Part shown: positions 1-64,000 of the stretch, one piece after another
Layout: each line of letters starts with the position of its first letter
Numbering within the stretch: position 1 is the stretch's first letter
Assembly (NCBI GenBank): GCA_015478665.1
Contig: JADMII010000001.1
Span: 247,537 to 311,536, forward strand
From: Dehalococcoidia bacterium
GTDB lineage: Bacteria; Chloroflexota; Dehalococcoidia; DSTF01; JACRBR01
Direction: 5' to 3'
DNA: 64,000 nucleotides
Translations under genes and position numbers: made by a program
The notes under the pieces: generated by a model
What the model saw: the letters and a program-made list of their open reading frames with translations, nothing else
What the model was told of the DNA's origin: nothing
The model's database searches: none

Positions 1-23
1 GCCGTGCCGTGTCGTCCCCGACG

Positions 24-776
24 TCAGGGCGCCTTGAGCCAGGCGATCAGTTCCGGCGCAAGCAGGCGCGCGCTGAGCTCGTCGTCGCTGAGGGCGATGA
101 AGCCGCGCAGGTCCTGGATGATCAGGGCGCCGGTGTTGTCGAAGCGCTGGGCAGCCTCGCGGATGAAGCGGAAATCCGGGTTGGTGTCGCAGAAGCCGAG
201 GAAGAGGAAGTACACCCGGTCGCCGCGCCGCTGCGACTCTTCGAGCACCTGCACCGTGCGCGCCTCGTCGCTCTCGTGGTTCTCCCCGTCGGTGACGAAG
301 AGCACGAGCGACCGCTTCTGTTCGGGCGACGCCTGCTCTCTCGCCGGCCGTCCGAAGAAGCGGCTGAGGATGCCCTGGTCACGCTGCCGCTGCGGCAGCC
401 AGCCGAAGTGCTCGAGGTTGCGTTCGAGCACGTAGCTGTACGTCGTGCCGCCGCCCCAGCCCGGCACGCGGTCGACGACGCGCCGGCGCAGGTAGCCCTC
501 GGCGTCGTCGGGCGTCACCACGCCGACGTAGTGCACATGGTGCTCGCCGTCGGAGAACGTGAAGACGTCCATCTTGCCGTCCGGGTCGAGCACCATGCCG
601 TACGGCACCAGCCGCTCGACGAGCCGGCTCGTCGTCCCCTCCTCGTGCTCATGCTCGAAGGAGCCGGAGACGTCGATGTCGAAGATCAGCTCCGCCTTGA
701 CGTCCGGGCGGACGCCCGCCTTGTCGAGGTTGAGGCGGATCGCCTGCGCCGACTTGTTGAGGTCCAGAGACAGCAT
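24..776 (-). CDS. vWA domain protein of the TerF/TerY type
   Basis: A 250-residue von Willebrand A-type protein. The metal-ion-dependent adhesion site is visible as DIDVSGS near residue 33, and a later VTDGEN segment supplies the second acidic loop. Family members are cytosolic and accompany TerD and TelA proteins in tellurite/phage/stress operons, where they are thought to mediate metal-dependent protein contacts; no catalytic role is known. An AAGGAG ribosome site 7 nt before the ATG supports the start. It is the last gene of the operon that begins at 3854, just downstream of a TelA-like gene. The exact subfamily (TerF-like versus TerY) is not certain. Confidence 0.8.
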   Translation of the reverse strand: MLSLDLNKSAQAIRLNLDKAGVRPDVKAELIFDIDVSGSFEHEHEEGTTSRLVERLVPYGMVLDPDGKMDVFTFSDGEHHVHYVGVVTPDDAEGYLRRRVVDRVPGWGGGTTYSYVLERNLEHFGWLPQRQRDQGILSRFFGRPAREQASPEQKRSLVLFVTDGENHESDEARTVQVLEESQRRGDRVYFLFLGFCDTNPDFRFIREAAQRFDNTGALIIQDLRGFIALSDDELSARLLAPELIAWLKAP

Positions 777-803
777 GGTGAAGCTCCTTCTATCGTTGCA
801 TCC

Positions 804-1898
804 CTATCGTTGCATCCGCTCAAGGATCGTCCGCAGTTGGTACGCCATCTCGCTGGACTCCGTCGGCGTCGGCGCGCTGCCGGATACCGCCGTCAGCGAG
901 GCGATGCTGCCGAGCCAGCCGGGCACGAGCACCAGCGCCACATCCTGGATCGCGCTGATCAGCTGGAGCGGCTGTTCGACCTGCGCTTCGCGCGCGGTCG
1001 AGCTGCCGCGGATCTGCAGCACGGTCTGGGTCAGGCTCATGCTGCGATCGAGGAAGCGCCGCGACAGCTCCCTGCGCTCCGCATCGGGAAGCTCGTCGTC
1101 CGCCGCCTCGGCGTCGCGCTCGTAGTACTTCGAGAGAAACTGCGCGGCGAGGGCGGCCGCTTCGACGTCGTCACCGACGGCGTCGATCTCACGCGACGAC
1201 TCCTCGATCTCGCCCTTCAGGCGGAGCAGATCATCGAGCGCGCTCCGCATCAGCTTCAGCAACTGGTCGATCTCCACGCTGGCGGCGCGCAGTTCCTCCG
1301 GCGTCTCGATCTTCTTGGAAAAGATCTTCCGGAAGTAGGTGCCGACGCCCCCTTCGCGGGCGGCGCCGGCGACCGCGACGATGTCGATCGACCGGAGGAT
1401 CTCCATCATGCGGTTCAGATGCGCCGTCACGCGTGTCAGGACGTCGGACTCCGCACGCCGCAGGCTCGCCGTGATGAGGTCTGCGTAGGCTTGCTGGACG
1501 CGGTTGCCCCAGAGCACGACAGCGCTGCTCCGGGCGTCGTCGGGCACGTACCCCTGCACGAGGCGCTGCGCGCGCGACACCACCTCGGGGCTGGCGCCCG
1601 CCGCAAGCGCCTGCAGCTCCTCGATCGTCACCGGCAGGCGCTTGCGCTCGACGCCGCGCACGGTAGTCGGTGTCGTGATCGGCGCGCCGGGCTCGTCGTG
1701 ACCGCCCTGCGACGTGCCGGGCGACGGCGGGACGGCGGCCGGGTCGATCTGCGATGGGTGCGGGAGCGGGCGCTGCGGTGTAGCGTCGGCGGGCGCGGCG
1801 TCGGGCCGCGAGGGCGGCCGCAGGATGGTGGGGCCGAAGACACGCCGCCGCGGCGCGGGCTGCCCGTCCTCCGGCTTCTGGCTCTCCTGTTCGGGCAT
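804..1898 (-). CDS. Divergent TelA-like helical protein
   Basis: About 364 residues. The first ~110 are proline- and alanine-rich and look disordered; the rest is predicted helical. A C-terminal stretch (LTQTVLQIRGSSTAREAQ onward, ending in a VPGWLGSIASL segment) resembles the part of TelA family proteins that reads roughly as R.VALQ..PQIRLIQ.N...IPLWK. I therefore read it as a diverged TelA relative. It sits between TerD and the vWA gene on the same strand with short gaps, so it belongs to this Ter-type operon. GTG at 1901 and ATG at 1898 are adjacent possible starts, and the ribosome site (AGGCGG) is weak. The TelA assignment is by eye; it could instead be a separate helical partner. Confidence 0.5.
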   Translation of the reverse strand: MPEQESQKPEDGQPAPRRRVFGPTILRPPSRPDAAPADATPQRPLPHPSQIDPAAVPPSPGTSQGGHDEPGAPITTPTTVRGVERKRLPVTIEELQALAAGASPEVVSRAQRLVQGYVPDDARSSAVVLWGNRVQQAYADLITASLRRAESDVLTRVTAHLNRMMEILRSIDIVAVAGAAREGGVGTYFRKIFSKKIETPEELRAASVEIDQLLKLMRSALDDLLRLKGEIEESSREIDAVGDDVEAAALAAQFLSKYYERDAEAADDELPDAERRELSRRFLDRSMSLTQTVLQIRGSSTAREAQVEQPLQLISAIQDVALVLVPGWLGSIASLTAVSGSAPTPTESSEMAYQLRTILERMQR

Positions 1899-1917
1899 CA
1901 CACCGCCTGTTCGATGT

Positions 1918-2535
1918 TCAGGAGAACTGCGCCAGCACGTCGTTGAAGGTGCCGACGAAGCCGCGACCGACGGGCGCGTACTCCCATCCCTGCTCGCCGA
2001 GGATGATCGACCCGAACTGGACGACGTTGAACTCCTTGAACTCGCTGGACAGCTGATACGCCCCCAGTTCCTTGCCGGCGTCGTCGGCGATCGTGATACC
2101 GGCCTGCTCGATCTCGTCGAACGTCTCCGCTTCGCCGTTCGAGTGGATGGTGACGAAGATCGGGATCTCGTTCACACCCTCCGGCAGGCGCGAGCCATCG
2201 ATGGTGATCGTCTCCTCGCTCCCCTGCTCGCGGACGTCCGGGCTGTGCGTGACGGCGCCTTCCGGGGTAGCGAAGGAGCCGTCGCTGTTGTTGACCAGGA
2301 CGCCGCCCTGGGGATTCATCAGCTTGGTGTTATAGGTCGAGAGGATGCTCTCCAGCCGCGACACCTTCGCGCCGGCGCCCGCGTTCCGCGCTTCGAGCGC
2401 GTGCACGTCGACGTCGTGGATGTGCGTGTGGCCGCAGCGCCAGCCGACCGTCACGTGGAAGCGCTCGCCTTTGCTCAACGAAAGCCGCAGCTTCGGCGTC
2501 GTCTCCCCCGGCTTCTCGAGCGCCAGCGTCAGCAT
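1918..2535 (-). CDS. TerD domain protein (tellurite/stress response)
   Basis: A 205-residue single-domain TerD/CABP-family protein. Family features visible are the GAVTHSPDVREQGSEETI segment, the FVTIH strand, the TIADDAGKELGAYQL segment and a C-terminal FGSIILGEQGWEYAPVG strand pair. TerD proteins bind calcium through acidic loops and act in the cytosol in tellurite, phage and general stress resistance; their mechanism is poorly understood. The start has a GAGGAG ribosome site 8 nt upstream. It lies between the upstream TelA gene (2574-3854) and a TelA-like gene, in one operon. The acidic N-terminal motif of canonical TerD (DLDASC) is not conserved here. Confidence 0.85.
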   Translation of the reverse strand: MLTLALEKPGETTPKLRLSLSKGERFHVTVGWRCGHTHIHDVDVHALEARNAGAGAKVSRLESILSTYNTKLMNPQGGVLVNNSDGSFATPEGAVTHSPDVREQGSEETITIDGSRLPEGVNEIPIFVTIHSNGEAETFDEIEQAGITIADDAGKELGAYQLSSEFKEFNVVQFGSIILGEQGWEYAPVGRGFVGTFNDVLAQFS

Positions 2536-2573
2536 GGTCGGACTCCTCGTCTATCGACGGCTGCGCGCGCCGT

Positions 2574-3854
2574 TCAGGGGACGGGATTCGCCTGGGCGAG
2601 CGTCGCGAGCTCATCGCGGGCGGCGGCGAACTTCTCGCGCGCCTGGTCGAACTTCTCTTCGGTCGTCTGCCGGGCGGCGGCGACGAGCGTGTTGATCTCC
2701 TTCGTCGTCGCGATGATCTGCTCGATCTGCTGCGCCTGGGCCAGGCGGTTCTCGCCGGGCGCCTGCGCGGCGGCGACGGCAACGTCCTTGAGCGCGCGGC
2801 CGCGAACCTCCGTCAGTTGCCGGTCGAGCTGCGCCTGCCGCTGCGCCACCTGCTGGACGTTCTTCACGGCGAAGGCGCCGTTGATCGAAAGCAGCGTCAT
2901 CTTGATCGAGGCGAAGCGCGCGGAGACGGTGGTCGCCGTCTCCTGCAGCGTCGCCACGCCCGCCTGCTCGATCTGCTGGATGACGAGGCGGTCGGCGGGC
3001 AGCCGTGTATACGTCCCTTCGAGCGCCAGCGCGCGGCTCTCGAGCAGTTGCAGCCGGTCCTGCAGCTCCTGGATGCGCGACTGCGCGGCGACATCGCCCG
3101 GCGTCACCTTCGCCTGCTCCGCCGCCACGTACGGCCGCGCCTTCTCGAGGAAGGCGCGCGCCACCGCCGCGGAGACGGTGAAGTCCGAGAAGTGCGTGCC
3201 GTAGCTCTGCTTCAGGGCATCGAGCGACTTGAGCTCCGTGAAGAGGTTCTGCATCTCCCGCTCGAGCTGGCCTTCGAGACCATTCATCTCGTCGGCGAGG
3301 GTGCGCGTCCGGCCCGAGACGAGGGCGCCGATCTCGTCGAGCAGTTGCTGCTGCATCTCCGCGCGCTTCTTCCCGCGCAGCCGGCCGAAGATCGAGTTCA
3401 ACAGGCCGGGCTTCTCGCCACGCTGCACCTGGTCGAGCAGATCCGGCAGCTTGGCGTCGTCGACGCCCTTCTGGAGCCGGCCGAAGAGGTCGAAGACCTT
3501 CGCCGCCGACTTCTTGTCCAACCGCGCCAAAAATCCATCCAGCGTCCGCTGCAGCGCCGTCTCGGAGTCGAGCCCGATCTTGATCACGTCGCTTGAGCGC
3601 ATGGAGCCGAAGTCGAGAGTGGCGACCTGCTTCTCGACCACCGGCACCTGATCCGGCTGCAGCACGATGGCGCCGGTCTCCAGTCCCGGCGCCGTCGCGG
3701 GCACCGGCGCCGCCCCCGCGGCGGTCGAATCCGCACCGCCGGCCGGCGGCGCTGCGCTCCCGTTCGGAGCGGCGCCTGATTGCGGCGCCGGTGCGTCGGT
3801 GGCCGCTGCATCCGCCGCCGTCGGGTCGACTGGGCCGCTGCTGGTTGACTCCAT
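2574..3854 (-). CDS. telA: TelA family toxic-anion resistance protein
   Basis: A 426-residue protein with a ~85-residue Ala/Pro/Gly-rich N-terminus followed by long amphipathic helices. The helical region includes LQDRLQLLESRALALEGTY and a later ARQTTEEKFDQAREKFAAA coiled coil, typical of TelA/KlaA toxic-anion resistance proteins. These are cytosolic helical proteins linked to tellurite resistance and membrane stress; biochemical activity is unknown. The ATG at 3854 was chosen because a GAGGAG site lies ahead of it and the reading frame upstream looks non-coding. First gene of a four-gene operon (telA, terD, telA-like, vWA) and has a perfect TATAAT upstream. Confidence 0.75.
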   Translation of the reverse strand: MESTSSGPVDPTAADAAATDAPAPQSGAAPNGSAAPPAGGADSTAAGAAPVPATAPGLETGAIVLQPDQVPVVEKQVATLDFGSMRSSDVIKIGLDSETALQRTLDGFLARLDKKSAAKVFDLFGRLQKGVDDAKLPDLLDQVQRGEKPGLLNSIFGRLRGKKRAEMQQQLLDEIGALVSGRTRTLADEMNGLEGQLEREMQNLFTELKSLDALKQSYGTHFSDFTVSAAVARAFLEKARPYVAAEQAKVTPGDVAAQSRIQELQDRLQLLESRALALEGTYTRLPADRLVIQQIEQAGVATLQETATTVSARFASIKMTLLSINGAFAVKNVQQVAQRQAQLDRQLTEVRGRALKDVAVAAAQAPGENRLAQAQQIEQIIATTKEINTLVAAARQTTEEKFDQAREKFAAARDELATLAQANPVP

Positions 3855-3932
3855 GATCACTCCTCGCCGGTCTTCGGCAGGGTGGACAGAACCGGCCGGC
3901 AATCGGTGCCGGGGGCGTCGCCCATCCATTCC

Positions 3933-3938
3933 ATTATA
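3933..3938 (-). promoter_or_regulatory. -10 element of the Ter operon promoter
   Basis: A perfect TATAAT on the minus strand, about 79 nt before the telA start. The -35 region 17-18 nt further upstream is poorly conserved. The predicted transcript would have a leader of about 70 nt. The rest of the 3855-4128 gap shows nothing else that I recognise. Confidence 0.5.
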
Positions 3939-4128
3939 GGTCATCGAGGGTAGAGGCCATCGAAGGACTCCGGGAATCCGCCCCTCACCGCCCGCGTCAC
4001 TTCGACTGGCGCCCGCGAAGCGTCGTGTGTATAGCCTCATGATGCAGCGGGTCGCCGGGGCGCGGCGCGGTTCGGAGCGTCCGACGAGCTGCCTGCGTTC
4101 ACCGGGCGCGGACATGGAGCGTGGACGC

Positions 4129-4785
4129 ATGCGGATCATCGATGTGAGCGTGCCGGTGCGGCCAGGCATGGCAGTGTACGAAGGCGACCCGACCGTGCGC
4201 CGCGAGCTCGTTCAGTCGATCGCCGGCGGCGGCATCTGCAACGTCAGCCGCCTCGACTGCGGCGTCCACAGCGGCACGCACATCGATGCGCCTGCGCACT
4301 TCATCGACGGCGCTCCCGGCATCGAGGCGACGCCGCTCGACGCGCTGATCGGCGAGGCGCATGTGGTCGATGCTACGACGATCACGACCGATATCGACGC
4401 CGCTACGCTCGCTGCGCTTGCCATCCCGCCCGGCGCCACCCGTGTGCTCTTCAAGACGCCGAACTCACGACTGTGGGCAAGCCCGGCGTTTTCGCGGGAC
4501 TTCTTCGGGCTTACAGAGGACGCCGCGCGGGCGCTGGTGGCGCGCGGCGTCCGGCTCGTCGGCATCGACTATCTGTCGATCGCGCCCTTGGCCGCGCCGG
4601 CGCCGACGCACCTCGCGCTGCTGTCGGTGGGCGTCGTCATCGTCGAGGGGCTCGACCTGCGCGCGGCACCGCCGGGTGCCTACCGCCTGCTCTGCCTGCC
4701 GCTGCTGTTGGAAGGCTCCGACGGCGCACCGGCACGCGCGGTGCTGGTCGATGATGCGCGCCACGACGTCCTGCGCGACCGTTGA
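4129..4785 (+). CDS. Cyclase/kynurenine formamidase-family metal hydrolase
   Basis: A 218-residue member of the cyclase family (PF04199: KynB, isatin hydrolase and polyketide cyclase-like enzymes). The diagnostic metal-binding motif HSGTHIDAPAHF is near residues 46-57. KynB hydrolyses N-formylkynurenine in tryptophan breakdown, but the family also acts on other lactam/amide substrates, and no kynurenine gene is nearby, so the substrate is unknown. The MRIIDVSVPVR start was chosen because the family normally begins with this strand and a GGAG lies 10 nt upstream; an in-frame ATG at 4114 is possible. It stands alone, divergent from the Ter operon. Confidence 0.8.
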   Translation: MRIIDVSVPVRPGMAVYEGDPTVRRELVQSIAGGGICNVSRLDCGVHSGTHIDAPAHFIDGAPGIEATPLDALIGEAHVVDATTITTDIDAATLAALAIPPGATRVLFKTPNSRLWASPAFSRDFFGLTEDAARALVARGVRLVGIDYLSIAPLAAPAPTHLALLSVGVVIVEGLDLRAAPPGAYRLLCLPLLLEGSDGAPARAVLVDDARHDVLRDR

Positions 4786-4959
4786 ATTATGGACATCATC
4801 AGGCGAAGCAGGCGTGTACGCTGCGCGATGCGCACCGCCACGGCTGCTTCGCTCTCGCGTGCACCTCTACCTGGGCGTCAGAACGGACCTGCGCGGTCGG
4901 CGGCCGAGCCCATCGAGAGACCGGCCGCCAGCTGCATTCCGATCCCACGCCGCCGAACG

Positions 4960-5991
4960 CTACGCCGCGCGGACGCGGTTGCGGACGACGATCGCATCCC
5001 GCCCGAGCGAGATTACGTCGGCCGGGGCGATGTCGTGCTTGCCGCCGAAGCCAAGGATGCCGGCGCTCGCGTGGTAGCCGGCAATCTGTCCCTTCTCGTC
5101 GAGCAGCACCTTGTCCAGCTTGCCGACCGAGTCGCCGCCTTCGGTCAACACCTTCACGCCTTCGAGGTGGATGCCGGCCGCCGCCAACTCGCGGGCGTGC
5201 GCCGTGCTGGAGATGCCTTCGAGGTTGGACTCGCTGTCGATCGTGACGGCGTCGCCGCCGAAGCCGTGGATGTGCGAGCGGTCGAGGAACATGCGCGATC
5301 CGTGCAGCGCCGATGCCGAGACGAGCAGCCCGAGGACGCGCCGCGCCTGCGGGTCGAAGAGCACCTCCTTCACCGTGCCGAGGTCTCGCCCCTCCTGCGT
5401 CGCCAGCACGTGCATTCCCTGCAGATCCTTCACGTCTCGCACCGCCATCGCCGACTCCTTGCTGCTGGATTCGTACGCTCGCACGCGCGCGTCGGCGCGT
5501 GCCTGATCGACGACGTCGGCGACCGGCACGTGCTCTTCGCGCGCCAGCTCGGATTCGACCGCCTCGCCGTATGTGCCGTCGCTGACCGGCGGCGTCTCCG
5601 GGTCGCGCGCCGCATGCGTGTGGCGCAGCCGCTCGCGCTGGGCCGCAAGCTGGCGCTCCATCGACTCACGCTGCCGCGCCAGCTCCTCCTCGGGCAGGCC
5701 CGCTGTGTCCATGCTCGGCGCGGAGACGGCCTCCGTCGGGTCGGCGTCGCGGTTCGCCAGCTTGTGCGACGGCAACTCTTCGGCGGTGAAGCTGACGGTG
5801 ATCGCGCCGGCGCCAGCGTCGATCACCAGCTGGCGGTCGAGCCAGAAGTCGCGGCCACGCTCGGCGTCCACCTGGAACTGCTTGCTCGTCACGTCGCGCA
5901 CCACGCCGACATCGATGCCGTCCGATGTCCGCACGCGGAGCCCCTTCTCGACCTTCGCGGTCAGCGGCGTGGAATCGGATTGCTGCACCAT
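4960..5991 (-). CDS. PRC-barrel domain protein with DUF2171-like N-terminus
   Basis: A 343-residue soluble protein. Residues ~12-75 form a small barrel (GLRVRTSDGIDVGVVRDV, then DFWLD) like the DUF2171 module. A charged, glutamine- and glutamate-rich linker (~80-175) leads to two PRC-barrel-like units (~185-260 and ~260-340; AVRDVKDLQGMHVLATQEG and GVKVLTEGGDSVGKLDKVL). PRC barrels are small beta modules found in RimM and photosynthetic reaction-centre H subunits; in stand-alone proteins their role is unknown, often linked to stress. The start has a GAGGAGGTG ribosome site. It seems monocistronic. Confidence 0.75.
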   Translation of the reverse strand: MVQQSDSTPLTAKVEKGLRVRTSDGIDVGVVRDVTSKQFQVDAERGRDFWLDRQLVIDAGAGAITVSFTAEELPSHKLANRDADPTEAVSAPSMDTAGLPEEELARQRESMERQLAAQRERLRHTHAARDPETPPVSDGTYGEAVESELAREEHVPVADVVDQARADARVRAYESSSKESAMAVRDVKDLQGMHVLATQEGRDLGTVKEVLFDPQARRVLGLLVSASALHGSRMFLDRSHIHGFGGDAVTIDSESNLEGISSTAHARELAAAGIHLEGVKVLTEGGDSVGKLDKVLLDEKGQIAGYHASAGILGFGGKHDIAPADVISLGRDAIVVRNRVRAA

Positions 5992-6147
5992 CTCACACCT
6001 CCTCGACGATCCAGCCGCCTCTATGCTAGGCGGGCCATCATTGAGCGCTCGTCAGAGGGTAGGCGCACGGTGTGTCGGTTTCATTACGGAGCGCGGTTGA
6101 GCGGCCGCGTCACCCGCTTCGGGCAGCGGTGGTCTGCGGCTGGGAGA

Positions 6148-8244
6148 TCAGCCGCCGGCGGCGACGGTCCCGGGCGGCGCCTCAAGGAAGATCGCGGCGA
6201 GCGGCGGCACCGTGAGCGCCAGTGAGTACGGGCGGCCGTGCGCCGGCGCCGGCTGCGCCTCGATGCCGCCGAAGTTGCCCTGACCGCTACCGCCGTACTC
6301 CTCGGCGTCGGTGTTCAGGCGCTCGCGCCAGATGCCGGCGGCCGGCACGCCCACCCGGTACCCGTGCCGCGGCACCGGCGTGAAGTTGCAGACGACGAGC
6401 ACATCCGGCGCCCGCCGTGCGCGCGGGCTCGCCGCGTGCGCCGAAGCGTCGCGCTCTCCGGCGGTGGCGCGACCGCCAGCGCGGGCGGCGCTCGCCGCGG
6501 TGTCGTCGCCTATCGTGGCGCCGGACGCCTGGGCGGCGGGGGCGCGCGCGTGCCGCAGGAAGCTGATGATGCTGTGCTCGGCGTCGCTGGCGTCGACCCA
6601 TTCGAAGCCGGCGGCGTCGCAGTCCAACTCATGCAGCGCCGGCAGCGACGCGTAGAGGCGATTCAAATCGCGGACGCACACCTGCACGCCACGCGCCAAC
6701 GGCATGTCGCGGAGGTGCCAGGCGACGCTCTCGTCATGGTGCCACTCGGTGTCCTGCGCCAGCTCGTCGCCCATGAAGAGGAGCTTCTTGCCCGCCTGCC
6801 CGTACATGTAGCCGAAGAGCAGGCGCAGGTTCGCGTGCTTCTGCCACGCATCACCGGGCATCTTGTCGAGCAGCGAGCGCTTGCCGTGCACGACCTCATC
6901 GTGCGACAGCGGCAGCACGAAGTTCTCGTTGAACGCGTAGAGCGAACGAAACGTCAGCTCGTTCTGGTGGAAGCGCCGGTGCACGGGCTCGCGGCTCATG
7001 TAGCGCAGCGTGTCGTGCATCCATCCCATGTCCCACTTCGCGCCGAAGCCCAGTCCGCCGACGTAGGTGGGCCGTGAGACCATCGGCCACGCCGTCGACT
7101 CTTCGGCGTAGGTCTGCACGTCGGGGCGGGCGCGATAGACCTCCTCGTTGAGGCGCCGCAGGAAGGCGATGGCGTCGAGGTTCTCGCGGCCGCCGTGCCT
7201 GTTCGGGACCCACTCGCCGGCCTTGCGGGAATAGTCGAGGTAGAGCATCGACGCGACGGCGTCGACGCGCAGGCCGTCGGCATGGTAGGCGTCGAGCCAG
7301 AAGAGGGCGTTGCTGAGCAGGAAGCTGCGGACCTCCGGCCGGCCGTAGTTGAAGATGAAGCTCTTCCAGTCCGGGTGGAAGCCCTGCCGTCGGTCCGCGT
7401 GCTCGTACAGGTGCGTGCCATCGAAGTAGCCGAGGCCGTGCTCGTCCGTGGGGAAGTGCGACGGCACCCAGTCGAGGATGACGCCGATGCCGCGCTGGTG
7501 CAGGCGATCGATGAGGTACATCAGGTCCTGCGGCGTGCCGTAGCGCGACGTCGGCGCGAAGTAGCCGGTGGTCTGGTATCCCCACGACCCGAAGAAGGGG
7601 TGCTCCATCAGCGGCAGGAACTCGACGTGCGTGAACCCCATCGACGCCACGTAGTCCGCGAGCTCGACCGCCAGCTCGCGATAGCCCAGCGAGCGCATGC
7701 CCTCGGCCATCTGGCGTCGCCACGACCCCGCGTGCAGCTCGTAGATCGCGATCGGCGCGGCGAGGCTGTTGGCAGCGCCGCGAGACGCCATCCAGCCGCC
7801 GTCGCCCCAGTCGTAGTCGAGGTCCCAGACGACGGAGCCCGTCCGCGGCGGCGCTTCGGCGCGAAACGCGAACGGGTCGGCCTTTTCGACGGTGTAGCCG
7901 CGGTGGCGCCCCGTGATCCGGTACTTGTACAGCGCGCCGGCGCCGACCCCGGGCACGAACCCCTCCCAGATCCCCGAGCGCCCGCGCGGCCTCAGCGCCG
8001 CGCCGTCGCCGGCCCAGCCGTTGAAGTCGCCGACGACGCTGACGGCCGCCGCGTTCGGCGCCCAGACGGCGAAGTACGTGCCGCCGACGCCGCCGGCAGT
8101 CAGCGGATGGGCGCCGAGGTGCTGCGCGAGGCCGACGTGGCTGCCCTCGTTGAACAGGTACAGGTCGTCGTCGCTCAGCAGCGAGATGGCGGGCGATGCG
8201 GGAGCGTCGGCGCGCGGCGTGCGTCGACGTCGCGTCTCACTCAT
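6148..8244 (-). CDS. glgB: 1,4-alpha-glucan branching enzyme
   Basis: A 698-residue GH13 enzyme that makes alpha-1,6 branches in glycogen. It has one N-terminal CBM48 domain ([18 protein letters not shown]), then the catalytic barrel with [15 protein letters not shown] (nucleophile Asp), EESTAW (acid/base Glu) and [15 protein letters not shown]. It lacks the extra N1 domain of E. coli GlgB, as many bacterial forms do. The C-terminal all-beta domain is interrupted by about 50 Ala/Arg/Gly-rich residues (bases ~6400-6560), which is unusual. The ATG at 8244 gives a typical N-terminus; a longer start at 8292 is possible. No other glycogen gene is in the window. Confidence 0.93.
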
Positions 8245-8343
8245 CGTCGCAGATCCATACCGGAACGATACCGGACGCGCCCGCGAGCGCATCGCCGCAG
8301 GCCCGCCGGCGCCTGCGCTGCTCGATGGGCGCCGGGCCGGCTG

Positions 8344-10290
8344 TCAGGAGGTGTGGACTTCGCTCTCGGCGACCGGCTCGACGGCCCAGGCGAAGATGCC
8401 GACCAGCGTCAGCAGCGCGCCGACCGGCAGAAGCGCCGGGTGGTAGATGAACCCCGACGCCATGACGGGCAGGCCGAGCGCCGCGATGATCGGGAAGAAC
8501 GACGGCGACGGCAGGTGGATCTGGCGGTGCCCGACCGTGTCGTCGTCCTCCGGCGACGTATCGACCGCGCCGCCGGCCGGGATCGGCACCGGCCGGCCGT
8601 CCGGGTCCTGCACGTACTTGCGGTGCCAGAAGTCGTCGCGGGCATGCACGATCGGGATGACGGCGAAGTTGTACTTCGGCGGCGGCGACGAGGTCGCCCA
8701 CTCCAGCGTGCGGCCGTCCCAGGGGTCCGCGCCCGCCTCCTCGCCGCGCTTGAGGCTGACGATGATGTTGATGACGAAGACGAGCGCGCCCAGGGCGATG
8801 ATGAAGGCGCCGACGGTCGCGACCATGTTCCAGAGCCCCCAGCCGAGCCCCGCCGGGTAGGTGTTGATGCGGCGCGGCATGCCGAGGATGCCGAGTACCA
8901 TCATCGGCTGGAAGGTGACGTTGAAGCCGATCAGCGTCAGCCAGAAGTGCACCTTTCCCCAGCCATCGTGCAGCATGCGCCCGGTGATCTTCGGGAACCA
9001 GTAGTAGGTCGCGGCGAAGAAGGCGAAGGCCGAGCCGCCGAAGAGCACCTGGTGAAAGTGCGCGACGACGTAGTACGTGTCGTTCTGCTGGTAGTCCGAC
9101 GGCACGGCCGAGTGCGTGACACCCGTCAGGCCGCCGATCGTGAACATCGCGATGAAGCCGATGGCGAAGTAGAGCGCCGTCTTCATCTGCAGCTTGCCGC
9201 CCCACAGCGTCGCCAGCCAGTTGAAGATCTTCACGCCCGTCGGCACGGCGATGATGATCGTCGAGACGCCGAAGGCCGAGTTCGCCGCCGAGCCCAGGCC
9301 GGTGGTAAACATGTGGTGCCCCCAGACGCCCCAGCTGATGAAGCCGATGGCGATGCCGGAGAAGATCACGAACGGATAGCCGAACAGCGGCTTGCGCGCG
9401 AACGTCGGCAACACGTCCGAGACGATGCCCATCGACGGCAGGATGAGGATGTACACCTCGGGGTGCCCGAAGAGCCAGAACATGTGCTGCCAGAGCAGCG
9501 GCTGGCCGCCGGCCGCCGGGTTGAAGAAGTTGGCCCCGTAGAGCCGGTCGAACGTCAGGAACCAGAGCGCCGCACCGAGGATCACGAGCGCGAAGATCGC
9601 CAGGAAGGCGGTGACGAGCACCATCCAGACGAAGGCCGGCATCCGGAACATGGTCATCCCCGGCGCGCGCATGTTGAGGATCGTGACGATCAGGTTGAAG
9701 GAGCCGGCGAGCGTGGAGATGCCGAGGATCTGCAGCCCCAGCGCCCAGAAGTCATCGCGCACGCCGGGCGTGTAGGCGCTCTCGGTCAGCGGCGCGTAGC
9801 CGTACCAGCCGGTGTCCGGCGCCCCGAGCTTCCCACTCAGGAAGCCGGTGCCCGTGGTGAAGAAGCTGGCGTAGAGGAAGAGCCCGCCGAACAGGAAGAC
9901 CCAGTAGCTGAACGCGTTCAGCCGCGGGAAGGCCATATCGCGGGCGCCAATCATCAGCGGCACGAGGTAGTTCGCGAAGACCGCCAGGCTGAGCGGCATG
10001 ATGACCAGGAAGATCATCGTCGTGCCGTGCATGGTGAAGAGCGTGTTGTACTGCTCGGGCGTGAGCAACGACTGATCCGGCCGGGCGAGCTGGATGCGGA
10101 AGATCAGCGCTTCGATACCACCAATGAGGAAGAAGACGAGCGCCGTGATGCCGTAGAGAATGCCGATGCGCTTGTGGTCGACGGTGCCGATCCAGCCCCA
10201 GATGCCACCCCGGCTGGCGCTCCGGCGCGCCTCCGCGACCGCCTCGGCGATGCTCACCACCCTGCTGCGCCTGCGAGCGGCGACGGCCAT
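8344..10290 (-). CDS. ctaD: Cytochrome c oxidase subunit I
   Basis: A 648-residue haem-copper oxidase catalytic subunit that reduces O2 and pumps protons in the membrane. Visible ligands are haem a His88 (TMHGTT), CuB His276 cross-linked to Tyr280 (HPEVY), CuB His325-His326 (GHHMFTTG) and the haem His411/His413 pair (HFHQVLFGG). Glu278 in HPEVY marks an A1-type D-channel. After the usual twelve helices there is a ~110-residue tail with a charged loop and two more hydrophobic segments (~595-640), longer than the usual 530-560 residues. GGGAGG lies just before the ATG. Subunits II and III are not adjacent, so the gene is isolated from its usual operon. Confidence 0.95.
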   Translation of the reverse strand: MAVAARRRSRVVSIAEAVAEARRSASRGGIWGWIGTVDHKRIGILYGITALVFFLIGGIEALIFRIQLARPDQSLLTPEQYNTLFTMHGTTMIFLVIMPLSLAVFANYLVPLMIGARDMAFPRLNAFSYWVFLFGGLFLYASFFTTGTGFLSGKLGAPDTGWYGYAPLTESAYTPGVRDDFWALGLQILGISTLAGSFNLIVTILNMRAPGMTMFRMPAFVWMVLVTAFLAIFALVILGAALWFLTFDRLYGANFFNPAAGGQPLLWQHMFWLFGHPEVYILILPSMGIVSDVLPTFARKPLFGYPFVIFSGIAIGFISWGVWGHHMFTTGLGSAANSAFGVSTIIIAVPTGVKIFNWLATLWGGKLQMKTALYFAIGFIAMFTIGGLTGVTHSAVPSDYQQNDTYYVVAHFHQVLFGGSAFAFFAATYYWFPKITGRMLHDGWGKVHFWLTLIGFNVTFQPMMVLGILGMPRRINTYPAGLGWGLWNMVATVGAFIIALGALVFVINIIVSLKRGEEAGADPWDGRTLEWATSSPPPKYNFAVIPIVHARDDFWHRKYVQDPDGRPVPIPAGGAVDTSPEDDDTVGHRQIHLPSPSFFPIIAALGLPVMASGFIYHPALLPVGALLTLVGIFAWAVEPVAESEVHTS

Positions 10291-10607
10291 CGCACCTCCC
10301 CGGCGCGTGCGCCGGACACGGCAGCAGCCCGACGACGCTTCGGGCGCGCTGCTTCGGCGCCGATCGTAGGCGGCGGAGCGATACAGCGCCATTAGCGACC
10401 GGCGACGCATGGTGAAGCGCGCATATCAAGCGCATCCTTCGTGCGACCTGGCGTCACGAGCTAGCCCGCATGCACCTAGAGCCTTCCGCAACGTACTGCC
10501 CGACCGCGCGACCACCACGTTACGCTCTGCGACCTACGCTATGCGCAGCCCGCGTCTGCGGCGTCAGGGTTCGATGCGGTTCGAAAGGGATCGTCGAGGT
10601 GGCAAGC
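10291..10607 (+). other. Intergenic region between ctaD and the HtrA protease
   Basis: About 317 bp between divergent genes. It holds the ctaD ribosome site (minus strand) and two copies of TACGCT (near 10520-10550) that resemble the -10 hexamer used by the LCP gene at 14165, but no convincing -35. I see no further gene. Confidence 0.4.
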
Positions 10608-11717
10608 ATGCGCGCTTCCGGAATCCTCACCCTGCTCGCGGCGCTGGCGCTGGTCCTTGCCGGCTGCGCGTCCCCGTCAGGAACGGCATCGCAAGCCGGC
10701 GGCGCCGCGACCGCGAGCCCGCCCGCATCAGGCACGCCGGGCGCGTCGGCGAGCACCGCCGAGCAGTCGGCGACGGAACAACTCGTGCAGAAACTGCGCC
10801 CATCCGTCGTCCGCGTGCAGACGCAGAGCGCGAACATCGGGGCCTTCGGGCAGACGCAGCAGCAGGTGGGCGTCGGCACTGGCGTCGTCATCGATACGCA
10901 GGGCCGCATCGTCACCAACAACCACGTCGTCGTGGCGAATGAACAGTCGAACCAGCCGTCGAACAACATCACGGTGACGCTGTTCAACGGCAAGGCGGTC
11001 AAGGCGACGATCGTCGGCCGCGACGCTGCGACGGACCTGGCAGTGCTCAAGATCGATCCGTCCGGCCAGGGCCTGCAAGCAGCGCAGTTCGCCGACCCCT
11101 CGACGCTCCAGGTCGGCGAGACCGTCGTCGCCATCGGCTACGCGCTCGATCTGCCGGGCAACCCGTCGGTCACGCGCGGGGTGCTGAGCGCGCTCAAACG
11201 CTCCATCCAGGAGCCGCAGTTCACGATCAGCCCGGCGCTGCAGACGGACGCGAGCATCAACCCGGGGAACTCCGGCGGCCCGCTCGTCAACCTCGATGGG
11301 CAAGTCGTCGGCATCAACACGGCGGCGATCACCAGCGGCCAGAACATCGGCTTCGCGATCTCGGTCCAGCTGGTGCAGCCGATCGTCCGCCAGCTGATCC
11401 AGAACGGCGACATCACGCGCGGCTTCATCGGCATCGGCACGATCGACATCACGTCGGCGTTGGCATCGTCGTTCAACCTGCCGGTGAACCAGGGCGTGGG
11501 CGTCGTCAACGTCGCCAGCGGGTCGCCGGGGGATCAGGCGGGTCTGCAGGCGCAGGACATCATCGTCGCGCTGGCGGGACAGCAGGTGCAGAACAGCGGC
11601 GACCTGCTGAACATCCTGCAGAAGAACGGACCGGGCACGACGGTGAGCGTCGACTTCTATCGCGGCTCGAACAAGATGAGCACGAAGATGACGCTCGGCA
11701 CGAATCCGAACGAATGA
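10608..11717 (+). CDS. Lipoprotein HtrA/DegP-type serine protease with PDZ domain
   Basis: A 369-residue S1C protease. It starts with a lipoprotein signal (MRASGILTLLAALALVLAGC; lipobox LAGC), so it should be anchored on the outer face of the membrane. A short Ala/Ser/Thr/Gly linker leads to the trypsin-like domain with catalytic His in NNHVVV, Asp in TDLAVLKID and Ser in NPGNSGGPL. One PDZ domain follows (GVGVVNVASGSPGDQAGLQ onward). Such proteases degrade or refold damaged extracytoplasmic proteins. A GAGGTGG ribosome site ahead of the 10608 ATG and the signal peptide fix the start. One PDZ domain makes it DegS/Mycobacterium HtrA-like rather than DegP. Confidence 0.93.
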   Translation: MRASGILTLLAALALVLAGCASPSGTASQAGGAATASPPASGTPGASASTAEQSATEQLVQKLRPSVVRVQTQSANIGAFGQTQQQVGVGTGVVIDTQGRIVTNNHVVVANEQSNQPSNNITVTLFNGKAVKATIVGRDAATDLAVLKIDPSGQGLQAAQFADPSTLQVGETVVAIGYALDLPGNPSVTRGVLSALKRSIQEPQFTISPALQTDASINPGNSGGPLVNLDGQVVGINTAAITSGQNIGFAISVQLVQPIVRQLIQNGDITRGFIGIGTIDITSALASSFNLPVNQGVGVVNVASGSPGDQAGLQAQDIIVALAGQQVQNSGDLLNILQKNGPGTTVSVDFYRGSNKMSTKMTLGTNPNE

Positions 11718-11846
11718 TGGCAGCCGACGTCAGCGATCGTCACCGAGACCCGGAACGCCGATTTGGCTGAGTCGCATCCGTGACCGCACGTCGGGAGACC
11801 CGCGGCGCATCTGCGTCCTGCGCGCTCCGACGACATTCGACGGCCA

Positions 11847-11876
11847 AACGAAAACCCCGGGGAGATTCCCCGGGGC
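11847..11876 (-). terminator. Rho-independent terminator for the small membrane protein gene
   Basis: A 9-bp perfect stem (arms 11855-11863 and 11867-11875, CCCCGGGGA/TCCCCGGGG) with a 3-nt loop. Read on the minus strand it is followed by TTTTCGTTT. It lies 26 nt past the stop of the 53-residue gene and may also block read-through from the convergent protease gene. Confidence 0.8.
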
Positions 11877-11901
11877 TCGTTCGTTCGACGGCTGATCCAG
11901 C

Positions 11902-12063
11902 TCAATACCAGCGGCCGCTGCGCGATCCTGAGATGAGGTTGAGTGCCAGCACCACCAGTGCGGCGATCAGCAGAATCCAGATGAACGCTCCCCAGTTCAC
12001 CGCAAATCCCACCAACCACAGTACGAGCAGCACCACGAAAATCAACCACAGTAGTGACGCCAT
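11902..12063 (-). CDS. Small membrane protein, lmo0937-like
   Basis: A 53-residue peptide, MASLLWLIFVVLLVLWLVGF and onward, with two closely spaced hydrophobic helices (about residues 4-21 and 25-45) and a short polar tail GSRSGRWY. This matches the lmo0937 family of tiny membrane proteins of unknown function, often induced by stress. A strong GAGGAGGGG ribosome site precedes the ATG and a clear terminator follows, so it is a real gene despite its length. It is monocistronic and convergent with the HtrA gene. Confidence 0.8.
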   Translation of the reverse strand: MASLLWLIFVVLLVLWLVGFAVNWGAFIWILLIAALVVLALNLISGSRSGRWY

Positions 12064-12350
12064 TGATCCCCTCCTCGCTCTGCTACGTGGCTCACGGATG
12101 GCGCAATCATCGCCGAAGCAGCGCATCAGCCACGGAACGTCGCCAGAACGCCGGGTTTCGTGCGTGTTACAATCCCAATATACGAAGCCGGGGGACGAGA
12201 AGACGGCGCGCGGGCGCCGCGAACGGTCAGTCACAATCCATAGCGACGCCGACGACACACCCCTTCTATGAAGGGATCGAAGGCAAATCCCGATCGCTAC
12301 GACCGGATGGTATACGGGTCCCGCAGATCTCTTGCCGGTTCCCGGCAGGA

Positions 12351-13235
12351 TCAGATCTCGAAGCGGTCGAGGTCGGAAGCGATGCTCATCTTGCCGTGGA
12401 AGATGTCGCTCATGCCGGCGACGAACTCCTGCATCTCCTCGGCGTCGGTGGCGACGGGCGGGATGAAGTGCGTGAGGATGAGGTGCCCGACGCCGGCCTG
12501 CGCCGCCACCTCCGCAACATCCTTCGGCGGGATGTGGTACTCCTTCGCGTCGGTCAGCAGTCCGGCGGCGAGGTCGTTGTGCGTCGCCCGGAGGAGGCTG
12601 ATGCGGCGGTCCATCAGCTCGTAATTGAACACCTCCGACACCAACACATCCGCGCCCGCGGCCGCCCGCTCGAGCGACGGGCAGCGCACCGTATCGCCGG
12701 TGAACACGACGGTGCGGCCGGCGCGCTGCACCGTGTATCCGAACGCCGGCACGACGGGGCGATGGTCGACGAGGAATGCGCTGACCTCGATGTCGCCGAT
12801 CGTGGCGATGACCCGCGCCTCGTCGCTCGCCTCGACCTCGTGCACCTCGCAGGCGACGCCGCCGGACCAGAGCTTCTCGCCGTGGTGCGCCAGGCGGTAG
12901 CGCACGTCCGCCTTCAGCGCCTGCTGAAAGCCTTCGACGGTCGCGCCCGTCCCCGCCGGGCCGTACACCGGCAGCGGCGACATCCGGCCTCCCGTCCACG
13001 CCGTCATCAGCAGGTCGGCGAAGTCGGTGATGTGGTCGGAGTGCAGGTGTGTGAAGAAGACGGCATCGAGCGTCGCCGAAGCGATGCGCGCATCCTGCAT
13101 GCGCCGGGCGACGCCCCAGCCGCAGTCGATCAGGATCGACGAGGCGCCGCCAGCGATCACCTGGCCGCCGCCGCAGCGTTGTGGAGACGGCAGCGGGCTG
13201 CCGGTGCCGAGCATCGTCAGGTCGAGTACGCTCAT
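12351..13235 (-). CDS. Metallo-beta-lactamase-fold hydrolase, RNase Z/arylsulfatase-like
   Basis: A 294-residue protein with the metal-binding HLHSDH motif at residues 63-68, a preceding SSILIDCGWG strand, a GDTVRCPSLE segment and a later LTHFIPP histidine. The layout is that of the RNase Z/AtsA/ElaC-like branch. It hydrolyses an ester or phosphodiester, but the sequence does not say which; a long exosite arm typical of true tRNase Z was not seen. A GGAG lies 9 nt before the ATG. It is downstream of two small paralogues on the same strand. A TGCCGG/CCGGCA hairpin (12333-12347) directly follows the stop but lacks a T tract. Confidence 0.8.
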   Translation of the reverse strand: MSVLDLTMLGTGSPLPSPQRCGGGQVIAGGASSILIDCGWGVARRMQDARIASATLDAVFFTHLHSDHITDFADLLMTAWTGGRMSPLPVYGPAGTGATVEGFQQALKADVRYRLAHHGEKLWSGGVACEVHEVEASDEARVIATIGDIEVSAFLVDHRPVVPAFGYTVQRAGRTVVFTGDTVRCPSLERAAAGADVLVSEVFNYELMDRRISLLRATHNDLAAGLLTDAKEYHIPPKDVAEVAAQAGVGHLILTHFIPPVATDAEEMQEFVAGMSDIFHGKMSIASDLDRFEI

Positions 13236-13311
13236 CGGTTGGTGCTCCGGTCTTCCGCGCGCTCGAGCAGTGACGCAGCGCGGCGGCGCAGAGCGTCGTG
13301 CGGCCGACGAC

Positions 13312-13605
13312 TCAGGCCGGCTTCTCGATCTTGACGATGCGCCACGCGCCTTCGACCTGGCGCACCGTCTCGCGCATCGTCGCCGACTTGTCGCCCTCGC
13401 CGGTGTAGGTCACGTCGAAGACGTGGTCGTCGCCGCTGCTGCTGACCGCCGCGATGTCGTAGCCGGTCGCCGGGTTCGGCAGGCCGGCCGCCATCGGCAT
13501 CAGCTGCTGCATCGCGTCCGGCGTCAGGTCGCCGAGGATCTCGGCCACGCGCCCGCTCGACGCCTTCTCGGCATGGCCGCGCATGAATGTTTCCGCTTCG
13601 TGCAT
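13312..13605 (-). CDS. Small conserved protein, paralogue of the gene at 13647
   Basis: About 97 residues, not assigned to a named family. It aligns by eye over most of its length with its upstream neighbour: DLTPDAMQQLM versus DLTPEAMAQLM, then GDDHVFDVTYTGEGDKSATMRETV versus a matching GDDHIF segment, then GAWRIVKIE versus GQWKIAGLA. Shape and ending suggest a small alpha+beta (SnoaL/NTF2-like) fold, but that is inference. It follows its paralogue by 41 nt on the same strand. The start is uncertain because GGAGG sits 13 nt ahead of this ATG; an ATG at 13632 is in frame. Confidence 0.6.
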   Translation of the reverse strand: MHEAETFMRGHAEKASSGRVAEILGDLTPDAMQQLMPMAAGLPNPATGYDIAAVSSSGDDHVFDVTYTGEGDKSATMRETVRQVEGAWRIVKIEKPA

Positions 13606-13646
13606 CGTCGCCTTCACTCCTCCCTCGCGCATCGGTCGACGCAAGG

Positions 13647-13946
13647 CTACTGGTCCATCGCCAAGCCGGCGATCTTCCACTGGCCGCCGACGTCGCGCCA
13701 CGTCGCCAGCGCCGTGAAGTCCTGGTCGCCCTGGAACTTGATCTTGAAGATGTGGTCGTCGCCCTGCTGCTCATGGCTCTGGATGTCGAACGATGTCAGC
13801 GCCGGCATGGCGCCCATGTTGCCGCCACCCTGCATCAGCTGCGCCATCGCCTCCGGCGTCAGGTCGTTCATCACCCGCATCAGGTCGCCGATGAGCAGCG
13901 CCTGGCAGTTCTGCTTCACGGCCTCTTCGACGGTTATCTCCGGCAT
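13647..13946 (-). CDS. Small conserved protein, tandem paralogue
   Basis: A 99-residue protein (MPEITVEEAVKQNCQALLIG...) of unknown function. A helical first half ends in DLTPEAMAQLMQGGG; a beta-rich second half carries GDDHIFKIKFQGDQDF and WRDVGGQWKIAGLAMD. It is paralogous to the next gene downstream. An AAGGAG site 8 nt before the ATG supports the start. The pair has its own strong promoter (TTGACA, 17 nt, TATGAT), with a leader of about 124 nt. A ligand-binding SnoaL/NTF2-type fold is possible but unproven. Confidence 0.65.
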   Translation of the reverse strand: MPEITVEEAVKQNCQALLIGDLMRVMNDLTPEAMAQLMQGGGNMGAMPALTSFDIQSHEQQGDDHIFKIKFQGDQDFTALATWRDVGGQWKIAGLAMDQ

Positions 13947-14076
13947 CGACGTGCTCCTTCTCGAAGTCCCTGGACGCTTGCCCGGTGGGCGCCACCTGGC
14001 GCGCGCCGCCGCGCATGACGCGGGGTGCGATCGTGCCGCTCCGGGTGCGTGCGCGCGATACCCGGAACTCGCCGCG

Positions 14077-14105
14077 ATCATAGGGTCAGGGTGGCGCTAT
14101 GTCAA
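14077..14105 (-). promoter_or_regulatory. Strong sigma-70-type promoter for the small paralogue pair
   Basis: On the minus strand TTGACA (14105-14100) is followed by a 17-nt spacer and TATGAT (14082-14077). Both hexamers are at or one base from consensus, the best match in the window. It faces away from the LCP gene promoter 36 bp to the right. Confidence 0.8.
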
Positions 14106-14140
14106 TGAATTACAGATTCGACAGGAAGCTGATCGGTCGC

Positions 14141-14170
14141 TTGACATGCACGATCCAGCGCGGTTACGCT
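14141..14170 (+). promoter_or_regulatory. Promoter of the LCP gene, apparently leaderless
   Basis: TTGACA at 14141-14146, an 18-nt spacer, and TACGCT at 14165-14170. The GTG start codon is at 14178, seven bases past the -10, where transcription would begin. There is no ribosome site, so the mRNA is predicted to be leaderless. Confidence 0.7.
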
Positions 14171-14177
14171 CGGCGCA

Positions 14178-15590
14178 GTGTCAACCGGCGAACGCACGTC
14201 CCCCGCAGCCCGCAGCAGGAGCCCGCGCCTCATCGTCGCCGCCGCGATCGTCCTCTTCCTGATGATCGCGACATACCTCGCGCTCGTCATCATCACCCAT
14301 GTCGACAGCATCTTCTTCCCGGGCAACGAGATCTCGATCCCCGGCGGATCGGCGATCAAGCCGTTCGTCCCCGGCATCGACCCGGTCGGCAACAGCGGGC
14401 CGCAGGCGCGCATCAACGTGCTCATGGTCGGCATCGACCGCAGGCCGACGGAGGGCAACACGCTGACGCGCACGGACACGATCGAAGTGGTGAGCATTGA
14501 CCCGAAGACGAAGTCCGCCACCATTCTCGGCGTGCCGCGGGACCTCTGGGTGGAGATTCCTCTCAAGAGTGGCGGCACCTACCAGGACCGCGTCAACACG
14601 GCGCTCGTCGCCGCCGAGACGCAGAACTACTCCGAAGGCCCGATCGGCCTGATGAAGGAAGTGATCCAGCGGAACCTGAACATCAAGATCGACCACTACG
14701 TGATGGTCGACTTCAGCGGCTTCAAGCAGATCATCGATGGCCTCGGCGGCATCGAGGTCGACGTCCCGGAGCGCGTCTACGACCCCTACTACTCGGAGTC
14801 GGAGAAGCCCGGCGACTATAATCCCCAGGACTTCAAGCCGGGGCTGCAGCACATGAACGGCAGCACCGCCCTCGCCTACTCGCGCATCCGCTACAGCAGC
14901 GACGATCTGGACCGCATCCAGCGGCAGCAGCGCGTGATCTTCGCGACGATCGCCAAGGCGAACTCGCTGGGCGTGCTGAAGAACGCCGTCGACCTCTGGA
15001 ACCAGTACAAGAACACCATCCAGACGGACATCAGTGACGGCCAGATCCCCGGCTATGCGCTGCTGGCGAAGCAGGTCGAGAACAACATCCGCGCCGTCTC
15101 CCTCGGCCCGGCGACCGTCCCCTGCAACAAAGGCGCGGCCGAGGTGCTGTGCAGCAGCCCGGAGGCGCTGGCGCGCATCGTCAACGCCGTCTTCGCCGAC
15201 AAGCCGAGCGCCGGCGCCTCCGCGTCGGCGACGCCGCCGGCGCCTGTGATGGTGCAGGTGCAGAACGGCACCAGCATCAACGAGCTGGCGAAGCGGGTGA
15301 CGGCCTTCATCGCCTCCAGGGGCTACCCGGTCGACGACCTCACGACGGCGAACGCGTTTGACGGCGCGTCGCACAGCCAGTCGGAGATCCTCGATATCAG
15401 CGGCAACAATCAGGCGAACGCCGAGATGATCGCGAACTGGCTCAAGATCCCGATCAGCCGCGTCCGCCCGGCGACCGCGACCGAACGCGCGAAGATCACC
15501 GGCGGCGCGGAAGTCGTCGTGCTGCTCGGCACCGATGGCAACTTCGGCGCGCTGACCCAGTCGGCCGCGAGCCCGAGCGCCGGCGGCTGA
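14178..15590 (+). CDS. LytR-CpsA-Psr (LCP) family glycopolymer ligase with LytR_C domain
   Basis: A 470-residue membrane-anchored LCP protein. One N-terminal helix (about residues 18-40) anchors it with the catalytic part outside. The LCP domain (~75-310) shows INVLMVGIDRRP, TRTDTIEVVSID, the GVPRDLWVEIP phosphate-binding Arg, and ALAYSRIRYSSDDLDRIQRQQ with the paired arginines that hold the pyrophosphate. A LytR_C domain follows (~365-450, VQNGTSINELAKRV onward). Such enzymes move lipid-linked glycopolymers onto peptidoglycan or proteins. The GTG start is placed by the promoter seven bases upstream. Its presence suits a Gram-positive-type or monoderm wall. Confidence 0.9.
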   Translation: MSTGERTSPAARSRSPRLIVAAAIVLFLMIATYLALVIITHVDSIFFPGNEISIPGGSAIKPFVPGIDPVGNSGPQARINVLMVGIDRRPTEGNTLTRTDTIEVVSIDPKTKSATILGVPRDLWVEIPLKSGGTYQDRVNTALVAAETQNYSEGPIGLMKEVIQRNLNIKIDHYVMVDFSGFKQIIDGLGGIEVDVPERVYDPYYSESEKPGDYNPQDFKPGLQHMNGSTALAYSRIRYSSDDLDRIQRQQRVIFATIAKANSLGVLKNAVDLWNQYKNTIQTDISDGQIPGYALLAKQVENNIRAVSLGPATVPCNKGAAEVLCSSPEALARIVNAVFADKPSAGASASATPPAPVMVQVQNGTSINELAKRVTAFIASRGYPVDDLTTANAFDGASHSQSEILDISGNNQANAEMIANWLKIPISRVRPATATERAKITGGAEVVVLLGTDGNFGALTQSAASPSAGG

Positions 15591-15594
15591 TCGA

Positions 15595-15611
15595 ACGCCG
15601 GAGCCCGGCGT
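15595..15611 (+). terminator. Possible terminator hairpin after the LCP gene
   Basis: A 7-bp stem ACGCCGG/CCGGCGT with an AGC loop, four bases after the LCP stop. No T tract follows, so termination is uncertain. Confidence 0.35.
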
Positions 15612-15718
15612 CCGGGACGATGCTCCGGGTAGCTGGCGCCGCACGCAACGTCTTCGCCTCACCACACGGCGCGCCGCCGCCAGCACGTCTGGGCGCCACG
15701 ATTTCGCCGCCTTCGACG

Positions 15719-16795
15719 CTACGCCGGCCGGCCGGCGAGGTACCGCTTCAGCGCGGAGAGCGGCGGCGTCAGCGACGGATGGACGTCGTTGAGCAGCCCC
15801 AGGTAGTAGCTCACATAGTCACCGAAGTAGAGCGCCCAGAGCATCTCCTGCAGGATGTGGCGCCCCGGCACCTGCACGACCTCCGCCGTCACGCCCGCGC
15901 GCCGCATCTCCTCGACCGTCGCATCGATCCGCAGCCGCAGCCGCGGGTGCAGCGACTCTTGCCGGAGGAAGACTGCGTGCAACAGCGGCACGACGCGCCG
16001 CGGCAGCCCGAAGCCCGTTTGCGCATTGTGGTTCATCTCCGGCAGCTCGTCGCAGAGCGCCCAGCTCTTGGCGTTCTCGTTCACCTGCGTCCGCCAGCGA
16101 TACGCCACCGGCACCAGCACCTCGGCGCCGATGAACACAGGCAGGCGGCCGCTCAACGTGCGCGCCAGCCGCTTCGCCGGGTTCGCCGGCTCATCGACGC
16201 TGCGCGTGATCTGACCGCCGAGCGCCCGCATCGCGGAGAGCGCCTCGCCCAGCGCACCGTCGAGCACCGGCAACAGGCCGGCCTTCGAGCAGATGCCGAG
16301 CAGCGCGCCAAAGCTCCAACCCAGCGCCGCCCGCGGCTCACCCGCCCACGCGAATGACAGCGCCGGCACGCCGCGCTCGGTCGCCGTCGCCCGCAGCCGG
16401 CCGCCAGTGGTCACGGCGATGCACCTGGCCCCGGCAGCCAGCGCTTGCTCGAAGCATGCCAGCGTCTCCTCCGTCTCGCCGCTGTTCGATGACGCGAGCA
16501 CGAGCGAGCGCGCGTCGACGTACGCCGGAAGCGTGTACCCACGCACGCTGACGACCGGCACATGCGCCTGCAGATGCAGGGCCAGCGCCCGCAGCAGCGC
16601 GCCGCCGATGCCCGAGCCGCCCATGCCCAGCACAACGATGCGGTCGACGTCGCCGTACTCGCCCGGCAGGTCGAGCGCCTGCCCCGCGCGCCACGCCTCT
16701 TCGAACTGCTCCGGCAGGCCGGAGATGCGGTCGATCAGCCCCTCCGGGTCGAGCCGGCCGTACGTCTCCGGCAGATCGAGGATGGAGTCAGCCAT
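15719..16795 (-). CDS. Bifunctional phosphoglucose/phosphomannose isomerase
   Basis: A 358-residue SIS-domain isomerase that interconverts glucose-6-P or mannose-6-P with fructose-6-P. The first sugar-isomerase domain carries VLGMGGSGIGG and the phosphate loop SSNSGETEET. The C-terminal PGI/PMI module carries ENAKSWALCDELPEMNHN, with the conserved catalytic Glu and His. It could feed mannose/fucose-type nucleotide sugars to the glycan operons nearby. It has no ribosome site; TTGACC-17-TACAAC ends five bases before the ATG, suggesting a leaderless transcript. It is divergent from the CoA transferase gene. Confidence 0.9.
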   Translation of the reverse strand: MADSILDLPETYGRLDPEGLIDRISGLPEQFEEAWRAGQALDLPGEYGDVDRIVVLGMGGSGIGGALLRALALHLQAHVPVVSVRGYTLPAYVDARSLVLASSNSGETEETLACFEQALAAGARCIAVTTGGRLRATATERGVPALSFAWAGEPRAALGWSFGALLGICSKAGLLPVLDGALGEALSAMRALGGQITRSVDEPANPAKRLARTLSGRLPVFIGAEVLVPVAYRWRTQVNENAKSWALCDELPEMNHNAQTGFGLPRRVVPLLHAVFLRQESLHPRLRLRIDATVEEMRRAGVTAEVVQVPGRHILQEMLWALYFGDYVSYYLGLLNDVHPSLTPPLSALKRYLAGRPA

Positions 16796-16800
16796 GGCTC

Positions 16801-16829
16801 GTTGTAGGCGATGACCCCGGCGCGGTCAA
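16801..16829 (-). promoter_or_regulatory. Promoter of the PGI/PMI gene, apparently leaderless
   Basis: On the minus strand TTGACC (16829-16824), a 17-nt spacer and TACAAC (16806-16801) end five bases before the ATG at 16795. No ribosome site is present. Confidence 0.65.
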
Positions 16830-16859
16830 TCGGCGTCCTGCATCGTCGCGCCGCCATTC

Positions 16860-16888
16860 TGGACACTGAGCGGCTGGCGCGCGAGAAT
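16860..16888 (+). promoter_or_regulatory. Promoter of the CoA transferase gene, apparently leaderless
   Basis: TGGACA (16860-16865), a 17-nt spacer and GAGAAT (16883-16888), six bases before the ATG at 16895. No ribosome site. The element is back-to-back with the PGI/PMI promoter inside the 99-bp gap. Confidence 0.55.
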
Positions 16889-16894
16889 CGGCGT

Positions 16895-18112
16895 ATGCGT
16901 CGACCGCTCGCAGGCACGCGCGTCCTCGACCTGACGATCTGGCAGCAGGGCACATACGCGTCCGCGGTGCTGGCCGACCTCGGCGCGGACGTGATCAAGG
17001 TCGAAGAGCGGCGGTCCGGCGACCCCGGCCGGCACTTCGATGTGGCGGCGGGCCTCGGGCTGAGCGCCTACTTCGAGGCCCACAACCGCGGCAAGCGCTC
17101 ACTCGCGCTGGACCTCAAGCACCCGCGCGGTCGCGAAGCGCTGCTCGCCGTCGCGAAGGACGCCGATGTCTTCCTGACGAACTTCCGCGCCGCCGCGATC
17201 GAGCGGCTCGGGCTCGGCTACGACGCGCTCGCCGCCGCCAACCCCGGCATCATCTACGTCGTCGCGTCGGGCCTCGGCGCGCGGGGCGACGACGCCGACC
17301 TCGGCGCCTTCGACATCCTGGCGCAGGCGCGTGGCGGCCTCATGAGCCTCACCGGCGAGCCCGACGACCCGCCGCTGCCGGCCGGCGTGCCGGTCGCCGA
17401 CCAGGTGGGAGCGCTGCATGCGACGATCGCCGTCCTCTCGGGCCTGATCGGCCGCGCCACGAGCGGGCACGGCATGCGCTTCGACACGTCGCTGCTGGGC
17501 AGCCAGATCTCGATGCAGTCGTTCAACATCACGCGACACCTCTTTACCGGCGAGCTGACGCATCGACGCGAGCGCGGCGGCGTCACGCCGTTCTGGCGCG
17601 CATACGAAGCCGGCGACGGCCAGTGGTTCGTCATCGGCATGCTGCTCGACCGCGCCTGGCCGGACGTCGCTCGCGCCCTCGGCCATCCGGAATGGCTCGA
17701 CGACGAGCGCTTCACAACGTATCGCCAGCGCGTCGGCGAGCACGGGCGGGAGTTGATCGCGCTGCTCGATGAGACGTTCCTCACCGCGCCCGCCGCCGAC
17801 TGGGTGCGCCGGCTCAACGACGCCGGCATGTTCTCCGCGCCGGTGCAGGACTACGCCGGCGTCGCCGCTGACGCGCAGATTGTTGCGAACGGATACATCC
17901 AGGACGTGCCGCGGCCGGGGCACGAGCCTGTGCGCATCGCCGGCACCGGCATCTCGATCGATGGCGAGCCGCTGGCGATCGAGCGCCTGGCGCCGGAGCT
18001 CGGAGAGCATTCGGAGGCGGTGCTGCTGGAGGCGGGCTATTCGTGGGAGGACATCGTCCAGCTGCGCGCCGATGGCGTCATCGGCCCGCCGCCCCACGAA
18101 CCGCAGGCGTGA
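16895..18112 (+). CDS. CaiB/BaiF family (type III) CoA transferase
   Basis: A 405-residue class III CoA transferase that moves CoA between carboxylic acids through an enzyme-bound anhydride. The family N-terminus LAGTRVLDLTIWQQGTYAS is followed by ADLGADVIKVEE, the NRGKRSLALDLKHPRGR segment and GAFDILAQARGGLMSLTG; the Asp in GAFD is the expected nucleophile position. Substrates cannot be told from sequence. ATG at 16895 matches the usual family start and sits just after a -10 hexamer. The F420-type oxidoreductase gene follows on the same strand after ~106 bp. Confidence 0.9.
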   Translation: MRRPLAGTRVLDLTIWQQGTYASAVLADLGADVIKVEERRSGDPGRHFDVAAGLGLSAYFEAHNRGKRSLALDLKHPRGREALLAVAKDADVFLTNFRAAAIERLGLGYDALAAANPGIIYVVASGLGARGDDADLGAFDILAQARGGLMSLTGEPDDPPLPAGVPVADQVGALHATIAVLSGLIGRATSGHGMRFDTSLLGSQISMQSFNITRHLFTGELTHRRERGGVTPFWRAYEAGDGQWFVIGMLLDRAWPDVARALGHPEWLDDERFTTYRQRVGEHGRELIALLDETFLTAPAADWVRRLNDAGMFSAPVQDYAGVAADAQIVANGYIQDVPRPGHEPVRIAGTGISIDGEPLAIERLAPELGEHSEAVLLEAGYSWEDIVQLRADGVIGPPPHEPQA

Positions 18113-18218
18113 GCGAACGGGACCGCCGGCGACGGGTCGATGACCTGCGATGCGGGGCGGCGGCCACGATGCGCCTGCGCCCGCCGCGCTCCCGGCGCGC
18201 GCGACGAGGGAGTAGCCG

Positions 18219-19139
18219 ATGCAGATGCCGAAGATCTTCGCGCCGGCGCGCGGCTCCGACGACGGGATCATCGAGTGGGCGCGCGCGGTCGAGGCGGCCG
18301 GTGTCGACGGCGTCTTCGTCGGCGACCATGTGACGTTCTACGGCTCCGGCAGCGACGCGCTGATCAGGCTGGCGCCGATCGCCGCCGCCACCTCGACGCT
18401 CGCGCTGCAGACGTGCGTGTATCTGCTCGCGCTGCGGCATCCGACGCCCGTCGCGCTGCAGGCCGCCATGGTCGACCAGCTGAGCGATGGCCGGCTCGTG
18501 CTGGGCGTCGGCATCGGCGGCGAAGATCCGGACGAGTGGTGGGCGTGCGGCATCGACCCGAAGACGCGCGCGCGCCGCACAGATGAGTCGCTGCAGGTGC
18601 TGCGCAGCCTCTGGACGCAGGACGAGACGACGTTCGACGGCCGCTACTACCAGCTCGACCGCGTGCGCATGCGGCCGAAGCCGCATCGGCGCGGGGGTGT
18701 CGTCCTGCAGGTCGGCGGCCGCTCGGATGCGGCGCTGCGGCGCACGGCACGCTACGCCGACGGCTGGACGGGCATCTGGGTCTCCACCCGGCGCTTCGCC
18801 GAGGCCGGCGAGAAGATCGCCTCCTTCGCGCGGGAGGCCGGCCGCGCCGGCACGACGTTCACGCGCGGCATGCAGTTCTGGATGGGCGTCGACGCCGACC
18901 GGCAGACCGCGCGCGCGAAGGTGGCCGACAGCATGGAAGCCTTCTACAGGCTGCCCTTCGAGCAGTTCGAGAAGTACACGCCGTACGGCGGGCCGGACGA
19001 GATCGCGGAGTTCATCGCGCCGTACGTCGAAGCCGGCTGCGCGCACGTCAACCTCGTCATCGCCGACGACCCCGACGCCGTCCTCGAGCGCACACTCGCC
19101 GTGCAGGAGGCGCTGCGCCGAATCGCGCCTTCGCCGTAG
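18219..19139 (+). CDS. LLM-class (luciferase-like, F420-type) oxidoreductase
   Basis: A 306-residue bacterial luciferase-like barrel. Family features are VEAAGVDGVFVGDHV near residue 26, LALQTCVYLLALRHP, the GRLVLGVGIGGEDPDEWWACG loop and a later GRSDAALRRTARYADGW. These enzymes use F420 or FMN for hydride transfer or oxygenation; the substrate is unknown. Start chosen for GAGGGAGTAGCCG ahead of the ATG. It follows the CoA transferase gene and may be co-transcribed, suggesting a role in acid or steroid-like catabolism, which is inference. Confidence 0.88.
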   Translation: MQMPKIFAPARGSDDGIIEWARAVEAAGVDGVFVGDHVTFYGSGSDALIRLAPIAAATSTLALQTCVYLLALRHPTPVALQAAMVDQLSDGRLVLGVGIGGEDPDEWWACGIDPKTRARRTDESLQVLRSLWTQDETTFDGRYYQLDRVRMRPKPHRRGGVVLQVGGRSDAALRRTARYADGWTGIWVSTRRFAEAGEKIASFAREAGRAGTTFTRGMQFWMGVDADRQTARAKVADSMEAFYRLPFEQFEKYTPYGGPDEIAEFIAPYVEAGCAHVNLVIADDPDAVLERTLAVQEALRRIAPSP

Positions 19140-19212
19140 CGTGCGCAGTCGTCGGCGCGGCGCCGGGCGAGCGACGGCGTGCGCAGTTCGTTCCCGACGC
19201 CACGGGGCCGCC

Positions 19213-19539
19213 TCACACGACGACGTTCTCGACGGTGATGAACGAGGCTACGCGCGTGTGGTCGATGAAGTTGGCTTCGTCGGCGAGGGCCGCCGCTGTC
19301 TCCGCTGAACGCATCGCCTGGCGCAGCGCGTCGATGTCATCGAACCAGAGCTCGGCCGCGCCGTCGTACGCGGGCCTGGCGTCGCCGGCGTAGGCCTCCG
19401 GCACGACGTGGCACTGCACGTACCGGCGGAGCCCGGGGATCGCCCCGGCGATCGGCGCGTGGGTGTCGCGCCAGTACGCCTGGAAGGCGTCGAGGCTCAT
19501 CTCCGGCTTCTTCGAGATGCAGTAGATCAACTTCACCAT
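19213..19539 (-). CDS. EthD-domain protein
   Basis: A 108-residue dimeric alpha+beta barrel protein of the EthD family (MVKLIYCISKKPEMSLDAFQ, YWRDTHAPIA, then LRRYVQCHVV and YDGAAELWFDD). EthD-like proteins are small cytosolic enzymes or accessory proteins in ether or polyketide breakdown; the precise role is not known. The ATG at 19539 has GGAGG six bases upstream. It is convergent with the F420-type oxidoreductase gene and may be part of the same catabolic set. Confidence 0.8.
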   Translation of the reverse strand: MVKLIYCISKKPEMSLDAFQAYWRDTHAPIAGAIPGLRRYVQCHVVPEAYAGDARPAYDGAAELWFDDIDALRQAMRSAETAAALADEANFIDHTRVASFITVENVVV

Positions 19540-19690
19540 GCTGCCGCCTCCGTGCGATCCGCCGGCGCCATCGTCGCCGGGGCGCAAGGCCGCCGATTGC
19601 TGTGGCGCGGAGTCACAATCCTGCCGAAACGAAGACGGGCGAGCAAGCCCCCCACGAGGGCCTGCAGGTCGGCGACGAACCCGCCGGTCG

Positions 19691-20605
19691 CTACGTCGCG
19701 TACGCCCGCACGGCGATCCGCGCCAGCTCGCGCACGCCGTCGGCGAGCCGATGCTCCGGCGCCCAGCGTCCTGTCGCGCGCAGCTTCGTCACGTCGATGC
19801 ACGAGCGGCGGATCTCGCCGCGCGCCGGCAGCCGCTCGATGATCGCATGCTCGCCGAAGCCCTCGATCATCAGCGCCGCGAGCTCGTTGACGCTCGTCGC
19901 CGCGCCCGTGCCGACGTTCCACACGCCCCGCATACCGCCGTCGTCGAGGGCGAGCAGGATCGCCGAGACGACGTCGGCGACGTGTACGAAGTCACGCTGC
20001 TGCTCGCCGTCGCCGAAGATCCGCAGCGGCAGGCCGGCGGCCATCCGCTCGGCGAAGATGCTCGCGACGCCGCCCTCGGCGTCGGAGCGCTGGCGCGGGC
20101 CGTAGACGTTCGAGAGCCGCAGCGACGCGCCGGCGATCGGCGCCTCCGCGACGATGCGCTCTCCCTCGAGCTTGTGGCGGCCGTAGGGGTTCTCGGGCCG
20201 AGGCGGCGTCCGCTCATCGGCGGCGCCGCGCGTCTCGCCGTAGATCGCGCCTCCCGACGAGATGAACACGAAGCGTCGGACGCCGGCGAGGGCCGCCGCC
20301 CCGAGCACGTTGCGCAGGCCGTCGATGTTGATCCGGCGGTCGAGCGCGGGATCGGCGAGCGAACGCATGACGTTCGTCTGGGCGGCGCAGTGCACGACGG
20401 CGTCGAATCCGGCTTCGAACAGCCTGGCGAGCGGCGCCCCGGCCATGTCGAGGACGTAGAGCGGCACGGGCAGAGCCAGGTTCGCCAGCTGGCCCTTGCT
20501 CAAGTCGTCGAGGACGTGTGCCTCGTCGCCGCGGGCGACCAGCGCATCCACGACGTGCGAACCGATGAATCCGGCGCCGCCGGTCACAAGGATCTTCCGC
20601 TTCAT
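19691..20605 (-). CDS. NAD-dependent sugar epimerase/dehydratase
   Basis: A 304-residue extended SDR enzyme. The Rossmann motif VTGGAGFIGSHVVDAL is at residues 7-22; the catalytic Ser is in FISSGG and the YGRHK motif supplies Tyr and Lys. NVYGPRQ and FGDGEQQRDFVHVADVV are typical of UDP-glucose 4-epimerase-like enzymes. It acts on an NDP-sugar in the cytosol; exact substrate unknown. Its ATG overlaps the stop of the MFS gene by ATGA, so it is the last gene of the 26067-19691 sugar operon. Confidence 0.88.
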   Translation of the reverse strand: MKRKILVTGGAGFIGSHVVDALVARGDEAHVLDDLSKGQLANLALPVPLYVLDMAGAPLARLFEAGFDAVVHCAAQTNVMRSLADPALDRRINIDGLRNVLGAAALAGVRRFVFISSGGAIYGETRGAADERTPPRPENPYGRHKLEGERIVAEAPIAGASLRLSNVYGPRQRSDAEGGVASIFAERMAAGLPLRIFGDGEQQRDFVHVADVVSAILLALDDGGMRGVWNVGTGAATSVNELAALMIEGFGEHAIIERLPARGEIRRSCIDVTKLRATGRWAPEHRLADGVRELARIAVRAYAT

Positions 20606-21894
20606 CGCCGTCCCCTCTCCGCATGCAGCACGGGCGCCGGCGCCGCCGCCATCCGCCGCGCATCATCCCCTGTCCTCGTTCGCTCGTCGGCGGTAAGGGC
20701 GCGCGTTGCCGCGACCGCGCTTACCGTCAGGAACGCTGCGCCCACCAGCAGCATCGCCGGCCCGGCGCCGGAGACGCCGAGCAACACCGCGGCCAGTCCC
20801 GGTCCGATCGCATGTCCGAGACCGTCCATCGACATGAACCAGCCGATGACGCCGCCGCGTCCGCCGGCGCCACCCGAGAGCGCCAGCATCGTCGAGGCGA
20901 TCGTCGGCACGGCGAGGCCGAAGCCGACGCCACCGACGGCTGCCGCGACGACGACGAACCACGGCGCGGCGAAGTGCGAGAGCAGCATGACGGCGATGCC
21001 CGCAGCCGCGAACCCCGGCACCATCACGCGCCGGGCGCCGACGCGGTCCGCCAGTGCGCCACCGACGATCACGCTCGCGCCGCCGAGCACGGCCGCCGGC
21101 GCCAGCAGGAGGCCCTCGCGCGCCAGCGAGACGCCGGCGATCTCGCGCCCGTAGGCGCGGAAGCTCGCCGCCACGGCACCGAGCGCGACCGATTCCGCGA
21201 GGACGATCGCCGAGAAGGCGAGGCGCTGCGGCGAGCGCAGGATCGTTGGCAGCTCCCGCAGCGAAGGCCGCGCGCCGGTCTCCCGCTCGAGCGCCTCGCC
21301 GGCGCTGACGGGCGTCAGGAGGGCGATGGCGAAGGCGGCGGCGACGGAGCCAATCGGCAGCGCCATCGCCGTGTTGAAGCCGGCGTAAAGGTTAAGCACG
21401 GTGCCGCCGCCGAGGCCCGCCAGCAGCGCGGCCATCGTCGCCACGGTGAGCAGCGCCGTGAAGCGCGAGCGCGCGCCGGCATCGAAGCGCGAGTTGCCGG
21501 CGGAGTAGATCGCCGGCCAGAGCACGGACGACCCCAGCCCCTCGACTGCCGCGCTGCCGATGATGGCGTACGGTGCGAGGTGCGCCAGCGGGAGCATCGT
21601 GCTGTCGGCGATGAGCAGGAGCGCGGTGCCGCCGATCATCGCCCGGCGGGTGCCCAGCCGGTCGGAGACGACGCCGCTCGCCACCTGCGAGACGAGCTTC
21701 GCCACGCCGAACGCCGCCAGCGCGTAGCCGGCGAGCGCCGGGCTCGCGTGCAGGGTCTCCGGCAGGTACGACTGCAGGGCGATGAGGAAGACGAAGATGA
21801 ACGCCGCATCGGAGAGGAAGCCGATGGCGAGCAGCGGCAGGCTGCGCCGGACGATTTCCGGCCACGCCTCGAAGAAGCGGAAGGCCGTCCTCAT
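20602..21894 (-). CDS. MFS transporter
   Basis: A 430-residue major facilitator with about twelve hydrophobic segments. The inter-helix loop GVVSDRLGTRRAM matches the MFS signature, and its second-half copy is GALADRVGARRVM. The substrate cannot be inferred, though its place between a glycosyltransferase fusion and an epimerase hints at export of a sugar or glycan intermediate or a drug. ATG at 21894 overlaps the previous stop as ATGA, fixing the start. Confidence 0.85.
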   Translation of the reverse strand: MRTAFRFFEAWPEIVRRSLPLLAIGFLSDAAFIFVFLIALQSYLPETLHASPALAGYALAAFGVAKLVSQVASGVVSDRLGTRRAMIGGTALLLIADSTMLPLAHLAPYAIIGSAAVEGLGSSVLWPAIYSAGNSRFDAGARSRFTALLTVATMAALLAGLGGGTVLNLYAGFNTAMALPIGSVAAAFAIALLTPVSAGEALERETGARPSLRELPTILRSPQRLAFSAIVLAESVALGAVAASFRAYGREIAGVSLAREGLLLAPAAVLGGASVIVGGALADRVGARRVMVPGFAAAGIAVMLLSHFAAPWFVVVAAAVGGVGFGLAVPTIASTMLALSGGAGGRGGVIGWFMSMDGLGHAIGPGLAAVLLGVSGAGPAMLLVGAAFLTVSAVAATRALTADERTRTGDDARRMAAAPAPVLHAERGRR

Positions 21895-24014
21895 GTCGTC
21901 GTGCACTCCTTCAAGGAGCTCGGCGCCGGTATGCGACGGCGGAACGTCGTCACGTCGTACACCGTCAGCCCGCGCCGCGTCCGGTACGTCACGCGCGCCA
22001 GACCGCGGGCGACGAGCGCGTCGAGCAGCGCCTGCTCGTTCGTCGGGAACTCCCTGTTGTACGCCCGCTCGACGATCACGCGGTCGACGCGCTTCGCCGC
22101 CAGGTAGCACTGATAGCCGGCCTCGCTCCAGTTGCCGCGTCGCTGGCTTTCGCTGAAGAACTCATTCGCCAGCACCGCCTGATGTTGCAGCAGGATGTAC
22201 CCGCCCTGCTCACGCTCGTTCGGGCTCAGCACCCGGTAGACCTGACCCGGCGCGAAGTCCGACGACCGCAGGTACCCGCGATACTGGTTTGTGCTGCGAT
22301 GCACGAGTCCGTAGTAACTCCCCTGCCCGGCGAACCGCTCGACCACCGGCATCTGCGCCAGCGCCGTGCTGCCCACGAAGCCCGAGCTGAGCGCGACGAT
22401 CGCGACAGCAACCGCCAGGAAGCCCGTGCCGATGGCCCGATAGTGCCGCTGCAGCATCGGCGCCAGCGCCGTCAGCAGGAACGGCGCCCCCAGCACGAGG
22501 CCGCGCCGCGGCAGATCCTGCAAGACCGAGAGCACAACCGTCTGCGACGACCTCTCGCCGAGCGCCGGCGTCCGCAGCGCGAAGTACGCGAACGGCGTCA
22601 GGGCGACCAGCGCCGCGCCGCTCGCCGCCAGGAGCGGCAGGCGAGAGCGCGGCCGGAACATCAGGCAGAAGACGACGTACGACGCGACCGCAAGCCCCCC
22701 CTCGATCGGGTGCGTCGACGCCGTCAGCCACATCGCGACGGCGGCGAGCAGCCAGCGCTCCCGCTCGACGGCCCACACCAGCCCGAAGAACGCGACCGTC
22801 GCCCAGAGGAACGCGTACTGCCCGCCGGCGATGGCGTCGATGAAGAATGGGTTCGCGACCAAGAGCGCCATCAGCCACGGGTCGCGGACCTGCGGCCGGA
22901 CGACCATCGCGGTGCCGGCGACCGCGACGCCGGCGAGCACGAGGAAGAGCGTCACCGACCAATCCCCGAGGAGCGGGTAGACCAGCGCGTTCGCCGTCCA
23001 CGGCACGAGGCCATACGGGTAGGTGAAGGCGCGTCCGTTATCGAGGCCGGCGAATCGCAGAGGAATCGTGCCCGTATGGAAGATCGACTGGCTGATGTAC
23101 CAGACGTGAGCGTAGTTGTTGATCGTGTCGTTCGCCAGGTAGATCGAAGAGCTGAGCATCACCAGCAGCGGCACGACCATCGCCGCGAAGAACAGCGGCA
23201 GGCCGTAGTACGCGAGGCTGCGCGGCATGCCGCGCGGCAGCCGCCGCGTCGCCATCACCCGCCACCAGGCGCAGGGCATCGCGATGAGGTCGATGACGAC
23301 GTCCTTCATGCGTGTGCGCGAGCGGAAGACGGGGATATCGACGACGGTCGTATCGTGGATGTGGTAGCCGAGCAGCGGCAGGATCACCGCCACTTCGACC
23401 GTCTCGCTGTACCTGTAGCCCTTGTAGTAGGTGAGCGCATCAAGCAGCGGCCCGACGCGGAAGGCGCGGTAGCCCGATTCGACATCGCGGAACCGCCGAC
23501 CCGACCAGACCGACGCCCACGCCGACATGATCCAGTTTCCGATACGCTTGTACCGCGGGTAGAGCCGGAAGTCGCGCTGCGCGATCACGGCGTCCGCGCC
23601 CGCCTCGACCGGCCGCAGCAGCAGGTCGAGCGAATCGGGGTCGTGCTGGCCGTCCGCATCGACGGTGAGCACAATGTCGTCGGGCGCGACCTGCTCGGTC
23701 TCGACCAGCATGCGCAGGTGCGAGAACGCCGCATAGTAGGCCGCGGACATGCCGCGGTTGCGGTTGAACGAGATCAGATGCGCGTGCGGCTTGTCGCGAA
23801 GCCAGTCGAACACGGCCTCGCGCGTATCGTCCGTCGAGCCATCGTCGACGATCAGCAGCCGGTCGACGAGCGGGTACAGCCGTTCCAGCACGCCGGCGAT
23901 CGTCGACGCCTCGTTGTAGGCCGGCATGACGGCGATCAGCTGCGGCCGCCGCGTGCGTGCCCGCGGCTCCTCGGTGCGAGCCGCTGCGGGACGTCGTTCA
24001 CTCGATGCGATCAT
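21891..24014 (-). CDS. GT2 glycosyltransferase fused to a polytopic membrane domain
   Basis: A 707-residue fusion. Residues ~25-250 are a polyprenyl-phosphate-glycosyltransferase-like GT2 domain (VMPAYNEAST, LIVDDGSTDDT, TVDADGQHDPDSL, and a DVESGYRAFR loop). The rest has about ten hydrophobic helices and an extracytoplasmic C-terminal domain ending in a TNEQALLDALVARG segment. The membrane half is paralogous to the protein at 29988-31343 (shared NYAHVWY, PYG..PW, GDW.VTL). A GT2 making a lipid-linked sugar joined to a membrane acceptor/transfer domain is likely. Both ends overlap neighbours by ATGA. Confidence 0.85.
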   Translation of the reverse strand: MIASSERRPAAARTEEPRARTRRPQLIAVMPAYNEASTIAGVLERLYPLVDRLLIVDDGSTDDTREAVFDWLRDKPHAHLISFNRNRGMSAAYYAAFSHLRMLVETEQVAPDDIVLTVDADGQHDPDSLDLLLRPVEAGADAVIAQRDFRLYPRYKRIGNWIMSAWASVWSGRRFRDVESGYRAFRVGPLLDALTYYKGYRYSETVEVAVILPLLGYHIHDTTVVDIPVFRSRTRMKDVVIDLIAMPCAWWRVMATRRLPRGMPRSLAYYGLPLFFAAMVVPLLVMLSSSIYLANDTINNYAHVWYISQSIFHTGTIPLRFAGLDNGRAFTYPYGLVPWTANALVYPLLGDWSVTLFLVLAGVAVAGTAMVVRPQVRDPWLMALLVANPFFIDAIAGGQYAFLWATVAFFGLVWAVERERWLLAAVAMWLTASTHPIEGGLAVASYVVFCLMFRPRSRLPLLAASGAALVALTPFAYFALRTPALGERSSQTVVLSVLQDLPRRGLVLGAPFLLTALAPMLQRHYRAIGTGFLAVAVAIVALSSGFVGSTALAQMPVVERFAGQGSYYGLVHRSTNQYRGYLRSSDFAPGQVYRVLSPNEREQGGYILLQHQAVLANEFFSESQRRGNWSEAGYQCYLAAKRVDRVIVERAYNREFPTNEQALLDALVARGLARVTYRTRRGLTVYDVTTFRRRIPAPSSLKECTTT

Positions 24015-24934
24015 GCCGTACGCAGGGCCGTTCGCTCCTGCTCCAGGTACCACTGCACGGTGCGCTCCATGCCGGTCTCGAAGTCCACCTTCGGCGTCCA
24101 GCCGATCTCGCGCGCCGCCTTCGCCGATGACACCTGCTTGCCGCCGTAGTCGCCGGCGCGCGCCGGGACGAACTCAATCCCCTTGCCGCCGACGAGCCGG
24201 TGCACCGTCTCGGCGATGCGCAGGATCGACACTTCCTCCGCGCCGTCGATGTTGTACGTCTGGCCCTCCGCCTCGGGCGCCAGCGCCAGCACGTGCGCGT
24301 CCGCCAGGTCCTCGACGTACACGAACTTGCGGTTCTGGCTGCCGTCGCCGGCGACCGTCATCGGCTCGCCGCCGAGCGCCTTGCGGATGAAGATCGGGAT
24401 GACCAGCGACGGCCGCATGCGCGGGCCATACGGGATGCCGTAGCGGAGGATCGTGAACGGCACGCCGAACAGCGTCTTGTAGTCGTGGCAGAGCATCTCC
24501 GACGCGATCTTGGTCGTCGTGTAGACGTGCCCCGTCGCCGCCGGATCGAAGCACGAGCGCTCGTCGACCCGCGGTTCGCGCGCGGCGCCGTACACCCACA
24601 CCGTGCTCGCCAGGACGACCCGCCGCAGTTCGTTGCGGCGCGCCGACTCCAGCACGCGCGATGTGCCGAGCACGTTCAGCGCCACCGCGCCCGTCGGATC
24701 CGCGACGACGTTGTTCACATCGGCATAGGCCGCCAGGTGGAAGATCACGTCGAGTCCGCGCGTCGCCCGGTCGAGCGCCTCCTGGTCGAGGATGTCGACC
24801 GCCACGCATTCGACGTCATCGCGATGTGGACGCGGCGCGCTGTCCAGCACCCGCACCTCGACGCGCGCATCCTTCAGCTTGTCGACGACGTGCGACCCGA
24901 TGAAGCCGCAGCCGCCGGTCACGCCCACCTTCAT
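24011..24934 (-). CDS. NAD-dependent epimerase/dehydratase
   Basis: A 307-residue extended SDR (VTGGCGFIGSHVVDKL; catalytic region STVWVYGA and VYTTTKIASE). In this protein the usual YxxxK appears as YTTTK. GIPYGPRMRPSLVI and AGDGSQNRKFVYVEDLADAH are typical of NDP-sugar epimerases/dehydratases. The sugar is unknown. It is second in the operon after the DegT aminotransferase (ATGA overlap), which fits making an amino- or deoxy-sugar for the GT2 fusion that follows. Confidence 0.87.
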   Translation of the reverse strand: MKVGVTGGCGFIGSHVVDKLKDARVEVRVLDSAPRPHRDDVECVAVDILDQEALDRATRGLDVIFHLAAYADVNNVVADPTGAVALNVLGTSRVLESARRNELRRVVLASTVWVYGAAREPRVDERSCFDPAATGHVYTTTKIASEMLCHDYKTLFGVPFTILRYGIPYGPRMRPSLVIPIFIRKALGGEPMTVAGDGSQNRKFVYVEDLADAHVLALAPEAEGQTYNIDGAEEVSILRIAETVHRLVGGKGIEFVPARAGDYGGKQVSSAKAAREIGWTPKVDFETGMERTVQWYLEQERTALRTA

Positions 24935-26067
24935 GACACCTCCGCTCCTACGCGCTGCGAGGCCAGCGCCTTCACCAGCGAATCGACCACGTACTCCGCA
25001 TCGTCGTCGGACATCACCGCCGACACCGGCAGGCAGATGTGCCGCGCGCAGAGCTCCTCCGCGACGGGCAGCGTGCCCGCGGCCTGCGGCCCGAACACGG
25101 GCTGCAGGTGACACGGCGCCTCGTACACCTCGCCGCTCAGTCCGACGTCGTACGTCTCGCGCAGCGTCTTCTTCAGCGCCGCCCGGTCGACGCCGGCCGG
25201 CGGCAGGGCGATGTACTTGTAGTAGTTGCAGGTGGAGCCCGCCGGGATCCGCAGCGGCTCCACGTCGGTGCCCGCCAGCAGCCGGTCGTAGATCGCCGCT
25301 ACCCGCTGCCGCGCCGCGATGAACTCCGGCAGCCGCGCCAGCTGCGAGGCGCCGATGATCGCGTGGGGCTCGCTCAGCCGCCAGTTGTTGCCCAGCAGCG
25401 TGTGGAAGTTCGACGTGAAGCCGGCCTTCCCCTGGTCGCGGTAGACGCGCGCCTGCTCGTCGATCGCGTCGTCGTCGGTGGCGATCATGCCGCCCTCGCC
25501 CGCCGTGATCACCTTCGTCGGATAGAACGAGAACGCCGCCGCCCGCCCGAAGCTGCCGGCCGGCTTGCCGCCGAGCGTGCTCCCGTGCGCGTGCGCCGCG
25601 TCTTCGATGAGCGCGACTCCCGCCGCGTCGCACAGCGCCCGCAGATCCGGCATCCGCGGCGTGATGATGCCGCCGATGTGCACGACGACGACGGCGCGCG
25701 TCTTCGGACTGAGCAGCGCCCGCACGGAATCGAGGTCGATGGAGAACGTCGACGGGTCGCACTCGGCGAAGCGCACCGTGCCGCCGGCGTGCTCGACGGC
25801 CGCCGGCGTCGCGAAGAACGTGTTCGTCGGCACGATCACCTCGCCGCCGGCGACGCCGATGGCGCGGAAGATGATCTCGAGCGCGCTGGTGCCGCTGCTC
25901 GTCGCCACGGCGTGCCTCGTGCCCGCCGTCCGCGCAAGCGCCTCTTCGAATGCGGCGCCGTGCTTGCCGAGCGTCAGCTGGCCGGATGTCAGACAGCCGT
26001 CGATCGCCGCCAGGATCTGCTTTCGGTCTTCTTCAGGGATATGGATCTTCGCGGGTGGGACTCGCAT
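24931..26067 (-). CDS. DegT/DnrJ/EryC1 family PLP sugar aminotransferase
   Basis: A 378-residue PLP enzyme. The SFYPTKVITAGEGG loop carries the Lys expected to bind PLP. Other features are SSGTSALEI near residue 57, IEDAAHAHGS with the PLP-contacting Asp, and a C-terminal LPVSAVMSDDDAEYVVDSL. It would transaminate a keto-NDP-sugar using glutamate or glutamine. The ATG at 26067 has GAGGAAGG upstream. First gene of the five-gene operon; its promoter region holds a PhoB-type direct repeat. Confidence 0.9.
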   Translation of the reverse strand: MRVPPAKIHIPEEDRKQILAAIDGCLTSGQLTLGKHGAAFEEALARTAGTRHAVATSSGTSALEIIFRAIGVAGGEVIVPTNTFFATPAAVEHAGGTVRFAECDPSTFSIDLDSVRALLSPKTRAVVVVHIGGIITPRMPDLRALCDAAGVALIEDAAHAHGSTLGGKPAGSFGRAAAFSFYPTKVITAGEGGMIATDDDAIDEQARVYRDQGKAGFTSNFHTLLGNNWRLSEPHAIIGASQLARLPEFIAARQRVAAIYDRLLAGTDVEPLRIPAGSTCNYYKYIALPPAGVDRAALKKTLRETYDVGLSGEVYEAPCHLQPVFGPQAAGTLPVAEELCARHICLPVSAVMSDDDAEYVVDSLVKALASQRVGAEVS

Positions 26068-26399
26068 GCACCTTCCTCTCTCGGCGTGGATGGTACGTGC
26101 CGCTCTGTGAAGGTTTGGTGAAGAGAGCCTTAAGCGCGGCTGTGGTTTGCCGCAGCGATTGCCAATCCCTCGACCGGCGACCCGTGGTGGCTGACCGGCG
26201 TCCGACTGCACGCCGCCGGCGGTGAGGCGGCGGAGACGCAACCGACGCTGTCCGGTGCGCGACAGCGGGCAGCGCTTGCGGAGCGATGCTTCGCTGCGCT
26301 CCGGGACGACCGGGCGCACGCACCCGCTGATCTGCGCCCATCTGCGGTTCCCCCATCGCCGGCGCCCGCCCGCCGACCTCCATCACGCGTCATCGGCGC
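26068..26399 (-). other. Promoter region of the sugar operon
   Basis: A 332-bp gap. The part near 26090-26123 holds a regulatory site listed separately. The remainder (26130-26399) contains no gene I can support. Confidence 0.4.
26090..26123 (-). promoter_or_regulatory. -10 hexamer with PhoB/OmpR-type direct repeat
   Basis: On the minus strand two CTTCAC copies are 11 bp apart (plus-strand GTGAAG at 26107-26112 and 26118-26123), the spacing PhoB-family regulators use. They overlap the -35 position for a TACCAT -10 (26095-26090). Start codon is 23 nt past the -10. An OmpR/PhoB-type regulator is encoded ~1.7 kb upstream. Confidence 0.4.
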
Positions 26400-27764
26400 T
26401 CACGCCCGCGCCAGCGGCAGCTCCACGCGCACGACGGTGCCGTTCGGCGACGACGAGAGGGCCACCGAGCCGCCGTGCGCCTCCGCGATGTGACGGACGA
26501 TCGCCAACCCCAGGCCGCTGCCGTCGCTGTGACGCCGGCGGCCATCGCGGCCGCGGAAGAAGCGCTCGAAGGCGCGGCGCTGCTCGTCCACGCTCATGCC
26601 GGGGCCCTCGTCGCGCACCTCGGCGACGGCCTGCCGGCCGTTGCGGCGCAAGGTCAGGGCGATCGGCTTGCCGGGTTCGGAGTAGCGCGCGGCGTTGTCG
26701 ATGAGGTTCTCGAAGATCTGGCTCACGCGCTGCTCGTCCGCCTCGACGCGGAGCGGATCCTCGGGCACGCTGAGATCGATGCGCCGCTCGCGGAAGCGCT
26801 GCCGTTCGTGCTCCGTCACGTCGCGCAGCACCTCGGCGAGGTCGAACGGCTGCCGCTGCAGGATCAGCCGCGCATCGACCTGCGACAGGAGGAGCAGGTC
26901 GGCCAGGATGCGGCTCATGCGGCGCGCCTCGTGCTCCGTCTCGCTGACCACCTGCTCGCGCTCCGCTGCCGGCAGGCCGCCGCTCCGCAGCGCCTCCAGG
27001 TTCCCGCGCATCACCGCAAGCGGCCGCCGCAGCTCGTGCGACGAGTCCGCCAGGAACGAGCGATGCGCCTCCAGCGTCGATTCCACCTTGGCGATCAGCT
27101 CGTTCAGCGTCCGCACCAGCTCGCCGACCTCGCCGCGCTGCCCCTCGCCACCGATCCGGCGCGAGAAGTCGCCCGTCGCCTCGATCTCGCCGGCCGTATC
27201 GGTCGCCGCGCGGATCGGCTGCAGCGCCGGGCCGGCGAAGAGATACGCGAGCCCGTTCGCGGCGATCAGCGTGACGATGCCGCCACCGATGAGCAGGATG
27301 CGGATCAGACTGAGCGCGGCGTCCGTCTGGTGCAGCGACCGCGCGACGAGCAGGCGGTCGCCTGACGCGAGCGGCTGATAGAGGATGCGCACTCGCTCGT
27401 CGTTCGACGTGTCGTGCGTTTGGAGGGCGGGGCCGTTGACTCCGCGATTCTTCGTGGCGACCGGCAGCGCCGCCACGAGGTTACTTGACTTCTGGAGCAC
27501 GGTGCCGTTCTCGTCCAACACCTCGACGTAGACGCCCGGCTGAGCGATCTCGTCGAGCACGGACTGCTCGAGCTGGATCTCCGCGTTCGCGTTCGTCGAT
27601 GCCTGCTGCGTCGACGTGATCTGCCGTGCTCGCAGGGTGAGGGAATCATCGATGGAGGCGTAGAGGCGCGCCGACGTGCGCACGTAGACGACGAAGCCGA
27701 AGACCGTGATCAGCGCCGCGAAGAGCAGGCTGTAGAGGAGCGTGAGACGGAAGCGAAGCGACAC
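26400..27764 (-). CDS. Sensor histidine kinase with HAMP domain
   Basis: A 454-residue two-component sensor. Helix 1 (~7-27) and helix 2 (~155-178) bracket an extracytoplasmic sensor of about 130 residues. A HAMP domain follows (~178-235), then HisKA with the phospho-accepting His in SSHELRRPL, and a HATPase with N-box ENLIDNAARYS, G1 DEGPGM and G2 GSGLGLAI. It phosphorylates the response regulator just upstream; the signal is unknown. The GTG start follows the regulator stop directly (TAAGTG). Confidence 0.93.
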   Translation of the reverse strand: MSLRFRLTLLYSLLFAALITVFGFVVYVRTSARLYASIDDSLTLRARQITSTQQASTNANAEIQLEQSVLDEIAQPGVYVEVLDENGTVLQKSSNLVAALPVATKNRGVNGPALQTHDTSNDERVRILYQPLASGDRLLVARSLHQTDAALSLIRILLIGGGIVTLIAANGLAYLFAGPALQPIRAATDTAGEIEATGDFSRRIGGEGQRGEVGELVRTLNELIAKVESTLEAHRSFLADSSHELRRPLAVMRGNLEALRSGGLPAAEREQVVSETEHEARRMSRILADLLLLSQVDARLILQRQPFDLAEVLRDVTEHERQRFRERRIDLSVPEDPLRVEADEQRVSQIFENLIDNAARYSEPGKPIALTLRRNGRQAVAEVRDEGPGMSVDEQRRAFERFFRGRDGRRRHSDGSGLGLAIVRHIAEAHGGSVALSSSPNGTVVRVELPLARA

Positions 27765-28469
27765 TTACGCCTGCCTGAGCACGTAGCCGAAGGACCGCAC
27801 CGTCTGCAGCAGCCGCACGCCGCCGTCCGCCTCGAGCTTCTCCCGCAGATGCGCGACATGGACGTCGAGGTAGTTCGAGTCGCCCGTGTCGTATCCCCAT
27901 ACCTGCAGGATCATGGCGTCCCGCTTCATCACCGTCTCCGGGTTCCGGAGGAGCACCTCCAGCAGCCGGTACTCCGTCGGAGTCAGGTCGACCAGCCGGC
28001 CGGCCCGCGTGACGACGTGGCGACGCGCGTCGAGCTCGATGTCCGCGTATCGCAGCGCCTCGTCCGGCGACGATCCGCGCTCGGCGCGCCGCAGCAGTGC
28101 CCGCATGCGGGCGGCAAGCTCAGCCAGCTCGAACGGCTTGGTCAGATAGTCATCGGCGCCGGATTCCAGCCCCAGGATGCGGTCCGGCACTGTATCCCGC
28201 GCCGAGAGCATGAGGATGGGCATGTCGTTGGTCTGGCGCAGGTGGCGGCAGAGCGTGACGCCGTCGAGGTCGGGCATCGTCACGTCGAGCACGGCGACGT
28301 CGACGCGCGCCGCCTCCATGTACGCCAGCGCAGCCGGCGCGTCGCTGAACGTCTCGACGTCGAATCCGTGCACGCGCAGGCCGCGCTTCAGTACGCCGAG
28401 GAGGCGCTCGTCGTCGTCGACGACCACCGCCTTGGCGATATGCTGGCCGGCGGCGGCATTCAGTACCAC
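27765..28469 (-). CDS. OmpR/PhoB-family response regulator
   Basis: A 234-residue regulator. The receiver domain (~12-125) has acidic VVVDDDE, the phospho-acceptor in VAVLDVTMPDLDG, Thr/Ser at MLSARD and Lys at LTKPF. The C-terminal winged helix (~138-232) has LTPTEYRLLEVLLRNP and SNYLDVHVAHLREKL. It controls genes with tandem 11-bp repeat sites. The GTG start lies six bases after a TAAGAT hexamer and has no ribosome site, so the operon is probably leaderless. The sensor kinase gene follows directly. Confidence 0.93.
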   Translation of the reverse strand: MVLNAAAGQHIAKAVVVDDDERLLGVLKRGLRVHGFDVETFSDAPAALAYMEAARVDVAVLDVTMPDLDGVTLCRHLRQTNDMPILMLSARDTVPDRILGLESGADDYLTKPFELAELAARMRALLRRAERGSSPDEALRYADIELDARRHVVTRAGRLVDLTPTEYRLLEVLLRNPETVMKRDAMILQVWGYDTGDSNYLDVHVAHLREKLEADGGVRLLQTVRSFGYVLRQA

Positions 28470-28475
28470 CCGATC

Positions 28476-28481
28476 ATCTTA
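28476..28481 (-). promoter_or_regulatory. -10 element of the two-component operon, leaderless type
   Basis: TAAGAT on the minus strand ends six bases before the GTG start of the response regulator. The -35 region is GC-rich and poor. Confidence 0.5.
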
Positions 28482-28597
28482 ACGCTTCCACTGCACTCGG
28501 CCCGTGTCGCGATCTTCAGGCCGACCCCGACCGTGCAACCCCCAACGCCGCCGCGATCGCGCGCGGGCGCCGCGATCGAGCCCGCGGCCGCCCGCCC

Positions 28598-29989
28598 TCA
28601 GCACGGGAGATACCCCGGCTTCCCGAGCAGCTTGTCCAGCGTGACGGGCTGCAGCCCGCGCGCCTTCAGGCCGTCGAGGATGATCGGCAGCGCCTGCAGC
28701 ACGACGGTGCGGTCGGCGCCGATCTTGCCGTCGATGCCATCGTGCAGGAGGATGATCGACCCCGGCTTCACACCGGCCAGGATGCGCCGGGCGACGAGCT
28801 GCGCATCGTTGGTCGCCCAGTCGCCGGCGGAATCGTCCCACGTCACCATCGTCATGCCGTTGTCCGCGACGACGCGCGCCATGAACGGCGTGTGGCTGCC
28901 GTGCGGTGGCCGGTAGAACGCCGGACAGACGCCGAGGTTTCGCCGGAAGGCGTCCTGTGTCTGCTTCAACTCGCGATAGCGCGGGTCAAGCCAGCGCACG
29001 GCGTCGTGCGTGTACGAGTGATTCCCGAGCAACTGGCCGTCGGCGAGGAGCGCGCGCGAGACGTCGGGCCGTTGCGCCAGCGCTTTGCCGACGGTGAAAA
29101 ACGTGCCCTTGGCGCTGTATTGGTCGAGGATCTGTGCGATTTGGAGCGAGAACGGCGGGTCAGGCCCATCGTCGAAGGTGAGCGCCACCTGGTTGCTCGA
29201 GCGTGGCCCGTGGCTTGTCAGCGCGCCGAACCAGGTCGCGCGCGGCGTCGTCGCACCGACGTACGCCGCCGTCGCCGTCGGCAGCAGCAGTCCGCCCACG
29301 GCCAGTGCGGCGACGCCGGCCGCCGGCCAGCGACCAGGCGCCGGCGACGGCAGGCGCAGCAGCGCCGCCAGCGCCACATACGCCGCTCCGACCGCGAGCG
29401 CCGCGTCGCGGCCGAACGCGGCGCGGAGGGCGACCAGCCCCGCCGCGACAGCGAGCGCGCCGACCATGCCGGCGAGCACCGGCCATCGGTCGCGCCCCCC
29501 TGCCTTCGCCTCTCGACGAACCCGGCGGCGGCCGCGCTCGTACTCACCGGCGTAGACATGGGCCGGTGACGCGCTGCGCGTCCCAGAGACGCCCACGTCT
29601 TCGCCGGAAGCAGGCGAGCCCCCAGCGAGGCCGGCGCCGAAGCCTAGCGCGGGTGCGATCAGCCAGGCTGCTGCCGGATACGATGCCTGCGCCAGCAGCC
29701 ACGCCGCCGCGCCTGCGCCGAGCACGCCGACGAGCGCCAGCAGCCGTCCACGACCAGCCCACGTCCCGGCGCTGAACGCCGCCAGCGCGATCGCCGTGGC
29801 GATCCCAACGGCGAGCGGCGCCGCCTTCACCGGCGAGCCGGCGATCGCCAGCGCCGGCAGCACGATCGCGGCGCCAGTACCACTGGCGACGACACGGCGG
29901 AAGATGCCTGCGCTATCCTGTCTCCGCCGAGTGGCGGACGCGTCCTCCGCGCCGGATGCAGATTCGAGGACGTTGGGTTGCTGTGGCAT
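28598..29989 (-). CDS. Membrane-anchored polysaccharide deacetylase (NodB/CE4)
   Basis: A 463-residue protein. The first ~240 residues hold about seven hydrophobic segments; the C-terminal ~200 are a CE4 deacetylase domain. All five family motifs are present: TFDDGP (first Asp base, second metal ligand), NHSYTH (metal histidines), YRPPHG (groove), DDSAGDW, and LLHDG. It removes acetyl groups from N-acetylated cell-wall or extracellular glycans on the outer face. A TTG at 29995 is an alternative start. Its start region overlaps that of the divergent membrane gene at 29988, so one or both 5' ends may be further in. Confidence 0.88.
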   Translation of the reverse strand: MPQQPNVLESASGAEDASATRRRQDSAGIFRRVVASGTGAAIVLPALAIAGSPVKAAPLAVGIATAIALAAFSAGTWAGRGRLLALVGVLGAGAAAWLLAQASYPAAAWLIAPALGFGAGLAGGSPASGEDVGVSGTRSASPAHVYAGEYERGRRRVRREAKAGGRDRWPVLAGMVGALAVAAGLVALRAAFGRDAALAVGAAYVALAALLRLPSPAPGRWPAAGVAALAVGGLLLPTATAAYVGATTPRATWFGALTSHGPRSSNQVALTFDDGPDPPFSLQIAQILDQYSAKGTFFTVGKALAQRPDVSRALLADGQLLGNHSYTHDAVRWLDPRYRELKQTQDAFRRNLGVCPAFYRPPHGSHTPFMARVVADNGMTMVTWDDSAGDWATNDAQLVARRILAGVKPGSIILLHDGIDGKIGADRTVVLQALPIILDGLKARGLQPVTLDKLLGKPGYLPC

Positions 29990-31343
29990 GCTCAACCAGA
30001 GTAACGCACCTCACCGCGAGGCCATCGCCCCGACCGCCGGCCGGGCATCCGCAGTCGCACGCTGGCTGTCACAACCGGGAAACGTGGCTCTGGTGGTTGC
30101 CGCCGTCGCCTGGGGCATCGGCCTGGCGCTGATCCTGCGGCAGAGGCTGTTCGTCACCAACGACTCGCTCAGCAACTACGCGCACGTCTGGTATCTCAGC
30201 GACCGGCTCTGGCATGGGCACACGCTGCCCTTCCACATGCCCTCGCTGGAGCACGGCGACGCGTTCGCCGTGCCGTACGGCTTCCTGCCGTGGATGAGCG
30301 CAGCTGTCGTCCGCCCGCTCTTCGGCGACTGGACGGTGACGCTCTGGCTCGTGCTCGGCTTCGTACTGCTGGTCTCGGCGCAATGGTGGGCCTTCCCCGA
30401 GCTCCGCGGCGGCTGGCGGACGGCCGCCCTCCTCGCCGAGCCGGCGCTCGTCGAGAGCGTCCTGCTCGCGCAGCTGCCCTTCCTCTGGGCGGCGGCGATG
30501 GTGTTCGCCGCTATCGCCCTCTGGCGCCGCGAACGCTGGCTCGCAGCCGGCATCGTCCTCGGCCTGGCGCAGGCGACGCATCCCGCCGTGATCCTGCCGA
30601 TCGCCGGTCTGCTCGTCGCCGCGCGTCTCTGCCGGGAGCAGGACCGGTGGCGCCTGCTCCGGGCCTACGCGCTCTCGCTGCTGGTCGCCGCCCCCGCCGC
30701 AGCGATCGTACTGATGTCGCCGGTGGTCGCCGAGAGCACCGACGCGCAACTCGTCGGCAACTTCCTCGCCACGGTGAGCCTGCGCGGCGTCGTCATCGCG
30801 GCGCCGTTCATCCTGTTGGCGCTGCAGCGCACGCCGCTCGCGCGGGCGCCGCTGGCGATCTTCGCGCTGCTCATCGCGCTGAACGCCGCACTCGTCCCCG
30901 CGCGCCACAACGAGTTCGCCTGGGCCGGACTCGTCCGCACGCCCGATACGTCGCTCGCGGCCTTCGTCGACTCGCCGGCCTTCCAGGCCGGCGCAACGTA
31001 CCGGCTGCTGCGCGTGGGCGACGGCAAGGTCGGCATGTACGAGATCCTGCGCGGCGGCGGCAAGCTCGATGCGGAGTTCTTCCCCGAGAGCATCGACCGC
31101 CGCAGCTGGGACGATGCGTCGTCGTACACGGCGTTCCTCGTCGCGCGGCACGTTGACTACGTCGTCATCTACAACGCCTACGACGCGCGCTACCGGACGA
31201 ACGAGCACGAGCTGCTGGCATCGATGTCGCAGGATCCGACGGCCGCGCAAGGGGCCGGCGTCTGCACGGCGCTCGAACAGCATCGCCCCCAGTACGATGT
31301 CTACCGCATCTCCGCCTGCGCCTCGGTCCGCGCCGCGCCGTGA
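29988..31343 (+). CDS. Polytopic membrane protein, paralogue of the GT2-fusion membrane half
   Basis: A 451-residue protein with about ten hydrophobic helices and a C-terminal soluble part. It resembles residues ~290-690 of the GT2 fusion at 21891-24014: NYAHVWYLSDRLWHG versus NYAHVWYISQSIFHT, PYGFLPW versus PYGLVPW, GDWTVTLWLVL versus GDWSVTLFLVL, and VDYVVIYNAYDARYRTNEHEL versus a matching RVIVERAYNREFPTNEQAL segment. Function unknown; I infer a membrane glycan-transfer or carrier role. Upstream sequence has no clear ribosome site, so the start is uncertain. Confidence 0.75.
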   Translation: MLNQSNAPHREAIAPTAGRASAVARWLSQPGNVALVVAAVAWGIGLALILRQRLFVTNDSLSNYAHVWYLSDRLWHGHTLPFHMPSLEHGDAFAVPYGFLPWMSAAVVRPLFGDWTVTLWLVLGFVLLVSAQWWAFPELRGGWRTAALLAEPALVESVLLAQLPFLWAAAMVFAAIALWRRERWLAAGIVLGLAQATHPAVILPIAGLLVAARLCREQDRWRLLRAYALSLLVAAPAAAIVLMSPVVAESTDAQLVGNFLATVSLRGVVIAAPFILLALQRTPLARAPLAIFALLIALNAALVPARHNEFAWAGLVRTPDTSLAAFVDSPAFQAGATYRLLRVGDGKVGMYEILRGGGKLDAEFFPESIDRRSWDDASSYTAFLVARHVDYVVIYNAYDARYRTNEHELLASMSQDPTAAQGAGVCTALEQHRPQYDVYRISACASVRAAP

Positions 31344-31589
31344 GACCGGTTGCCGCGTCTGCGACAGTCCAACTCACTTCGTCGGCATGGCCATCTTCTT
31401 CGCTGTCTCCAACAACGCCGCAGCCTGTGGGGAGTCGATGGGTTCGGAGTATCGGTGCGTCGTGATCGACGCGCCCGTGGCGGCTGGGTGTGAGCCGTTG
31501 CTCGCCGCCGGCGTTCGCGACGGCGGCGTGGTCGCAGTCTTCAGCCTCCCGCCGGCGCACGCCCGCATGTCCTGCGGCGGCCGCCACCT

Positions 31590-33551
31590 TCACACCTCGA
31601 GCCCCAGCTCGCGCAGGAAGGCATCGCTGTTCGGCTCGCGGCCGAGGAAGTCGCGCACCAGCACGTCGCCGTCGACGCTGCCGCCGCGCTCGAGGATCGT
31701 CCGCCGGTAGGCCACGCCGGTCGCCCGGTCGAGCACGCCCGCCGCCTCGAAGCGTGTGAACATGTCGTCGCCGAAGACGCGCGACCAGAGATAGCCGTAG
31801 TAGCCCGCGTCGTAGCCGAAGAGGTGCCCGAAGCCGCTCTGGAAGTGCGTCCCCGGCGGATACGGAAAGCCCGTCACCGGGTAGAGCTCCCGCACGGCGC
31901 GCGTCGAGTCGCCGTCGAACGCCGCCGAGTGCAGGCGCAGGTCGAGACGCGCGAAGAACATCTGCCGCAGGCTGGCGATGCCCGAGCTGACGTTCTTCGC
32001 CCGGATCATCGCATCGAGGAGGGCGTCGGGGAGCGGCTCGTCCGTCTCGTGATGGCGCGCGAACCGCCGCAGCACGTCGCGATCCCAGACCCAGTGCTCG
32101 AGCATCTGCGACGGCGCCTCGACGAAGTCGCGCTCCGTCGACGAGCCGGCGAACTCCGCGAAGCGCGCGCGCGTCAGCGTCTGGTGCAGGATGTGTCCGA
32201 ACTCGTGGAAGAGGGTCACGACCTCGCTGTGTCGCAGCAGCGACGGCGCGTCCGGCGTCGGCTTCGTGAAGTTGGCGACGATGGCGCTGGCCGGCTGCTG
32301 GTACGAGCCATCCGGCAGGAGGCGTCCGGTGCGCAGCGGAAACGCCGCGGCGTGTCCGAACTTGTTCGGACGCGGGTAGAGGTCCATGTAGAAGCGCGCG
32401 AACGGCGCCGCGCCGCCTGCCTCGAAGATGTCGAACGCCTGTACGTCTTCGTGCCAGACGGGCGCATCCTGCGCGCGCTCGTAACGGATGCCGAGCAGCT
32501 CCTGCGTGACGAGGAAGAGCCCTTCGATGCAGCGGTCAAGCGGGAAGTAGTGCGCCACCTCGAAGTCATCGACCGCATACTCGGTCTTGAGCAGGAAGTT
32601 GGTGTAGAACCACCAGTCCCATACGTGCACCTCGGCGCTGCCGGCATGCGCGAGCTTGGCAGCGGCGAGCGCCGGCTGGTCGAGCGCGGCCTTCGCATCG
32701 AGCTTCGCCTGCAGGTCGACGAGGAACCGCTCGACGTGCTCGGGCCGCTTCGCCATGCGCTTCTCTATGACGTAGGCCGCCCAAGACTCGTACCCCAGGA
32801 GCGCGGCGATCTCGGCCCGCACGCGGATCGCCTCTTCGAGCACGGCGACGTTGCCTTCGCCGCCCTTATTCTGGTTCTTCAGGAAGAGCTCTCGCCGCAG
32901 CTCCTCGGACTCGCCGTTGTCCATGAACGGCATGATCTCCGGGTAGTCCAGCGACACCCGGTACTTCGTCGTCCCGTCTTCGTCGACGGTCGTCAGGGCG
33001 GCGATCCAGCGGTCGGGCATACCGGCGAGCTCCTCGCGCGCGACGACGATGCCGTCGTCCCAGTCGTCGATCGCCTTGCGGAAGTCGGTCCCGAGCTCGA
33101 CCAGGCGGTTCATCAGCGCCTGCACCTGCTCGCGCTGCTGCCGCGGCAGCCCGAAGCCGTTCCGGCGATAGTCGCGCAGTGTGCGATCGAGCAGCCGGCG
33201 CTCCTCGCCCTCGAGGGCGCCGGCTTCCGGCGTTGCGGCGAACTCCTTGACAGCGTTGTAGAGGTCTTCCCGGAAGGCCAACTCGACGCCGTACTTGTCG
33301 AGCCGCTGCTCCCACTCGCGCGCCGTCTCGCGGAGCGCGTCATCGGCCGCGACGTAGGCCATGAAGGCGTACTGTCCCGCCGCCTGCCCGACGTGGTCAG
33401 CCGCCGCCTCGAGCGCGACGAGCGTGCTGCCGAACGTGCGCGCCTCCGCCGGCACGGCGACGATCGCCGCGATGCCCGCGTCGCACGCTCGTATCGCCGC
33501 CTCGCAGGCGCGCGCGACCTCGTCGGGGGTGAGGCTGCTGAAATCGATCAT
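31590..33551 (-). CDS. M3 family oligoendopeptidase (PepF-like)
   Basis: A 653-residue cytosolic metallopeptidase. The zinc motif is LFHEFGHILHQTL (HExxH), followed by the family glutamate region. An N-terminal helical domain (~1-200) and the ANFTKPTPDAPSLLRHSEVVT segment fit M3B oligopeptidases. It cleaves short peptides for recycling. A GGAG lies six bases before the ATG. Convergent with the membrane paralogue gene; the 246-bp gap at 31344-31589 shows no gene I can support. Confidence 0.92.
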   Translation of the reverse strand: MIDFSSLTPDEVARACEAAIRACDAGIAAIVAVPAEARTFGSTLVALEAAADHVGQAAGQYAFMAYVAADDALRETAREWEQRLDKYGVELAFREDLYNAVKEFAATPEAGALEGEERRLLDRTLRDYRRNGFGLPRQQREQVQALMNRLVELGTDFRKAIDDWDDGIVVAREELAGMPDRWIAALTTVDEDGTTKYRVSLDYPEIMPFMDNGESEELRRELFLKNQNKGGEGNVAVLEEAIRVRAEIAALLGYESWAAYVIEKRMAKRPEHVERFLVDLQAKLDAKAALDQPALAAAKLAHAGSAEVHVWDWWFYTNFLLKTEYAVDDFEVAHYFPLDRCIEGLFLVTQELLGIRYERAQDAPVWHEDVQAFDIFEAGGAAPFARFYMDLYPRPNKFGHAAAFPLRTGRLLPDGSYQQPASAIVANFTKPTPDAPSLLRHSEVVTLFHEFGHILHQTLTRARFAEFAGSSTERDFVEAPSQMLEHWVWDRDVLRRFARHHETDEPLPDALLDAMIRAKNVSSGIASLRQMFFARLDLRLHSAAFDGDSTRAVRELYPVTGFPYPPGTHFQSGFGHLFGYDAGYYGYLWSRVFGDDMFTRFEAAGVLDRATGVAYRRTILERGGSVDGDVLVRDFLGREPNSDAFLRELGLEV

Positions 33552-34010
33552 GGCGCTCCGGCGCGCCGCGCCCCCGCATGCAAGCGCCGGGCACGGACGC
33601 GGATTCGACGGTGCTGGTTCGGGATCGTAGCGAGCCGGACGCCGGCAGCGGAAGCGCGCTTGTCAACGGCCGCCCACCTTCCCGTACGCCGCAGCGTCAT
33701 CGGCCGGAGCGATCCTTGGCTTCGCTCAGGAAGACGGGCGCATCCGCACACCAGGAGCGCCCCCTCACCTGCGTGCAACTGCGTCATCTACGCGTCGCCG
33801 CGTCTCCTCACGCCCTTCGGCCTCCGACCGCCATCATGCCGCCGGCGCTTCCCCGCCTCTGCACGGCCGCCGACCGCCATCATCCCGCCTGCGCCGTCCG
33901 CGCTTGCCCTCATCGCCATCGCGCGCGATCCGCCGATGGCGGCGCCTACGACGATGCGCGGGCTTCGGTTACCATCGTCGCATCCCCATTGGCTCATCCG
34001 CGAGGCGCGC
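33552..34010 (+). other. Intergenic region with a short direct repeat
   Basis: A 459-bp gap between divergent genes. It contains two copies of CCGACCGCCATCAT 46 bp apart (33824-33837 and 33870-33883) and TACCAT at 33970-33975, a possible -10 for the MFS gene. No gene is supported. Confidence 0.35.
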
Positions 34011-35288
34011 GTGTCTTCGACCCCACCGACATCGACCGCGGCAGCCGCGGAGGCGCTCGCCCAGCGCGGGGTGCGCGGATTCCGCGACCGCACGCTCTAT
34101 TCGCTGGGAAAGTACCCGGACTTCCGGGTGCTCTGGCTCGGCAACGTCGGGACGATGCTCGGGCAGTGGGTGCAGTTCGTCGCGCAGGGCTGGCTGATCT
34201 TCGCGCTCACCGGATCGTCGTTCCAGCTCGGCGCGATCGCCCTCATGCGCGGCGCCATGTACGTCGTCGTCGCCCCCTTCGCCGGCGCCATCACCGACCG
34301 CTTCAGCCGCAAGTCCGTTCTCGTCGTGATGACCGGAGTCAGTTCGATCAGCGGTACGGTGCTCGCCGTCCTGGTGCTTACGCATACGATCAGCGTCTGG
34401 ATGCTGTACGTGACGGCGACGGTCGACGGGCTCGCCGAGAGCGTGAACCAGCCGGCGCGGCAGGTGATGATCTACGACGTCGTCGGCTCGGACGACCTCC
34501 CGAACGGCATCGCCGTCAACTCGCTCGGGGCGAACACGATGCGCATCGTCGGCCCGGCGCTGGGCGGCGCGCTGATCGGCGTTGCCGGCGTCGGCGCGGC
34601 GTTCGTGCTGCAGGCCGCCGCCTACCTCTTCTCCTCCTACGCGACGTCGCGCATCCACGCCAGCGGTGAGCCCGGCGGCGAGCACTCCGCCTCCGTGCTG
34701 CAGAGCATGGGAGACGGCATGCGTTACGCGCGCGGCCATCCAGACGTGCGGCTGCTGATTTTGATGGCGGCGCTGCCGAGCATCCTCGTCTATCCCTACG
34801 TGTCGTTCATTCCCGTCTTCGCCGCGGAGGTGCTGCATTCCGGCTCGACCGGCTACGGCTTCCTCGCCTCGGCCGTCGGCTACGGGTCGATCTTGGGCGC
34901 CGTGCTCGCGGCGAACTTCTCGGGCGTGCGGAAGCGGGGGCAGATCCTCGTCTGGACGACGTTCGTCTACATGGCGCTGGTCACGCTCTTCGCGCTTTCC
35001 AACGTCTACCTGCTGTCGTTCGGACTGCTCGTCGTCGCCGGCGTCGCCAACTCCGTGTACCTGATGTTCAACCAGGTGATGATCCAGCTCATCGTCGACG
35101 ACGACTACCGGGGCCGCGTGCTCTCGCTCTACGTGATGGTCAGTGGCATCACGCCGTTCGCCGCCTTCCTGATGGGCGCGCTGATCGCTGTCTTCGGTCC
35201 CCAGATCACCGTCGCCTGCTTCACCGGCCTCGCGGCGACGATCGTCCTGGTCATCGCCGTCACGAGCCGCCGTCTGCGCGAGATCTGA
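34011..35288 (+). CDS. MFS transporter (Bcr/enterobactin exporter-like)
   Basis: A 425-residue major facilitator with about twelve helices, of the MFS_3 type (YPDFRVLWLGNVGTMLGQWV, GAITDRFSRKSVL, PARQVMIYDVV). MFS_3 members export siderophores or small drugs, but the substrate here is unknown. The GTG at 34011 was preferred because GAGG sits five bases upstream and coding quality falls off before it; an in-frame ATG at 33954 is possible. Confidence 0.8.
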   Translation: MSSTPPTSTAAAAEALAQRGVRGFRDRTLYSLGKYPDFRVLWLGNVGTMLGQWVQFVAQGWLIFALTGSSFQLGAIALMRGAMYVVVAPFAGAITDRFSRKSVLVVMTGVSSISGTVLAVLVLTHTISVWMLYVTATVDGLAESVNQPARQVMIYDVVGSDDLPNGIAVNSLGANTMRIVGPALGGALIGVAGVGAAFVLQAAAYLFSSYATSRIHASGEPGGEHSASVLQSMGDGMRYARGHPDVRLLILMAALPSILVYPYVSFIPVFAAEVLHSGSTGYGFLASAVGYGSILGAVLAANFSGVRKRGQILVWTTFVYMALVTLFALSNVYLLSFGLLVVAGVANSVYLMFNQVMIQLIVDDDYRGRVLSLYVMVSGITPFAAFLMGALIAVFGPQITVACFTGLAATIVLVIAVTSRRLREI

Positions 35289-35370
35289 CGGCCGCAGCAC
35301 GGGCCACGGCGGCGTGTTTTATGCGCCTGCAATGCGTGTCGCGCTACCGTAGAAGCCGGAGGTTCGACAG

Positions 35371-35841
35371 ATGGTCAGCACCACACAGACGCGCATCATG
35401 CCGGCGCTGCGGCGCTCGCAGGCGAACGCCCTCGTTATGTACCTCAACAGCAAGCGCTACCACTGGTTCACCTACGGCCCGCACTTCCGCGACCTGCACC
35501 TGTTCTTCGACGAGATGGCGGCGGCCGCGCTCGCCGAGGTCGACCCGCTCGCTGAGCGGGCACGCATGCTCGGCGGCGATCCGCTCTCGACGCCGGCCGA
35601 GATCGCCGACACGGCATCGGTGCGCATCGCTGAGGGGAAGCCGCAGCCGCGGGAGATGCTCGAGGAAGCACTGGGCAACGAGCGCCAGATCATCGGCGAG
35701 ATGCGCGACGCCGCGCGGGTCGCCGAAGACGAGAACGACTACGGTACCAACGACGTCTTTTCGACGCTCGTCCAGACGCACGAGAAGACCGCCTGGTTCA
35801 TCGAGGAGTTCCTGCGCAACGGCGACGGCATGGGCACGTAG
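35371..35841 (+). CDS. dps: Dps-like ferritin (DNA starvation/stationary phase protein)
   Basis: A 156-residue four-helix ferritin-like protein. The Dps signature YLNSKRYHWFTYGPHFRDLH and FFDEM carries the inter-subunit ferroxidase His and acidic residues, followed by LGGDPLSTPAEIADTASV. Dps 12-mers store iron, remove peroxide and protect DNA. The ATG at 35371 is preceded by GGAGG nine bases upstream. It follows the MFS gene by 82 bp. The N-terminus lacks the Lys-rich DNA-binding tail. Confidence 0.88.
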   Translation: MVSTTQTRIMPALRRSQANALVMYLNSKRYHWFTYGPHFRDLHLFFDEMAAAALAEVDPLAERARMLGGDPLSTPAEIADTASVRIAEGKPQPREMLEEALGNERQIIGEMRDAARVAEDENDYGTNDVFSTLVQTHEKTAWFIEEFLRNGDGMGT

Positions 35842-36061
35842 GCCGCAGCCTCATCCCCGGTCCTTCTCCCACGCGGACAGTTGCAACAAATCCGGGAGCC
35901 ACACCGTACGGGCCGCCGCGTCCTCGAGCCCAGCCTCGAAGGTCGCAGCCTCCAGCTTCCGTCGGCACGCACGGGGAATCGACGATACCGCCTACCATCG
36001 TACCGGCGCGTCCGCTACAATTGCTTATCAGATGTAGCGTCTTACAGCTTGGGGCGGACGT

Positions 36062-36277
36062 ATGATCAGCAGCCCGTTCGAGAACTACCTCGACCTCGTC
36101 GAGGCCGCCCGCCTGCTCGGCATTCATCCCCAGAGCCTGCGCCGGCTGATCAAGCAGAAGAAGGTGCCTGCGGTGCTCTTCGCTGGCAAGTACCTCATCG
36201 AGCGCGACAAGCTCGAGATGTTCAAGTCCAACTACGACCCGCGCCCCGGCCGTAAGCCGATCCGCCGCCTCATCTGA
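36062..36277 (+). CDS. Excisionase/MerR-fold helix-turn-helix protein
   Basis: A 71-residue protein made up of one winged-helix DNA-binding domain: LDLVEAARLLGIHPQSLRRL, then IKQKKVPAVLFAGKYLIERDKLEMF. This is the HTH_17/excisionase-type fold with a basic tail GRKPIRRLI. Such small proteins are common outside prophages; there is no integrase here, so a phage role is unlikely. It may regulate nearby genes. A TACAAT (36016-36021) lies 40 bases before the ATG. The 220-bp gap upstream (35842-36061) has nothing else. Confidence 0.8.
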   Translation: MISSPFENYLDLVEAARLLGIHPQSLRRLIKQKKVPAVLFAGKYLIERDKLEMFKSNYDPRPGRKPIRRLI

Positions 36278-36337
36278 GCCTCATGGGGGGCGCCGCCTGA
36301 CTGAGCGCGTCCGATCGTGTGGGCGATCAGCGCCTCC

Positions 36338-36400
36338 AACAACCACGCTGGTCGCCAGTGACTGGCAACCCGTACCGGGAACGGGCAACCAGCCCGCCTA
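36338..36400. repeat. Low-complexity CCAGTGACTGGCAACC-type repeat
   Basis: The gap between the HTH gene and pyrE holds imperfect, short tandem units: CCAGTGACTGGCAACCCG, GAACGGGCAACCAGCCC. They resemble the CCAGCAACC units at 56185-56300. Confidence 0.35.
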
Positions 36401-37057
36401 GATCAGCGCTTCCGGCGGCAGCTCCAGGAAGGCCATGCTCTTGCGGTACCACTCCTCGCCAATTTTCCCGCTCGACATCAGGTAGTTCAGCATCACCTTC
36501 AGCGTCAACAGTGACACCAGCCGGATGCCCATCTCCTCGAGCCGCTGCCGGCCTCCCGACTCCCGGTCGAAGAGCACGACGGCGTCGCGAACGAAGAGGC
36601 CTTCGTCGCGGAGGCGGTTGGCGGTGAGGATGACGCTGCCGCCGCCGGTCACCAGGTCGTCCATGATCAGCGCGGTCCGGCTCGGGTGGTACAAGCCCTC
36701 GACGTCCGAGTCGAGGTCGTCCTTGTGCGGGTGCAGGTAGATCAGCGGCACGCGCGACGCCAGCGAGAACGCCTGACCGATCATCAGCCCGCCGAACGGC
36801 ACGCCGCAGACAAGGTCGAACGGCGCGCACTGCGGGTTTCGCATCGACTGCAGCGTCTGCAACTCGCGCAGCACGATCTGCGCCGCGCGCGCGAGGGCTG
36901 TCGGATGAGCGACGAGCAGGCGCAGGTTCACGTACACCGGCGAGTGCACTGTCGTGCGGCCGAGCGTGAAGTCACCGAACTGAACCGAACCGAGCCGCCA
37001 GAGGGTGTCGGCGAGCCAGAGGTTGGACTCGTTGTCCAAGCGTTGTTCGGTCATCAT
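36398..37057 (-). CDS. pyrE: Orotate phosphoribosyltransferase
   Basis: A 219-residue type I phosphoribosyltransferase for pyrimidine synthesis (orotate + PRPP to OMP). The PRPP loop is LIMDDLVTGGGS, and GDFTLGRTTVHSPVYVNLR is the OPRT N-terminal signature. A second ATG lies at 37054. There is no ribosome site: a hairpin with a T tract lies 14 bases ahead of the ATG. A 285-nt leader with a 14-codon ORF and several stems precedes it, so expression is probably regulated at the RNA level. No other pyrimidine gene is in the window. Confidence 0.9.
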   Translation of the reverse strand: MMTEQRLDNESNLWLADTLWRLGSVQFGDFTLGRTTVHSPVYVNLRLLVAHPTALARAAQIVLRELQTLQSMRNPQCAPFDLVCGVPFGGLMIGQAFSLASRVPLIYLHPHKDDLDSDVEGLYHPSRTALIMDDLVTGGGSVILTANRLRDEGLFVRDAVVLFDRESGGRQRLEEMGIRLVSLLTLKVMLNYLMSSGKIGEEWYRKSMAFLELPPEALI

Positions 37058-37070
37058 GCGGCGCCAATGG

Positions 37071-37098
37071 AAAAGGCCTTCCGATGGAAAGCCTTTTT
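37071..37098 (-). terminator. Attenuator-like hairpin before pyrE
   Basis: AAAAGGC/GCCTTTT arms (37071-37077 and 37091-37097) plus an inner TTCC/GGAA, loop GAT. Read toward pyrE it ends in TTTTCC 14 bases before the ATG. Because it also reads as a terminator on the plus strand, direction of use is unproven. Confidence 0.5.
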
Positions 37099-37239
37099 CG
37101 TCTTATCTGTCACCGTGGATCCGGCAGGCTCCGGAACGGGTTACCCCCGTGATGGCTGGGACCTGCGTCTTCGACGACACCCGTGCTGCCATTGATGTTG
37201 GAGTCCTGCCCAGCCGCGCGCCCTGCCTGAGGGCAGGGC

Positions 37240-37284
37240 TCACCTGTCAACTTGCCAGATACCCCAGCGGATTCGGTTGTTCAT
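37240..37284 (-). CDS. Leader peptide of pyrE
   Basis: A 14-codon ORF, MNNRIRWGIWQVDR, preceded by AGGAGGTG five bases before the ATG, the best ribosome site in the region. It lies about 58 nt into the transcript and its stop abuts a strong hairpin. It has two Trp and three Arg codons. Function is inferred: coupling of leader translation to downstream transcription or folding. Confidence 0.55.
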   Translation of the reverse strand: MNNRIRWGIWQVDR

Positions 37285-37348
37285 GAGGCACCTCCTGTCA
37301 CTAAGGATTGCCCATGACCGGTGGCACCGCGCCACGACGGCTACCCTC

Positions 37349-37378
37349 ACAGTAGTCCCGTGCGCGCACGCCTGTCAA
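37349..37378 (-). promoter_or_regulatory. Promoter of the pyrE leader
   Basis: TTGACA (37378-37373), an 18-nt spacer, TACTGT (37354-37349) on the minus strand. The transcript would start near 37342. Confidence 0.65.
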
Positions 37379-37775
37379 GCATCTGCCGCGACGCTTCGCC
37401 ATCGCGCTCGATGCCGGGCGCCGGCCGCCCGCCCTCATGCCGGAGACGTCGTGGGCGTCGGCAAGGCGCGTCTCCCGGTGGCGCACGAAGCGGACGCCGT
37501 CCGTCAGGCGCTCCGTCGCGCGGACCGGGTGGTCCGGCGAGCGCCACACAGGTAGCCGGGATGGCTGCGTCATCGGCCACGGTATTCACGGGCGGTCGAT
37601 GGTCGCGCGATTGCGACGCCCGGCGCCCGTCACCGCACGCCCATCACCGCTATGGAGGGCGCGCGCAGGCGCGAGTAGGATTCAGGGGAGCCACGCGGGG
37701 TGCGCGGCCGCGTCCGAACGCGGCGACGCTCACGCCGGCTGATCTGCGATGATCGAGGGGAAACGGAGGCGCAGC
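37379..37775. other. Intergenic region, no gene recognised
   Basis: About 400 bp between the pyrE promoter and the DUF2630 gene. Apart from GC-rich inverted segments around 37490-37550, no feature can be supported. Confidence 0.4.
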
Positions 37776-38018
37776 ATGGAGGACAAGGACGTGCTCGGGC
37801 ATATCGGCAGCCTGGTGGAAGAGGAGAAGCGGCTGCGGGGCGAGCTGCGCGGCGCGCCAGAGGCGGACCCGCGCCATCAGCGGCTGCACTCCGTCGAGGT
37901 GAGCCTCGACCAGTGCTGGGACCTGCTGCGCCAGCGACGCGGCCGCCGCCACGCCGGCGAGGACGCCGACGCCGCGCAGCCGCGCTCGCCGGACACCGTC
38001 GAGGGGTACGTGCAGTAG
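37776..38018 (+). CDS. DUF2630 family protein
   Basis: An 80-residue protein of the DUF2630 family: MEDKDVLGHIGSLVEEEKRL, then SVEVSLDQCWDLLRQRRGRR and a C-terminal SPDTVEGYVQ. It is a small helical soluble protein of unknown function, well known in Actinobacteria and some Chloroflexota. GGAGG six bases before the ATG at 37776 fixes the start. Confidence 0.85.
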   Translation: MEDKDVLGHIGSLVEEEKRLRGELRGAPEADPRHQRLHSVEVSLDQCWDLLRQRRGRRHAGEDADAAQPRSPDTVEGYVQ

Positions 38019-38070
38019 GGCGGCCAAGGTCCGCCTCGGCTCTCATGGCTCGCGGCCAAGGCCGCCGTAC

Positions 38071-38178
38071 AGGCTACTGCGGCGCCTGTGCCATCCCGCG
38101 GCGTACGAGGCGTACGAGATGTTCCGCGACAAGAAGGACGGCTGCATCAGGCTCGTGATGCAGCCGTCAGGTGGCTGA
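38071..38178 (+). pseudogene. Remnant of the 3' end of a zinc-dependent alcohol dehydrogenase
   Basis: In one frame the sequence ends HPAAYEAYEMFRDKKDGCIR, LVMQPSGG, stop at 38176-38178. This is the C-terminal pattern of zinc-type alcohol dehydrogenases (AYEMF..K.DGCIKVVL.P). No catalytic or cofactor domain precedes it, so only a small tail is left. Identification rests on about 25 residues. Confidence 0.5.
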
Positions 38179-38413
38179 GACCTCTCCGCCGACCCACTCC
38201 ACGTCGTGGTGTGCAGAGGGGAGCGGCGGGATGGCGCGTGGTGCGACGGCATGCGTCGTTTTCAAGCGCCGCACAGCATCTCGCCGGACGACAACCCGGC
38301 CGGCGCCCGGTGCCGCTACCGGCGGCGCGCTGGGTCCGCGCTTCGATGTACCCGAGCTTCATCTGGTTGTACGACAACTCGCGGAGGTTCGCCGGCGTCT
38401 CGCGGTCACTCAT
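38167..38413 (-). pseudogene. Possible frameshifted small gene
   Basis: The minus strand opens with MSDRETPANLRELSYNQMKL and GYIEARTQ. The natural-looking end SAHHDVEWVGGEVSAT is in a different frame (stop at 38169-38167). One indel between about 38300 and 38330 would join them into an ~80-residue protein. The end overlaps the ADH remnant on the other strand. Not identified. Confidence 0.3.
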
Positions 38414-38682
38414 GCTCTCATGATCGCGGACGTGCAGGCGCGGCGGCGTCACCCGCATGGTGGTAGCCGCCCGACGTGGGCGACGCCCGACGGTAGTGGC
38501 ACGCTCGCCCGTGCGACGAGCGGATGCGCGGGACGTGGCGATCGCGACCTCGGCGAACCCGATGCCCGGGACGGCCGGGCGTGCTCGCCGTCTCCGCCGC
38601 GCCGGCGATTGCGGACGAGGACGCGCTGGCCGCGGGCGCACGAGAGCAAGCGGCAGGTGCGTGTTCGCGGCCGGAGCGTCAC
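38414..38682. other. Intergenic region, no gene recognised
   Basis: About 270 bp past the end of the glycan operon. GC-rich, no supported gene, no clear terminator. Confidence 0.4.
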
Positions 38683-39480
38683 TCAGCAGAGCGCCCACGG
38701 GGCATCCACGCTGCGGTCGACGATCGTCGTCGGCAACTCCTGATGATAGACACCGGACGGGAGGAGGCCGCAGCCGCCGTAGCGCTCCATCACGCGCAGT
38801 TGCGCCAGCACGTCTTCGCCGGCGTGCAAGGTCGGCAGTCGCGGCCAAAATCCGAAGCCGCCGGCGGCGCGCAGCTTGGCGACGTCGTACAGCACGCAGC
38901 CGCCGACCCACGCCACGCGATACAGCCGCTGGCGCTCCGGCGTCAACCCCAGACGGCGCTGGAGGTGCAGCGGATTCGCGGCGTTGTGCAGGCGGTGGCG
39001 CTGCCACGCCGGCGAGCCCGGCCGCACCGCTTCCGGCTCGACGCGCCCGTCCCAGAACTCGACCTCCTGCTCGTCCTCGCGCACGTCGTCGGCGTAGCTG
39101 AGGCCGATGACGGGACAGCCGACAAACCCGCACCGCGCGTCCTCGATGGCGGCGAGCATGCGGCGCAGCACGTGCGGCTCCAGGATCAGCTCGTCGTCGA
39201 GCAAGAGCGCGTACGGCGCGCGCGCTTGGTCGAGCAAGAACTGGCGCTGCTCCGCCATGCCGCGCCGCGGCAGGTGCTTGTGGAGCTCGACGGCGTCGCC
39301 ATGGAGCCGGAGCACGCGCAGCACCGCCTGCGCCTCGGGCGAGCAGGCGGCGTCATGGCGGTCGTCCTGGTCGGAGATCACGACGCGCACGTCGGGCAGG
39401 TCCTGCATCGCGAGTGACGTCAGCGTGACGGCGAGCGCAGTCGGCCGCGCGTATGTCGGGATCAGCACATCGAGCGTCAT
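38683..39480 (-). CDS. GT2 family glycosyltransferase
   Basis: A 265-residue GT-A-fold transferase: VLIPTYARPTALAVTLTSL, then the nucleotide-sugar region VVISDQDD and a metal-binding LLLDDELILEP. The later AGEDVLAQLRVMER segment is typical of the acceptor loop. It adds a sugar to the glycan made by this operon; the sugar is not predictable. Its ATG overlaps the GT9 stop as ATGA; last gene of the operon. Confidence 0.85.
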   Translation of the reverse strand: MTLDVLIPTYARPTALAVTLTSLAMQDLPDVRVVISDQDDRHDAACSPEAQAVLRVLRLHGDAVELHKHLPRRGMAEQRQFLLDQARAPYALLLDDELILEPHVLRRMLAAIEDARCGFVGCPVIGLSYADDVREDEQEVEFWDGRVEPEAVRPGSPAWQRHRLHNAANPLHLQRRLGLTPERQRLYRVAWVGGCVLYDVAKLRAAGGFGFWPRLPTLHAGEDVLAQLRVMERYGGCGLLPSGVYHQELPTTIVDRSVDAPWALC

Positions 39481-40601
39481 GCGCGCACTTCCACTTCGTG
39501 CCGTGCGCCCCACGTCCCGGCGTAGAGCTCGCGGGCGGCGGCGGCGACCTCCGCCGGCTCGACGAGGCGCAGGCAATGATGGTGGCCTTCGGGGCAGATG
39601 CGGCGGTAGCACCAGCGGCACGGCACGTCGCGCGACAACACGCGCGCCGGCGCCCGCCACGGCGTGTGCTGCGGGTTGGTGAGCGCGTAGAGGTCGACGA
39701 CGGGCGTGCCGACGGCGGCGGCGATGTGCACCGGGCCGCTGTTGTTCGAGATCAGCAGCGGCGCGAGCGAGAGCAGCGCCGCCATCTCCGCCAGGTCGAC
39801 GACGCCGCAGAGCGAGAGCGACGGCGCCCGCATCGCCCGCTGCACCGCCTCGACGATCGGCGCCTCCCCGGCCGTCCCGGTGACGACGACTTGCCAGCCG
39901 TCGCCGGCGACAAGCTCGTCGGCTGCGGCGCCGAACGACTCCGCCGGATAGCGCCGCGAAGTCGCCGTCGCGCCCGGGTGCAGCACGCACCAGGGGTGGG
40001 CGACGTCGATCCCACGCGCGGCGAGGAGGCCGCGGACGCGACGCAGCGCATCATCTGGCACCCGGAGCGAGAGCGTGAGATCGGCCGTCGCGCAGCCGAC
40101 GGCCGCGACGAGGTCAAGCTGGCGTTGCGCCTCGTGGCGCAGCTGTTGGTCCGGCTCGCTCTCGCGCACCCAGTCGCTGAGCAGCGCGTACGGATTCTCG
40201 CGGCAGTGCGCGAGCTGACGCGGGATGCCGGCGAGGCGGCAGAGGAGCGCGGCGGGCAGCGCGCTTTGCGTGTAGACCGTGAAGATCACCGACGCGTCGA
40301 ACGCCCGCCCGCGCAGCAGGTCGGCCATCTCCCGCTCGCGGCGCCCGCTGACGGCCGACTTCACCCACGGCGCCTCGTACGTGATCACGTCGTCGATCTC
40401 CGGCACGAGAGGCGCGACGGCGGCGCCTGCCTGCGATGTCAGCAGCGTCAGCCGGCGTCCGGCGACGGACGACTTCAGCGCCCGCAGCGCCGGCGTCGTC
40501 ATCAGCACGTCACCGATCGTGTCGAGTCGGATGCAGAGGACGTTGCGCGCGTGCTGCCAGCGCGCGGCTGCGCTCTCGCCTTCGACGTTTGCCATGGTCA
40601 T
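39477..40601 (-). CDS. GT9 family (heptosyltransferase-like) glycosyltransferase
   Basis: A 374-residue GT-B enzyme. The GT9 N-terminus VLCIRLDTIGDVLMTTPALR binds the acceptor side; VLHPGATATSRRYPAESFG and SNNSGPVHIAAAVGTPVVDL are the ADP-heptose-binding motifs. A C-terminal Cys cluster (CRWCYRRICPEGHHHC) may hold a metal. The likely donor is ADP-heptose, made by the neighbouring genes. An ATG at 40595 is also possible. The HldE frame runs 92 bp into this gene, which may be an indel artefact. Confidence 0.9.
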   Translation of the reverse strand: MTMANVEGESAAARWQHARNVLCIRLDTIGDVLMTTPALRALKSSVAGRRLTLLTSQAGAAVAPLVPEIDDVITYEAPWVKSAVSGRREREMADLLRGRAFDASVIFTVYTQSALPAALLCRLAGIPRQLAHCRENPYALLSDWVRESEPDQQLRHEAQRQLDLVAAVGCATADLTLSLRVPDDALRRVRGLLAARGIDVAHPWCVLHPGATATSRRYPAESFGAAADELVAGDGWQVVVTGTAGEAPIVEAVQRAMRAPSLSLCGVVDLAEMAALLSLAPLLISNNSGPVHIAAAVGTPVVDLYALTNPQHTPWRAPARVLSRDVPCRWCYRRICPEGHHHCLRLVEPAEVAAAARELYAGTWGARHEVEVRA

Positions 40602-42060
40602 CCCCCGCCTGGATGCGCTCGATGATATGCGACGTACTGCGCTCCTCGAGGTACGGCAACAGCTGGACGACGCCGCCGAGCGCCTCGACGAGCGGCGCCT
40701 CCGGCAACGTCTCTCGCGTGTAGTCGCCGCCCTTCACGAAGACGTGCGGCCGCAGCGCCCGGATCAACTGCTCGGGTGTGTCGCCGTCGAAGGGGACGAT
40801 GTGATCGACGCAGCTCAGCGCTGCCAGCACCTGCACCCGGTCGTCGAGCGCGTTGATCGGTCGGCTCGCGCCCTTCAGCCGCGCGACACTCGCATCGCTG
40901 TTGATGCCGACGATCAGCAGGTCGCCGAGCGCCTTCGCGCGGTTCAGGTAGGTGATGTGGCCGCGATGCAGGATGTCGAAGCAGCCGTTGGTGAAGACGA
41001 TCCGCCGCCCCTGCTCGCGGTGAAACGCCACGCGTCGCGCGAACGCGCCGAGGTCGCTGACCGCCTTGTCGTCGGCGGTCAGGTAGGCACGCAGCTCGCT
41101 CGCCATGCACGTCGACGTGCCGTCCTTGCCGACGACCACGGCCGCCGCCGCGGACGCAAGCTCGGCCGCCGTCGTGCTGCTCGCGCCGACGGCGAGCGCG
41201 CCCGCCAGCGTGGCGACGAACGTGTCGCCGGCGCCCGCCGCGCGCGAGTGGCGCGTCGGACGCGCGTACGTGCGATACGGCGGCGCGTCGCGCTCGCAGA
41301 GCACGGCGCCATCGGCATCGAGCGTGATCGCGGCGCAGCCGGCGCCGGTGAGTTCGAGCAGCCGCTCGCCCTGCGACGCCATCTGCTCGGCGCGCGCGTC
41401 CGCCCCGTCCAGCCGCCGCACGCCGAGCAGGCGCACGGCCTCGTCGTAGTTCGGCTTGACGGCCGTCGGGCGCAGCGCGCGGTACGAGGGCAGGTCGTGC
41501 GCGTCGACGACGAGCACGCGACGGCGCAGCTGCCGGAGCGCCGCGAGCTCGTGGATCACGGCGGGCGTCAGGATGCCGTAGCCGTAGTCCGAGACGACGA
41601 TGACGTCGGCGTCGGCTGCCGCGCTGCGAACCCGACCGACGAGCGCCCGCTCGGTGTCGGCCTCGAGCGCGCTCGTCGTGCCCTGGTCGAAGCGCACGAG
41701 CAGTTGCGAGCCGGCGATGACGCGGTGCTTCGCCAGCGTCCGCCGCGCGCTGCCGCGTATGACGTGCTCCGTCTCCACGCCCGCCGCCGCGAGCGCGCCG
41801 CGGACGAGGCGGCCCTCAGGATCGTCGCCGACGACCGACACCAGCGCGACGCCGGCGCCCAGCGCCGCAAGGTTGAGTGCCGTGTTGGCGGCGCCGCCGG
41901 CGGCATCGGTCCGCGCCGCCACGTCGACGATCGGCACCGGCGCCTCGCGGCAGATGCGGCCGGCGCTGCCGGTGAGATAGCAGTCGAGTATCGCCTCGCC
42001 GATGACGAGCGCGCGCACGCCGCGCAGGCGGTCGAGCGTGTCCAGCAGCAGCGGCGTCAC
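40510..42060 (-). CDS. hldE: Bifunctional D-beta-heptose 7-phosphate kinase / 1-phosphate adenylyltransferase
   Basis: A 516-residue fusion. The N-terminal PfkB/ribokinase kinase (~1-320) has GGAANTALNLAALGAG and the AAGAGDTFVATLAGAL catalytic motif. The C-terminal nucleotidyltransferase (~355-486) has FTNGCFDILHRGHITYL, with the HxGH motif. It makes ADP-D-glycero-beta-D-manno-heptose. The GTG start overlaps gmhB by GTGA. After IERIQAG the frame continues 30 basic residues into the GT9 gene; one extra G in the GGGGG run at 40602-40606 would stop it at an ATGA like every other junction here. Confidence 0.92.
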   Translation of the reverse strand: MTPLLLDTLDRLRGVRALVIGEAILDCYLTGSAGRICREAPVPIVDVAARTDAAGGAANTALNLAALGAGVALVSVVGDDPEGRLVRGALAAAGVETEHVIRGSARRTLAKHRVIAGSQLLVRFDQGTTSALEADTERALVGRVRSAAADADVIVVSDYGYGILTPAVIHELAALRQLRRRVLVVDAHDLPSYRALRPTAVKPNYDEAVRLLGVRRLDGADARAEQMASQGERLLELTGAGCAAITLDADGAVLCERDAPPYRTYARPTRHSRAAGAGDTFVATLAGALAVGASSTTAAELASAAAAVVVGKDGTSTCMASELRAYLTADDKAVSDLGAFARRVAFHREQGRRIVFTNGCFDILHRGHITYLNRAKALGDLLIVGINSDASVARLKGASRPINALDDRVQVLAALSCVDHIVPFDGDTPEQLIRALRPHVFVKGGDYTRETLPEAPLVEALGGVVQLLPYLEERSTSHIIERIQAGDDHGKRRRRERSRALAARAQRPLHPTRHDR

Positions 42061-42629
42061 GCGCGACCTCCGTCGATGATGATCGCCGCGGCGTGCGCGA
42101 GGTCACGGGCGACGTAGTGCGGTGCGCGTTCCGGCGAACGCCGCCACTCGGTCTCGTCGCCGTTGTCGAGCAGCACCGTCCGGCAGCCCGCACGCCGGCC
42201 CGCTTCGACGTCATCGAGGATGTCGCCGACCATCCAGGAACGACGGCACTCGATCGCGCCTGCGGCGGCGAGCGTCGTGATCAGCCCCGGCGCCGGCTTG
42301 CGGCAGGCGCACGCGACGGCGTACCGGCCGACGACGCCGTCCGGGTGATGCGGGCAGCAGGCGAAGCCGTCGAGCGCGACGCCGGTCGCCGCCAGCATCT
42401 CGCGGAGCCGCGCCTCCACGCGGGCGAGCGCTGCGGCGTCGAAGTAGCCGCGCGCGATGCCGGACTGGTTCGAGACGACGCAGATGCGATACGAGGCGGC
42501 GGCGATCGCCGGCAGCGCCCGTTCGGCGCCCTGGGCGAGGCGCACGCGCGCGGGGTCGACGTTGTACGGCACGTCGTCGACGAGCGTGCCGTCCTTGTCG
42601 AAGAAGACGGCGGCGGCGCTCACGGCCAT
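42057..42629 (-). CDS. gmhB: D-glycero-beta-D-manno-heptose 1,7-bisphosphate 7-phosphatase
   Basis: A 190-residue HAD-IIIA phosphatase. FFDKDGTLVDD carries the nucleophile and acid/base Asp pair; CCPHHPDG and CACRKP form the zinc site typical of GmhB; MVGDILDDVEAGRRAG is the third HAD motif. It removes the 7-phosphate between the two HldE steps. The ATG at 42629 overlaps the SDR stop by 10 bp. Confidence 0.92.
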   Translation of the reverse strand: MAVSAAAVFFDKDGTLVDDVPYNVDPARVRLAQGAERALPAIAAASYRICVVSNQSGIARGYFDAAALARVEARLREMLAATGVALDGFACCPHHPDGVVGRYAVACACRKPAPGLITTLAAAGAIECRRSWMVGDILDDVEAGRRAGCRTVLLDNGDETEWRRSPERAPHYVARDLAHAAAIIIDGGRA

Positions 42630-43348
42630 GACGTCTCCCGCATCGGCAGCACCATCACCTCCGGGATCACCGTTTCGGCCGGCTGCGTGAGGACGAAACG
42701 CACAGTCTCCGCGACATTCTGTGGGTCCTGCAGCAGCGCCGGATCGAGATCCGGGAAGCGGTCGAGGAGGAACGGCGTCCGCATGCCGCCCGCGACGACC
42801 GCCGTCACCTTCACACCCTGCACGCGCGCCTCGACGTGCAGCGCATGGCTGAGGCCCAGCAGCCCCCACTTGCTCGCGTGGTACGCCGAGGCGTTCGGCC
42901 ACGCGCGCTTCGCCGCGGTTGAGACGATGTTGACGATATGCCCCGAGCGCCGCTCTTGCATCGATGCGAGAGCAAACTTCGCCATGAGGAAGGGGCCGCG
43001 CAGGTTCACGCTCAGCACGCGGTCGAACTCCTCCACGCCCAGCTCGTCGACGCTCGTCGTCACGTCGACGCCGGCGTTGTTCACGAGCACATCGATGCGC
43101 CCGTGGCGCGCGATCGTGCTCTCGACGGCGTCACGCGCCTGCTGTTCGTCCGACACGTCGAGCCGCAAGGCGCTCGCCTGCCCGCCCGCCGCCGCCAGCT
43201 CGTCGGCGAGCCGCCGCACCGGCTCCTCGCGCACGTCGGCGGCGACGACAGTCGCTCCGGCGCCGACGAGCGTGCGGCAGATCGCCTCGCCGAGCCCGCG
43301 GCCGCCGCCCGTCACCAGCGCGACGCGGCCACAGAGTTCGTGCGTCAT
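42620..43348 (-). CDS. Classical short-chain dehydrogenase/reductase
   Basis: A 242-residue SDR. The NAD(P) motif is VTGGGRGLGEAI, NNAG near residue 85, catalytic Ser in IVST and YHASK. Classical (FabG-like) rather than extended, so it is not HldD epimerase. Its role in the operon is unknown; it may oxidise or reduce a sugar. ATG at 43348 overlaps the upstream gene as ATGA. Confidence 0.88.
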   Translation of the reverse strand: MTHELCGRVALVTGGGRGLGEAICRTLVGAGATVVAADVREEPVRRLADELAAAGGQASALRLDVSDEQQARDAVESTIARHGRIDVLVNNAGVDVTTSVDELGVEEFDRVLSVNLRGPFLMAKFALASMQERRSGHIVNIVSTAAKRAWPNASAYHASKWGLLGLSHALHVEARVQGVKVTAVVAGGMRTPFLLDRFPDLDPALLQDPQNVAETVRFVLTQPAETVIPEVMVLPMRETSWP

Positions 43349-45312
43349 GCCTCCGCCTCGTTTCTTCCCAGCCGCTCCATCGCCGCCCGCCCGCGCACGC
43401 GCCACTCCTGCTGGCCGCTGCCCAGTCGTGGCGCCGGCGACCTCATCTCCCGGCGCAGCGGCGGCGGCGACGCATGGGCGCCGAACAGCCGCTCCTCGAC
43501 GAGCTCGCAGAGCAGGTGAATGACGACGATCTGCACCTCCTGCACGCGCTGCGTGTCACGCGCCGGCACGACGATCGCCGTATCGGCGAGCATGCGGACG
43601 GCGCCGCCGTCGCCGCCGAGCACACCGATCGTGTGGATGCCGCGGCGCCGCGCCATCTCGAAGGCGCGCACGACGTTCGGCGCCCGGCCGCTCGTGCTGA
43701 TGCCGATGAGGATGTCGCCGCCGCGCCCCAGCGCCTGCACCTGGCGGGCGAAGACGTCCTCGTAGCCGGCGTCGTTTGACCAGGCGGTGAGCACCGCCGT
43801 GTCGGCGTTCAGCGCGAGCGCCGGCAGGCCCGGGCGGTCGGCGGCGCGGAAGCGGCCGACGAGCTCGCCGGCGAAGTGCTGCGCATCCGCCGCGCTGCCG
43901 CCGTTGCCGCAGATCAGCACCTTGCCGCCGCGCGCGAAGCAGGCGCTGATCTGCTCCGACGTCTCGCGGATCAGCGCGCGCAACCGGTGCCGCGACTGGC
44001 GCAGCGCCTCGATGCTGTCGTCGAAGCCACGGTCGATGCAGCCCATGTGCTCCGACTCGACGGCGAAGCCCGGGCGCGCTGCGGCCAGCACGTCTTCGTA
44101 CAACAGGGCGACCGAGTCGCCGACCTTGCGCCACGTGAAGAGGTCGTTGACGCGGCGCACCGCCTGGTAGCGGAAGACACTGAGCAGCTTCGGGTGCCGG
44201 TAGAGATGGGACAGCCGCTCGGCCAGCGCGTCGGGGTCGTTCGGAGGCACGAGATAGCCCGTCTCGCCGTCGCGCACGGTGAACTTGATGCCGCCGACGT
44301 TCGCGCCGACGACCGGCGTGCCGCAGGCCATTGCCTCTACGGGCGTGATGCCAAAGGGTTCGTACCAGGGCGTCGTGACGAAGATGTCGGCGGCGCTGTA
44401 GTAGTACTTCAGCGCATCGCGGCCACGGCGCCCCACGAACTGCACGTCGTCCGCGACGCCCTCCGTGCGGGCGACGCCGCGCAGGCGGCCGAGCTCCGGC
44501 GTCGCGGTGTCGTCGGGCTCGTCGGATTCGCCGCCGACAACGAGCAGCCGGGCGCCGATGTTGTGGCGCTGCGCCAGCCGCGCGAAGCCGCGGATGACGT
44601 TGTCGACGCCCTTGCGCGGCACGACGCGCCCGAGCTGCAGGATGATCCGCTCCTCCGGCGCGATGCCCAGCACGACGCGCGCCAGCGCCTTGCTGATCGG
44701 CGAGAACTCGGCGGGGTCGAAGCCACAGGGGATGATCGTGAGCTTCGCCGGGTCGGCGTTGTAAAGCTGGATCAGGTCCTCTTCGTCCTGCGGGCATTCG
44801 GCGATGATGTTGTCCGCCTCGGCGATCACCCGGTCCTCGACCGCCGACCGCTCCTCCGGGAAACCGTCGGCGTCGCCCTGATGGTGGCGGCGGACGCGGC
44901 CCAGGGCGTGGAACGTGACGACGAAGGGGATCCCGAGCTCGCGCTTGATCTCGCAGGCGACGAGGCCGGACGTCCAGAAGTTGGCGTGGATCAGGTCGTA
45001 CGCGCGGCGCTGGCGACGGCAGAACTTCAGCACGTAGGCGTTGAATTCCGGCATCAGCGGCAGCAGCTCCTCCTTGCGCACGTACGACGGCGGCCCCGCC
45101 GGCACATGCACGATGCGCACCCCGCCGACCCACTCCGCCGTCTCCGGCAGGCGTTCGCTGTCACGCCGGGTGAAGACGTCGACCTCGTACCCCGCTTCCG
45201 CCAGGTTCTTCGCGAGCTGGCCGACGTAGACATTCTGGCCGCCCGCGTCGACGCCGCCGAGGATGCCCAGCGGCGATGCGTGCTCGCTGATCAGCGCGAT
45301 GCGCTTCACCAT
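43345..45312 (-). CDS. gmhA: Fusion of GT4 glycosyltransferase and GmhA sedoheptulose-7-phosphate isomerase
   Basis: A 655-residue two-domain protein. Residues 1 to ~420 are a GT4 (sucrose synthase/MshA-like) GT-B enzyme: ISEHASPLGILGGVDAGGQN, VFTRRDS, then LQLGRVVPRKGVDNVIRGF and EPFGITPVEAMACGTPVV. Residues ~422-612 are a SIS-domain GmhA: ICGNGGSAADAQHFAGELVG, NDAGYEDVFARQV and GISTSGRAPNVV. A ~45-residue Arg-rich tail follows. It would start heptose synthesis from sedoheptulose-7-P and also transfer a sugar. Overlaps both neighbours (ATGA with SDR, 7 bp upstream). Confidence 0.92.
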   Translation of the reverse strand: MVKRIALISEHASPLGILGGVDAGGQNVYVGQLAKNLAEAGYEVDVFTRRDSERLPETAEWVGGVRIVHVPAGPPSYVRKEELLPLMPEFNAYVLKFCRRQRRAYDLIHANFWTSGLVACEIKRELGIPFVVTFHALGRVRRHHQGDADGFPEERSAVEDRVIAEADNIIAECPQDEEDLIQLYNADPAKLTIIPCGFDPAEFSPISKALARVVLGIAPEERIILQLGRVVPRKGVDNVIRGFARLAQRHNIGARLLVVGGESDEPDDTATPELGRLRGVARTEGVADDVQFVGRRGRDALKYYYSAADIFVTTPWYEPFGITPVEAMACGTPVVGANVGGIKFTVRDGETGYLVPPNDPDALAERLSHLYRHPKLLSVFRYQAVRRVNDLFTWRKVGDSVALLYEDVLAAARPGFAVESEHMGCIDRGFDDSIEALRQSRHRLRALIRETSEQISACFARGGKVLICGNGGSAADAQHFAGELVGRFRAADRPGLPALALNADTAVLTAWSNDAGYEDVFARQVQALGRGGDILIGISTSGRAPNVVRAFEMARRRGIHTIGVLGGDGGAVRMLADTAIVVPARDTQRVQEVQIVVIHLLCELVEERLFGAHASPPPLRREMRSPAPRLGSGQQEWRVRGRAAMERLGRNEAEA

Positions 45313-46307
45313 ACGCCCGCTCCGTTCCCGCGCCCCGTCGATGCCGGCGCCAGCTCGCGGCGCGCGCCTGTGACGAGCGCGAAGGCATCGTCCCAGTCGC
45401 CGGCGAACCGCCGGATGTTGAACCGCTGCTCCGCCAGGCGCCTGGCGCCCTCGCCGAGCCGGCGCGCCTCGGCGGGGTCCCGCAGCAGGTCCTGCATGAC
45501 GGCGATCAGGCGCCGAGCATCCGTATCGACGTAGCCGGAGACGCCGTTCTCGATCACCGTCGCCATCTCCGTCGTCGCCAACCCGATCACCGGCATGCCA
45601 AGCATCATCGCCTCGCAGACGGCGAGCCCCAGGCTTGTGTAGCGGATCGGATTGAAGAAGAAGCGGCGCTGCGTGATGAACGCCGCCAGCCGGTCGCGCG
45701 AGAGGTCGCCGGCGCCTCCCAGCGCCTCGGATCCCATGCCGGCGATATCGAGCGCCACGTCGCGGCGCACGCGATCGAAGAGGTCGGCGCCCAGACGGCG
45801 GCCACGCTGCCGCAGCCCGTTGACGACGACGACGCCGCGCGGCAGCTCGCCGCTGTAGCGGGCGCCGGCGGGCACCGTGACGCCGTGCTCGATGACGCGC
45901 GTCGGCGTGCGGCCGCTGTCCCACATCAGCGCGTTGAACGGCGTCACGTGCACCAGCAGGACGTGCGGGTCGTCGACGACGTGCTGTGTATCTGTCGGAT
46001 GCTGCCGCGGCGGGTCGTGCTCGAGGTAGATGCGTGGCAACCGCTGCTGCGCGTCGGACAGCAGCTCATACTGATCGACGAGGTAGTTGTTGCGCGACTG
46101 GAACAGCACGCAGTCGAGCTCGAGCCGGCGCGCGGCGTCGGCCTCGACCTCGTGCACGTTCTCCGGCCACGGCAGCGTGCCGGCGCGGCCCCCGTAGCCC
46201 TCCGGCCGGCCGGGCTTCACCGGCACGTAGAAGTCGTGTCGAGCGTGCGCCAGGTACCACAGGTAGCTGCCGTGCACATGCCATGTGAGGACGCGCATCT
46301 TCCGCAT
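45306..46307 (-). CDS. GT1/GT4-type glycosyltransferase
   Basis: A 333-residue GT-B-like protein: MRVLTWHVHGSYLWYLAHAR start, FNPIRYTSLGLAVCEAMMLG donor-binding region, GVSGYVDTDARRLIAVM near the end. It transfers a sugar, donor unknown. ATG at 46307 has GGAG 11 bases upstream; ATG at 46298 is an alternative. It overlaps the GT4-GmhA gene by 7 bp. Confidence 0.82.
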   Translation of the reverse strand: MRKMRVLTWHVHGSYLWYLAHARHDFYVPVKPGRPEGYGGRAGTLPWPENVHEVEADAARRLELDCVLFQSRNNYLVDQYELLSDAQQRLPRIYLEHDPPRQHPTDTQHVVDDPHVLLVHVTPFNALMWDSGRTPTRVIEHGVTVPAGARYSGELPRGVVVVNGLRQRGRRLGADLFDRVRRDVALDIAGMGSEALGGAGDLSRDRLAAFITQRRFFFNPIRYTSLGLAVCEAMMLGMPVIGLATTEMATVIENGVSGYVDTDARRLIAVMQDLLRDPAEARRLGEGARRLAEQRFNIRRFAGDWDDAFALVTGARRELAPASTGRGNGAGVW

Positions 46308-46344
46308 CAGCCGGATCTCCTTCCCTTCCCCTTCGTCCCGCCCG

Positions 46345-47448
46345 TCACGCGGCCGCCAGCCGCTGGTACGGCGCGCTCTGCGCCCCGGCCAGCAGTCGCA
46401 GCGCCGCCGCGGCGACTTCCGCCGGAGCGATGTCCAAGCACTGCATCTCATACGGGCAAGTGAACCCGTAGCACGGCGAGCACGGCGTCTCCCGCCGCAG
46501 CAACACGGCCGGCGCGCTTCGCGGCTCCCACTGCCGCTCGAGCTCCGTCCCCGAGAACAGGATCACCATCGGGCGCCGCAGGGCGTCGGCGATGTGCATC
46601 GGCCCCGAGTCGTTCGCCAGCACGAGCGCCGAGCGGCCGATCACCGCGGCCAGCTCGGGGATCGTCGTCTCCCCGGCGATCGACGCCACGCGCGCGCCGG
46701 CCATGCGGGCGACGATCTGGTCCGCGAGCAGCCGCTCCCGTTCGCTGCCGGCGACCACGACCGGCAGGCCGCTCTGCTCGGCGACGATGCGCGCGGCATC
46801 GGCGAAGCGTGCGGCGTCGTAGCGTCGGGCGGCGCAGCTGGCGCCCGGCGCCAGGAGCACGAACGGCGCCCTCGGGTCGACGCCATGACGATGCAGGAGG
46901 ATGTCGGCGTCCGCCAGCGCGAGCGACGGCACCCGCAGCTCGAGGTCGCGGCGGCGTACGGCGAAGCCGACGCTCTCGATGAGCTGCAGGTTGCGCTCTG
47001 CCTGATGCGTGTCATCGGGCATCGAACGGGCGGCGTGCGAGAGGACCGAGCCACCAAACTCCTTCGACTCGCCCGCCCGCAGCGCGATGCCCGCGAGGTA
47101 GCAGACGTACGCAGGCGGTAACGGCGACTGCGAGAAGCTCGTGAAGATGAGCGCCGCGCCGAAGCGCCGTGCGCGCAACGTCTTTATCAGCGCCTGCTCT
47201 CGTGCCGGATCGAACGCCATGCTGCCCGATGCATCCTGCCAGACCACCGAGCGGCTGATCACATCGTCGACCCAGGGCAGCAGCGGCGCTACCTGACTCC
47301 CCGCCGGCGTCGCCAGCAGCGTGATCTCGGCCGCCGGCAGCGCCTCGCGCAGCGCCCGCAGCGCCGGCGAGAGCAGTACGAGGTCGCCGACGTTGTCGAG
47401 CCGGACGACGAGCAGGCGCCTGGCATCGAGCCAGCCTTCAGCGCGCAT
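46345..47448 (-). CDS. GT9 family (heptosyltransferase-like) glycosyltransferase
   Basis: A 367-residue GT9 enzyme: LLVVRLDNVGDLVLLSPALR, VLLAPGASCAARRYDAARFA and ANDSGPMHIADALRRPMVIL. A C-terminal Cys cluster (CSPCYGFTCPYEMQC) parallels that of the GT9 at 39477. Likely uses ADP-heptose. GGGAGG precedes the ATG at 47448. Confidence 0.9.
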   Translation of the reverse strand: MRAEGWLDARRLLVVRLDNVGDLVLLSPALRALREALPAAEITLLATPAGSQVAPLLPWVDDVISRSVVWQDASGSMAFDPAREQALIKTLRARRFGAALIFTSFSQSPLPPAYVCYLAGIALRAGESKEFGGSVLSHAARSMPDDTHQAERNLQLIESVGFAVRRRDLELRVPSLALADADILLHRHGVDPRAPFVLLAPGASCAARRYDAARFADAARIVAEQSGLPVVVAGSERERLLADQIVARMAGARVASIAGETTIPELAAVIGRSALVLANDSGPMHIADALRRPMVILFSGTELERQWEPRSAPAVLLRRETPCSPCYGFTCPYEMQCLDIAPAEVAAAALRLLAGAQSAPYQRLAAA

Positions 47449-48457
47449 GGAGCGCCTCCCGCTCCAGCAGCCCATCGGCCTCCGCGAGCACGCTCCCGAC
47501 CTCGACGCCGATGCCGCGCAACACGCGATGCCGGGCGCGGTCCGCCGGCGCCCAGCGCTCGGGGTCGCTTCCCGTGAAGACGATCACGCTCGGCGTGCCG
47601 AGGGCGTCGGCGAGATGCGAGACGCCGGTGTCGTTGCACACCAGCATGCGGCTTCCGGCGAGCAGCGCGGCGAGCGCGCCGAGGCTCGTGCGGCCGGCGA
47701 GGTTCAGCGCCGGCGCGCGCATGCCGCGCGCCACCTCGTCGCAGATCCGCCGCTCGTCCCCGGAACCGCTCAGGACGACCGCGAGGCCGCGCGCGGCCAG
47801 GGCATCGGCCGTCGCGGCGAAGCGGGCAGGCGCCCACCGGCGCACCGGATGGCGGGCGCCGGGATGGATGCAGACGTAGGGACGCCCGTCGAGCCGCTCG
47901 CAGCCGTCGACGGCCAGCAGCTCGCGGCTGTCGGCATCAGAAAGCGGCAATTCCAGCTCGTCGCCGGCAGAGGGGACGCCGATGAACTCGAGCAGGCGGA
48001 GCAGCCGCAGCCGCTCCGGCCCCTGGTCGGGATAGGACAGGAAGGTCGCCTCGTCGGGACACGCGTCGCCGCCCGCGTAGAAACCCGCCGTCGCGCGGGC
48101 GCAGAACAGCTGCACGAGCGGGTTGGTGATGCGGCCGCTGCCATGCAGCTGCAGCGCCAGGTCGAAGCGCCGCTCCTGCATCGCGCGCAGGAACGTCGGG
48201 AACCGATGTGCGGCTGGCGGCTGCTCGGGCAGGCCGGGGTAGCCGGGGAACTCGATGAACTCGTCGACGTAGCGGGCGTAGCGCGCGGCGAAGACCGCCG
48301 CCCACGGCAGGCCGATCAGCGCGACCTGCGCGTCCGGGAGCGCCGCCCGAAGCGCGCGCAGCGCCGGTACGGCGCAGAGCATGTCGCCGAGCTGGAGGGC
48401 GCGCAGCACGGCGACCGTGCGTGGCGGCGAGAACCGGGGGCGGGGAGCGTCTTCCAT
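47438..48457 (-). CDS. GT9 family (heptosyltransferase-like) glycosyltransferase
   Basis: A 339-residue GT9 enzyme, first gene of the operon: VAVLRALQLGDMLCAVPALR, CIHPGARHPVRRWAPARFA and CNDTGVSHLADALGTPSVIV. It lacks the Cys cluster of the other two. The ATG at 48457 has AGGA about seven bases upstream. A 32-bp palindrome sits ~115 bp upstream. Confidence 0.9.
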   Translation of the reverse strand: MEDAPRPRFSPPRTVAVLRALQLGDMLCAVPALRALRAALPDAQVALIGLPWAAVFAARYARYVDEFIEFPGYPGLPEQPPAAHRFPTFLRAMQERRFDLALQLHGSGRITNPLVQLFCARATAGFYAGGDACPDEATFLSYPDQGPERLRLLRLLEFIGVPSAGDELELPLSDADSRELLAVDGCERLDGRPYVCIHPGARHPVRRWAPARFAATADALAARGLAVVLSGSGDERRICDEVARGMRAPALNLAGRTSLGALAALLAGSRMLVCNDTGVSHLADALGTPSVIVFTGSDPERWAPADRARHRVLRGIGVEVGSVLAEADGLLEREALHAR

Positions 48458-48570
48458 CCGAGGTCCTGCGTGCCTTTCCCCGCGTTTCTCGCGTGCGCGC
48501 TGCTGTTCATGCGTTGCGGCGGATGAGGAATCTCGATGGCGGCGCGGTGCGCGGTGCGGCACCGGCCTGT

Positions 48571-48602
48571 GCGAGAGGACGGCCGCGCGGCCGTCCTCTC
48601 GC
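48571..48602. repeat. Perfect 32-bp palindrome
   Basis: Arms GCGAGAGGACGGCCGC and its exact reverse complement, without a spacer, between the divergent glycan operon and the mutase locus. No T tract, so not a standard terminator. It could be a regulator operator or an RNA hairpin in the glycan-operon leader. Confidence 0.7.
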
Positions 48603-48679
48603 TCTCCGATGACGTGGTACCATCCGGCCAATCACATCCACATAACATTCGCGCCGATCCCTGTGAGAGAGGAGGGACG

Positions 48680-48724
48680 ATGAAGCGTCTGCGGCCTCGG
48701 TGCGAAATTCGGCCGCCAGTTTGA
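48680..48724 (+). CDS. Short ORF with a strong ribosome site
   Basis: A 14-codon ORF (MKRLRPRCEIRPPV) preceded by GAGAGAGGAGGGACG. The ribosome site is stronger than that of most genes here. It lies between the palindrome and the mutase gene; TAACAT (48643-48648) could be its -10. It may be a leader peptide or the start of a lost gene. Confidence 0.35.
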   Translation: MKRLRPRCEIRPPV

Positions 48725-48809
48725 TACAGCTCACCTACGCGCGCCGCAGCGCGTTCGGAAGCCCGAAGGACGGCGACCGCCGCTCCAGACCGGCGCCAGC
48801 GGCCGGGAA

Positions 48810-48837
48810 TTGATCTCGCTTCGACGGCTGCTAGACT
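48810..48837 (+). promoter_or_regulatory. Promoter of the mutase gene, apparently leaderless
   Basis: TTGATC (48810-48815), a 16-nt spacer and TAGACT (48832-48837), six bases before the ATG. No ribosome site. Confidence 0.6.
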
Positions 48838-48843
48838 TCTCCT

Positions 48844-50469
48844 ATGGCGGCGGACAACGGCAAGACGAGCAGGCGCGTCGAGCGGGATGTCCCGTTCGAG
48901 ACGTCGTCCGGACGCCCGGTGCAGGGGGTCTACGGCCCCGGCGACCGCGACGGCTTCGACGAGCTGCGCGACCTCGGCTTCCCCGGCGAGTATCCATTCA
49001 CGCGCGGCGTCCAGCCGACGATGTACCGTGGCCGCTTCTGGACGATGCGCCAGTACGCCGGCTTCTCCGACGCGGAGGAGTCGAACCGCCGCTACAAGTA
49101 CCTGCTCTCGCAAGGGCAGACCGGCCTCTCGGTCGCCTTCGACCTGCCGACGCAGATCGGCTACGACCCGGACGACGAGATGGCCGAGGGCGAGGTCGGC
49201 AAGGTCGGCGTCTCGATCTGCTCCCTCGAGGACATGGAGACGCTCTTCCGCGACATCCCGCTCGAGTCCGTGACGACGTCGATGACGATCAACGCGACGG
49301 CGTCGGTGCTGCTGGCGCTCTACGTCGCCGTCGCCAGGAAGCAGGGCGCCGACCTGGCGAAGGTCGGCGGCACGACGCAGAACGACATCCTGAAGGAGTA
49401 CATCGCCCGCGGCACGTACATCTTCCCCCCGCGGCCGTCGCTGCGCCTGATCACCGACATCTTCGCCTGGTGCAACGAGCAGCTGCCGCAGTGGAATACG
49501 ATCAGCATCAGCGGCTACCACATGCGCGAGGCCGGTTGCACCGCCGCACAGGAGGTCGGCTTCACCATCGCCGACGCCATTGAGTACACCCAGGCGGCCC
49601 TCGATCGCGGCCTCGCGGTCGACGACTTCGCGCCGCGCCTGGCGTTCTTCTTCGCCTGCCATGGCAACTTCCTCGAAGAGATCGCCAAGTTCCGCGCCGC
49701 CCGCCGCCTCTGGGCGCGCACCATGCGGGAGCGGTTCGGCGCGAAGGACCCGCGCTCGATGATGATGCGCTTCCACACGCAGACCGGCGGCGCCACGCTG
49801 ACGGCCCAGCAGCCGATCAATAACCTCGTCCGCACCGCGCTGCAGGCGATGTCGGCCGTGCTCGGCGGCACGCAGTCGCTGCATACCAATAGCTACGACG
49901 AGGCGCTCTCGCTCCCATCGCAGCACGCCGCCGAGCTGGCGCTTCGCACGCAGCAGATCATCGCCTACGAGACCGGCGCCGGCGACACGATCGACCCGGT
50001 CGCCGGCTCCTGGTACATCGAGCACCTGACCGACGAGGTGGAGCGCGACGCTGACGACTATGTGCGCCGCATCGACGACATGGGCGGCGCGCTGGCGGCG
50101 GTCGAGCGCGGCTTTCAGGCGAACGAGATCCACGAGAACGCGTTCCGCATCCAACGCGACGTCGAGGCGCGCCGCAAGATCGTCGTCGGCGTCAACGACT
50201 ACGTCGACGAGGAGCCGCCGCCGCAGGGCCTGCACCAGCACGACCCGACCGTCGGCGGGCGCCGCCGGGCGCAGTTGGCCCGCCTCCGCGCGGGCCGCGA
50301 CGGCGCCGCGGTCGAGGCGTCGCTGCGGCGGCTCGAAGACGCGGCGCGCGGCGACGATAACCTCATCCCGCTGATGGTCGATGCCGTCGAGCGCTACGCA
50401 ACCCTGGGCGAGATCTGCCGACGGCTGCGCGGGGTCTGGGGCGAGCAGCGCGAGCACGTCGGCGTGTAG
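48844..50469 (+). CDS. Methylmalonyl-CoA mutase large (catalytic) subunit
   Basis: A 541-residue B12-dependent mutase barrel without the B12-binding domain. It converts methylmalonyl-CoA and succinyl-CoA. Substrate-determining residues match methylmalonyl-CoA mutase: Tyr71 in RQYAGF (Phe in isobutyryl-CoA mutase, Ile in hydroxyisobutyryl-CoA mutase) and Arg189 in YIAR (Gln in the others). [21 protein letters not shown] and [10 protein letters not shown] are family segments. The small B12-binding subunit is not adjacent. The ATG follows the -10 by six bases. Confidence 0.93.
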
Positions 50470-50470
50470 T

Positions 50471-50506
50471 CGGCCGCTGCGAATTGGCCGCCGTGACCGG
50501 CCCGCG
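50471..50506 (+). repeat. 36-bp direct repeat, copy 1
   Basis: Begins CGGCCGCTGCGAATTGGCCG and ends GGCCCGCG. It matches copy 2 (50601-50636) at 33 of 36 positions, 130 bp apart. Both lie in the 290-bp gap after the mutase gene. Confidence 0.7.
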
Positions 50507-50600
50507 CGAGACGCCGGGCGGCCGTCATGCGATCAGGCCGATGTTGGATGCTCGATGCTGAAGGCGGGCCGCGTCGCCGGCGCCACTCGACGTGGCTGCG

Positions 50601-50636
50601 CGGCCGCTGTGAATTGGCCGCCATGGCCGGCCCGCG
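50601..50636 (+). repeat. 36-bp direct repeat, copy 2
   Basis: Differs from copy 1 at three positions (10, 23 and 26). The rest of 50507-50759 contains short GATGTTGGATGC-like units but no gene. Confidence 0.7.
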
Positions 50637-50759
50637 TGGGGCTGCCCGGTCAACCGTGCGTCGGCAGAGACAAGGGCGTGCGCCGTTCGACTGAACGCTT
50701 ACGCTCACCGACAGCGGCTCGAGCACTGTCTTTGCGTCAACAACCTGTGCGAACTACAG

Positions 50760-51155
50760 CTAACCGCGGCCGGCGGCGATGTTCAGGGCGGCGGCGACCG
50801 TCTGCACTTCGTCCATCAGGTCGGCGATCTCGATCTCCCCGGCGAGGCTGAGGAGCAATCCCCGGTCGTCCGCCTCGTGGCCGGTGGAACCGAACATCGA
50901 CAGCAGGTCGACAGCCGCATCTGCCGACGGCTCGTCCGGCGCGCCCTCATCGGCGTCGGCGTCTCGCGACTCGGACGCCGAGCCGGCGTCGATGGCCCCC
51001 CCGGCGTCATCGGCCGCTGCCGGGGAGTCCGCCGCGGGTCCGGCGCTCGTCGGCTCGGCAGCGAGCGCGGATCGTGCGGGATCGCTGGCCGGCAGCATCG
51101 CCGCGGCGGCGGTAGCGTCGAGTTCGGACGTCGGCTTCTTCTTCAGCAGGCCCAT
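50760..51155 (-). CDS. Acidic, Ala/Asp-rich small protein beside arlI
   Basis: A 131-residue protein not assigned to a family. It has a basic start (MGLLKKK), a ~70-residue Ala/Asp/Glu/Ser-rich, probably disordered middle, and a hydrophobic-patterned helical end (DLLSMFGSTG, LLLSLAGEIEIADLMDEVQT, VAAALN). GGGAGGGAGG precedes the ATG. It lies 366 bp downstream of arlI on the same strand, so it may be an accessory of the archaellum motor, in the place held by arlC/D/E-type adaptor genes in archaea; no similarity to those was seen. Confidence 0.5.
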   Translation of the reverse strand: MGLLKKKPTSELDATAAAAMLPASDPARSALAAEPTSAGPAADSPAAADDAGGAIDAGSASESRDADADEGAPDEPSADAAVDLLSMFGSTGHEADDRGLLLSLAGEIEIADLMDEVQTVAAALNIAAGRG

Positions 51156-51521
51156 GGCGGCGCGCCTCCCTCCCGGTGTTCGCGGAAGTATCGGCGGCGG
51201 AGGCGGCCGGCCTTAGGGGAGAGCGCTATCTGGTTATGTAACGGCTGGGCCTGGCTCGCGTGGCCCCCCGCTCTCGGGAGCAGCCCTGCTACCCTCGCGC
51301 GTACGAACCGTCCGGCCACCGTCACGCGCCGGTCGTCGCGGCCTCCGCGTACTTGAGCAGCAGGGTCGGGCTATCGCGCTGCCGCGACGGCGGCCGTCGG
51401 AGCGAAGAGGCGCGTTCTTCCATTGCGCGCCGCCCGGTCCACGTCCCGGGTGAGCGAGCCACGATGCAGCGATGCGCGCACGATCGGCGCCTTTCGCCGC
51501 CGATCTCCGACCTCTGCCCTC
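51156..51521 (-). other. Gap between arlI and the acidic-protein gene
   Basis: 366 bp. It holds the ribosome site of the downstream gene and a GATACT (about 51190) as a possible -10. No arlJ or other gene could be found. Confidence 0.4.
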
Positions 51522-53291
51522 CTAAAACAGGCCCTGCTTCTGCGCCTTCGAGAGCAGGCCGAAGAGGTCGTAGAAGTTCGTCACACCGGACGCGCCGAGC
51601 TTCTCCAGCAACGCGCCGCGGCGGTCCACCTCCTTGTAGATCTCGCGCCTTCGCTTCTCGTTCAGGCCGCGCGATGGCGCGATGCGCTGCTCGAGCAGAT
51701 AGCTGTTGAAGTGCCCGGTGAACTCGAACACGTCCTCCGTCGGGTTCCAGCGGAAGATCTCGACGAACGAGAACGAGTTGTTGATCGGGTCGTAGCCGAT
51801 GATCTCGGAGATGGTGATCACGCGCCGGCCCATCTTCCCGCTCGGGAGCCGCACGGCGCTGGCGATGATGACGACGTTCAGGTTATCGACGTAGGTGCGC
51901 GGCACGCTGATCGGCGCGCCCGTCACGCGCTGGATCAGCTTCTCGACCGTTGCCGCATGGAAGGTCGCGCAGACGGCGTGTCCGGTCATCATCGCCTGGA
52001 AGGCGATGTTCCCCTCCTCGCCGCGGATCTCGCCGATGATGATCTCGTTCGGGCGCTGGCGCAGGGCGGCCTTCAGCAGGCTGAACATGTCGACCGAGCC
52101 GCCCGCCTGGCTCATCTGGCCGCGCACCACCTCGCGCGTCCAGTTCGGGTGCGGCACCTGCACTTCCGGCGTATCTTCGATGCTGACGATCTTCGCCGTC
52201 GGCGCGATGAACGTCATCAGCGCGTTCATCAGCGTCGTCTTGCCCGACGCGGTCTCGCCGGAGACGAAGAAGTTCATCCCCTCCTCGACGATCAGCGAGA
52301 GGTAGCCGGCCATCTGGTACGTCAGCATGCCGCCATCGCAGATGTCGACGATGCTGAGCGGGATGCCCATGAACTTCCTGATGGTGAAGTTCGAGCCGTT
52401 CTTCGAGACATCGCCGCCGTAGACGATGTTGATGCGGGAGCCGTCGGGCAGCGTCGCGTCGACGATCGGATTGCGGAAGGTCACGGGCTTCTTCATCTTC
52501 TCCGCGAGCTTCAGGACGAAGTCGTCGAGCTCCTCGTGCGTCTCGAAGCTGATGCTGCTCTTCAGCCCCTTGAAGACCTTGTGCTCGATGTACACGGGGC
52601 CGATGCCACTGCAGCTGATGTCCTCGATCCACTCGTCGCTGATCAGCGGCTCGAGCGGACCCATGCCGATCTTGTCGCGGATCACCATGTACTTCAGGCT
52701 CTCCAGCTCCGCCTGCGTCATGCGCAGCTTGCTGCCGCCCGGCGATGCGGACTTCGCGCCGAACGGCAGCTTGATGAAGCCGGCCTCGCTCGCCGCCACG
52801 GCCGGCCGGGACGCCGCCGGCGACGAGCCGCGGTCGCTGACCTCGACGCTGTCGTCGATCGCGCGCAGGATCACCTCCGTCTTCTGCTCCGGCGACGTCG
52901 CGTCCGCCAGCAGCTCGACGAAGTCCAGCAAGCGATACTCGATTTCCTCGACGAACTCATCGAGCCGGTCGGCCGTCGGCTCGATGGCGATGTAGTAGTT
53001 CCGGGCGCCGGACGCGTCCGGGAAGATGTGGATAAAGGTGTCGTGGCCGACGGGGTAGATCAGGTTCGGTTCCTTGATGTCGCCCATCTTGCGCGAGATC
53101 TGCGGGTAGTACACCGGTACGCCGAAGTCGCCCATCGGCACCTTGTGCAGATAGGACATCAGGTGCGGCGCCTGCTCCGCCTCCGTCCGCAGCTCCGGCG
53201 AGAGGATGTTGTGGATCGGGCACTGCGCGGCGGCGCCGTTCCGGTGGTTCTCGGCTGCCTCCGCAGGCTCGAACGGCAACCGCTGCGGCAT
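51522..53291 (-). CDS. arlI: Archaellum-type motor ATPase (ArlI/FlaI-like)
   Basis: A 589-residue secretion/assembly ATPase. In archaea ArlI is the hexameric ATPase that builds and rotates the archaellum. Walker A is GETASGKT (345-352); Walker B is the family form IIIGEIRGEE (417-426); MMTGHAVCATFHA (435-447) is the His box. KYMVIRDKIGMGPLEPLISD (200-219) is the typical N-terminal region of ArlI/GspE-like ATPases. A low-complexity linker (~150-190) and extra N-terminal residues make it longer than many archaeal ArlI. It lies 4 bp downstream of arlH, the archaeal order. Alternative: a CpaF/TadA-type pilus ATPase, made less likely by the ArlH partner. Confidence 0.85.
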   Translation of the reverse strand: MPQRLPFEPAEAAENHRNGAAAQCPIHNILSPELRTEAEQAPHLMSYLHKVPMGDFGVPVYYPQISRKMGDIKEPNLIYPVGHDTFIHIFPDASGARNYYIAIEPTADRLDEFVEEIEYRLLDFVELLADATSPEQKTEVILRAIDDSVEVSDRGSSPAASRPAVAASEAGFIKLPFGAKSASPGGSKLRMTQAELESLKYMVIRDKIGMGPLEPLISDEWIEDISCSGIGPVYIEHKVFKGLKSSISFETHEELDDFVLKLAEKMKKPVTFRNPIVDATLPDGSRINIVYGGDVSKNGSNFTIRKFMGIPLSIVDICDGGMLTYQMAGYLSLIVEEGMNFFVSGETASGKTTLMNALMTFIAPTAKIVSIEDTPEVQVPHPNWTREVVRGQMSQAGGSVDMFSLLKAALRQRPNEIIIGEIRGEEGNIAFQAMMTGHAVCATFHAATVEKLIQRVTGAPISVPRTYVDNLNVVIIASAVRLPSGKMGRRVITISEIIGYDPINNSFSFVEIFRWNPTEDVFEFTGHFNSYLLEQRIAPSRGLNEKRRREIYKEVDRRGALLEKLGASGVTNFYDLFGLLSKAQKQGLF

Positions 53292-53295
53292 CGCC

Positions 53296-54009
53296 CTACG
53301 CCTTCGCCGTCGAGACGGGGATGATGCGCATGCCGAGGCCGGGCTCGACGTCGAAGCTGATGATGTTTCCGGTGGACTTCTCTGCGCCGCGCACCTTCGC
53401 CACCTCGAGCACCTTCATCAGCTGGTCGCGCATCTCCTCGACGCGCAGCTTCAGGTGCGCGTCGCAGAGCGAGCGCATCCGCATGAACATCGCCTCCTCG
53501 AACGCGTGCGAGTGGAGCGAGAAGAAGATGGTCATGTTCTGGTCGCAGAACTCCTTCACGGCGGTGAGGAAGCGCAGCGTCGCTGACTCCGGCACCTGCG
53601 AGACGAACGACGTCAGCGAGTCGATGAAGACCACCTCGAACCGCCCCTGCAGGCGCGAGAGGTGATGCAGCATCTTGTCGAAGGCCGTCACCGCCGCCTC
53701 CTCGGACATCGCCGCCGGCACCGGGTAGACGTTGAAGGCGCCGAGCAGGAAGAAGTCCGTGACGTCCAGGCTGAGGCTCGTCATCTGGCGGAAGAGGCTG
53801 CGCGGCGTGTTTTCCGTTGTGTACAGCGCGCAGCGGAAGCCGCCGTTCAGCGCGCCGTGCGTGAGCTGCTGCGTGACGACGCTCTTGCCCGCGTTCGACT
53901 GCCCCTCGATGAGGATCAGCGAGCCCTCGGGGATGCCGCCCCCCATCTTCTTGTCGATCTCCGACGACCCCGTCGAGATCGTGCGGCGCGCGCCGGCCAC
54001 CTGTGACAT
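53296..54009 (-). CDS. arlH: Archaellum KaiC-like ATP-binding protein (ArlH/FlaH-like)
   Basis: A 237-residue RecA/KaiC-fold protein. ArlH binds ATP and docks on ArlI to form the archaellum motor's cytosolic ring. The start STGSSEIDKKMGGGIPEGSL and Walker A GQSNAGKS (36-43) are typical. YTTENTPRSLFRQMTSLSLD and FLLGAFNVYPV follow the archaeal pattern. Walker B is VVFIDSLTSF (Asp130). The family has only the ATP-binding half of KaiC, as here. GGGAGG lies five bases before the ATG. First gene of the arlH-arlI pair, with an inverted repeat upstream. Confidence 0.88.
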   Translation of the reverse strand: MSQVAGARRTISTGSSEIDKKMGGGIPEGSLILIEGQSNAGKSVVTQQLTHGALNGGFRCALYTTENTPRSLFRQMTSLSLDVTDFFLLGAFNVYPVPAAMSEEAAVTAFDKMLHHLSRLQGRFEVVFIDSLTSFVSQVPESATLRFLTAVKEFCDQNMTIFFSLHSHAFEEAMFMRMRSLCDAHLKLRVEEMRDQLMKVLEVAKVRGAEKSTGNIISFDVEPGLGMRIIPVSTAKA

Positions 54010-54383
54010 CGCCGCCTCCCGGTACCGCTTCCCCTACGGGAAGCGGAGGCCCATCGCGCGAGGTGCGCGCAGATACGGGACAGATGCTGTGTCCCCGTAT
54101 CCGTTATCGGCGCGCCGGGCCGGAAACGTAGGTGGGGACACCCCTGATCGGAGGGCTGCGGGGAGGTGAGAGATGGAACTGGGTGGTTGTCTTGTGCGCG
54201 CGGCGGTGGGTAATGGCTGCGATGTTGGACGTTGATGTTGGATGCGGAGGCGCGCCGCGGGCGGTCGGAGGAGATGAGACGTGGGATGGTCGTTGTGCGG
54301 AAGGCTGTGGGGGACGGATGCGCTGTTGGTTGTTGGATGTTGGATGCGGGCACGCCGATGGAGGGCGCCGAGCCGCCGATGGC
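54010..54383 (-). other. arlH upstream region with degenerate repeats
   Basis: 374 bp. The right part (~54210-54350) has imperfect GATGTTGGATG-type units in G-rich sequence. No gene is supported. Such units recur at 50530-50570. Confidence 0.4.
54072..54101. promoter_or_regulatory. Inverted repeat upstream of arlH
   Basis: GATACGGGACA (54072-54082) and TGTCCCCGTATC (54090-54101) form a near-perfect inverted repeat with a 7-nt loop, 62-92 bp upstream of arlH. Could be an operator or leader hairpin. Confidence 0.5.
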
Positions 54384-56117
54384 TTACCGCGGGCGGTAGC
54401 GGTTCGCGATGGGTAAGCGGCGGTCGCGGCCGAAGGCGCGCGGCGTCACCTTCAGCCCCGGCGGCGACTGCCGCCGCTTGTACTCGTTGCGGTCGACGAG
54501 CTGCACGACGCGCTGCACCGTCGCCTCGTCGTACCCCATCGCCACGATCTCTTCCACGCTCCGGTCGTCCTCGACGTATGCCTGCAGGATCGGGTCGAGC
54601 ACGTCGTACGGCGGCAGCGAGTCGCTGTCGAGCTGGTCCGGCCGCAGCTCGGCGCTCGGCGGCTTGTCGATCACGGACTGCGGTATCAGCTCGCGGCGGG
54701 CGACGCGGTTGCGGTATCGCGCGAGCTCGTAGACCAGCGTCTTCGGCACGTCCTTCATCACGGCGAAGCCACCCGCCATGTCGCCGTACAGCGTCGAGTA
54801 CCCGGTCGCCATCTCGCTCTTGTTGCCGGTCGTCAGCACGAGCCAGCCGAACTTGTTGCTCAGCGACATCAGGATGTTGCCGCGGATGCGCGCCTGCAGG
54901 TTCTCCTCTGCCAGCCCGAACTGCGTGTCGGCGAACGGCTCCGCGAGCATCTCCAGGGACGCGGCGAAGGCGCCTTCGATCGGCACGGTCATCAAGCGGA
55001 TGCCGAGGCGCTCTGACAGCGCCGCGGCATCGGACTTGCTGTGCTCCGACGAGAAGCGCGACGGCATCGAGACGCCGACCACATGCTCGGCGCCGATCGC
55101 GTCGGCGGCGACGCAGGCGACGAGCGTCGAATCGATGCCTCCCGAAAGGCCGATGAGGACCGTGCCGAATCCGGTCTTCGCCAGGTAGTCGCGGACACCG
55201 AGCACCAGCGCCTCCCAGACCTCCGCAGCCGGCTCCAGCAGCGGCGCGCACGACGGCGGCGCGATCGGCGGCTTCCCGGCAGCCAACGGCCGTTCGCTGA
55301 CGACGGACCGTGGCGCCGCCCGCTCGTCGCGCTCGAAGTGGCCCTTGCGCTGCCGCGGGTCATGCAGCCGCACCTGCAGCACGCCGTCGATGTCGACGTC
55401 GCAGATGACGAGGTCCTCGCGGAACTGGGCGCCGCGGGCGACGAGCTGGCCGCGCTCGTCGTAGATCAGACTGTGGCCGTCGAACACGAGCTCGTCCTGG
55501 CCGCCGACCATGTTCACGTGACAGACGACGACGGCGTTGTCGTTCGCGCGCGTCGAGATCATGTTCTCGCGAAAGCTGCCCTTCGCGCGATGATACGGCG
55601 ACGCGTTGATGTTGACGACGACTTCGGCGCCGGCCCGCGCCTGGTCGCGCGTCGGGCCGTCGGGATACCAGATGTCCTCGCAAATGTTGACGCCGACGTC
55701 GACGCCGGCGATGCGGAAGACGGGAGATGAGGCGCCGCGCTGGAAGTAGCGGTCCTCATCGAAGACGCCGTAGTTCGGCAGGAACTGCTTGTGGTAGCGG
55801 GCGACCAGCCGCCCGTCGCTGATCACGGCGGCGGCGTTGTAGATGTCGTCGTCCAGATCGACGAAGCCGACGACCGCGGCGATGCCGCCCGTCGCGGCGA
55901 CCACCGCCTCGAGCGCGCGCACGTTGTCGGCGATGAAGGATCGCCGCAGGACGAGGTCTTCGGGCGGATAGCCGGTGATCGCCAGCTCCGGGAAGGCGAC
56001 GAGATCGGCGCCGAGGTCGCGGGCGCGCGCCGTCCAGTCGATGATCTTCGCGGCGTTCGCGTCGAGGTCACCGACGGTCGTATCGATCTGCGCCAAGGCG
56101 ACGCGGAGGGTGCGCAT
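54384..56117 (-). CDS. nadE: Glutamine-dependent NAD+ synthetase
   Basis: A 577-residue two-domain enzyme. The N-terminal nitrilase-type glutaminase (~1-275) has the triad Glu (FPELAITGYPP), Lys (YHKQFLPNYGVFDE) and Cys (NICEDIWYPDG). The C-terminal synthetase (~300-577) has the ATP loop IGLSGGIDSTL and TTGNKSEMATGY. It amidates deamido-NAD with ammonia channelled from Gln. AAAGGCGG sits ahead of the ATG and a TATACT about 21 bases upstream could be the -10. Confidence 0.95.
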   Translation of the reverse strand: MRTLRVALAQIDTTVGDLDANAAKIIDWTARARDLGADLVAFPELAITGYPPEDLVLRRSFIADNVRALEAVVAATGGIAAVVGFVDLDDDIYNAAAVISDGRLVARYHKQFLPNYGVFDEDRYFQRGASSPVFRIAGVDVGVNICEDIWYPDGPTRDQARAGAEVVVNINASPYHRAKGSFRENMISTRANDNAVVVCHVNMVGGQDELVFDGHSLIYDERGQLVARGAQFREDLVICDVDIDGVLQVRLHDPRQRKGHFERDERAAPRSVVSERPLAAGKPPIAPPSCAPLLEPAAEVWEALVLGVRDYLAKTGFGTVLIGLSGGIDSTLVACVAADAIGAEHVVGVSMPSRFSSEHSKSDAAALSERLGIRLMTVPIEGAFAASLEMLAEPFADTQFGLAEENLQARIRGNILMSLSNKFGWLVLTTGNKSEMATGYSTLYGDMAGGFAVMKDVPKTLVYELARYRNRVARRELIPQSVIDKPPSAELRPDQLDSDSLPPYDVLDPILQAYVEDDRSVEEIVAMGYDEATVQRVVQLVDRNEYKRRQSPPGLKVTPRAFGRDRRLPIANRYRPR

Positions 56118-56184
56118 GCGGGCCGCCTTTCGCTACCGAGTATATCGGCGCGCGCCAGACCCACCCTGCACCACAGCCGATGCC

Positions 56185-56300
56185 CGAGCCCCAGCAACCC
56201 GTCCCCAGCAAGCGGCCGCAACCAACGAGCCGCCAGTCACCAGCAACCAGCCTGCGATCCCCAGCCTGTGGTCAGCAGTCACCAGTTGCCAGCACCTATC
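56185..56300 (+). repeat. Low-complexity CCAGCAACC / CAGTCACCAG repeat tract
   Basis: The gap after nadE holds short imperfect units CCAGCAACC, CCAGTCACCAGCAACCAG, CAGCAGTCACCAGTTGCCAG. Similar to the tract at 36338-36400. The end overlaps the last few bases of the DinB-like gene. Confidence 0.55.
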
Positions 56301-56775
56301 CCGCTGCGCGCATGCTGGCGAGGTGGCCGCTGACGTGCTCGATCAGGACCGGACCTTCGATGAGCTGTTGGGCCGTGAGCTCGGCGCCGCCGGCGAGCGC
56401 GAGCGGCGCCGTCCGGTCGAGTTGCTCGTCGCTCAGGCCGCGGATGTAGGCCGCCATCGACCCGCCGCCGTCGCGAAGCAGCGTGAGAACCGCATCCTTC
56501 GTGCAGCCGGCGTGCGCGGCCGCGCGGCCGTCGTTCATGCCGTTGATGTCGTCCCAGCTGTACGTCAGGCCCTTGCCTCCCGACGCCGCCTCGTCGATGA
56601 ACTCGCGCTCGAGCGGAAACTGGCCTGCGACGTGCTGTGCTGTGACGCCGACGGTCCAGCCCTCCGCGCCGCAGCGGGCGTCCCACTGCGCGTCACCGCA
56701 GGACTGCACTTCCTTCGCGAACTCGTCGACCGCCTGCTCGAAGCGCCGAGCCAGTTCGTCGGATCTGGTACCCAT
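56296..56775 (-). CDS. DinB-like four-helix protein
   Basis: A 159-residue DinB/maleylpyruvate-isomerase-like helical protein. It has GWTVGVTAQHVAGQFPLE (with a metal-binding-position His) and a late IEHVSGHLASM His pair. Members are metal-dependent or thiol-transferase-like enzymes, often of unknown function. GGAGG six bases before the ATG at 56775 fixes the start. Confidence 0.78.
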   Translation of the reverse strand: MGTRSDELARRFEQAVDEFAKEVQSCGDAQWDARCGAEGWTVGVTAQHVAGQFPLEREFIDEAASGGKGLTYSWDDINGMNDGRAAAHAGCTKDAVLTLLRDGGGSMAAYIRGLSDEQLDRTAPLALAGGAELTAQQLIEGPVLIEHVSGHLASMRAAG

Positions 56776-56893
56776 GGCCGCCTCCTTCTTCACAGATGCC
56801 ATGCTGTGCGAAAACTATCGACGATTCGACGGGCCGATGTCCAGCGCTTGCACTCGTCCGGTACATCCCGCTACAGCGGCCTCCCCAGCGCCG

Positions 56894-57370
56894 TCAGCCG
56901 CCGTAGAAGACGCCGACCTCGGCGAGCGTCAGCGGCGGCGCCTCGCGGCGCCGGCCGGCATCCGTGACCTCGGCGACGACGACGTGGTGGTCGCCGCGCT
57001 CGACGATGTCGCTGACGCGGCACTCGAACCAGGCCGGCGCGTCGATGAGGAGCGGCGCGCCGGCGGCGCCGGTCTCGAAGTCGTAGCCGCTGAGCTTTGC
57101 GCCTTCGACCGTGGTCGGCTTGAAGAAGGCGAATGCCACGTCCTTCTGGCCGCTCGCGAGCACGTTCACGGCGAAGGCGCTGCCGATGCCCAGGTGGGCG
57201 CGCGTGGTGCTGTCCGCCTTCATGCCGAGCGCGACGAGCGGCGGCTGGAAGGACACCTGGGTCAGCCAGTTGATCGTGGCGGCGCTGTACTCATCGCCCT
57301 GCTTCGTCGTGACGACGTACAGGCCGTAGGTGATCATGCGGAGCGCGGTCTTCTTCGCGGCCTCGTCCAT
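56894..57370 (-). CDS. Flavin reductase-like FMN-binding protein
   Basis: A 158-residue split-barrel flavin reductase domain: MITYGLYVVTTKQGDEYSA, then FQPPLVALGMKADSTTRAHL and FAVNVLASGQ. It reduces flavin with NAD(P)H, supplying monooxygenases, or binds FMN. AGGAGG lies ahead of the 57370 ATG. Partner oxygenase not obvious nearby. Confidence 0.88.
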   Translation of the reverse strand: MDEAAKKTALRMITYGLYVVTTKQGDEYSAATINWLTQVSFQPPLVALGMKADSTTRAHLGIGSAFAVNVLASGQKDVAFAFFKPTTVEGAKLSGYDFETGAAGAPLLIDAPAWFECRVSDIVERGDHHVVVAEVTDAGRRREAPPLTLAEVGVFYGG

Positions 57371-57481
57371 CGTGGCGCCTCCTGCTCTCTCCCGCCGCGA
57401 GCAGATGCGCCCGCCTGCGGCGTTGCGTCCCTGGGCCGGTCCCATCGACGTGTCGGCCGGCCGGCTCCGTCGTCGCGTCGG

Positions 57482-58303
57482 CTACGGGTTGAAGTTGGGC
57501 TCTCGCTTCTCGAGGAACGCCCGGACGGCCTCCTTGTGGCCGGCGCTCTCGTACTGGCGCGCGATCGCGGCGCCTTCCCGGCGCACGACCTCCTCGCGGT
57601 CCTGCTCGACCATGTTCCGGTGCATCAGCTGCTTCGCGGCGCGCACGGCGTCCGTCGGGTTGGCGGCGATCTCGCCTGCCAGCGCCATCGTCTCGTCCAG
57701 CAGCCGCTCGTGCGGCACGACGCGGCTGACCAGCCCCATGCGCAGCGCGTCGTCGGCGCCGATGATGCGCCCGGTCATCGAGAGCTCGAGGGCGTTGGCG
57801 ATGCCGACGATCTGGGGCAGGTAGGTCGTACTGCTCGCTTCGGGCGTGATGCCCATGCGGACGAAGCGCATCGCGAAGCGCGCCCGGTCGGAGGCGATGC
57901 GCAGGTCCATCGTCAGCGTCATCGTCAGGCCGACGCCGATCGCCGGGCCGTTGATGGCGCAGAGGACCGGCTTCGACTGCTGGTAGAAGCCGGTGCCGCC
58001 GCCGCGTCGCGCGGGCGGCGCGCTGGCACGCAGCTTCTCTTCTTCGGTCGTCGCCTGCTCCCGCGCTTCGATGGCGCGGTTGAAGTTCCCCATATCGGCG
58101 CCCGAGCAGAAGCCGCGCCCGGCGCCGGTGATGACGATGGCGCCACACCCGTCATCGTCGTTGCAGCGGCCGATCGCTTCCGCCATCTCGGCGTTCATCT
58201 GCCACGTCCAGGCGTTGAGGCGCTGTGGTCGGTTCAGCGTGATCAGCGCGACGCGCCCGCGCTGCTCGAAGAGGATCTGCTCGTACTCGGTCGTCGTCGT
58301 CAT
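57482..58303 (-). CDS. Enoyl-CoA hydratase/isomerase family protein
   Basis: A 273-residue crotonase-fold protein: LNRPQRLNAWTWQMNAEM, oxyanion-hole GRGFCSGADM and INGPAIGVGLTMTL, then a C-terminal helix ending REPNFNP. The position of catalytic Glu in GITPEASSTTYLP fits hydratase-type enzymes. Substrate unknown. AAAGGAG precedes the ATG. Confidence 0.9.
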   Translation of the reverse strand: MTTTTEYEQILFEQRGRVALITLNRPQRLNAWTWQMNAEMAEAIGRCNDDDGCGAIVITGAGRGFCSGADMGNFNRAIEAREQATTEEEKLRASAPPARRGGGTGFYQQSKPVLCAINGPAIGVGLTMTLTMDLRIASDRARFAMRFVRMGITPEASSTTYLPQIVGIANALELSMTGRIIGADDALRMGLVSRVVPHERLLDETMALAGEIAANPTDAVRAAKQLMHRNMVEQDREEVVRREGAAIARQYESAGHKEAVRAFLEKREPNFNP

Positions 58304-58451
58304 GCTGCCGCTCCTTTCCGTCGCCAGTGCGCGGTGCGACGCGCCGTCAGGCGTCATCCATCGCCAGTGTACGCCCTCGGGAGATGATCGCCAGCAGCCG
58401 CGCCCGGCCGGAAGTACGCGCGGTCGCCGCCGTGCGGAGGCGGGCTGCGGC

Positions 58452-59921
58452 TCAGGCCGGGACGGGCGACGCCGCCGGCCGGCGCAGCGGCTCGGGCGCC
58501 TTCGCGGCGACGAACTTCAGGAGCACGAGCGCCGCGGCGAGCCGGCCGCCGGCAGAGAGCAGGAAGACGGCGCGGAACCCCGTCGCATCGATCACGTAGC
58601 CGCCGAGGAGGGGGCCGGCGAAGGCGGCGGCGAGCATCACCGTCTGGAACGCGGCGGCGTAGCGGGCGCGCTTCTCGGGCGGCGACATCACCATCACCAT
58701 GTTGCTGAGGGCGAGGTTGTAGCCGGCCCAGAGTGCGCCGCCGAATGCATTAATGAAGATCACCTGCCAGGGCGCGTTGACCAGCGTCCAGGCGAGCGGC
58801 AGCAGCGGGATCAGCAGGCCGCAGACGACCATCAGCGACTTCGTCCCGCGACGGTCCATCATGCGCCCCATATACAGGAGGCCGACAAGGGCGCTCAGCG
58901 ACGGCAGCGCCGCGAGGATGCCGACCCAGAGCGACGAGGCGTGCAGGTTCTTCACCAGGTAGACGTTGAAGAAGGGGCCGGAGACCTGCAGCGCCAGGTT
59001 CCAGATCGCCACGCTCGCCAGGTAGGCGACGAAGTTGCGGTCGGCCAGCAGATCGCCGAAGAAGCCGCGTTCTGCCGGCTCGGCGGCGGACACGGCGGCG
59101 GGCGGGTGCGGCGGCGGCTCCGGGATGCGCGCGTAGGCCCAGGTCGAGAGGGCGCCGGTGGCGAAGGCGACCATCCAGACGAGCTGCCAGCCGTGGAAGC
59201 CGGTGTACTGGTCGATGAGGAAGCCTGCGAGCGGCGCGACGGCCAGCGCGCAGATGCTCATGCCGATGTTGCGCGACGCGAGATAGCGGCCGCGGATGCC
59301 GGCCGGCACGATGTCGGAGGTCAGCGACGTCCACGCCGGCACGTGGAAGTAGGCGAAGAAGCCGCGGAACGAGGCGATCGCCATGACGAGCCAGATCGCC
59401 GCGCCGCCGCGGGCGAAGAACGGGACCAGCGCCAGGGCGACGAGCGCGAGGCGCGCCAGGCCGCCGCCGGAAGCCAAGACCGTCGCCTTGCGATGCCCGA
59501 CCGTCTCGGCGACGTGGGCGCCGGGGAAGAAGGCCAGCGCGGCGAAGAGGCTGCTGAACGACGAGAGGAGGCCGACCTGTGCGTTGCTGGCGCCGAACGC
59601 CAGCAGGTAGAGGCCCAGGTAGTTGAGGACGACCGTCTCCGAGCCGCTGGCCCAGAACCCGTCCCACCAGAAGGCGCGCATCGCCCGCTCTTGCAGCGGC
59701 GTCACGTGCTCGTCGAAGTCCGTATCACGATGTCGCGCGTGGAAGGGGCCGGGGACGCCGCCGAACGGCGCCCGAGCGGCGGCGCGCAGACGCCGCGAGC
59801 CGCGCGCGGCGATGCCGGGAGGCGCGGCGCCGCCGGCGTTCACTGCGGGAGCGGGCGGGTGGAGGGGATCGGAACCGGGCACCGGGGATTGTACCTGCTG
59901 CCTCGGGTGCAGATCGTGCAT
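58452..59921 (-). CDS. MFS transporter
   Basis: A roughly 489-residue permease with about twelve helices. Signature loop is GAHVAETVGHRKATV; second half has YMGRMMDRRGTKSLMV. Substrate unknown. The N-terminal ~80 residues are Pro/Arg-rich and may not be coding; the start is uncertain (ATG at 59921, or a later one near MRAFWWDGFW). Confidence 0.8.
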   Translation of the reverse strand: MHDLHPRQQVQSPVPGSDPLHPPAPAVNAGGAAPPGIAARGSRRLRAAARAPFGGVPGPFHARHRDTDFDEHVTPLQERAMRAFWWDGFWASGSETVVLNYLGLYLLAFGASNAQVGLLSSFSSLFAALAFFPGAHVAETVGHRKATVLASGGGLARLALVALALVPFFARGGAAIWLVMAIASFRGFFAYFHVPAWTSLTSDIVPAGIRGRYLASRNIGMSICALAVAPLAGFLIDQYTGFHGWQLVWMVAFATGALSTWAYARIPEPPPHPPAAVSAAEPAERGFFGDLLADRNFVAYLASVAIWNLALQVSGPFFNVYLVKNLHASSLWVGILAALPSLSALVGLLYMGRMMDRRGTKSLMVVCGLLIPLLPLAWTLVNAPWQVIFINAFGGALWAGYNLALSNMVMVMSPPEKRARYAAAFQTVMLAAAFAGPLLGGYVIDATGFRAVFLLSAGGRLAAALVLLKFVAAKAPEPLRRPAASPVPA

Positions 59922-60140
59922 CGTGCGTGGAGGCTCGGCGGCGAGCGATGAGGAGTCGCACCGGACCGCGCCGAGGCCGCTCTCCGGCCGAAGTGGATCC
60001 CTCTTCCGCCGCCGCTCGACACCTCTCCCGGCGTGCATCGACCCACCGCCTGCGGTTCGGTATCCTGTGGTGGAGCGAATTCACCAGCCATTTTGAAGAT
60101 TGCAACCGCCCCAGGCATCCCCGTCGCAGCCGTCGCCCCG

Positions 60141-61088
60141 ATGCAGCCGCCTGCTGTCGCGGTGCGCGGCCTCACCTACCGCTACGGCGAGCGGCAGGCG
60201 CTCGCTGGCCTCTCGCTCCGCATCCCGGCAGGGTCGGTCTTCGGGCTGCTGGGACCGAACGGCTCGGGCAAGAGCACACTGCTGTCGATCCTCATCGGCC
60301 GCCGGCTGGCGCAGGCCGGGCACGTGCTGCTGTTGGGCGAGTCCCCGACCGACCGGCTGCGGCGGCGCGTGGCCATGGTGTTCCAGGAGCCGTCGCTCGA
60401 CCCGCTCATGACCGTGGGCGAGACGATGCAACTGCAGGCGCGCATGTTCGGGCTGAAGCGGCCAGCGGCGATGACGGCGATCGACATGCTGCTGGAGCGG
60501 GTGAGCCTGAGCGACCGCGCCGCCGCCTTCACCTCGACGCTCTCGGGCGGCATGAAGCGGCGGCTCGAGCTGGCGCGGGCGCTGCTCACGGGGCCGGATC
60601 TCCTGCTGCTCGACGAGCCGACGCTGGCGCTCGACCCGGACTCGCGGCTCCGGCTCTGGGAGCACCTGCTCGAAGCCAACAGCGCGGGCTGCACGCTTCT
60701 CCTCGCGACGAACGACGTGCGGGAGGCCGAGCGTTACTGCGGCGAGGTGGCGCTGATCGACGCGGGCGGCGTCGTCGCGCAGGGCCGCCCGGAGGAGTTG
60801 AAGCGCGAGCTGCGCCACGAGTCGGTGAGGATCGAATGGGCCGACGACCCGGCGGACGACGTCGCCGTCCTCGAGTCGTGGCCCGGGGTGGGCCACGTCC
60901 GCCTCGCGGGCCAGACGACGCACGTCACGGTCGACGAGGCGAGTCCGTTCCTGGCGCGGCTCTTCCAGGGCAACGGCGACCGCGTGCGCGGCGTGCGGAT
61001 CGAGGAGTCGACGCTCGAAGACGTCTACTTCCAGCTCGTCGGCCGGAACATCGCGCCGGCGGACCGACGAGAGGACAACGGACGATGA
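60141..61088 (+). CDS. ABC transporter ATP-binding protein
   Basis: A 315-residue ATPase of the ABC-2 exporter type (DrrA-like). Walker A GPNGSGKST, Q-loop MVFQEPSLD, signature LSGGMKRRLELA, Walker B LLLLDEPTLALD, H-loop replaced by TND (Asn/Asp rather than His). The missing switch His is unusual. C-terminal ~80 residues are the regulatory extension. The stop overlaps the permease ATG. TTG at 60094 is an alternative start; TCGACC-17-TATCCT (60038-60066) may be the promoter. Confidence 0.88.
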   Translation: MQPPAVAVRGLTYRYGERQALAGLSLRIPAGSVFGLLGPNGSGKSTLLSILIGRRLAQAGHVLLLGESPTDRLRRRVAMVFQEPSLDPLMTVGETMQLQARMFGLKRPAAMTAIDMLLERVSLSDRAAAFTSTLSGGMKRRLELARALLTGPDLLLLDEPTLALDPDSRLRLWEHLLEANSAGCTLLLATNDVREAERYCGEVALIDAGGVVAQGRPEELKRELRHESVRIEWADDPADDVAVLESWPGVGHVRLAGQTTHVTVDEASPFLARLFQGNGDRVRGVRIEESTLEDVYFQLVGRNIAPADRREDNGR

Positions 61089-61921
61089 GCGAGATCGCCG
61101 TGCGCGGGCCGTCCGGCGCGGGACGCGACGACGCGGGCGGCGGCGACGCGCTCGCCGCGGTGGCGGCGCTGGTGCGGCGCGATCTGCGTGCCTTCCTGCG
61201 CTCGCGCTCCCAGCTCTACTCGTCCGTGGTGTTCCCGCTGATGCTGCTGGCCATCCTCGGCACCGGCGTGAACGACGGCCTCGACCCGAAGAACATCCGC
61301 GACTACGTCACCTTCCTGACGCCGGGGATGATCGCCATGACGGCGGTGTTCTCGTCGACGTTCTCGAGCGCTTCGTACTATCAGGACCGCGATTCGGGGA
61401 TCCTCAAGGTGCTGCTGGCATCGCCGCATTCGGCGCGCGTTGTGCTGCTCGGGAAGACGCTGAGCGCCGTATGCATCGGCGCCGTGCAGGCGCTGCTCGT
61501 GCTGGCCGTCGCCTCGGCGATCCCGGCGATCCACTTCCAGTGGCAGTATGGCGTCGTCGGCAGCCTGCTGGTGTCGGTGTTCGCCATCGTCGCGCTGAAC
61601 CTCTTCCTCTCGGGCCTCGGACAGCTGCTCGCTTCGAAGATCCACAGCATGCAGGGGTTCCACCTGGTGATGAACCTGGTGCTCTTTCCGTTCCTGTTCT
61701 TCTCCGGCGCGTTCTTCCCACTCAATGACCTGCCGGTCTGGCTGAAGGTGCTCGGGCGGCTCAATCCGCTCTCGTACGGCGTCGACATGATGCACCTCGC
61801 GCTCTACGCGGACGGCTCCGGCGGCTACTTCGGCCTGCCGCTGGATTTCGCCGTGCTCACGGCGCTGGCCGTCGCCGTCTTCTACTTCGGCACCAGCCGC
61901 AGCGTCAGCCCGGACCGCTGA
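61085..61921 (+). CDS. ABC-2 type transporter permease
   Basis: A 278-residue membrane subunit with six hydrophobic segments (VVFPLMLLAILG, TFLTPGMIAMTAV, VQALLVLAVASAIP, LVSVFAIVALNLFL, VMNLVLFPFLFFSG and the last helix). The ABC-2 signature region is SGAFFPLNDLPVWLKVLGRLNP. It exports an unknown drug, lipid or polymer with the ATPase upstream, joined by ATGA. Confidence 0.9.
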   Translation: MSEIAVRGPSGAGRDDAGGGDALAAVAALVRRDLRAFLRSRSQLYSSVVFPLMLLAILGTGVNDGLDPKNIRDYVTFLTPGMIAMTAVFSSTFSSASYYQDRDSGILKVLLASPHSARVVLLGKTLSAVCIGAVQALLVLAVASAIPAIHFQWQYGVVGSLLVSVFAIVALNLFLSGLGQLLASKIHSMQGFHLVMNLVLFPFLFFSGAFFPLNDLPVWLKVLGRLNPLSYGVDMMHLALYADGSGGYFGLPLDFAVLTALAVAVFYFGTSRSVSPDR

Positions 61922-62101
61922 ACAGCCCGCCGCGCCGAGACGGAGCGCCCCGCGGCGTGCTTCCGAACGCGCGACGAGCGGTCGCCGGGCGCTTCGTGCT
62001 GTCTGCGCTTCGCCCTTCCATCAGCGCGATGCAGCCGCTACCATTTGGCGGTTCGTGAAGGATTGCGCAGACGGCGCACAGCCTACGGCAGAGGGACGAA
62101 C

Positions 62102-63082
62102 ATGGAGCAGGTACAACGCGTCATCGTCGAGATCGCCGGCGCGCCGACCGACGCGCTGATCGGCGACCTCGAGGCGCACCGCGAGGAGTTGCGGGGGCGT
62201 CCGGGCTTCCGCGGCATCAGCATCGCCCGCTCGCCGAACACCGATGGCAACACGCTGCTGAGCATCGAGACGCGCTGGCGCGACAACAACAGCCTCGCCG
62301 ACTACTCGTCGCAGCAGCCGAACGTCGAGAGCATCATCGCCGGCCACAGCGACGAGACGGTGAGTGGCAGCCTCGAGGTGCGGCGACTCGAGACGATGAC
62401 GGACGAAGAGGGCGAGCCTTCGGGGCCGGTGTACGAGCGGATGGCGTTCGCGCTGTTCGTGCCAATCGGCGTCCTCGTCTTCGCGCTCCTCGTGATCTAC
62501 GGGCTCTCGCGCGTCTATCTCGCGCTGGACCCGAACGTGGCGACGCCGGTGGCGGCTGTCATCGCCCTCGGCATCCTCGCGGCGTGCGGCTTCATCGCGG
62601 CCAATCCGATGCTGGCACGCTGGCAGGTGGCGGGCATGGTCGGCGTGACAGCGGCCGTGCTGCTCGGCGGCGGGATTTACGCCGGCGTCAACGGCAAGCA
62701 CGCGGCCGAGACCCCGAAGTCCGTCGTGGCGGCGACGCAGACGGCGGGCGCAGGCGGCGCCGGCGGCACGCCGGGCGCGGCGGCGACTTCGGCGCCCGGC
62801 GCGTTGACGATCACGACGCCGGACGACACGCGCTACGACAAGACACAGCTCAACGCGCCGGCGGGCGTGGAGCTGACCGTCACCTACGCCAACAAGAGCG
62901 CGATCGTGCATAATATCCACTTCTTCCAGGGGCCGGACGGCAAGTCGCCGACGATCAAGGCGACGAAGCTCGGGAGCAACGACACACAGACGATCACGCT
63001 CGGCGCATTACCTCCGGGCCGCTACTTCTACCGGTGCGACGCCCACCCGACGCAGATGACCGGCATCCTCGTCGTCCAGTAG
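62102..63082 (+). CDS. Membrane-anchored cupredoxin with N-terminal ABM-like domain
   Basis: A 326-residue fusion. Residues ~1-95 look like a small dimeric alpha+beta barrel (ABM-type). Three hydrophobic segments (~115-190) anchor it. A Gly/Ala linker leads to a C-terminal cupredoxin (~235-326). Type-1 copper ligands are His in VHNIHFF, then Cys, His and Met in CDAHPTQM. It probably carries electrons outside the cell membrane, perhaps to a terminal oxidase. GAGG six bases before the ATG; TACCAT (62038-62043) may be its -10. Confidence 0.82.
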   Translation: MEQVQRVIVEIAGAPTDALIGDLEAHREELRGRPGFRGISIARSPNTDGNTLLSIETRWRDNNSLADYSSQQPNVESIIAGHSDETVSGSLEVRRLETMTDEEGEPSGPVYERMAFALFVPIGVLVFALLVIYGLSRVYLALDPNVATPVAAVIALGILAACGFIAANPMLARWQVAGMVGVTAAVLLGGGIYAGVNGKHAAETPKSVVAATQTAGAGGAGGTPGAAATSAPGALTITTPDDTRYDKTQLNAPAGVELTVTYANKSAIVHNIHFFQGPDGKSPTIKATKLGSNDTQTITLGALPPGRYFYRCDAHPTQMTGILVVQ

Positions 63083-63114
63083 CCCGGCGAAGTACCGTCC
63101 CCGGAGGACGCTGG

Positions 63115-63141
63115 CGCCCGCCCGATCGCGGGCGTCTTCGC
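63115..63141 (+). terminator. Terminator after the cupredoxin gene
   Basis: A 7-bp stem CGCCCGC/GCGGGCG (63115-63121 and 63128-63134) with a 6-nt loop, followed by TCTTCGCTTC. The T tract is weak. Confidence 0.5.
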
Positions 63142-63199
63142 TTCGCCGGCCGCCAGCAGCACCACGCTCGCCGGGCGCCGCGTGCGACGAGACGCGCTG

Positions 63200-63205
63200 T
63201 ATACT
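63200..63205 (+). promoter_or_regulatory. -10 element of argC, leaderless type
   Basis: TATACT ends six bases before the ATG at 63212. No ribosome site; -35 region poor. Confidence 0.55.
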
Positions 63206-63211
63206 CAGACG

Positions 63212-64000
63212 ATGACACGCGCCGGCATCCTCAACGTCACCGGCTACGCCGGCAGCGAGCTCGCCCGCCTGCTCTCCGGTCACCCGGAGGTGGAGCTGGT
63301 CGCCGTCACCGGGCGCAGTGCCGCGGGAAGGCGCCTGGTCGACGTCTTCCCGCACCTCTGGCAGCTGGACCTGCCGGTCGCAGATTCGCTCGACGCCGCT
63401 GCGGTCGATGTCGTGCTCTCGGCGCTGCCGCACGCGGCCGCGGCCGAGCAGCTCGTGCCGTACGTCGGTGCCGGCGTGCCGGTGATCGACCTGAGCGCGG
63501 ACTTCCGCCTGAAGCGCGTCGACGAGTACGAGCGGCACTACGCCGTGACGCACCCGGCGCCGCAGCTGCTGGCGCGCGCCGTCTTCGGCCTGCCGGAGCT
63601 GCACCACGACGAGATCGCGAACTCGAGGCTCGTCGCGGCGCCGGGCTGCCACTCGACGGCCGTCATCCTCGCGCTGGCGCCGGCGTTCGCCGCGGGGCTC
63701 ATCGAGCCGGACGTGATCGCCGATACGAAGACCGGGCTCTCGGGCGCGGGGCGCGGCCTCGGGCTCAACGTCCACTTCCCGGAGGCCGACGAGAGCGTGG
63801 CGCCATACGGGCTCGATGGCCACCGCCACCTGCCGGAGATGACGCAGGAGCTGGCGGCGCTCGCCGAAGCGCCGGCGCCGTCGATCACCTTCGTCCCGCA
63901 CTACATCCCGATGACGCGCGGCATCCTCAGCACCTGCTATGGGCGCCCACGCGGCCGCCTCGCCTCGATGGCACCGGCTGCGGCGCGCGTCGAGCTGCGC
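63212..64000 (+). CDS. argC: N-acetyl-gamma-glutamyl-phosphate reductase (partial)
   Basis: The first 263 residues of ArgC, cut by the window end. It reduces N-acetylglutamyl phosphate in arginine synthesis. GILNVTGYAGSELARLLSGH is the NADP-binding start; the catalytic Cys is in AAPGCHSTAV; KTGLSGAGRGL and FVPHYIPMTRGIL are family segments. The ATG is placed by the TATACT hexamer six bases upstream. The rest of the arginine pathway may follow beyond the window. Confidence 0.95.
   Translation, partial: MTRAGILNVTGYAGSELARLLSGHPEVELVAVTGRSAAGRRLVDVFPHLWQLDLPVADSLDAAAVDVVLSALPHAAAAEQLVPYVGAGVPVIDLSADFRLKRVDEYERHYAVTHPAPQLLARAVFGLPELHHDEIANSRLVAAPGCHSTAVILALAPAFAAGLIEPDVIADTKTGLSGAGRGLGLNVHFPEADESVAPYGLDGHRHLPEMTQELAALAEAPAPSITFVPHYIPMTRGILSTCYGRPRGRLASMAPAAARVELR

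Follow-up and report, generated by a model that had tools for sequence, protein, structure and literature searches.

In Escherichia coli, the pyrBI and rph-pyrE attenuators place a translated leader and an intrinsic terminator before a pyrimidine gene. Dual-function small RNAs, such as SgrS/SgrT and RNAIII/hld, are independent genes in which an embedded short ORF is combined with a structured RNA. In Sinorhizobium meliloti, the attenuator sRNA rnTrpL is accompanied by a 14-amino-acid leader peptide, peTrpL, acting in trans (PMC7298713). In the arrest peptide ErmBL, stalling takes place when Val9-Asp10 is next to Lys11 and depends on Arg7 and Val9-Lys11 (PMC4935803), and yfr6, or Downstream-peptide RNA, of cyanobacteria is ~250 nt long and contains a very short ORF that is conserved (PMC2864571). 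Here, we describe the leader of a pyrE-type gene from a Dehalococcoidia bacterium, which belongs to a previously uncatalogued RNA family of ~270 nt in Chloroflexota with an embedded conserved peptide, referred to below as GVWQVD RNA.

The window that was analysed is a stretch of 64,000 nt, and the leader lies on its minus strand, from 37378 to 37058. The promoter, the translated-looking 14-codon ORF and the adjacent hairpin of the original prediction were all found there, and the ORF is led by a Shine-Dalgarno sequence. The sigma-70-type promoter (37349-37378) consists of TTGACA (37373-37378), an 18-nt spacer and a weak -10 hexamer, TACTGT (37349-37354); because this hexamer matches at only 3/6 positions, a stricter promoter scan omits it. 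The Shine-Dalgarno sequence AGGAGG (37291-37296), of which a similar string precedes nearly all ORFs of the relatives, is followed by the ORF MNNRIRWGIWQVDR (37240-37284, ATG to TGA), whose conserved core codons (37246-37263) read GIWQVD here and GVWQVD elsewhere. Hairpin P1, GCCCUGCC-CUCA-GGCAGGGC (37220-37239), begins 6 nt 3' of the Asp codon. The folded domain downstream (37210-37123) is a predicted three-way junction composed of the closing helix P2, GGCAGG-A-CUCC/GGAGCCUGCC, in which the 5' strand GGCAGGACUCC (37200-37210) pairs with the 3' strand (37123-37132), the P3 arm (37152-37192) and the P4 hairpin ACGGGGGUAACCCGU (37136-37150), the latter frequently having a GNRA-like loop in relatives. 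An intrinsic-terminator-like hairpin, AAAAAGGCUUUCC-AUC-GGAAGGCCUUUUCC, with a T-tract (37069-37098) stands right before the pyrE-type gene (36398-37057, minus strand), whose ATG at 37057 is 11 nt past the terminator element and, as had been proposed, has no good Shine-Dalgarno sequence just upstream.

When folded alone, the piece from the hairpin to the terminator forms P1, P2(P3,P4) and the terminator, and its fold is better than those of 200/200 dinucleotide shuffles (z -3.4; -2.85 for the whole leader). The further stems that had been proposed are supported, and the P2(P3,P4) domain is conserved in relatives. Two other details are not conserved. Four TGACAG copies are indeed present (37377, 37300, 37249 and 37112), but 12 pyrE-linked relatives carry 0-2 of them, so the repeats are considered coincidental. 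Likewise, the GGCTGGG/CCCAGCC pairing that was thought to close a domain exists, but the relative L002 has GATGGG at this place and the conserved closing helix is P2.

No known PyrR site, T-box or riboswitch had been recognized in the leader, and a scan of the window with the Rfam 15 covariance models agreed, giving zero matches at gathering and nothing sensible at E<=10; in 15 further loci, the element had no Rfam 15 match at E<=0.1. The plus-strand string GGTGGCACCGCG (~37314-37326, near 37320), which lies within the leader and resembles the T-box core, has no Rfam support and is probably a chance occurrence. A tmRNA identity was ruled out, the tmRNA of this genome being a separate locus (G000:C65, 126.5 bits). 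A literature search retrieved no paper containing 'GVWQVD', and Chloroflexi leader topics gave nothing relevant.

The protein encoded downstream has its best NCBIfam match to PRK13809 (1.9e-37, below the cut-off of that model) and its best PDB match to the orotate phosphoribosyltransferase (OPRT) 2wns (3e-31), with zero hits in a Pfam search, and it is matched in 44/60 related genomes. The genome of the window has a second OPRT-like gene, flanked by argD-like and ruvB genes (L230:5353-6006, minus strand; G000:C14). Since families f2 and f3 have no close homologue of this second gene, the sequence comparison suggests that the ordinary pyrE is the one in the window. In its surroundings are genes for a DUF2630 protein (37749-38018, plus), a small HTH_17 protein (36062-36277, plus) and a ferritin-like protein (35371-35841, plus).

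Upstream regions of OPRT orthologues from different families contain the same peptide, in the forms MNDRIRWGVWQVDT, MKKATRVLWGVWQVDR, MTDRVRWGVWQVDS and MTDRIRFGVWQVDC. The recurring motif is [YWFL]-G-V-W-Q-V-D-x-stop, and it occurs alongside P1, the three-way junction and an intrinsic terminator. Among 118 distinct copies, the codons for G, V, W, Q, V and D have an entropy of 0.2-0.5 bit at the first and second positions and of 1.05-1.95 bit at the third (0.6 bit for the single-codon W), a pattern that shows selection on the encoded peptide at the protein level, as would be expected of a ribosome-arrest leader peptide of the ErmBL or TnaC type. Strong conservation of stems and peptide in relatives supports this part of the original prediction, which lack of conservation, or an Rfam match, would have contradicted. 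Outside GVWQVD, the peptide is hardly conserved; the residue after D is most often R or S and varies widely, the stop codon falls 0-1 codon past D in 83/119 copies and never at 2-4 codons, and in several lineages the ORF continues beyond D. Changed cores, including GVCQVD, GVFQVD, GVNQAD and GVWLFP, are present in some copies, mostly in multi-copy genomes, and some copies have C, F, L, N, M or R in place of the near-invariant Trp. One genome (G142, loci L189-L195) has seven copies, of which several have changed cores (GVWLEI, GVWIFP, GVMEVY) and keep P1, possibly as a result of paralogue divergence. A tandem-duplicated motif was also observed in the peptide MQMKNPRAFLGAWQVDQAFLGVWQVD at L181:135-214.

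The RNA fold is conserved together with the peptide. P1 starts 6-8 nt past the Asp codon in 96/119 copies, at exactly 7 nt in 64, and this spacing is steady though the position of the stop varies. Because the MAFFT alignment of the pyrE group (A4) is locally out of register by one column, covariation was counted on alignments A2 and A3, in which 6/8 and 7/8 P1 pairs, respectively, are changed on both sides. Across 27 free-standing copies, 88.6% of the cells of P1 and P2(P3,P4) are paired, compared with 34-46% in controls with slid partners; 33/37 pairs show double changes, and double-change cells number 126 vs 21-39 in the slid controls. Covariation in these alignments thus strongly supports the P1 + P2(P3,P4) fold. 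A model built from free-standing copies without any pyrE locus (R2) also finds its matches at the expected place in the pyrE loci L019, L020, L016, L002, L013 and L012 (E 0.0003-0.04, 325 kb). On the window, R2 recognizes only P1 (20 bits), so the three-way junction there, including both P2 strands and P3, rests on the window's own fold and on close relatives. By eye, an alternative pairing between P1 and the 5' arm of the terminator reaches 5-6 bp in family f4 only and is weak in f1, the family of the window. An antitermination pairing did not emerge from the analysis.

A model comprising the ORF and P1 (R1) was used to estimate the spread of the family, with E<=0.01 as the cut-off for class and phylum counts. 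R1 matches were obtained in 17/18 genomes of the order, counting the window's own GIWQVD copy, which is the only copy in its genome; a search for the GVWQVD codon pattern matched 16/18 of these genomes, in some cases by chance. At the cut-off, matches occurred in 105/393 sampled genomes of the class and 79/400 of the phylum (77 and 44, respectively, in the tables at E<=1e-6), figures that are estimates because the E-values are rough and the filters strict. An exact-pattern scan of 84,980 species yielded matches in Dehalococcoidia, Thermomicrobiales and other Chloroflexota, and six matches from elsewhere, all of which lie inside unrelated longer reading frames. In one Thermomicrobiales genome, a GGGTTCC repeat array lies downstream of an RNA copy (L066, ~3030-3110).

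Consensus promoters with a score>=10, for the most part located 95-130 nt upstream of the GVWQVD codons, precede 37% of 113 copies vs 1.5% of shuffles, and terminators with a score>=20 follow 76.5% of copies vs 0.8% of shuffles, usually starting 140-190 nt past the core. From these predictions, it is well supported that GVWQVD RNA is mostly its own transcription unit of ~270 nt with promoter and terminator, and equally that the unit comprises a Shine-Dalgarno sequence, a translated ORF of ~13-16 codons ending in GVWQVD-x-stop, P1, P2(P3,P4) and the terminator. In being a predicted independent unit with conserved structure outside the ORF, it resembles dual-function small RNAs such as SgrS/SgrT and RNAIII/hld, with which it shares no homology. 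It is also similar in size to yfr6 and likewise has a conserved, very short ORF, but yfr6 has its structured element 5' of the ORF (PMC2864571), whereas GVWQVD RNA has it 3' of the ORF.

According to a home-made amino-acid-composition score, by which gene calls are approximate, the next gene of 112 copies with enough flank is on the same strand in 63, on the opposite strand in 42 and not called in 7. The same-strand neighbours include ~15 pyrE genes and ~10 genes for secreted proteins, and the remainder are close to even in orientation. Several copies in genomes of the order are far from pyrE and followed after the terminator by a gene on the other strand; one genome (G017) has one pyrE-linked and one free copy, and three others (G008, G010 and G015) have pyrE without the RNA and a free-standing copy elsewhere. 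In families f77 and f78 (G311, G231, G239 and G360), the ORF and P1 occur without junction or terminator before protein genes (L185:260-9149, L187, L188, L198, L080, L083, L092 and L093), with six such leaders in G311 and up to four in G231. Judged by eye, nearly all products of these genes start with an evident signal peptide; they include C39-like peptidase, matrixin and DUF6345 proteins, and for most of them Pfam gave no family.

These observations do not sustain the idea of a pyrE- or pyrimidine-specific leader, because pyrE directly follows the RNA in only some families (f1, f3, f4, f25, f36 and f39), whereas in most genomes the RNA is free-standing with randomly oriented neighbours. If an attenuator had evolved for pyrE, UTP or another pyrimidine signal would control termination via leader translation or ligand binding. 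The occurrence of the RNA directly before pyrE in these families would agree with this, as would the distance from the terminator to the pyrE start codon, which is between 11 and about 45 nt and makes read-through necessary. The leader of the window also resembles pyrBI and rph-pyrE in having a translated-type ORF and an intrinsic terminator before pyrE. However, the ORF ends at 37240, 142 nt short of the terminator start at 37098, and so does not reach the terminator as pyrBI-type leaders do; in addition, the peptide is conserved and the family is not tied to pyr genes, most copies being distant from any of them. Together with the genomes whose pyrE lacks the RNA, this makes a pyrimidine attenuator very unlikely. 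In f1, the RNA has a divergent gene upstream and its terminator is separated from the pyrE start by 11 nt, so read-through is the only evident route to a pyrE mRNA, and the RNA is in effect a pyrE attenuator there, regulated or not; a non-consensus internal promoter for pyrE is nevertheless conceivable. Attenuation by tryptophan might be suspected from the 1-2 Trp codons of a short leader ORF that is followed by stems and a terminator. The ORF has neither the control-codon run nor the downstream amino-acid gene of trp- and his-type attenuators, and its single near-invariant Trp is substituted in some copies; on the grounds of gene contexts and these substitutions, Trp attenuation was rejected as highly improbable.

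The reading that we tentatively prefer, with slightly less than even confidence, is that the window leader is a pyrE-linked copy of the phylum-wide GVWQVD RNA, whose fold or fate would be set by a ribosome that pauses at GVWQVD against P1. The constant distance from the Asp codon to P1 despite a moving stop suggests that the ribosome is placed against P1. While the last conserved codons are decoded, P1 would be at the mRNA entry of the ribosome, and GVWQVD, as a nascent chain within the exit tunnel, may cause a pause, probably in response to some ribosome state or small molecule. The pause would keep P1 open and thereby alter how the RNA folds, how stable it is or how it terminates. On this view, free-standing copies would be translated dual-function small RNAs whose output is exerted in trans or is the peptide itself; in f1, this switch would determine how much read-through reaches pyrE, and in f77 and f78 the target of the stripped-down leader of ORF and P1 would be secreted-protein mRNAs. 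The copies of G142 that lack QVD and retain P1 fit poorly with an indispensable stall motif. A more specific version, which is possible but rather doubtful, sees a housekeeping-like, near single-copy sensor RNA of translation state, phylum-wide and acting in trans, that depends on the GVWQVD-paused ribosome and, in certain lineages, was captured as a pyrE attenuator or, stripped down, as a leader of secreted-protein mRNAs. By analogy with ErmBL, GVWQVD could also be a drug- or stress-sensing arrest peptide that causes stalling, Asp being in the P site, once the tunnel is occupied by an inhibitor or metabolite. Like ErmBL-type leaders, GVWQVD RNA has a short ORF, a nearly invariant V-D, which is essential at the ErmBL stall site, and RNA hairpins thereafter (PMC4935803), and its D is most often followed by R or S; unlike them, it has no downstream resistance gene, the residue after D varies widely, its hairpin lies at a fixed 7 nt, and it is phylum-wide. 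Sharing two residues amounts to no more than a lead, and we consider this reading unlikely. It is still less probable that the locus is a small-protein gene whose peptide acts in trans, with the structured part serving as a 3' UTR that has a stabilising role. A free-standing gene with a conserved peptide would suit this, and peTrpL is a precedent. rnTrpL also has a short leader ORF, stems and a terminator, with a released RNA and peptide that may both act (PMC7298713). GVWQVD RNA differs from rnTrpL in having no trp genes or Trp-codon run, in being usually free-standing, and in its conserved three-way junction and different peptide. The hardly conserved remainder of the peptide and the ORFs extending past D speak against a small-protein gene, and the fixed P1 spacing and deep covariation of the junction argue for a role of the RNA.

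GVWQVD RNA, a previously uncatalogued structured RNA conserved across Chloroflexota, combines a nearly invariant mini-peptide with a covarying fold, the two being set a fixed distance apart. With it, control through the ribosome and its nascent chain becomes directly testable in a poorly studied phylum, and the 14-codon ORF, which is missed by routine annotation, offers a simple handle for toeprinting.
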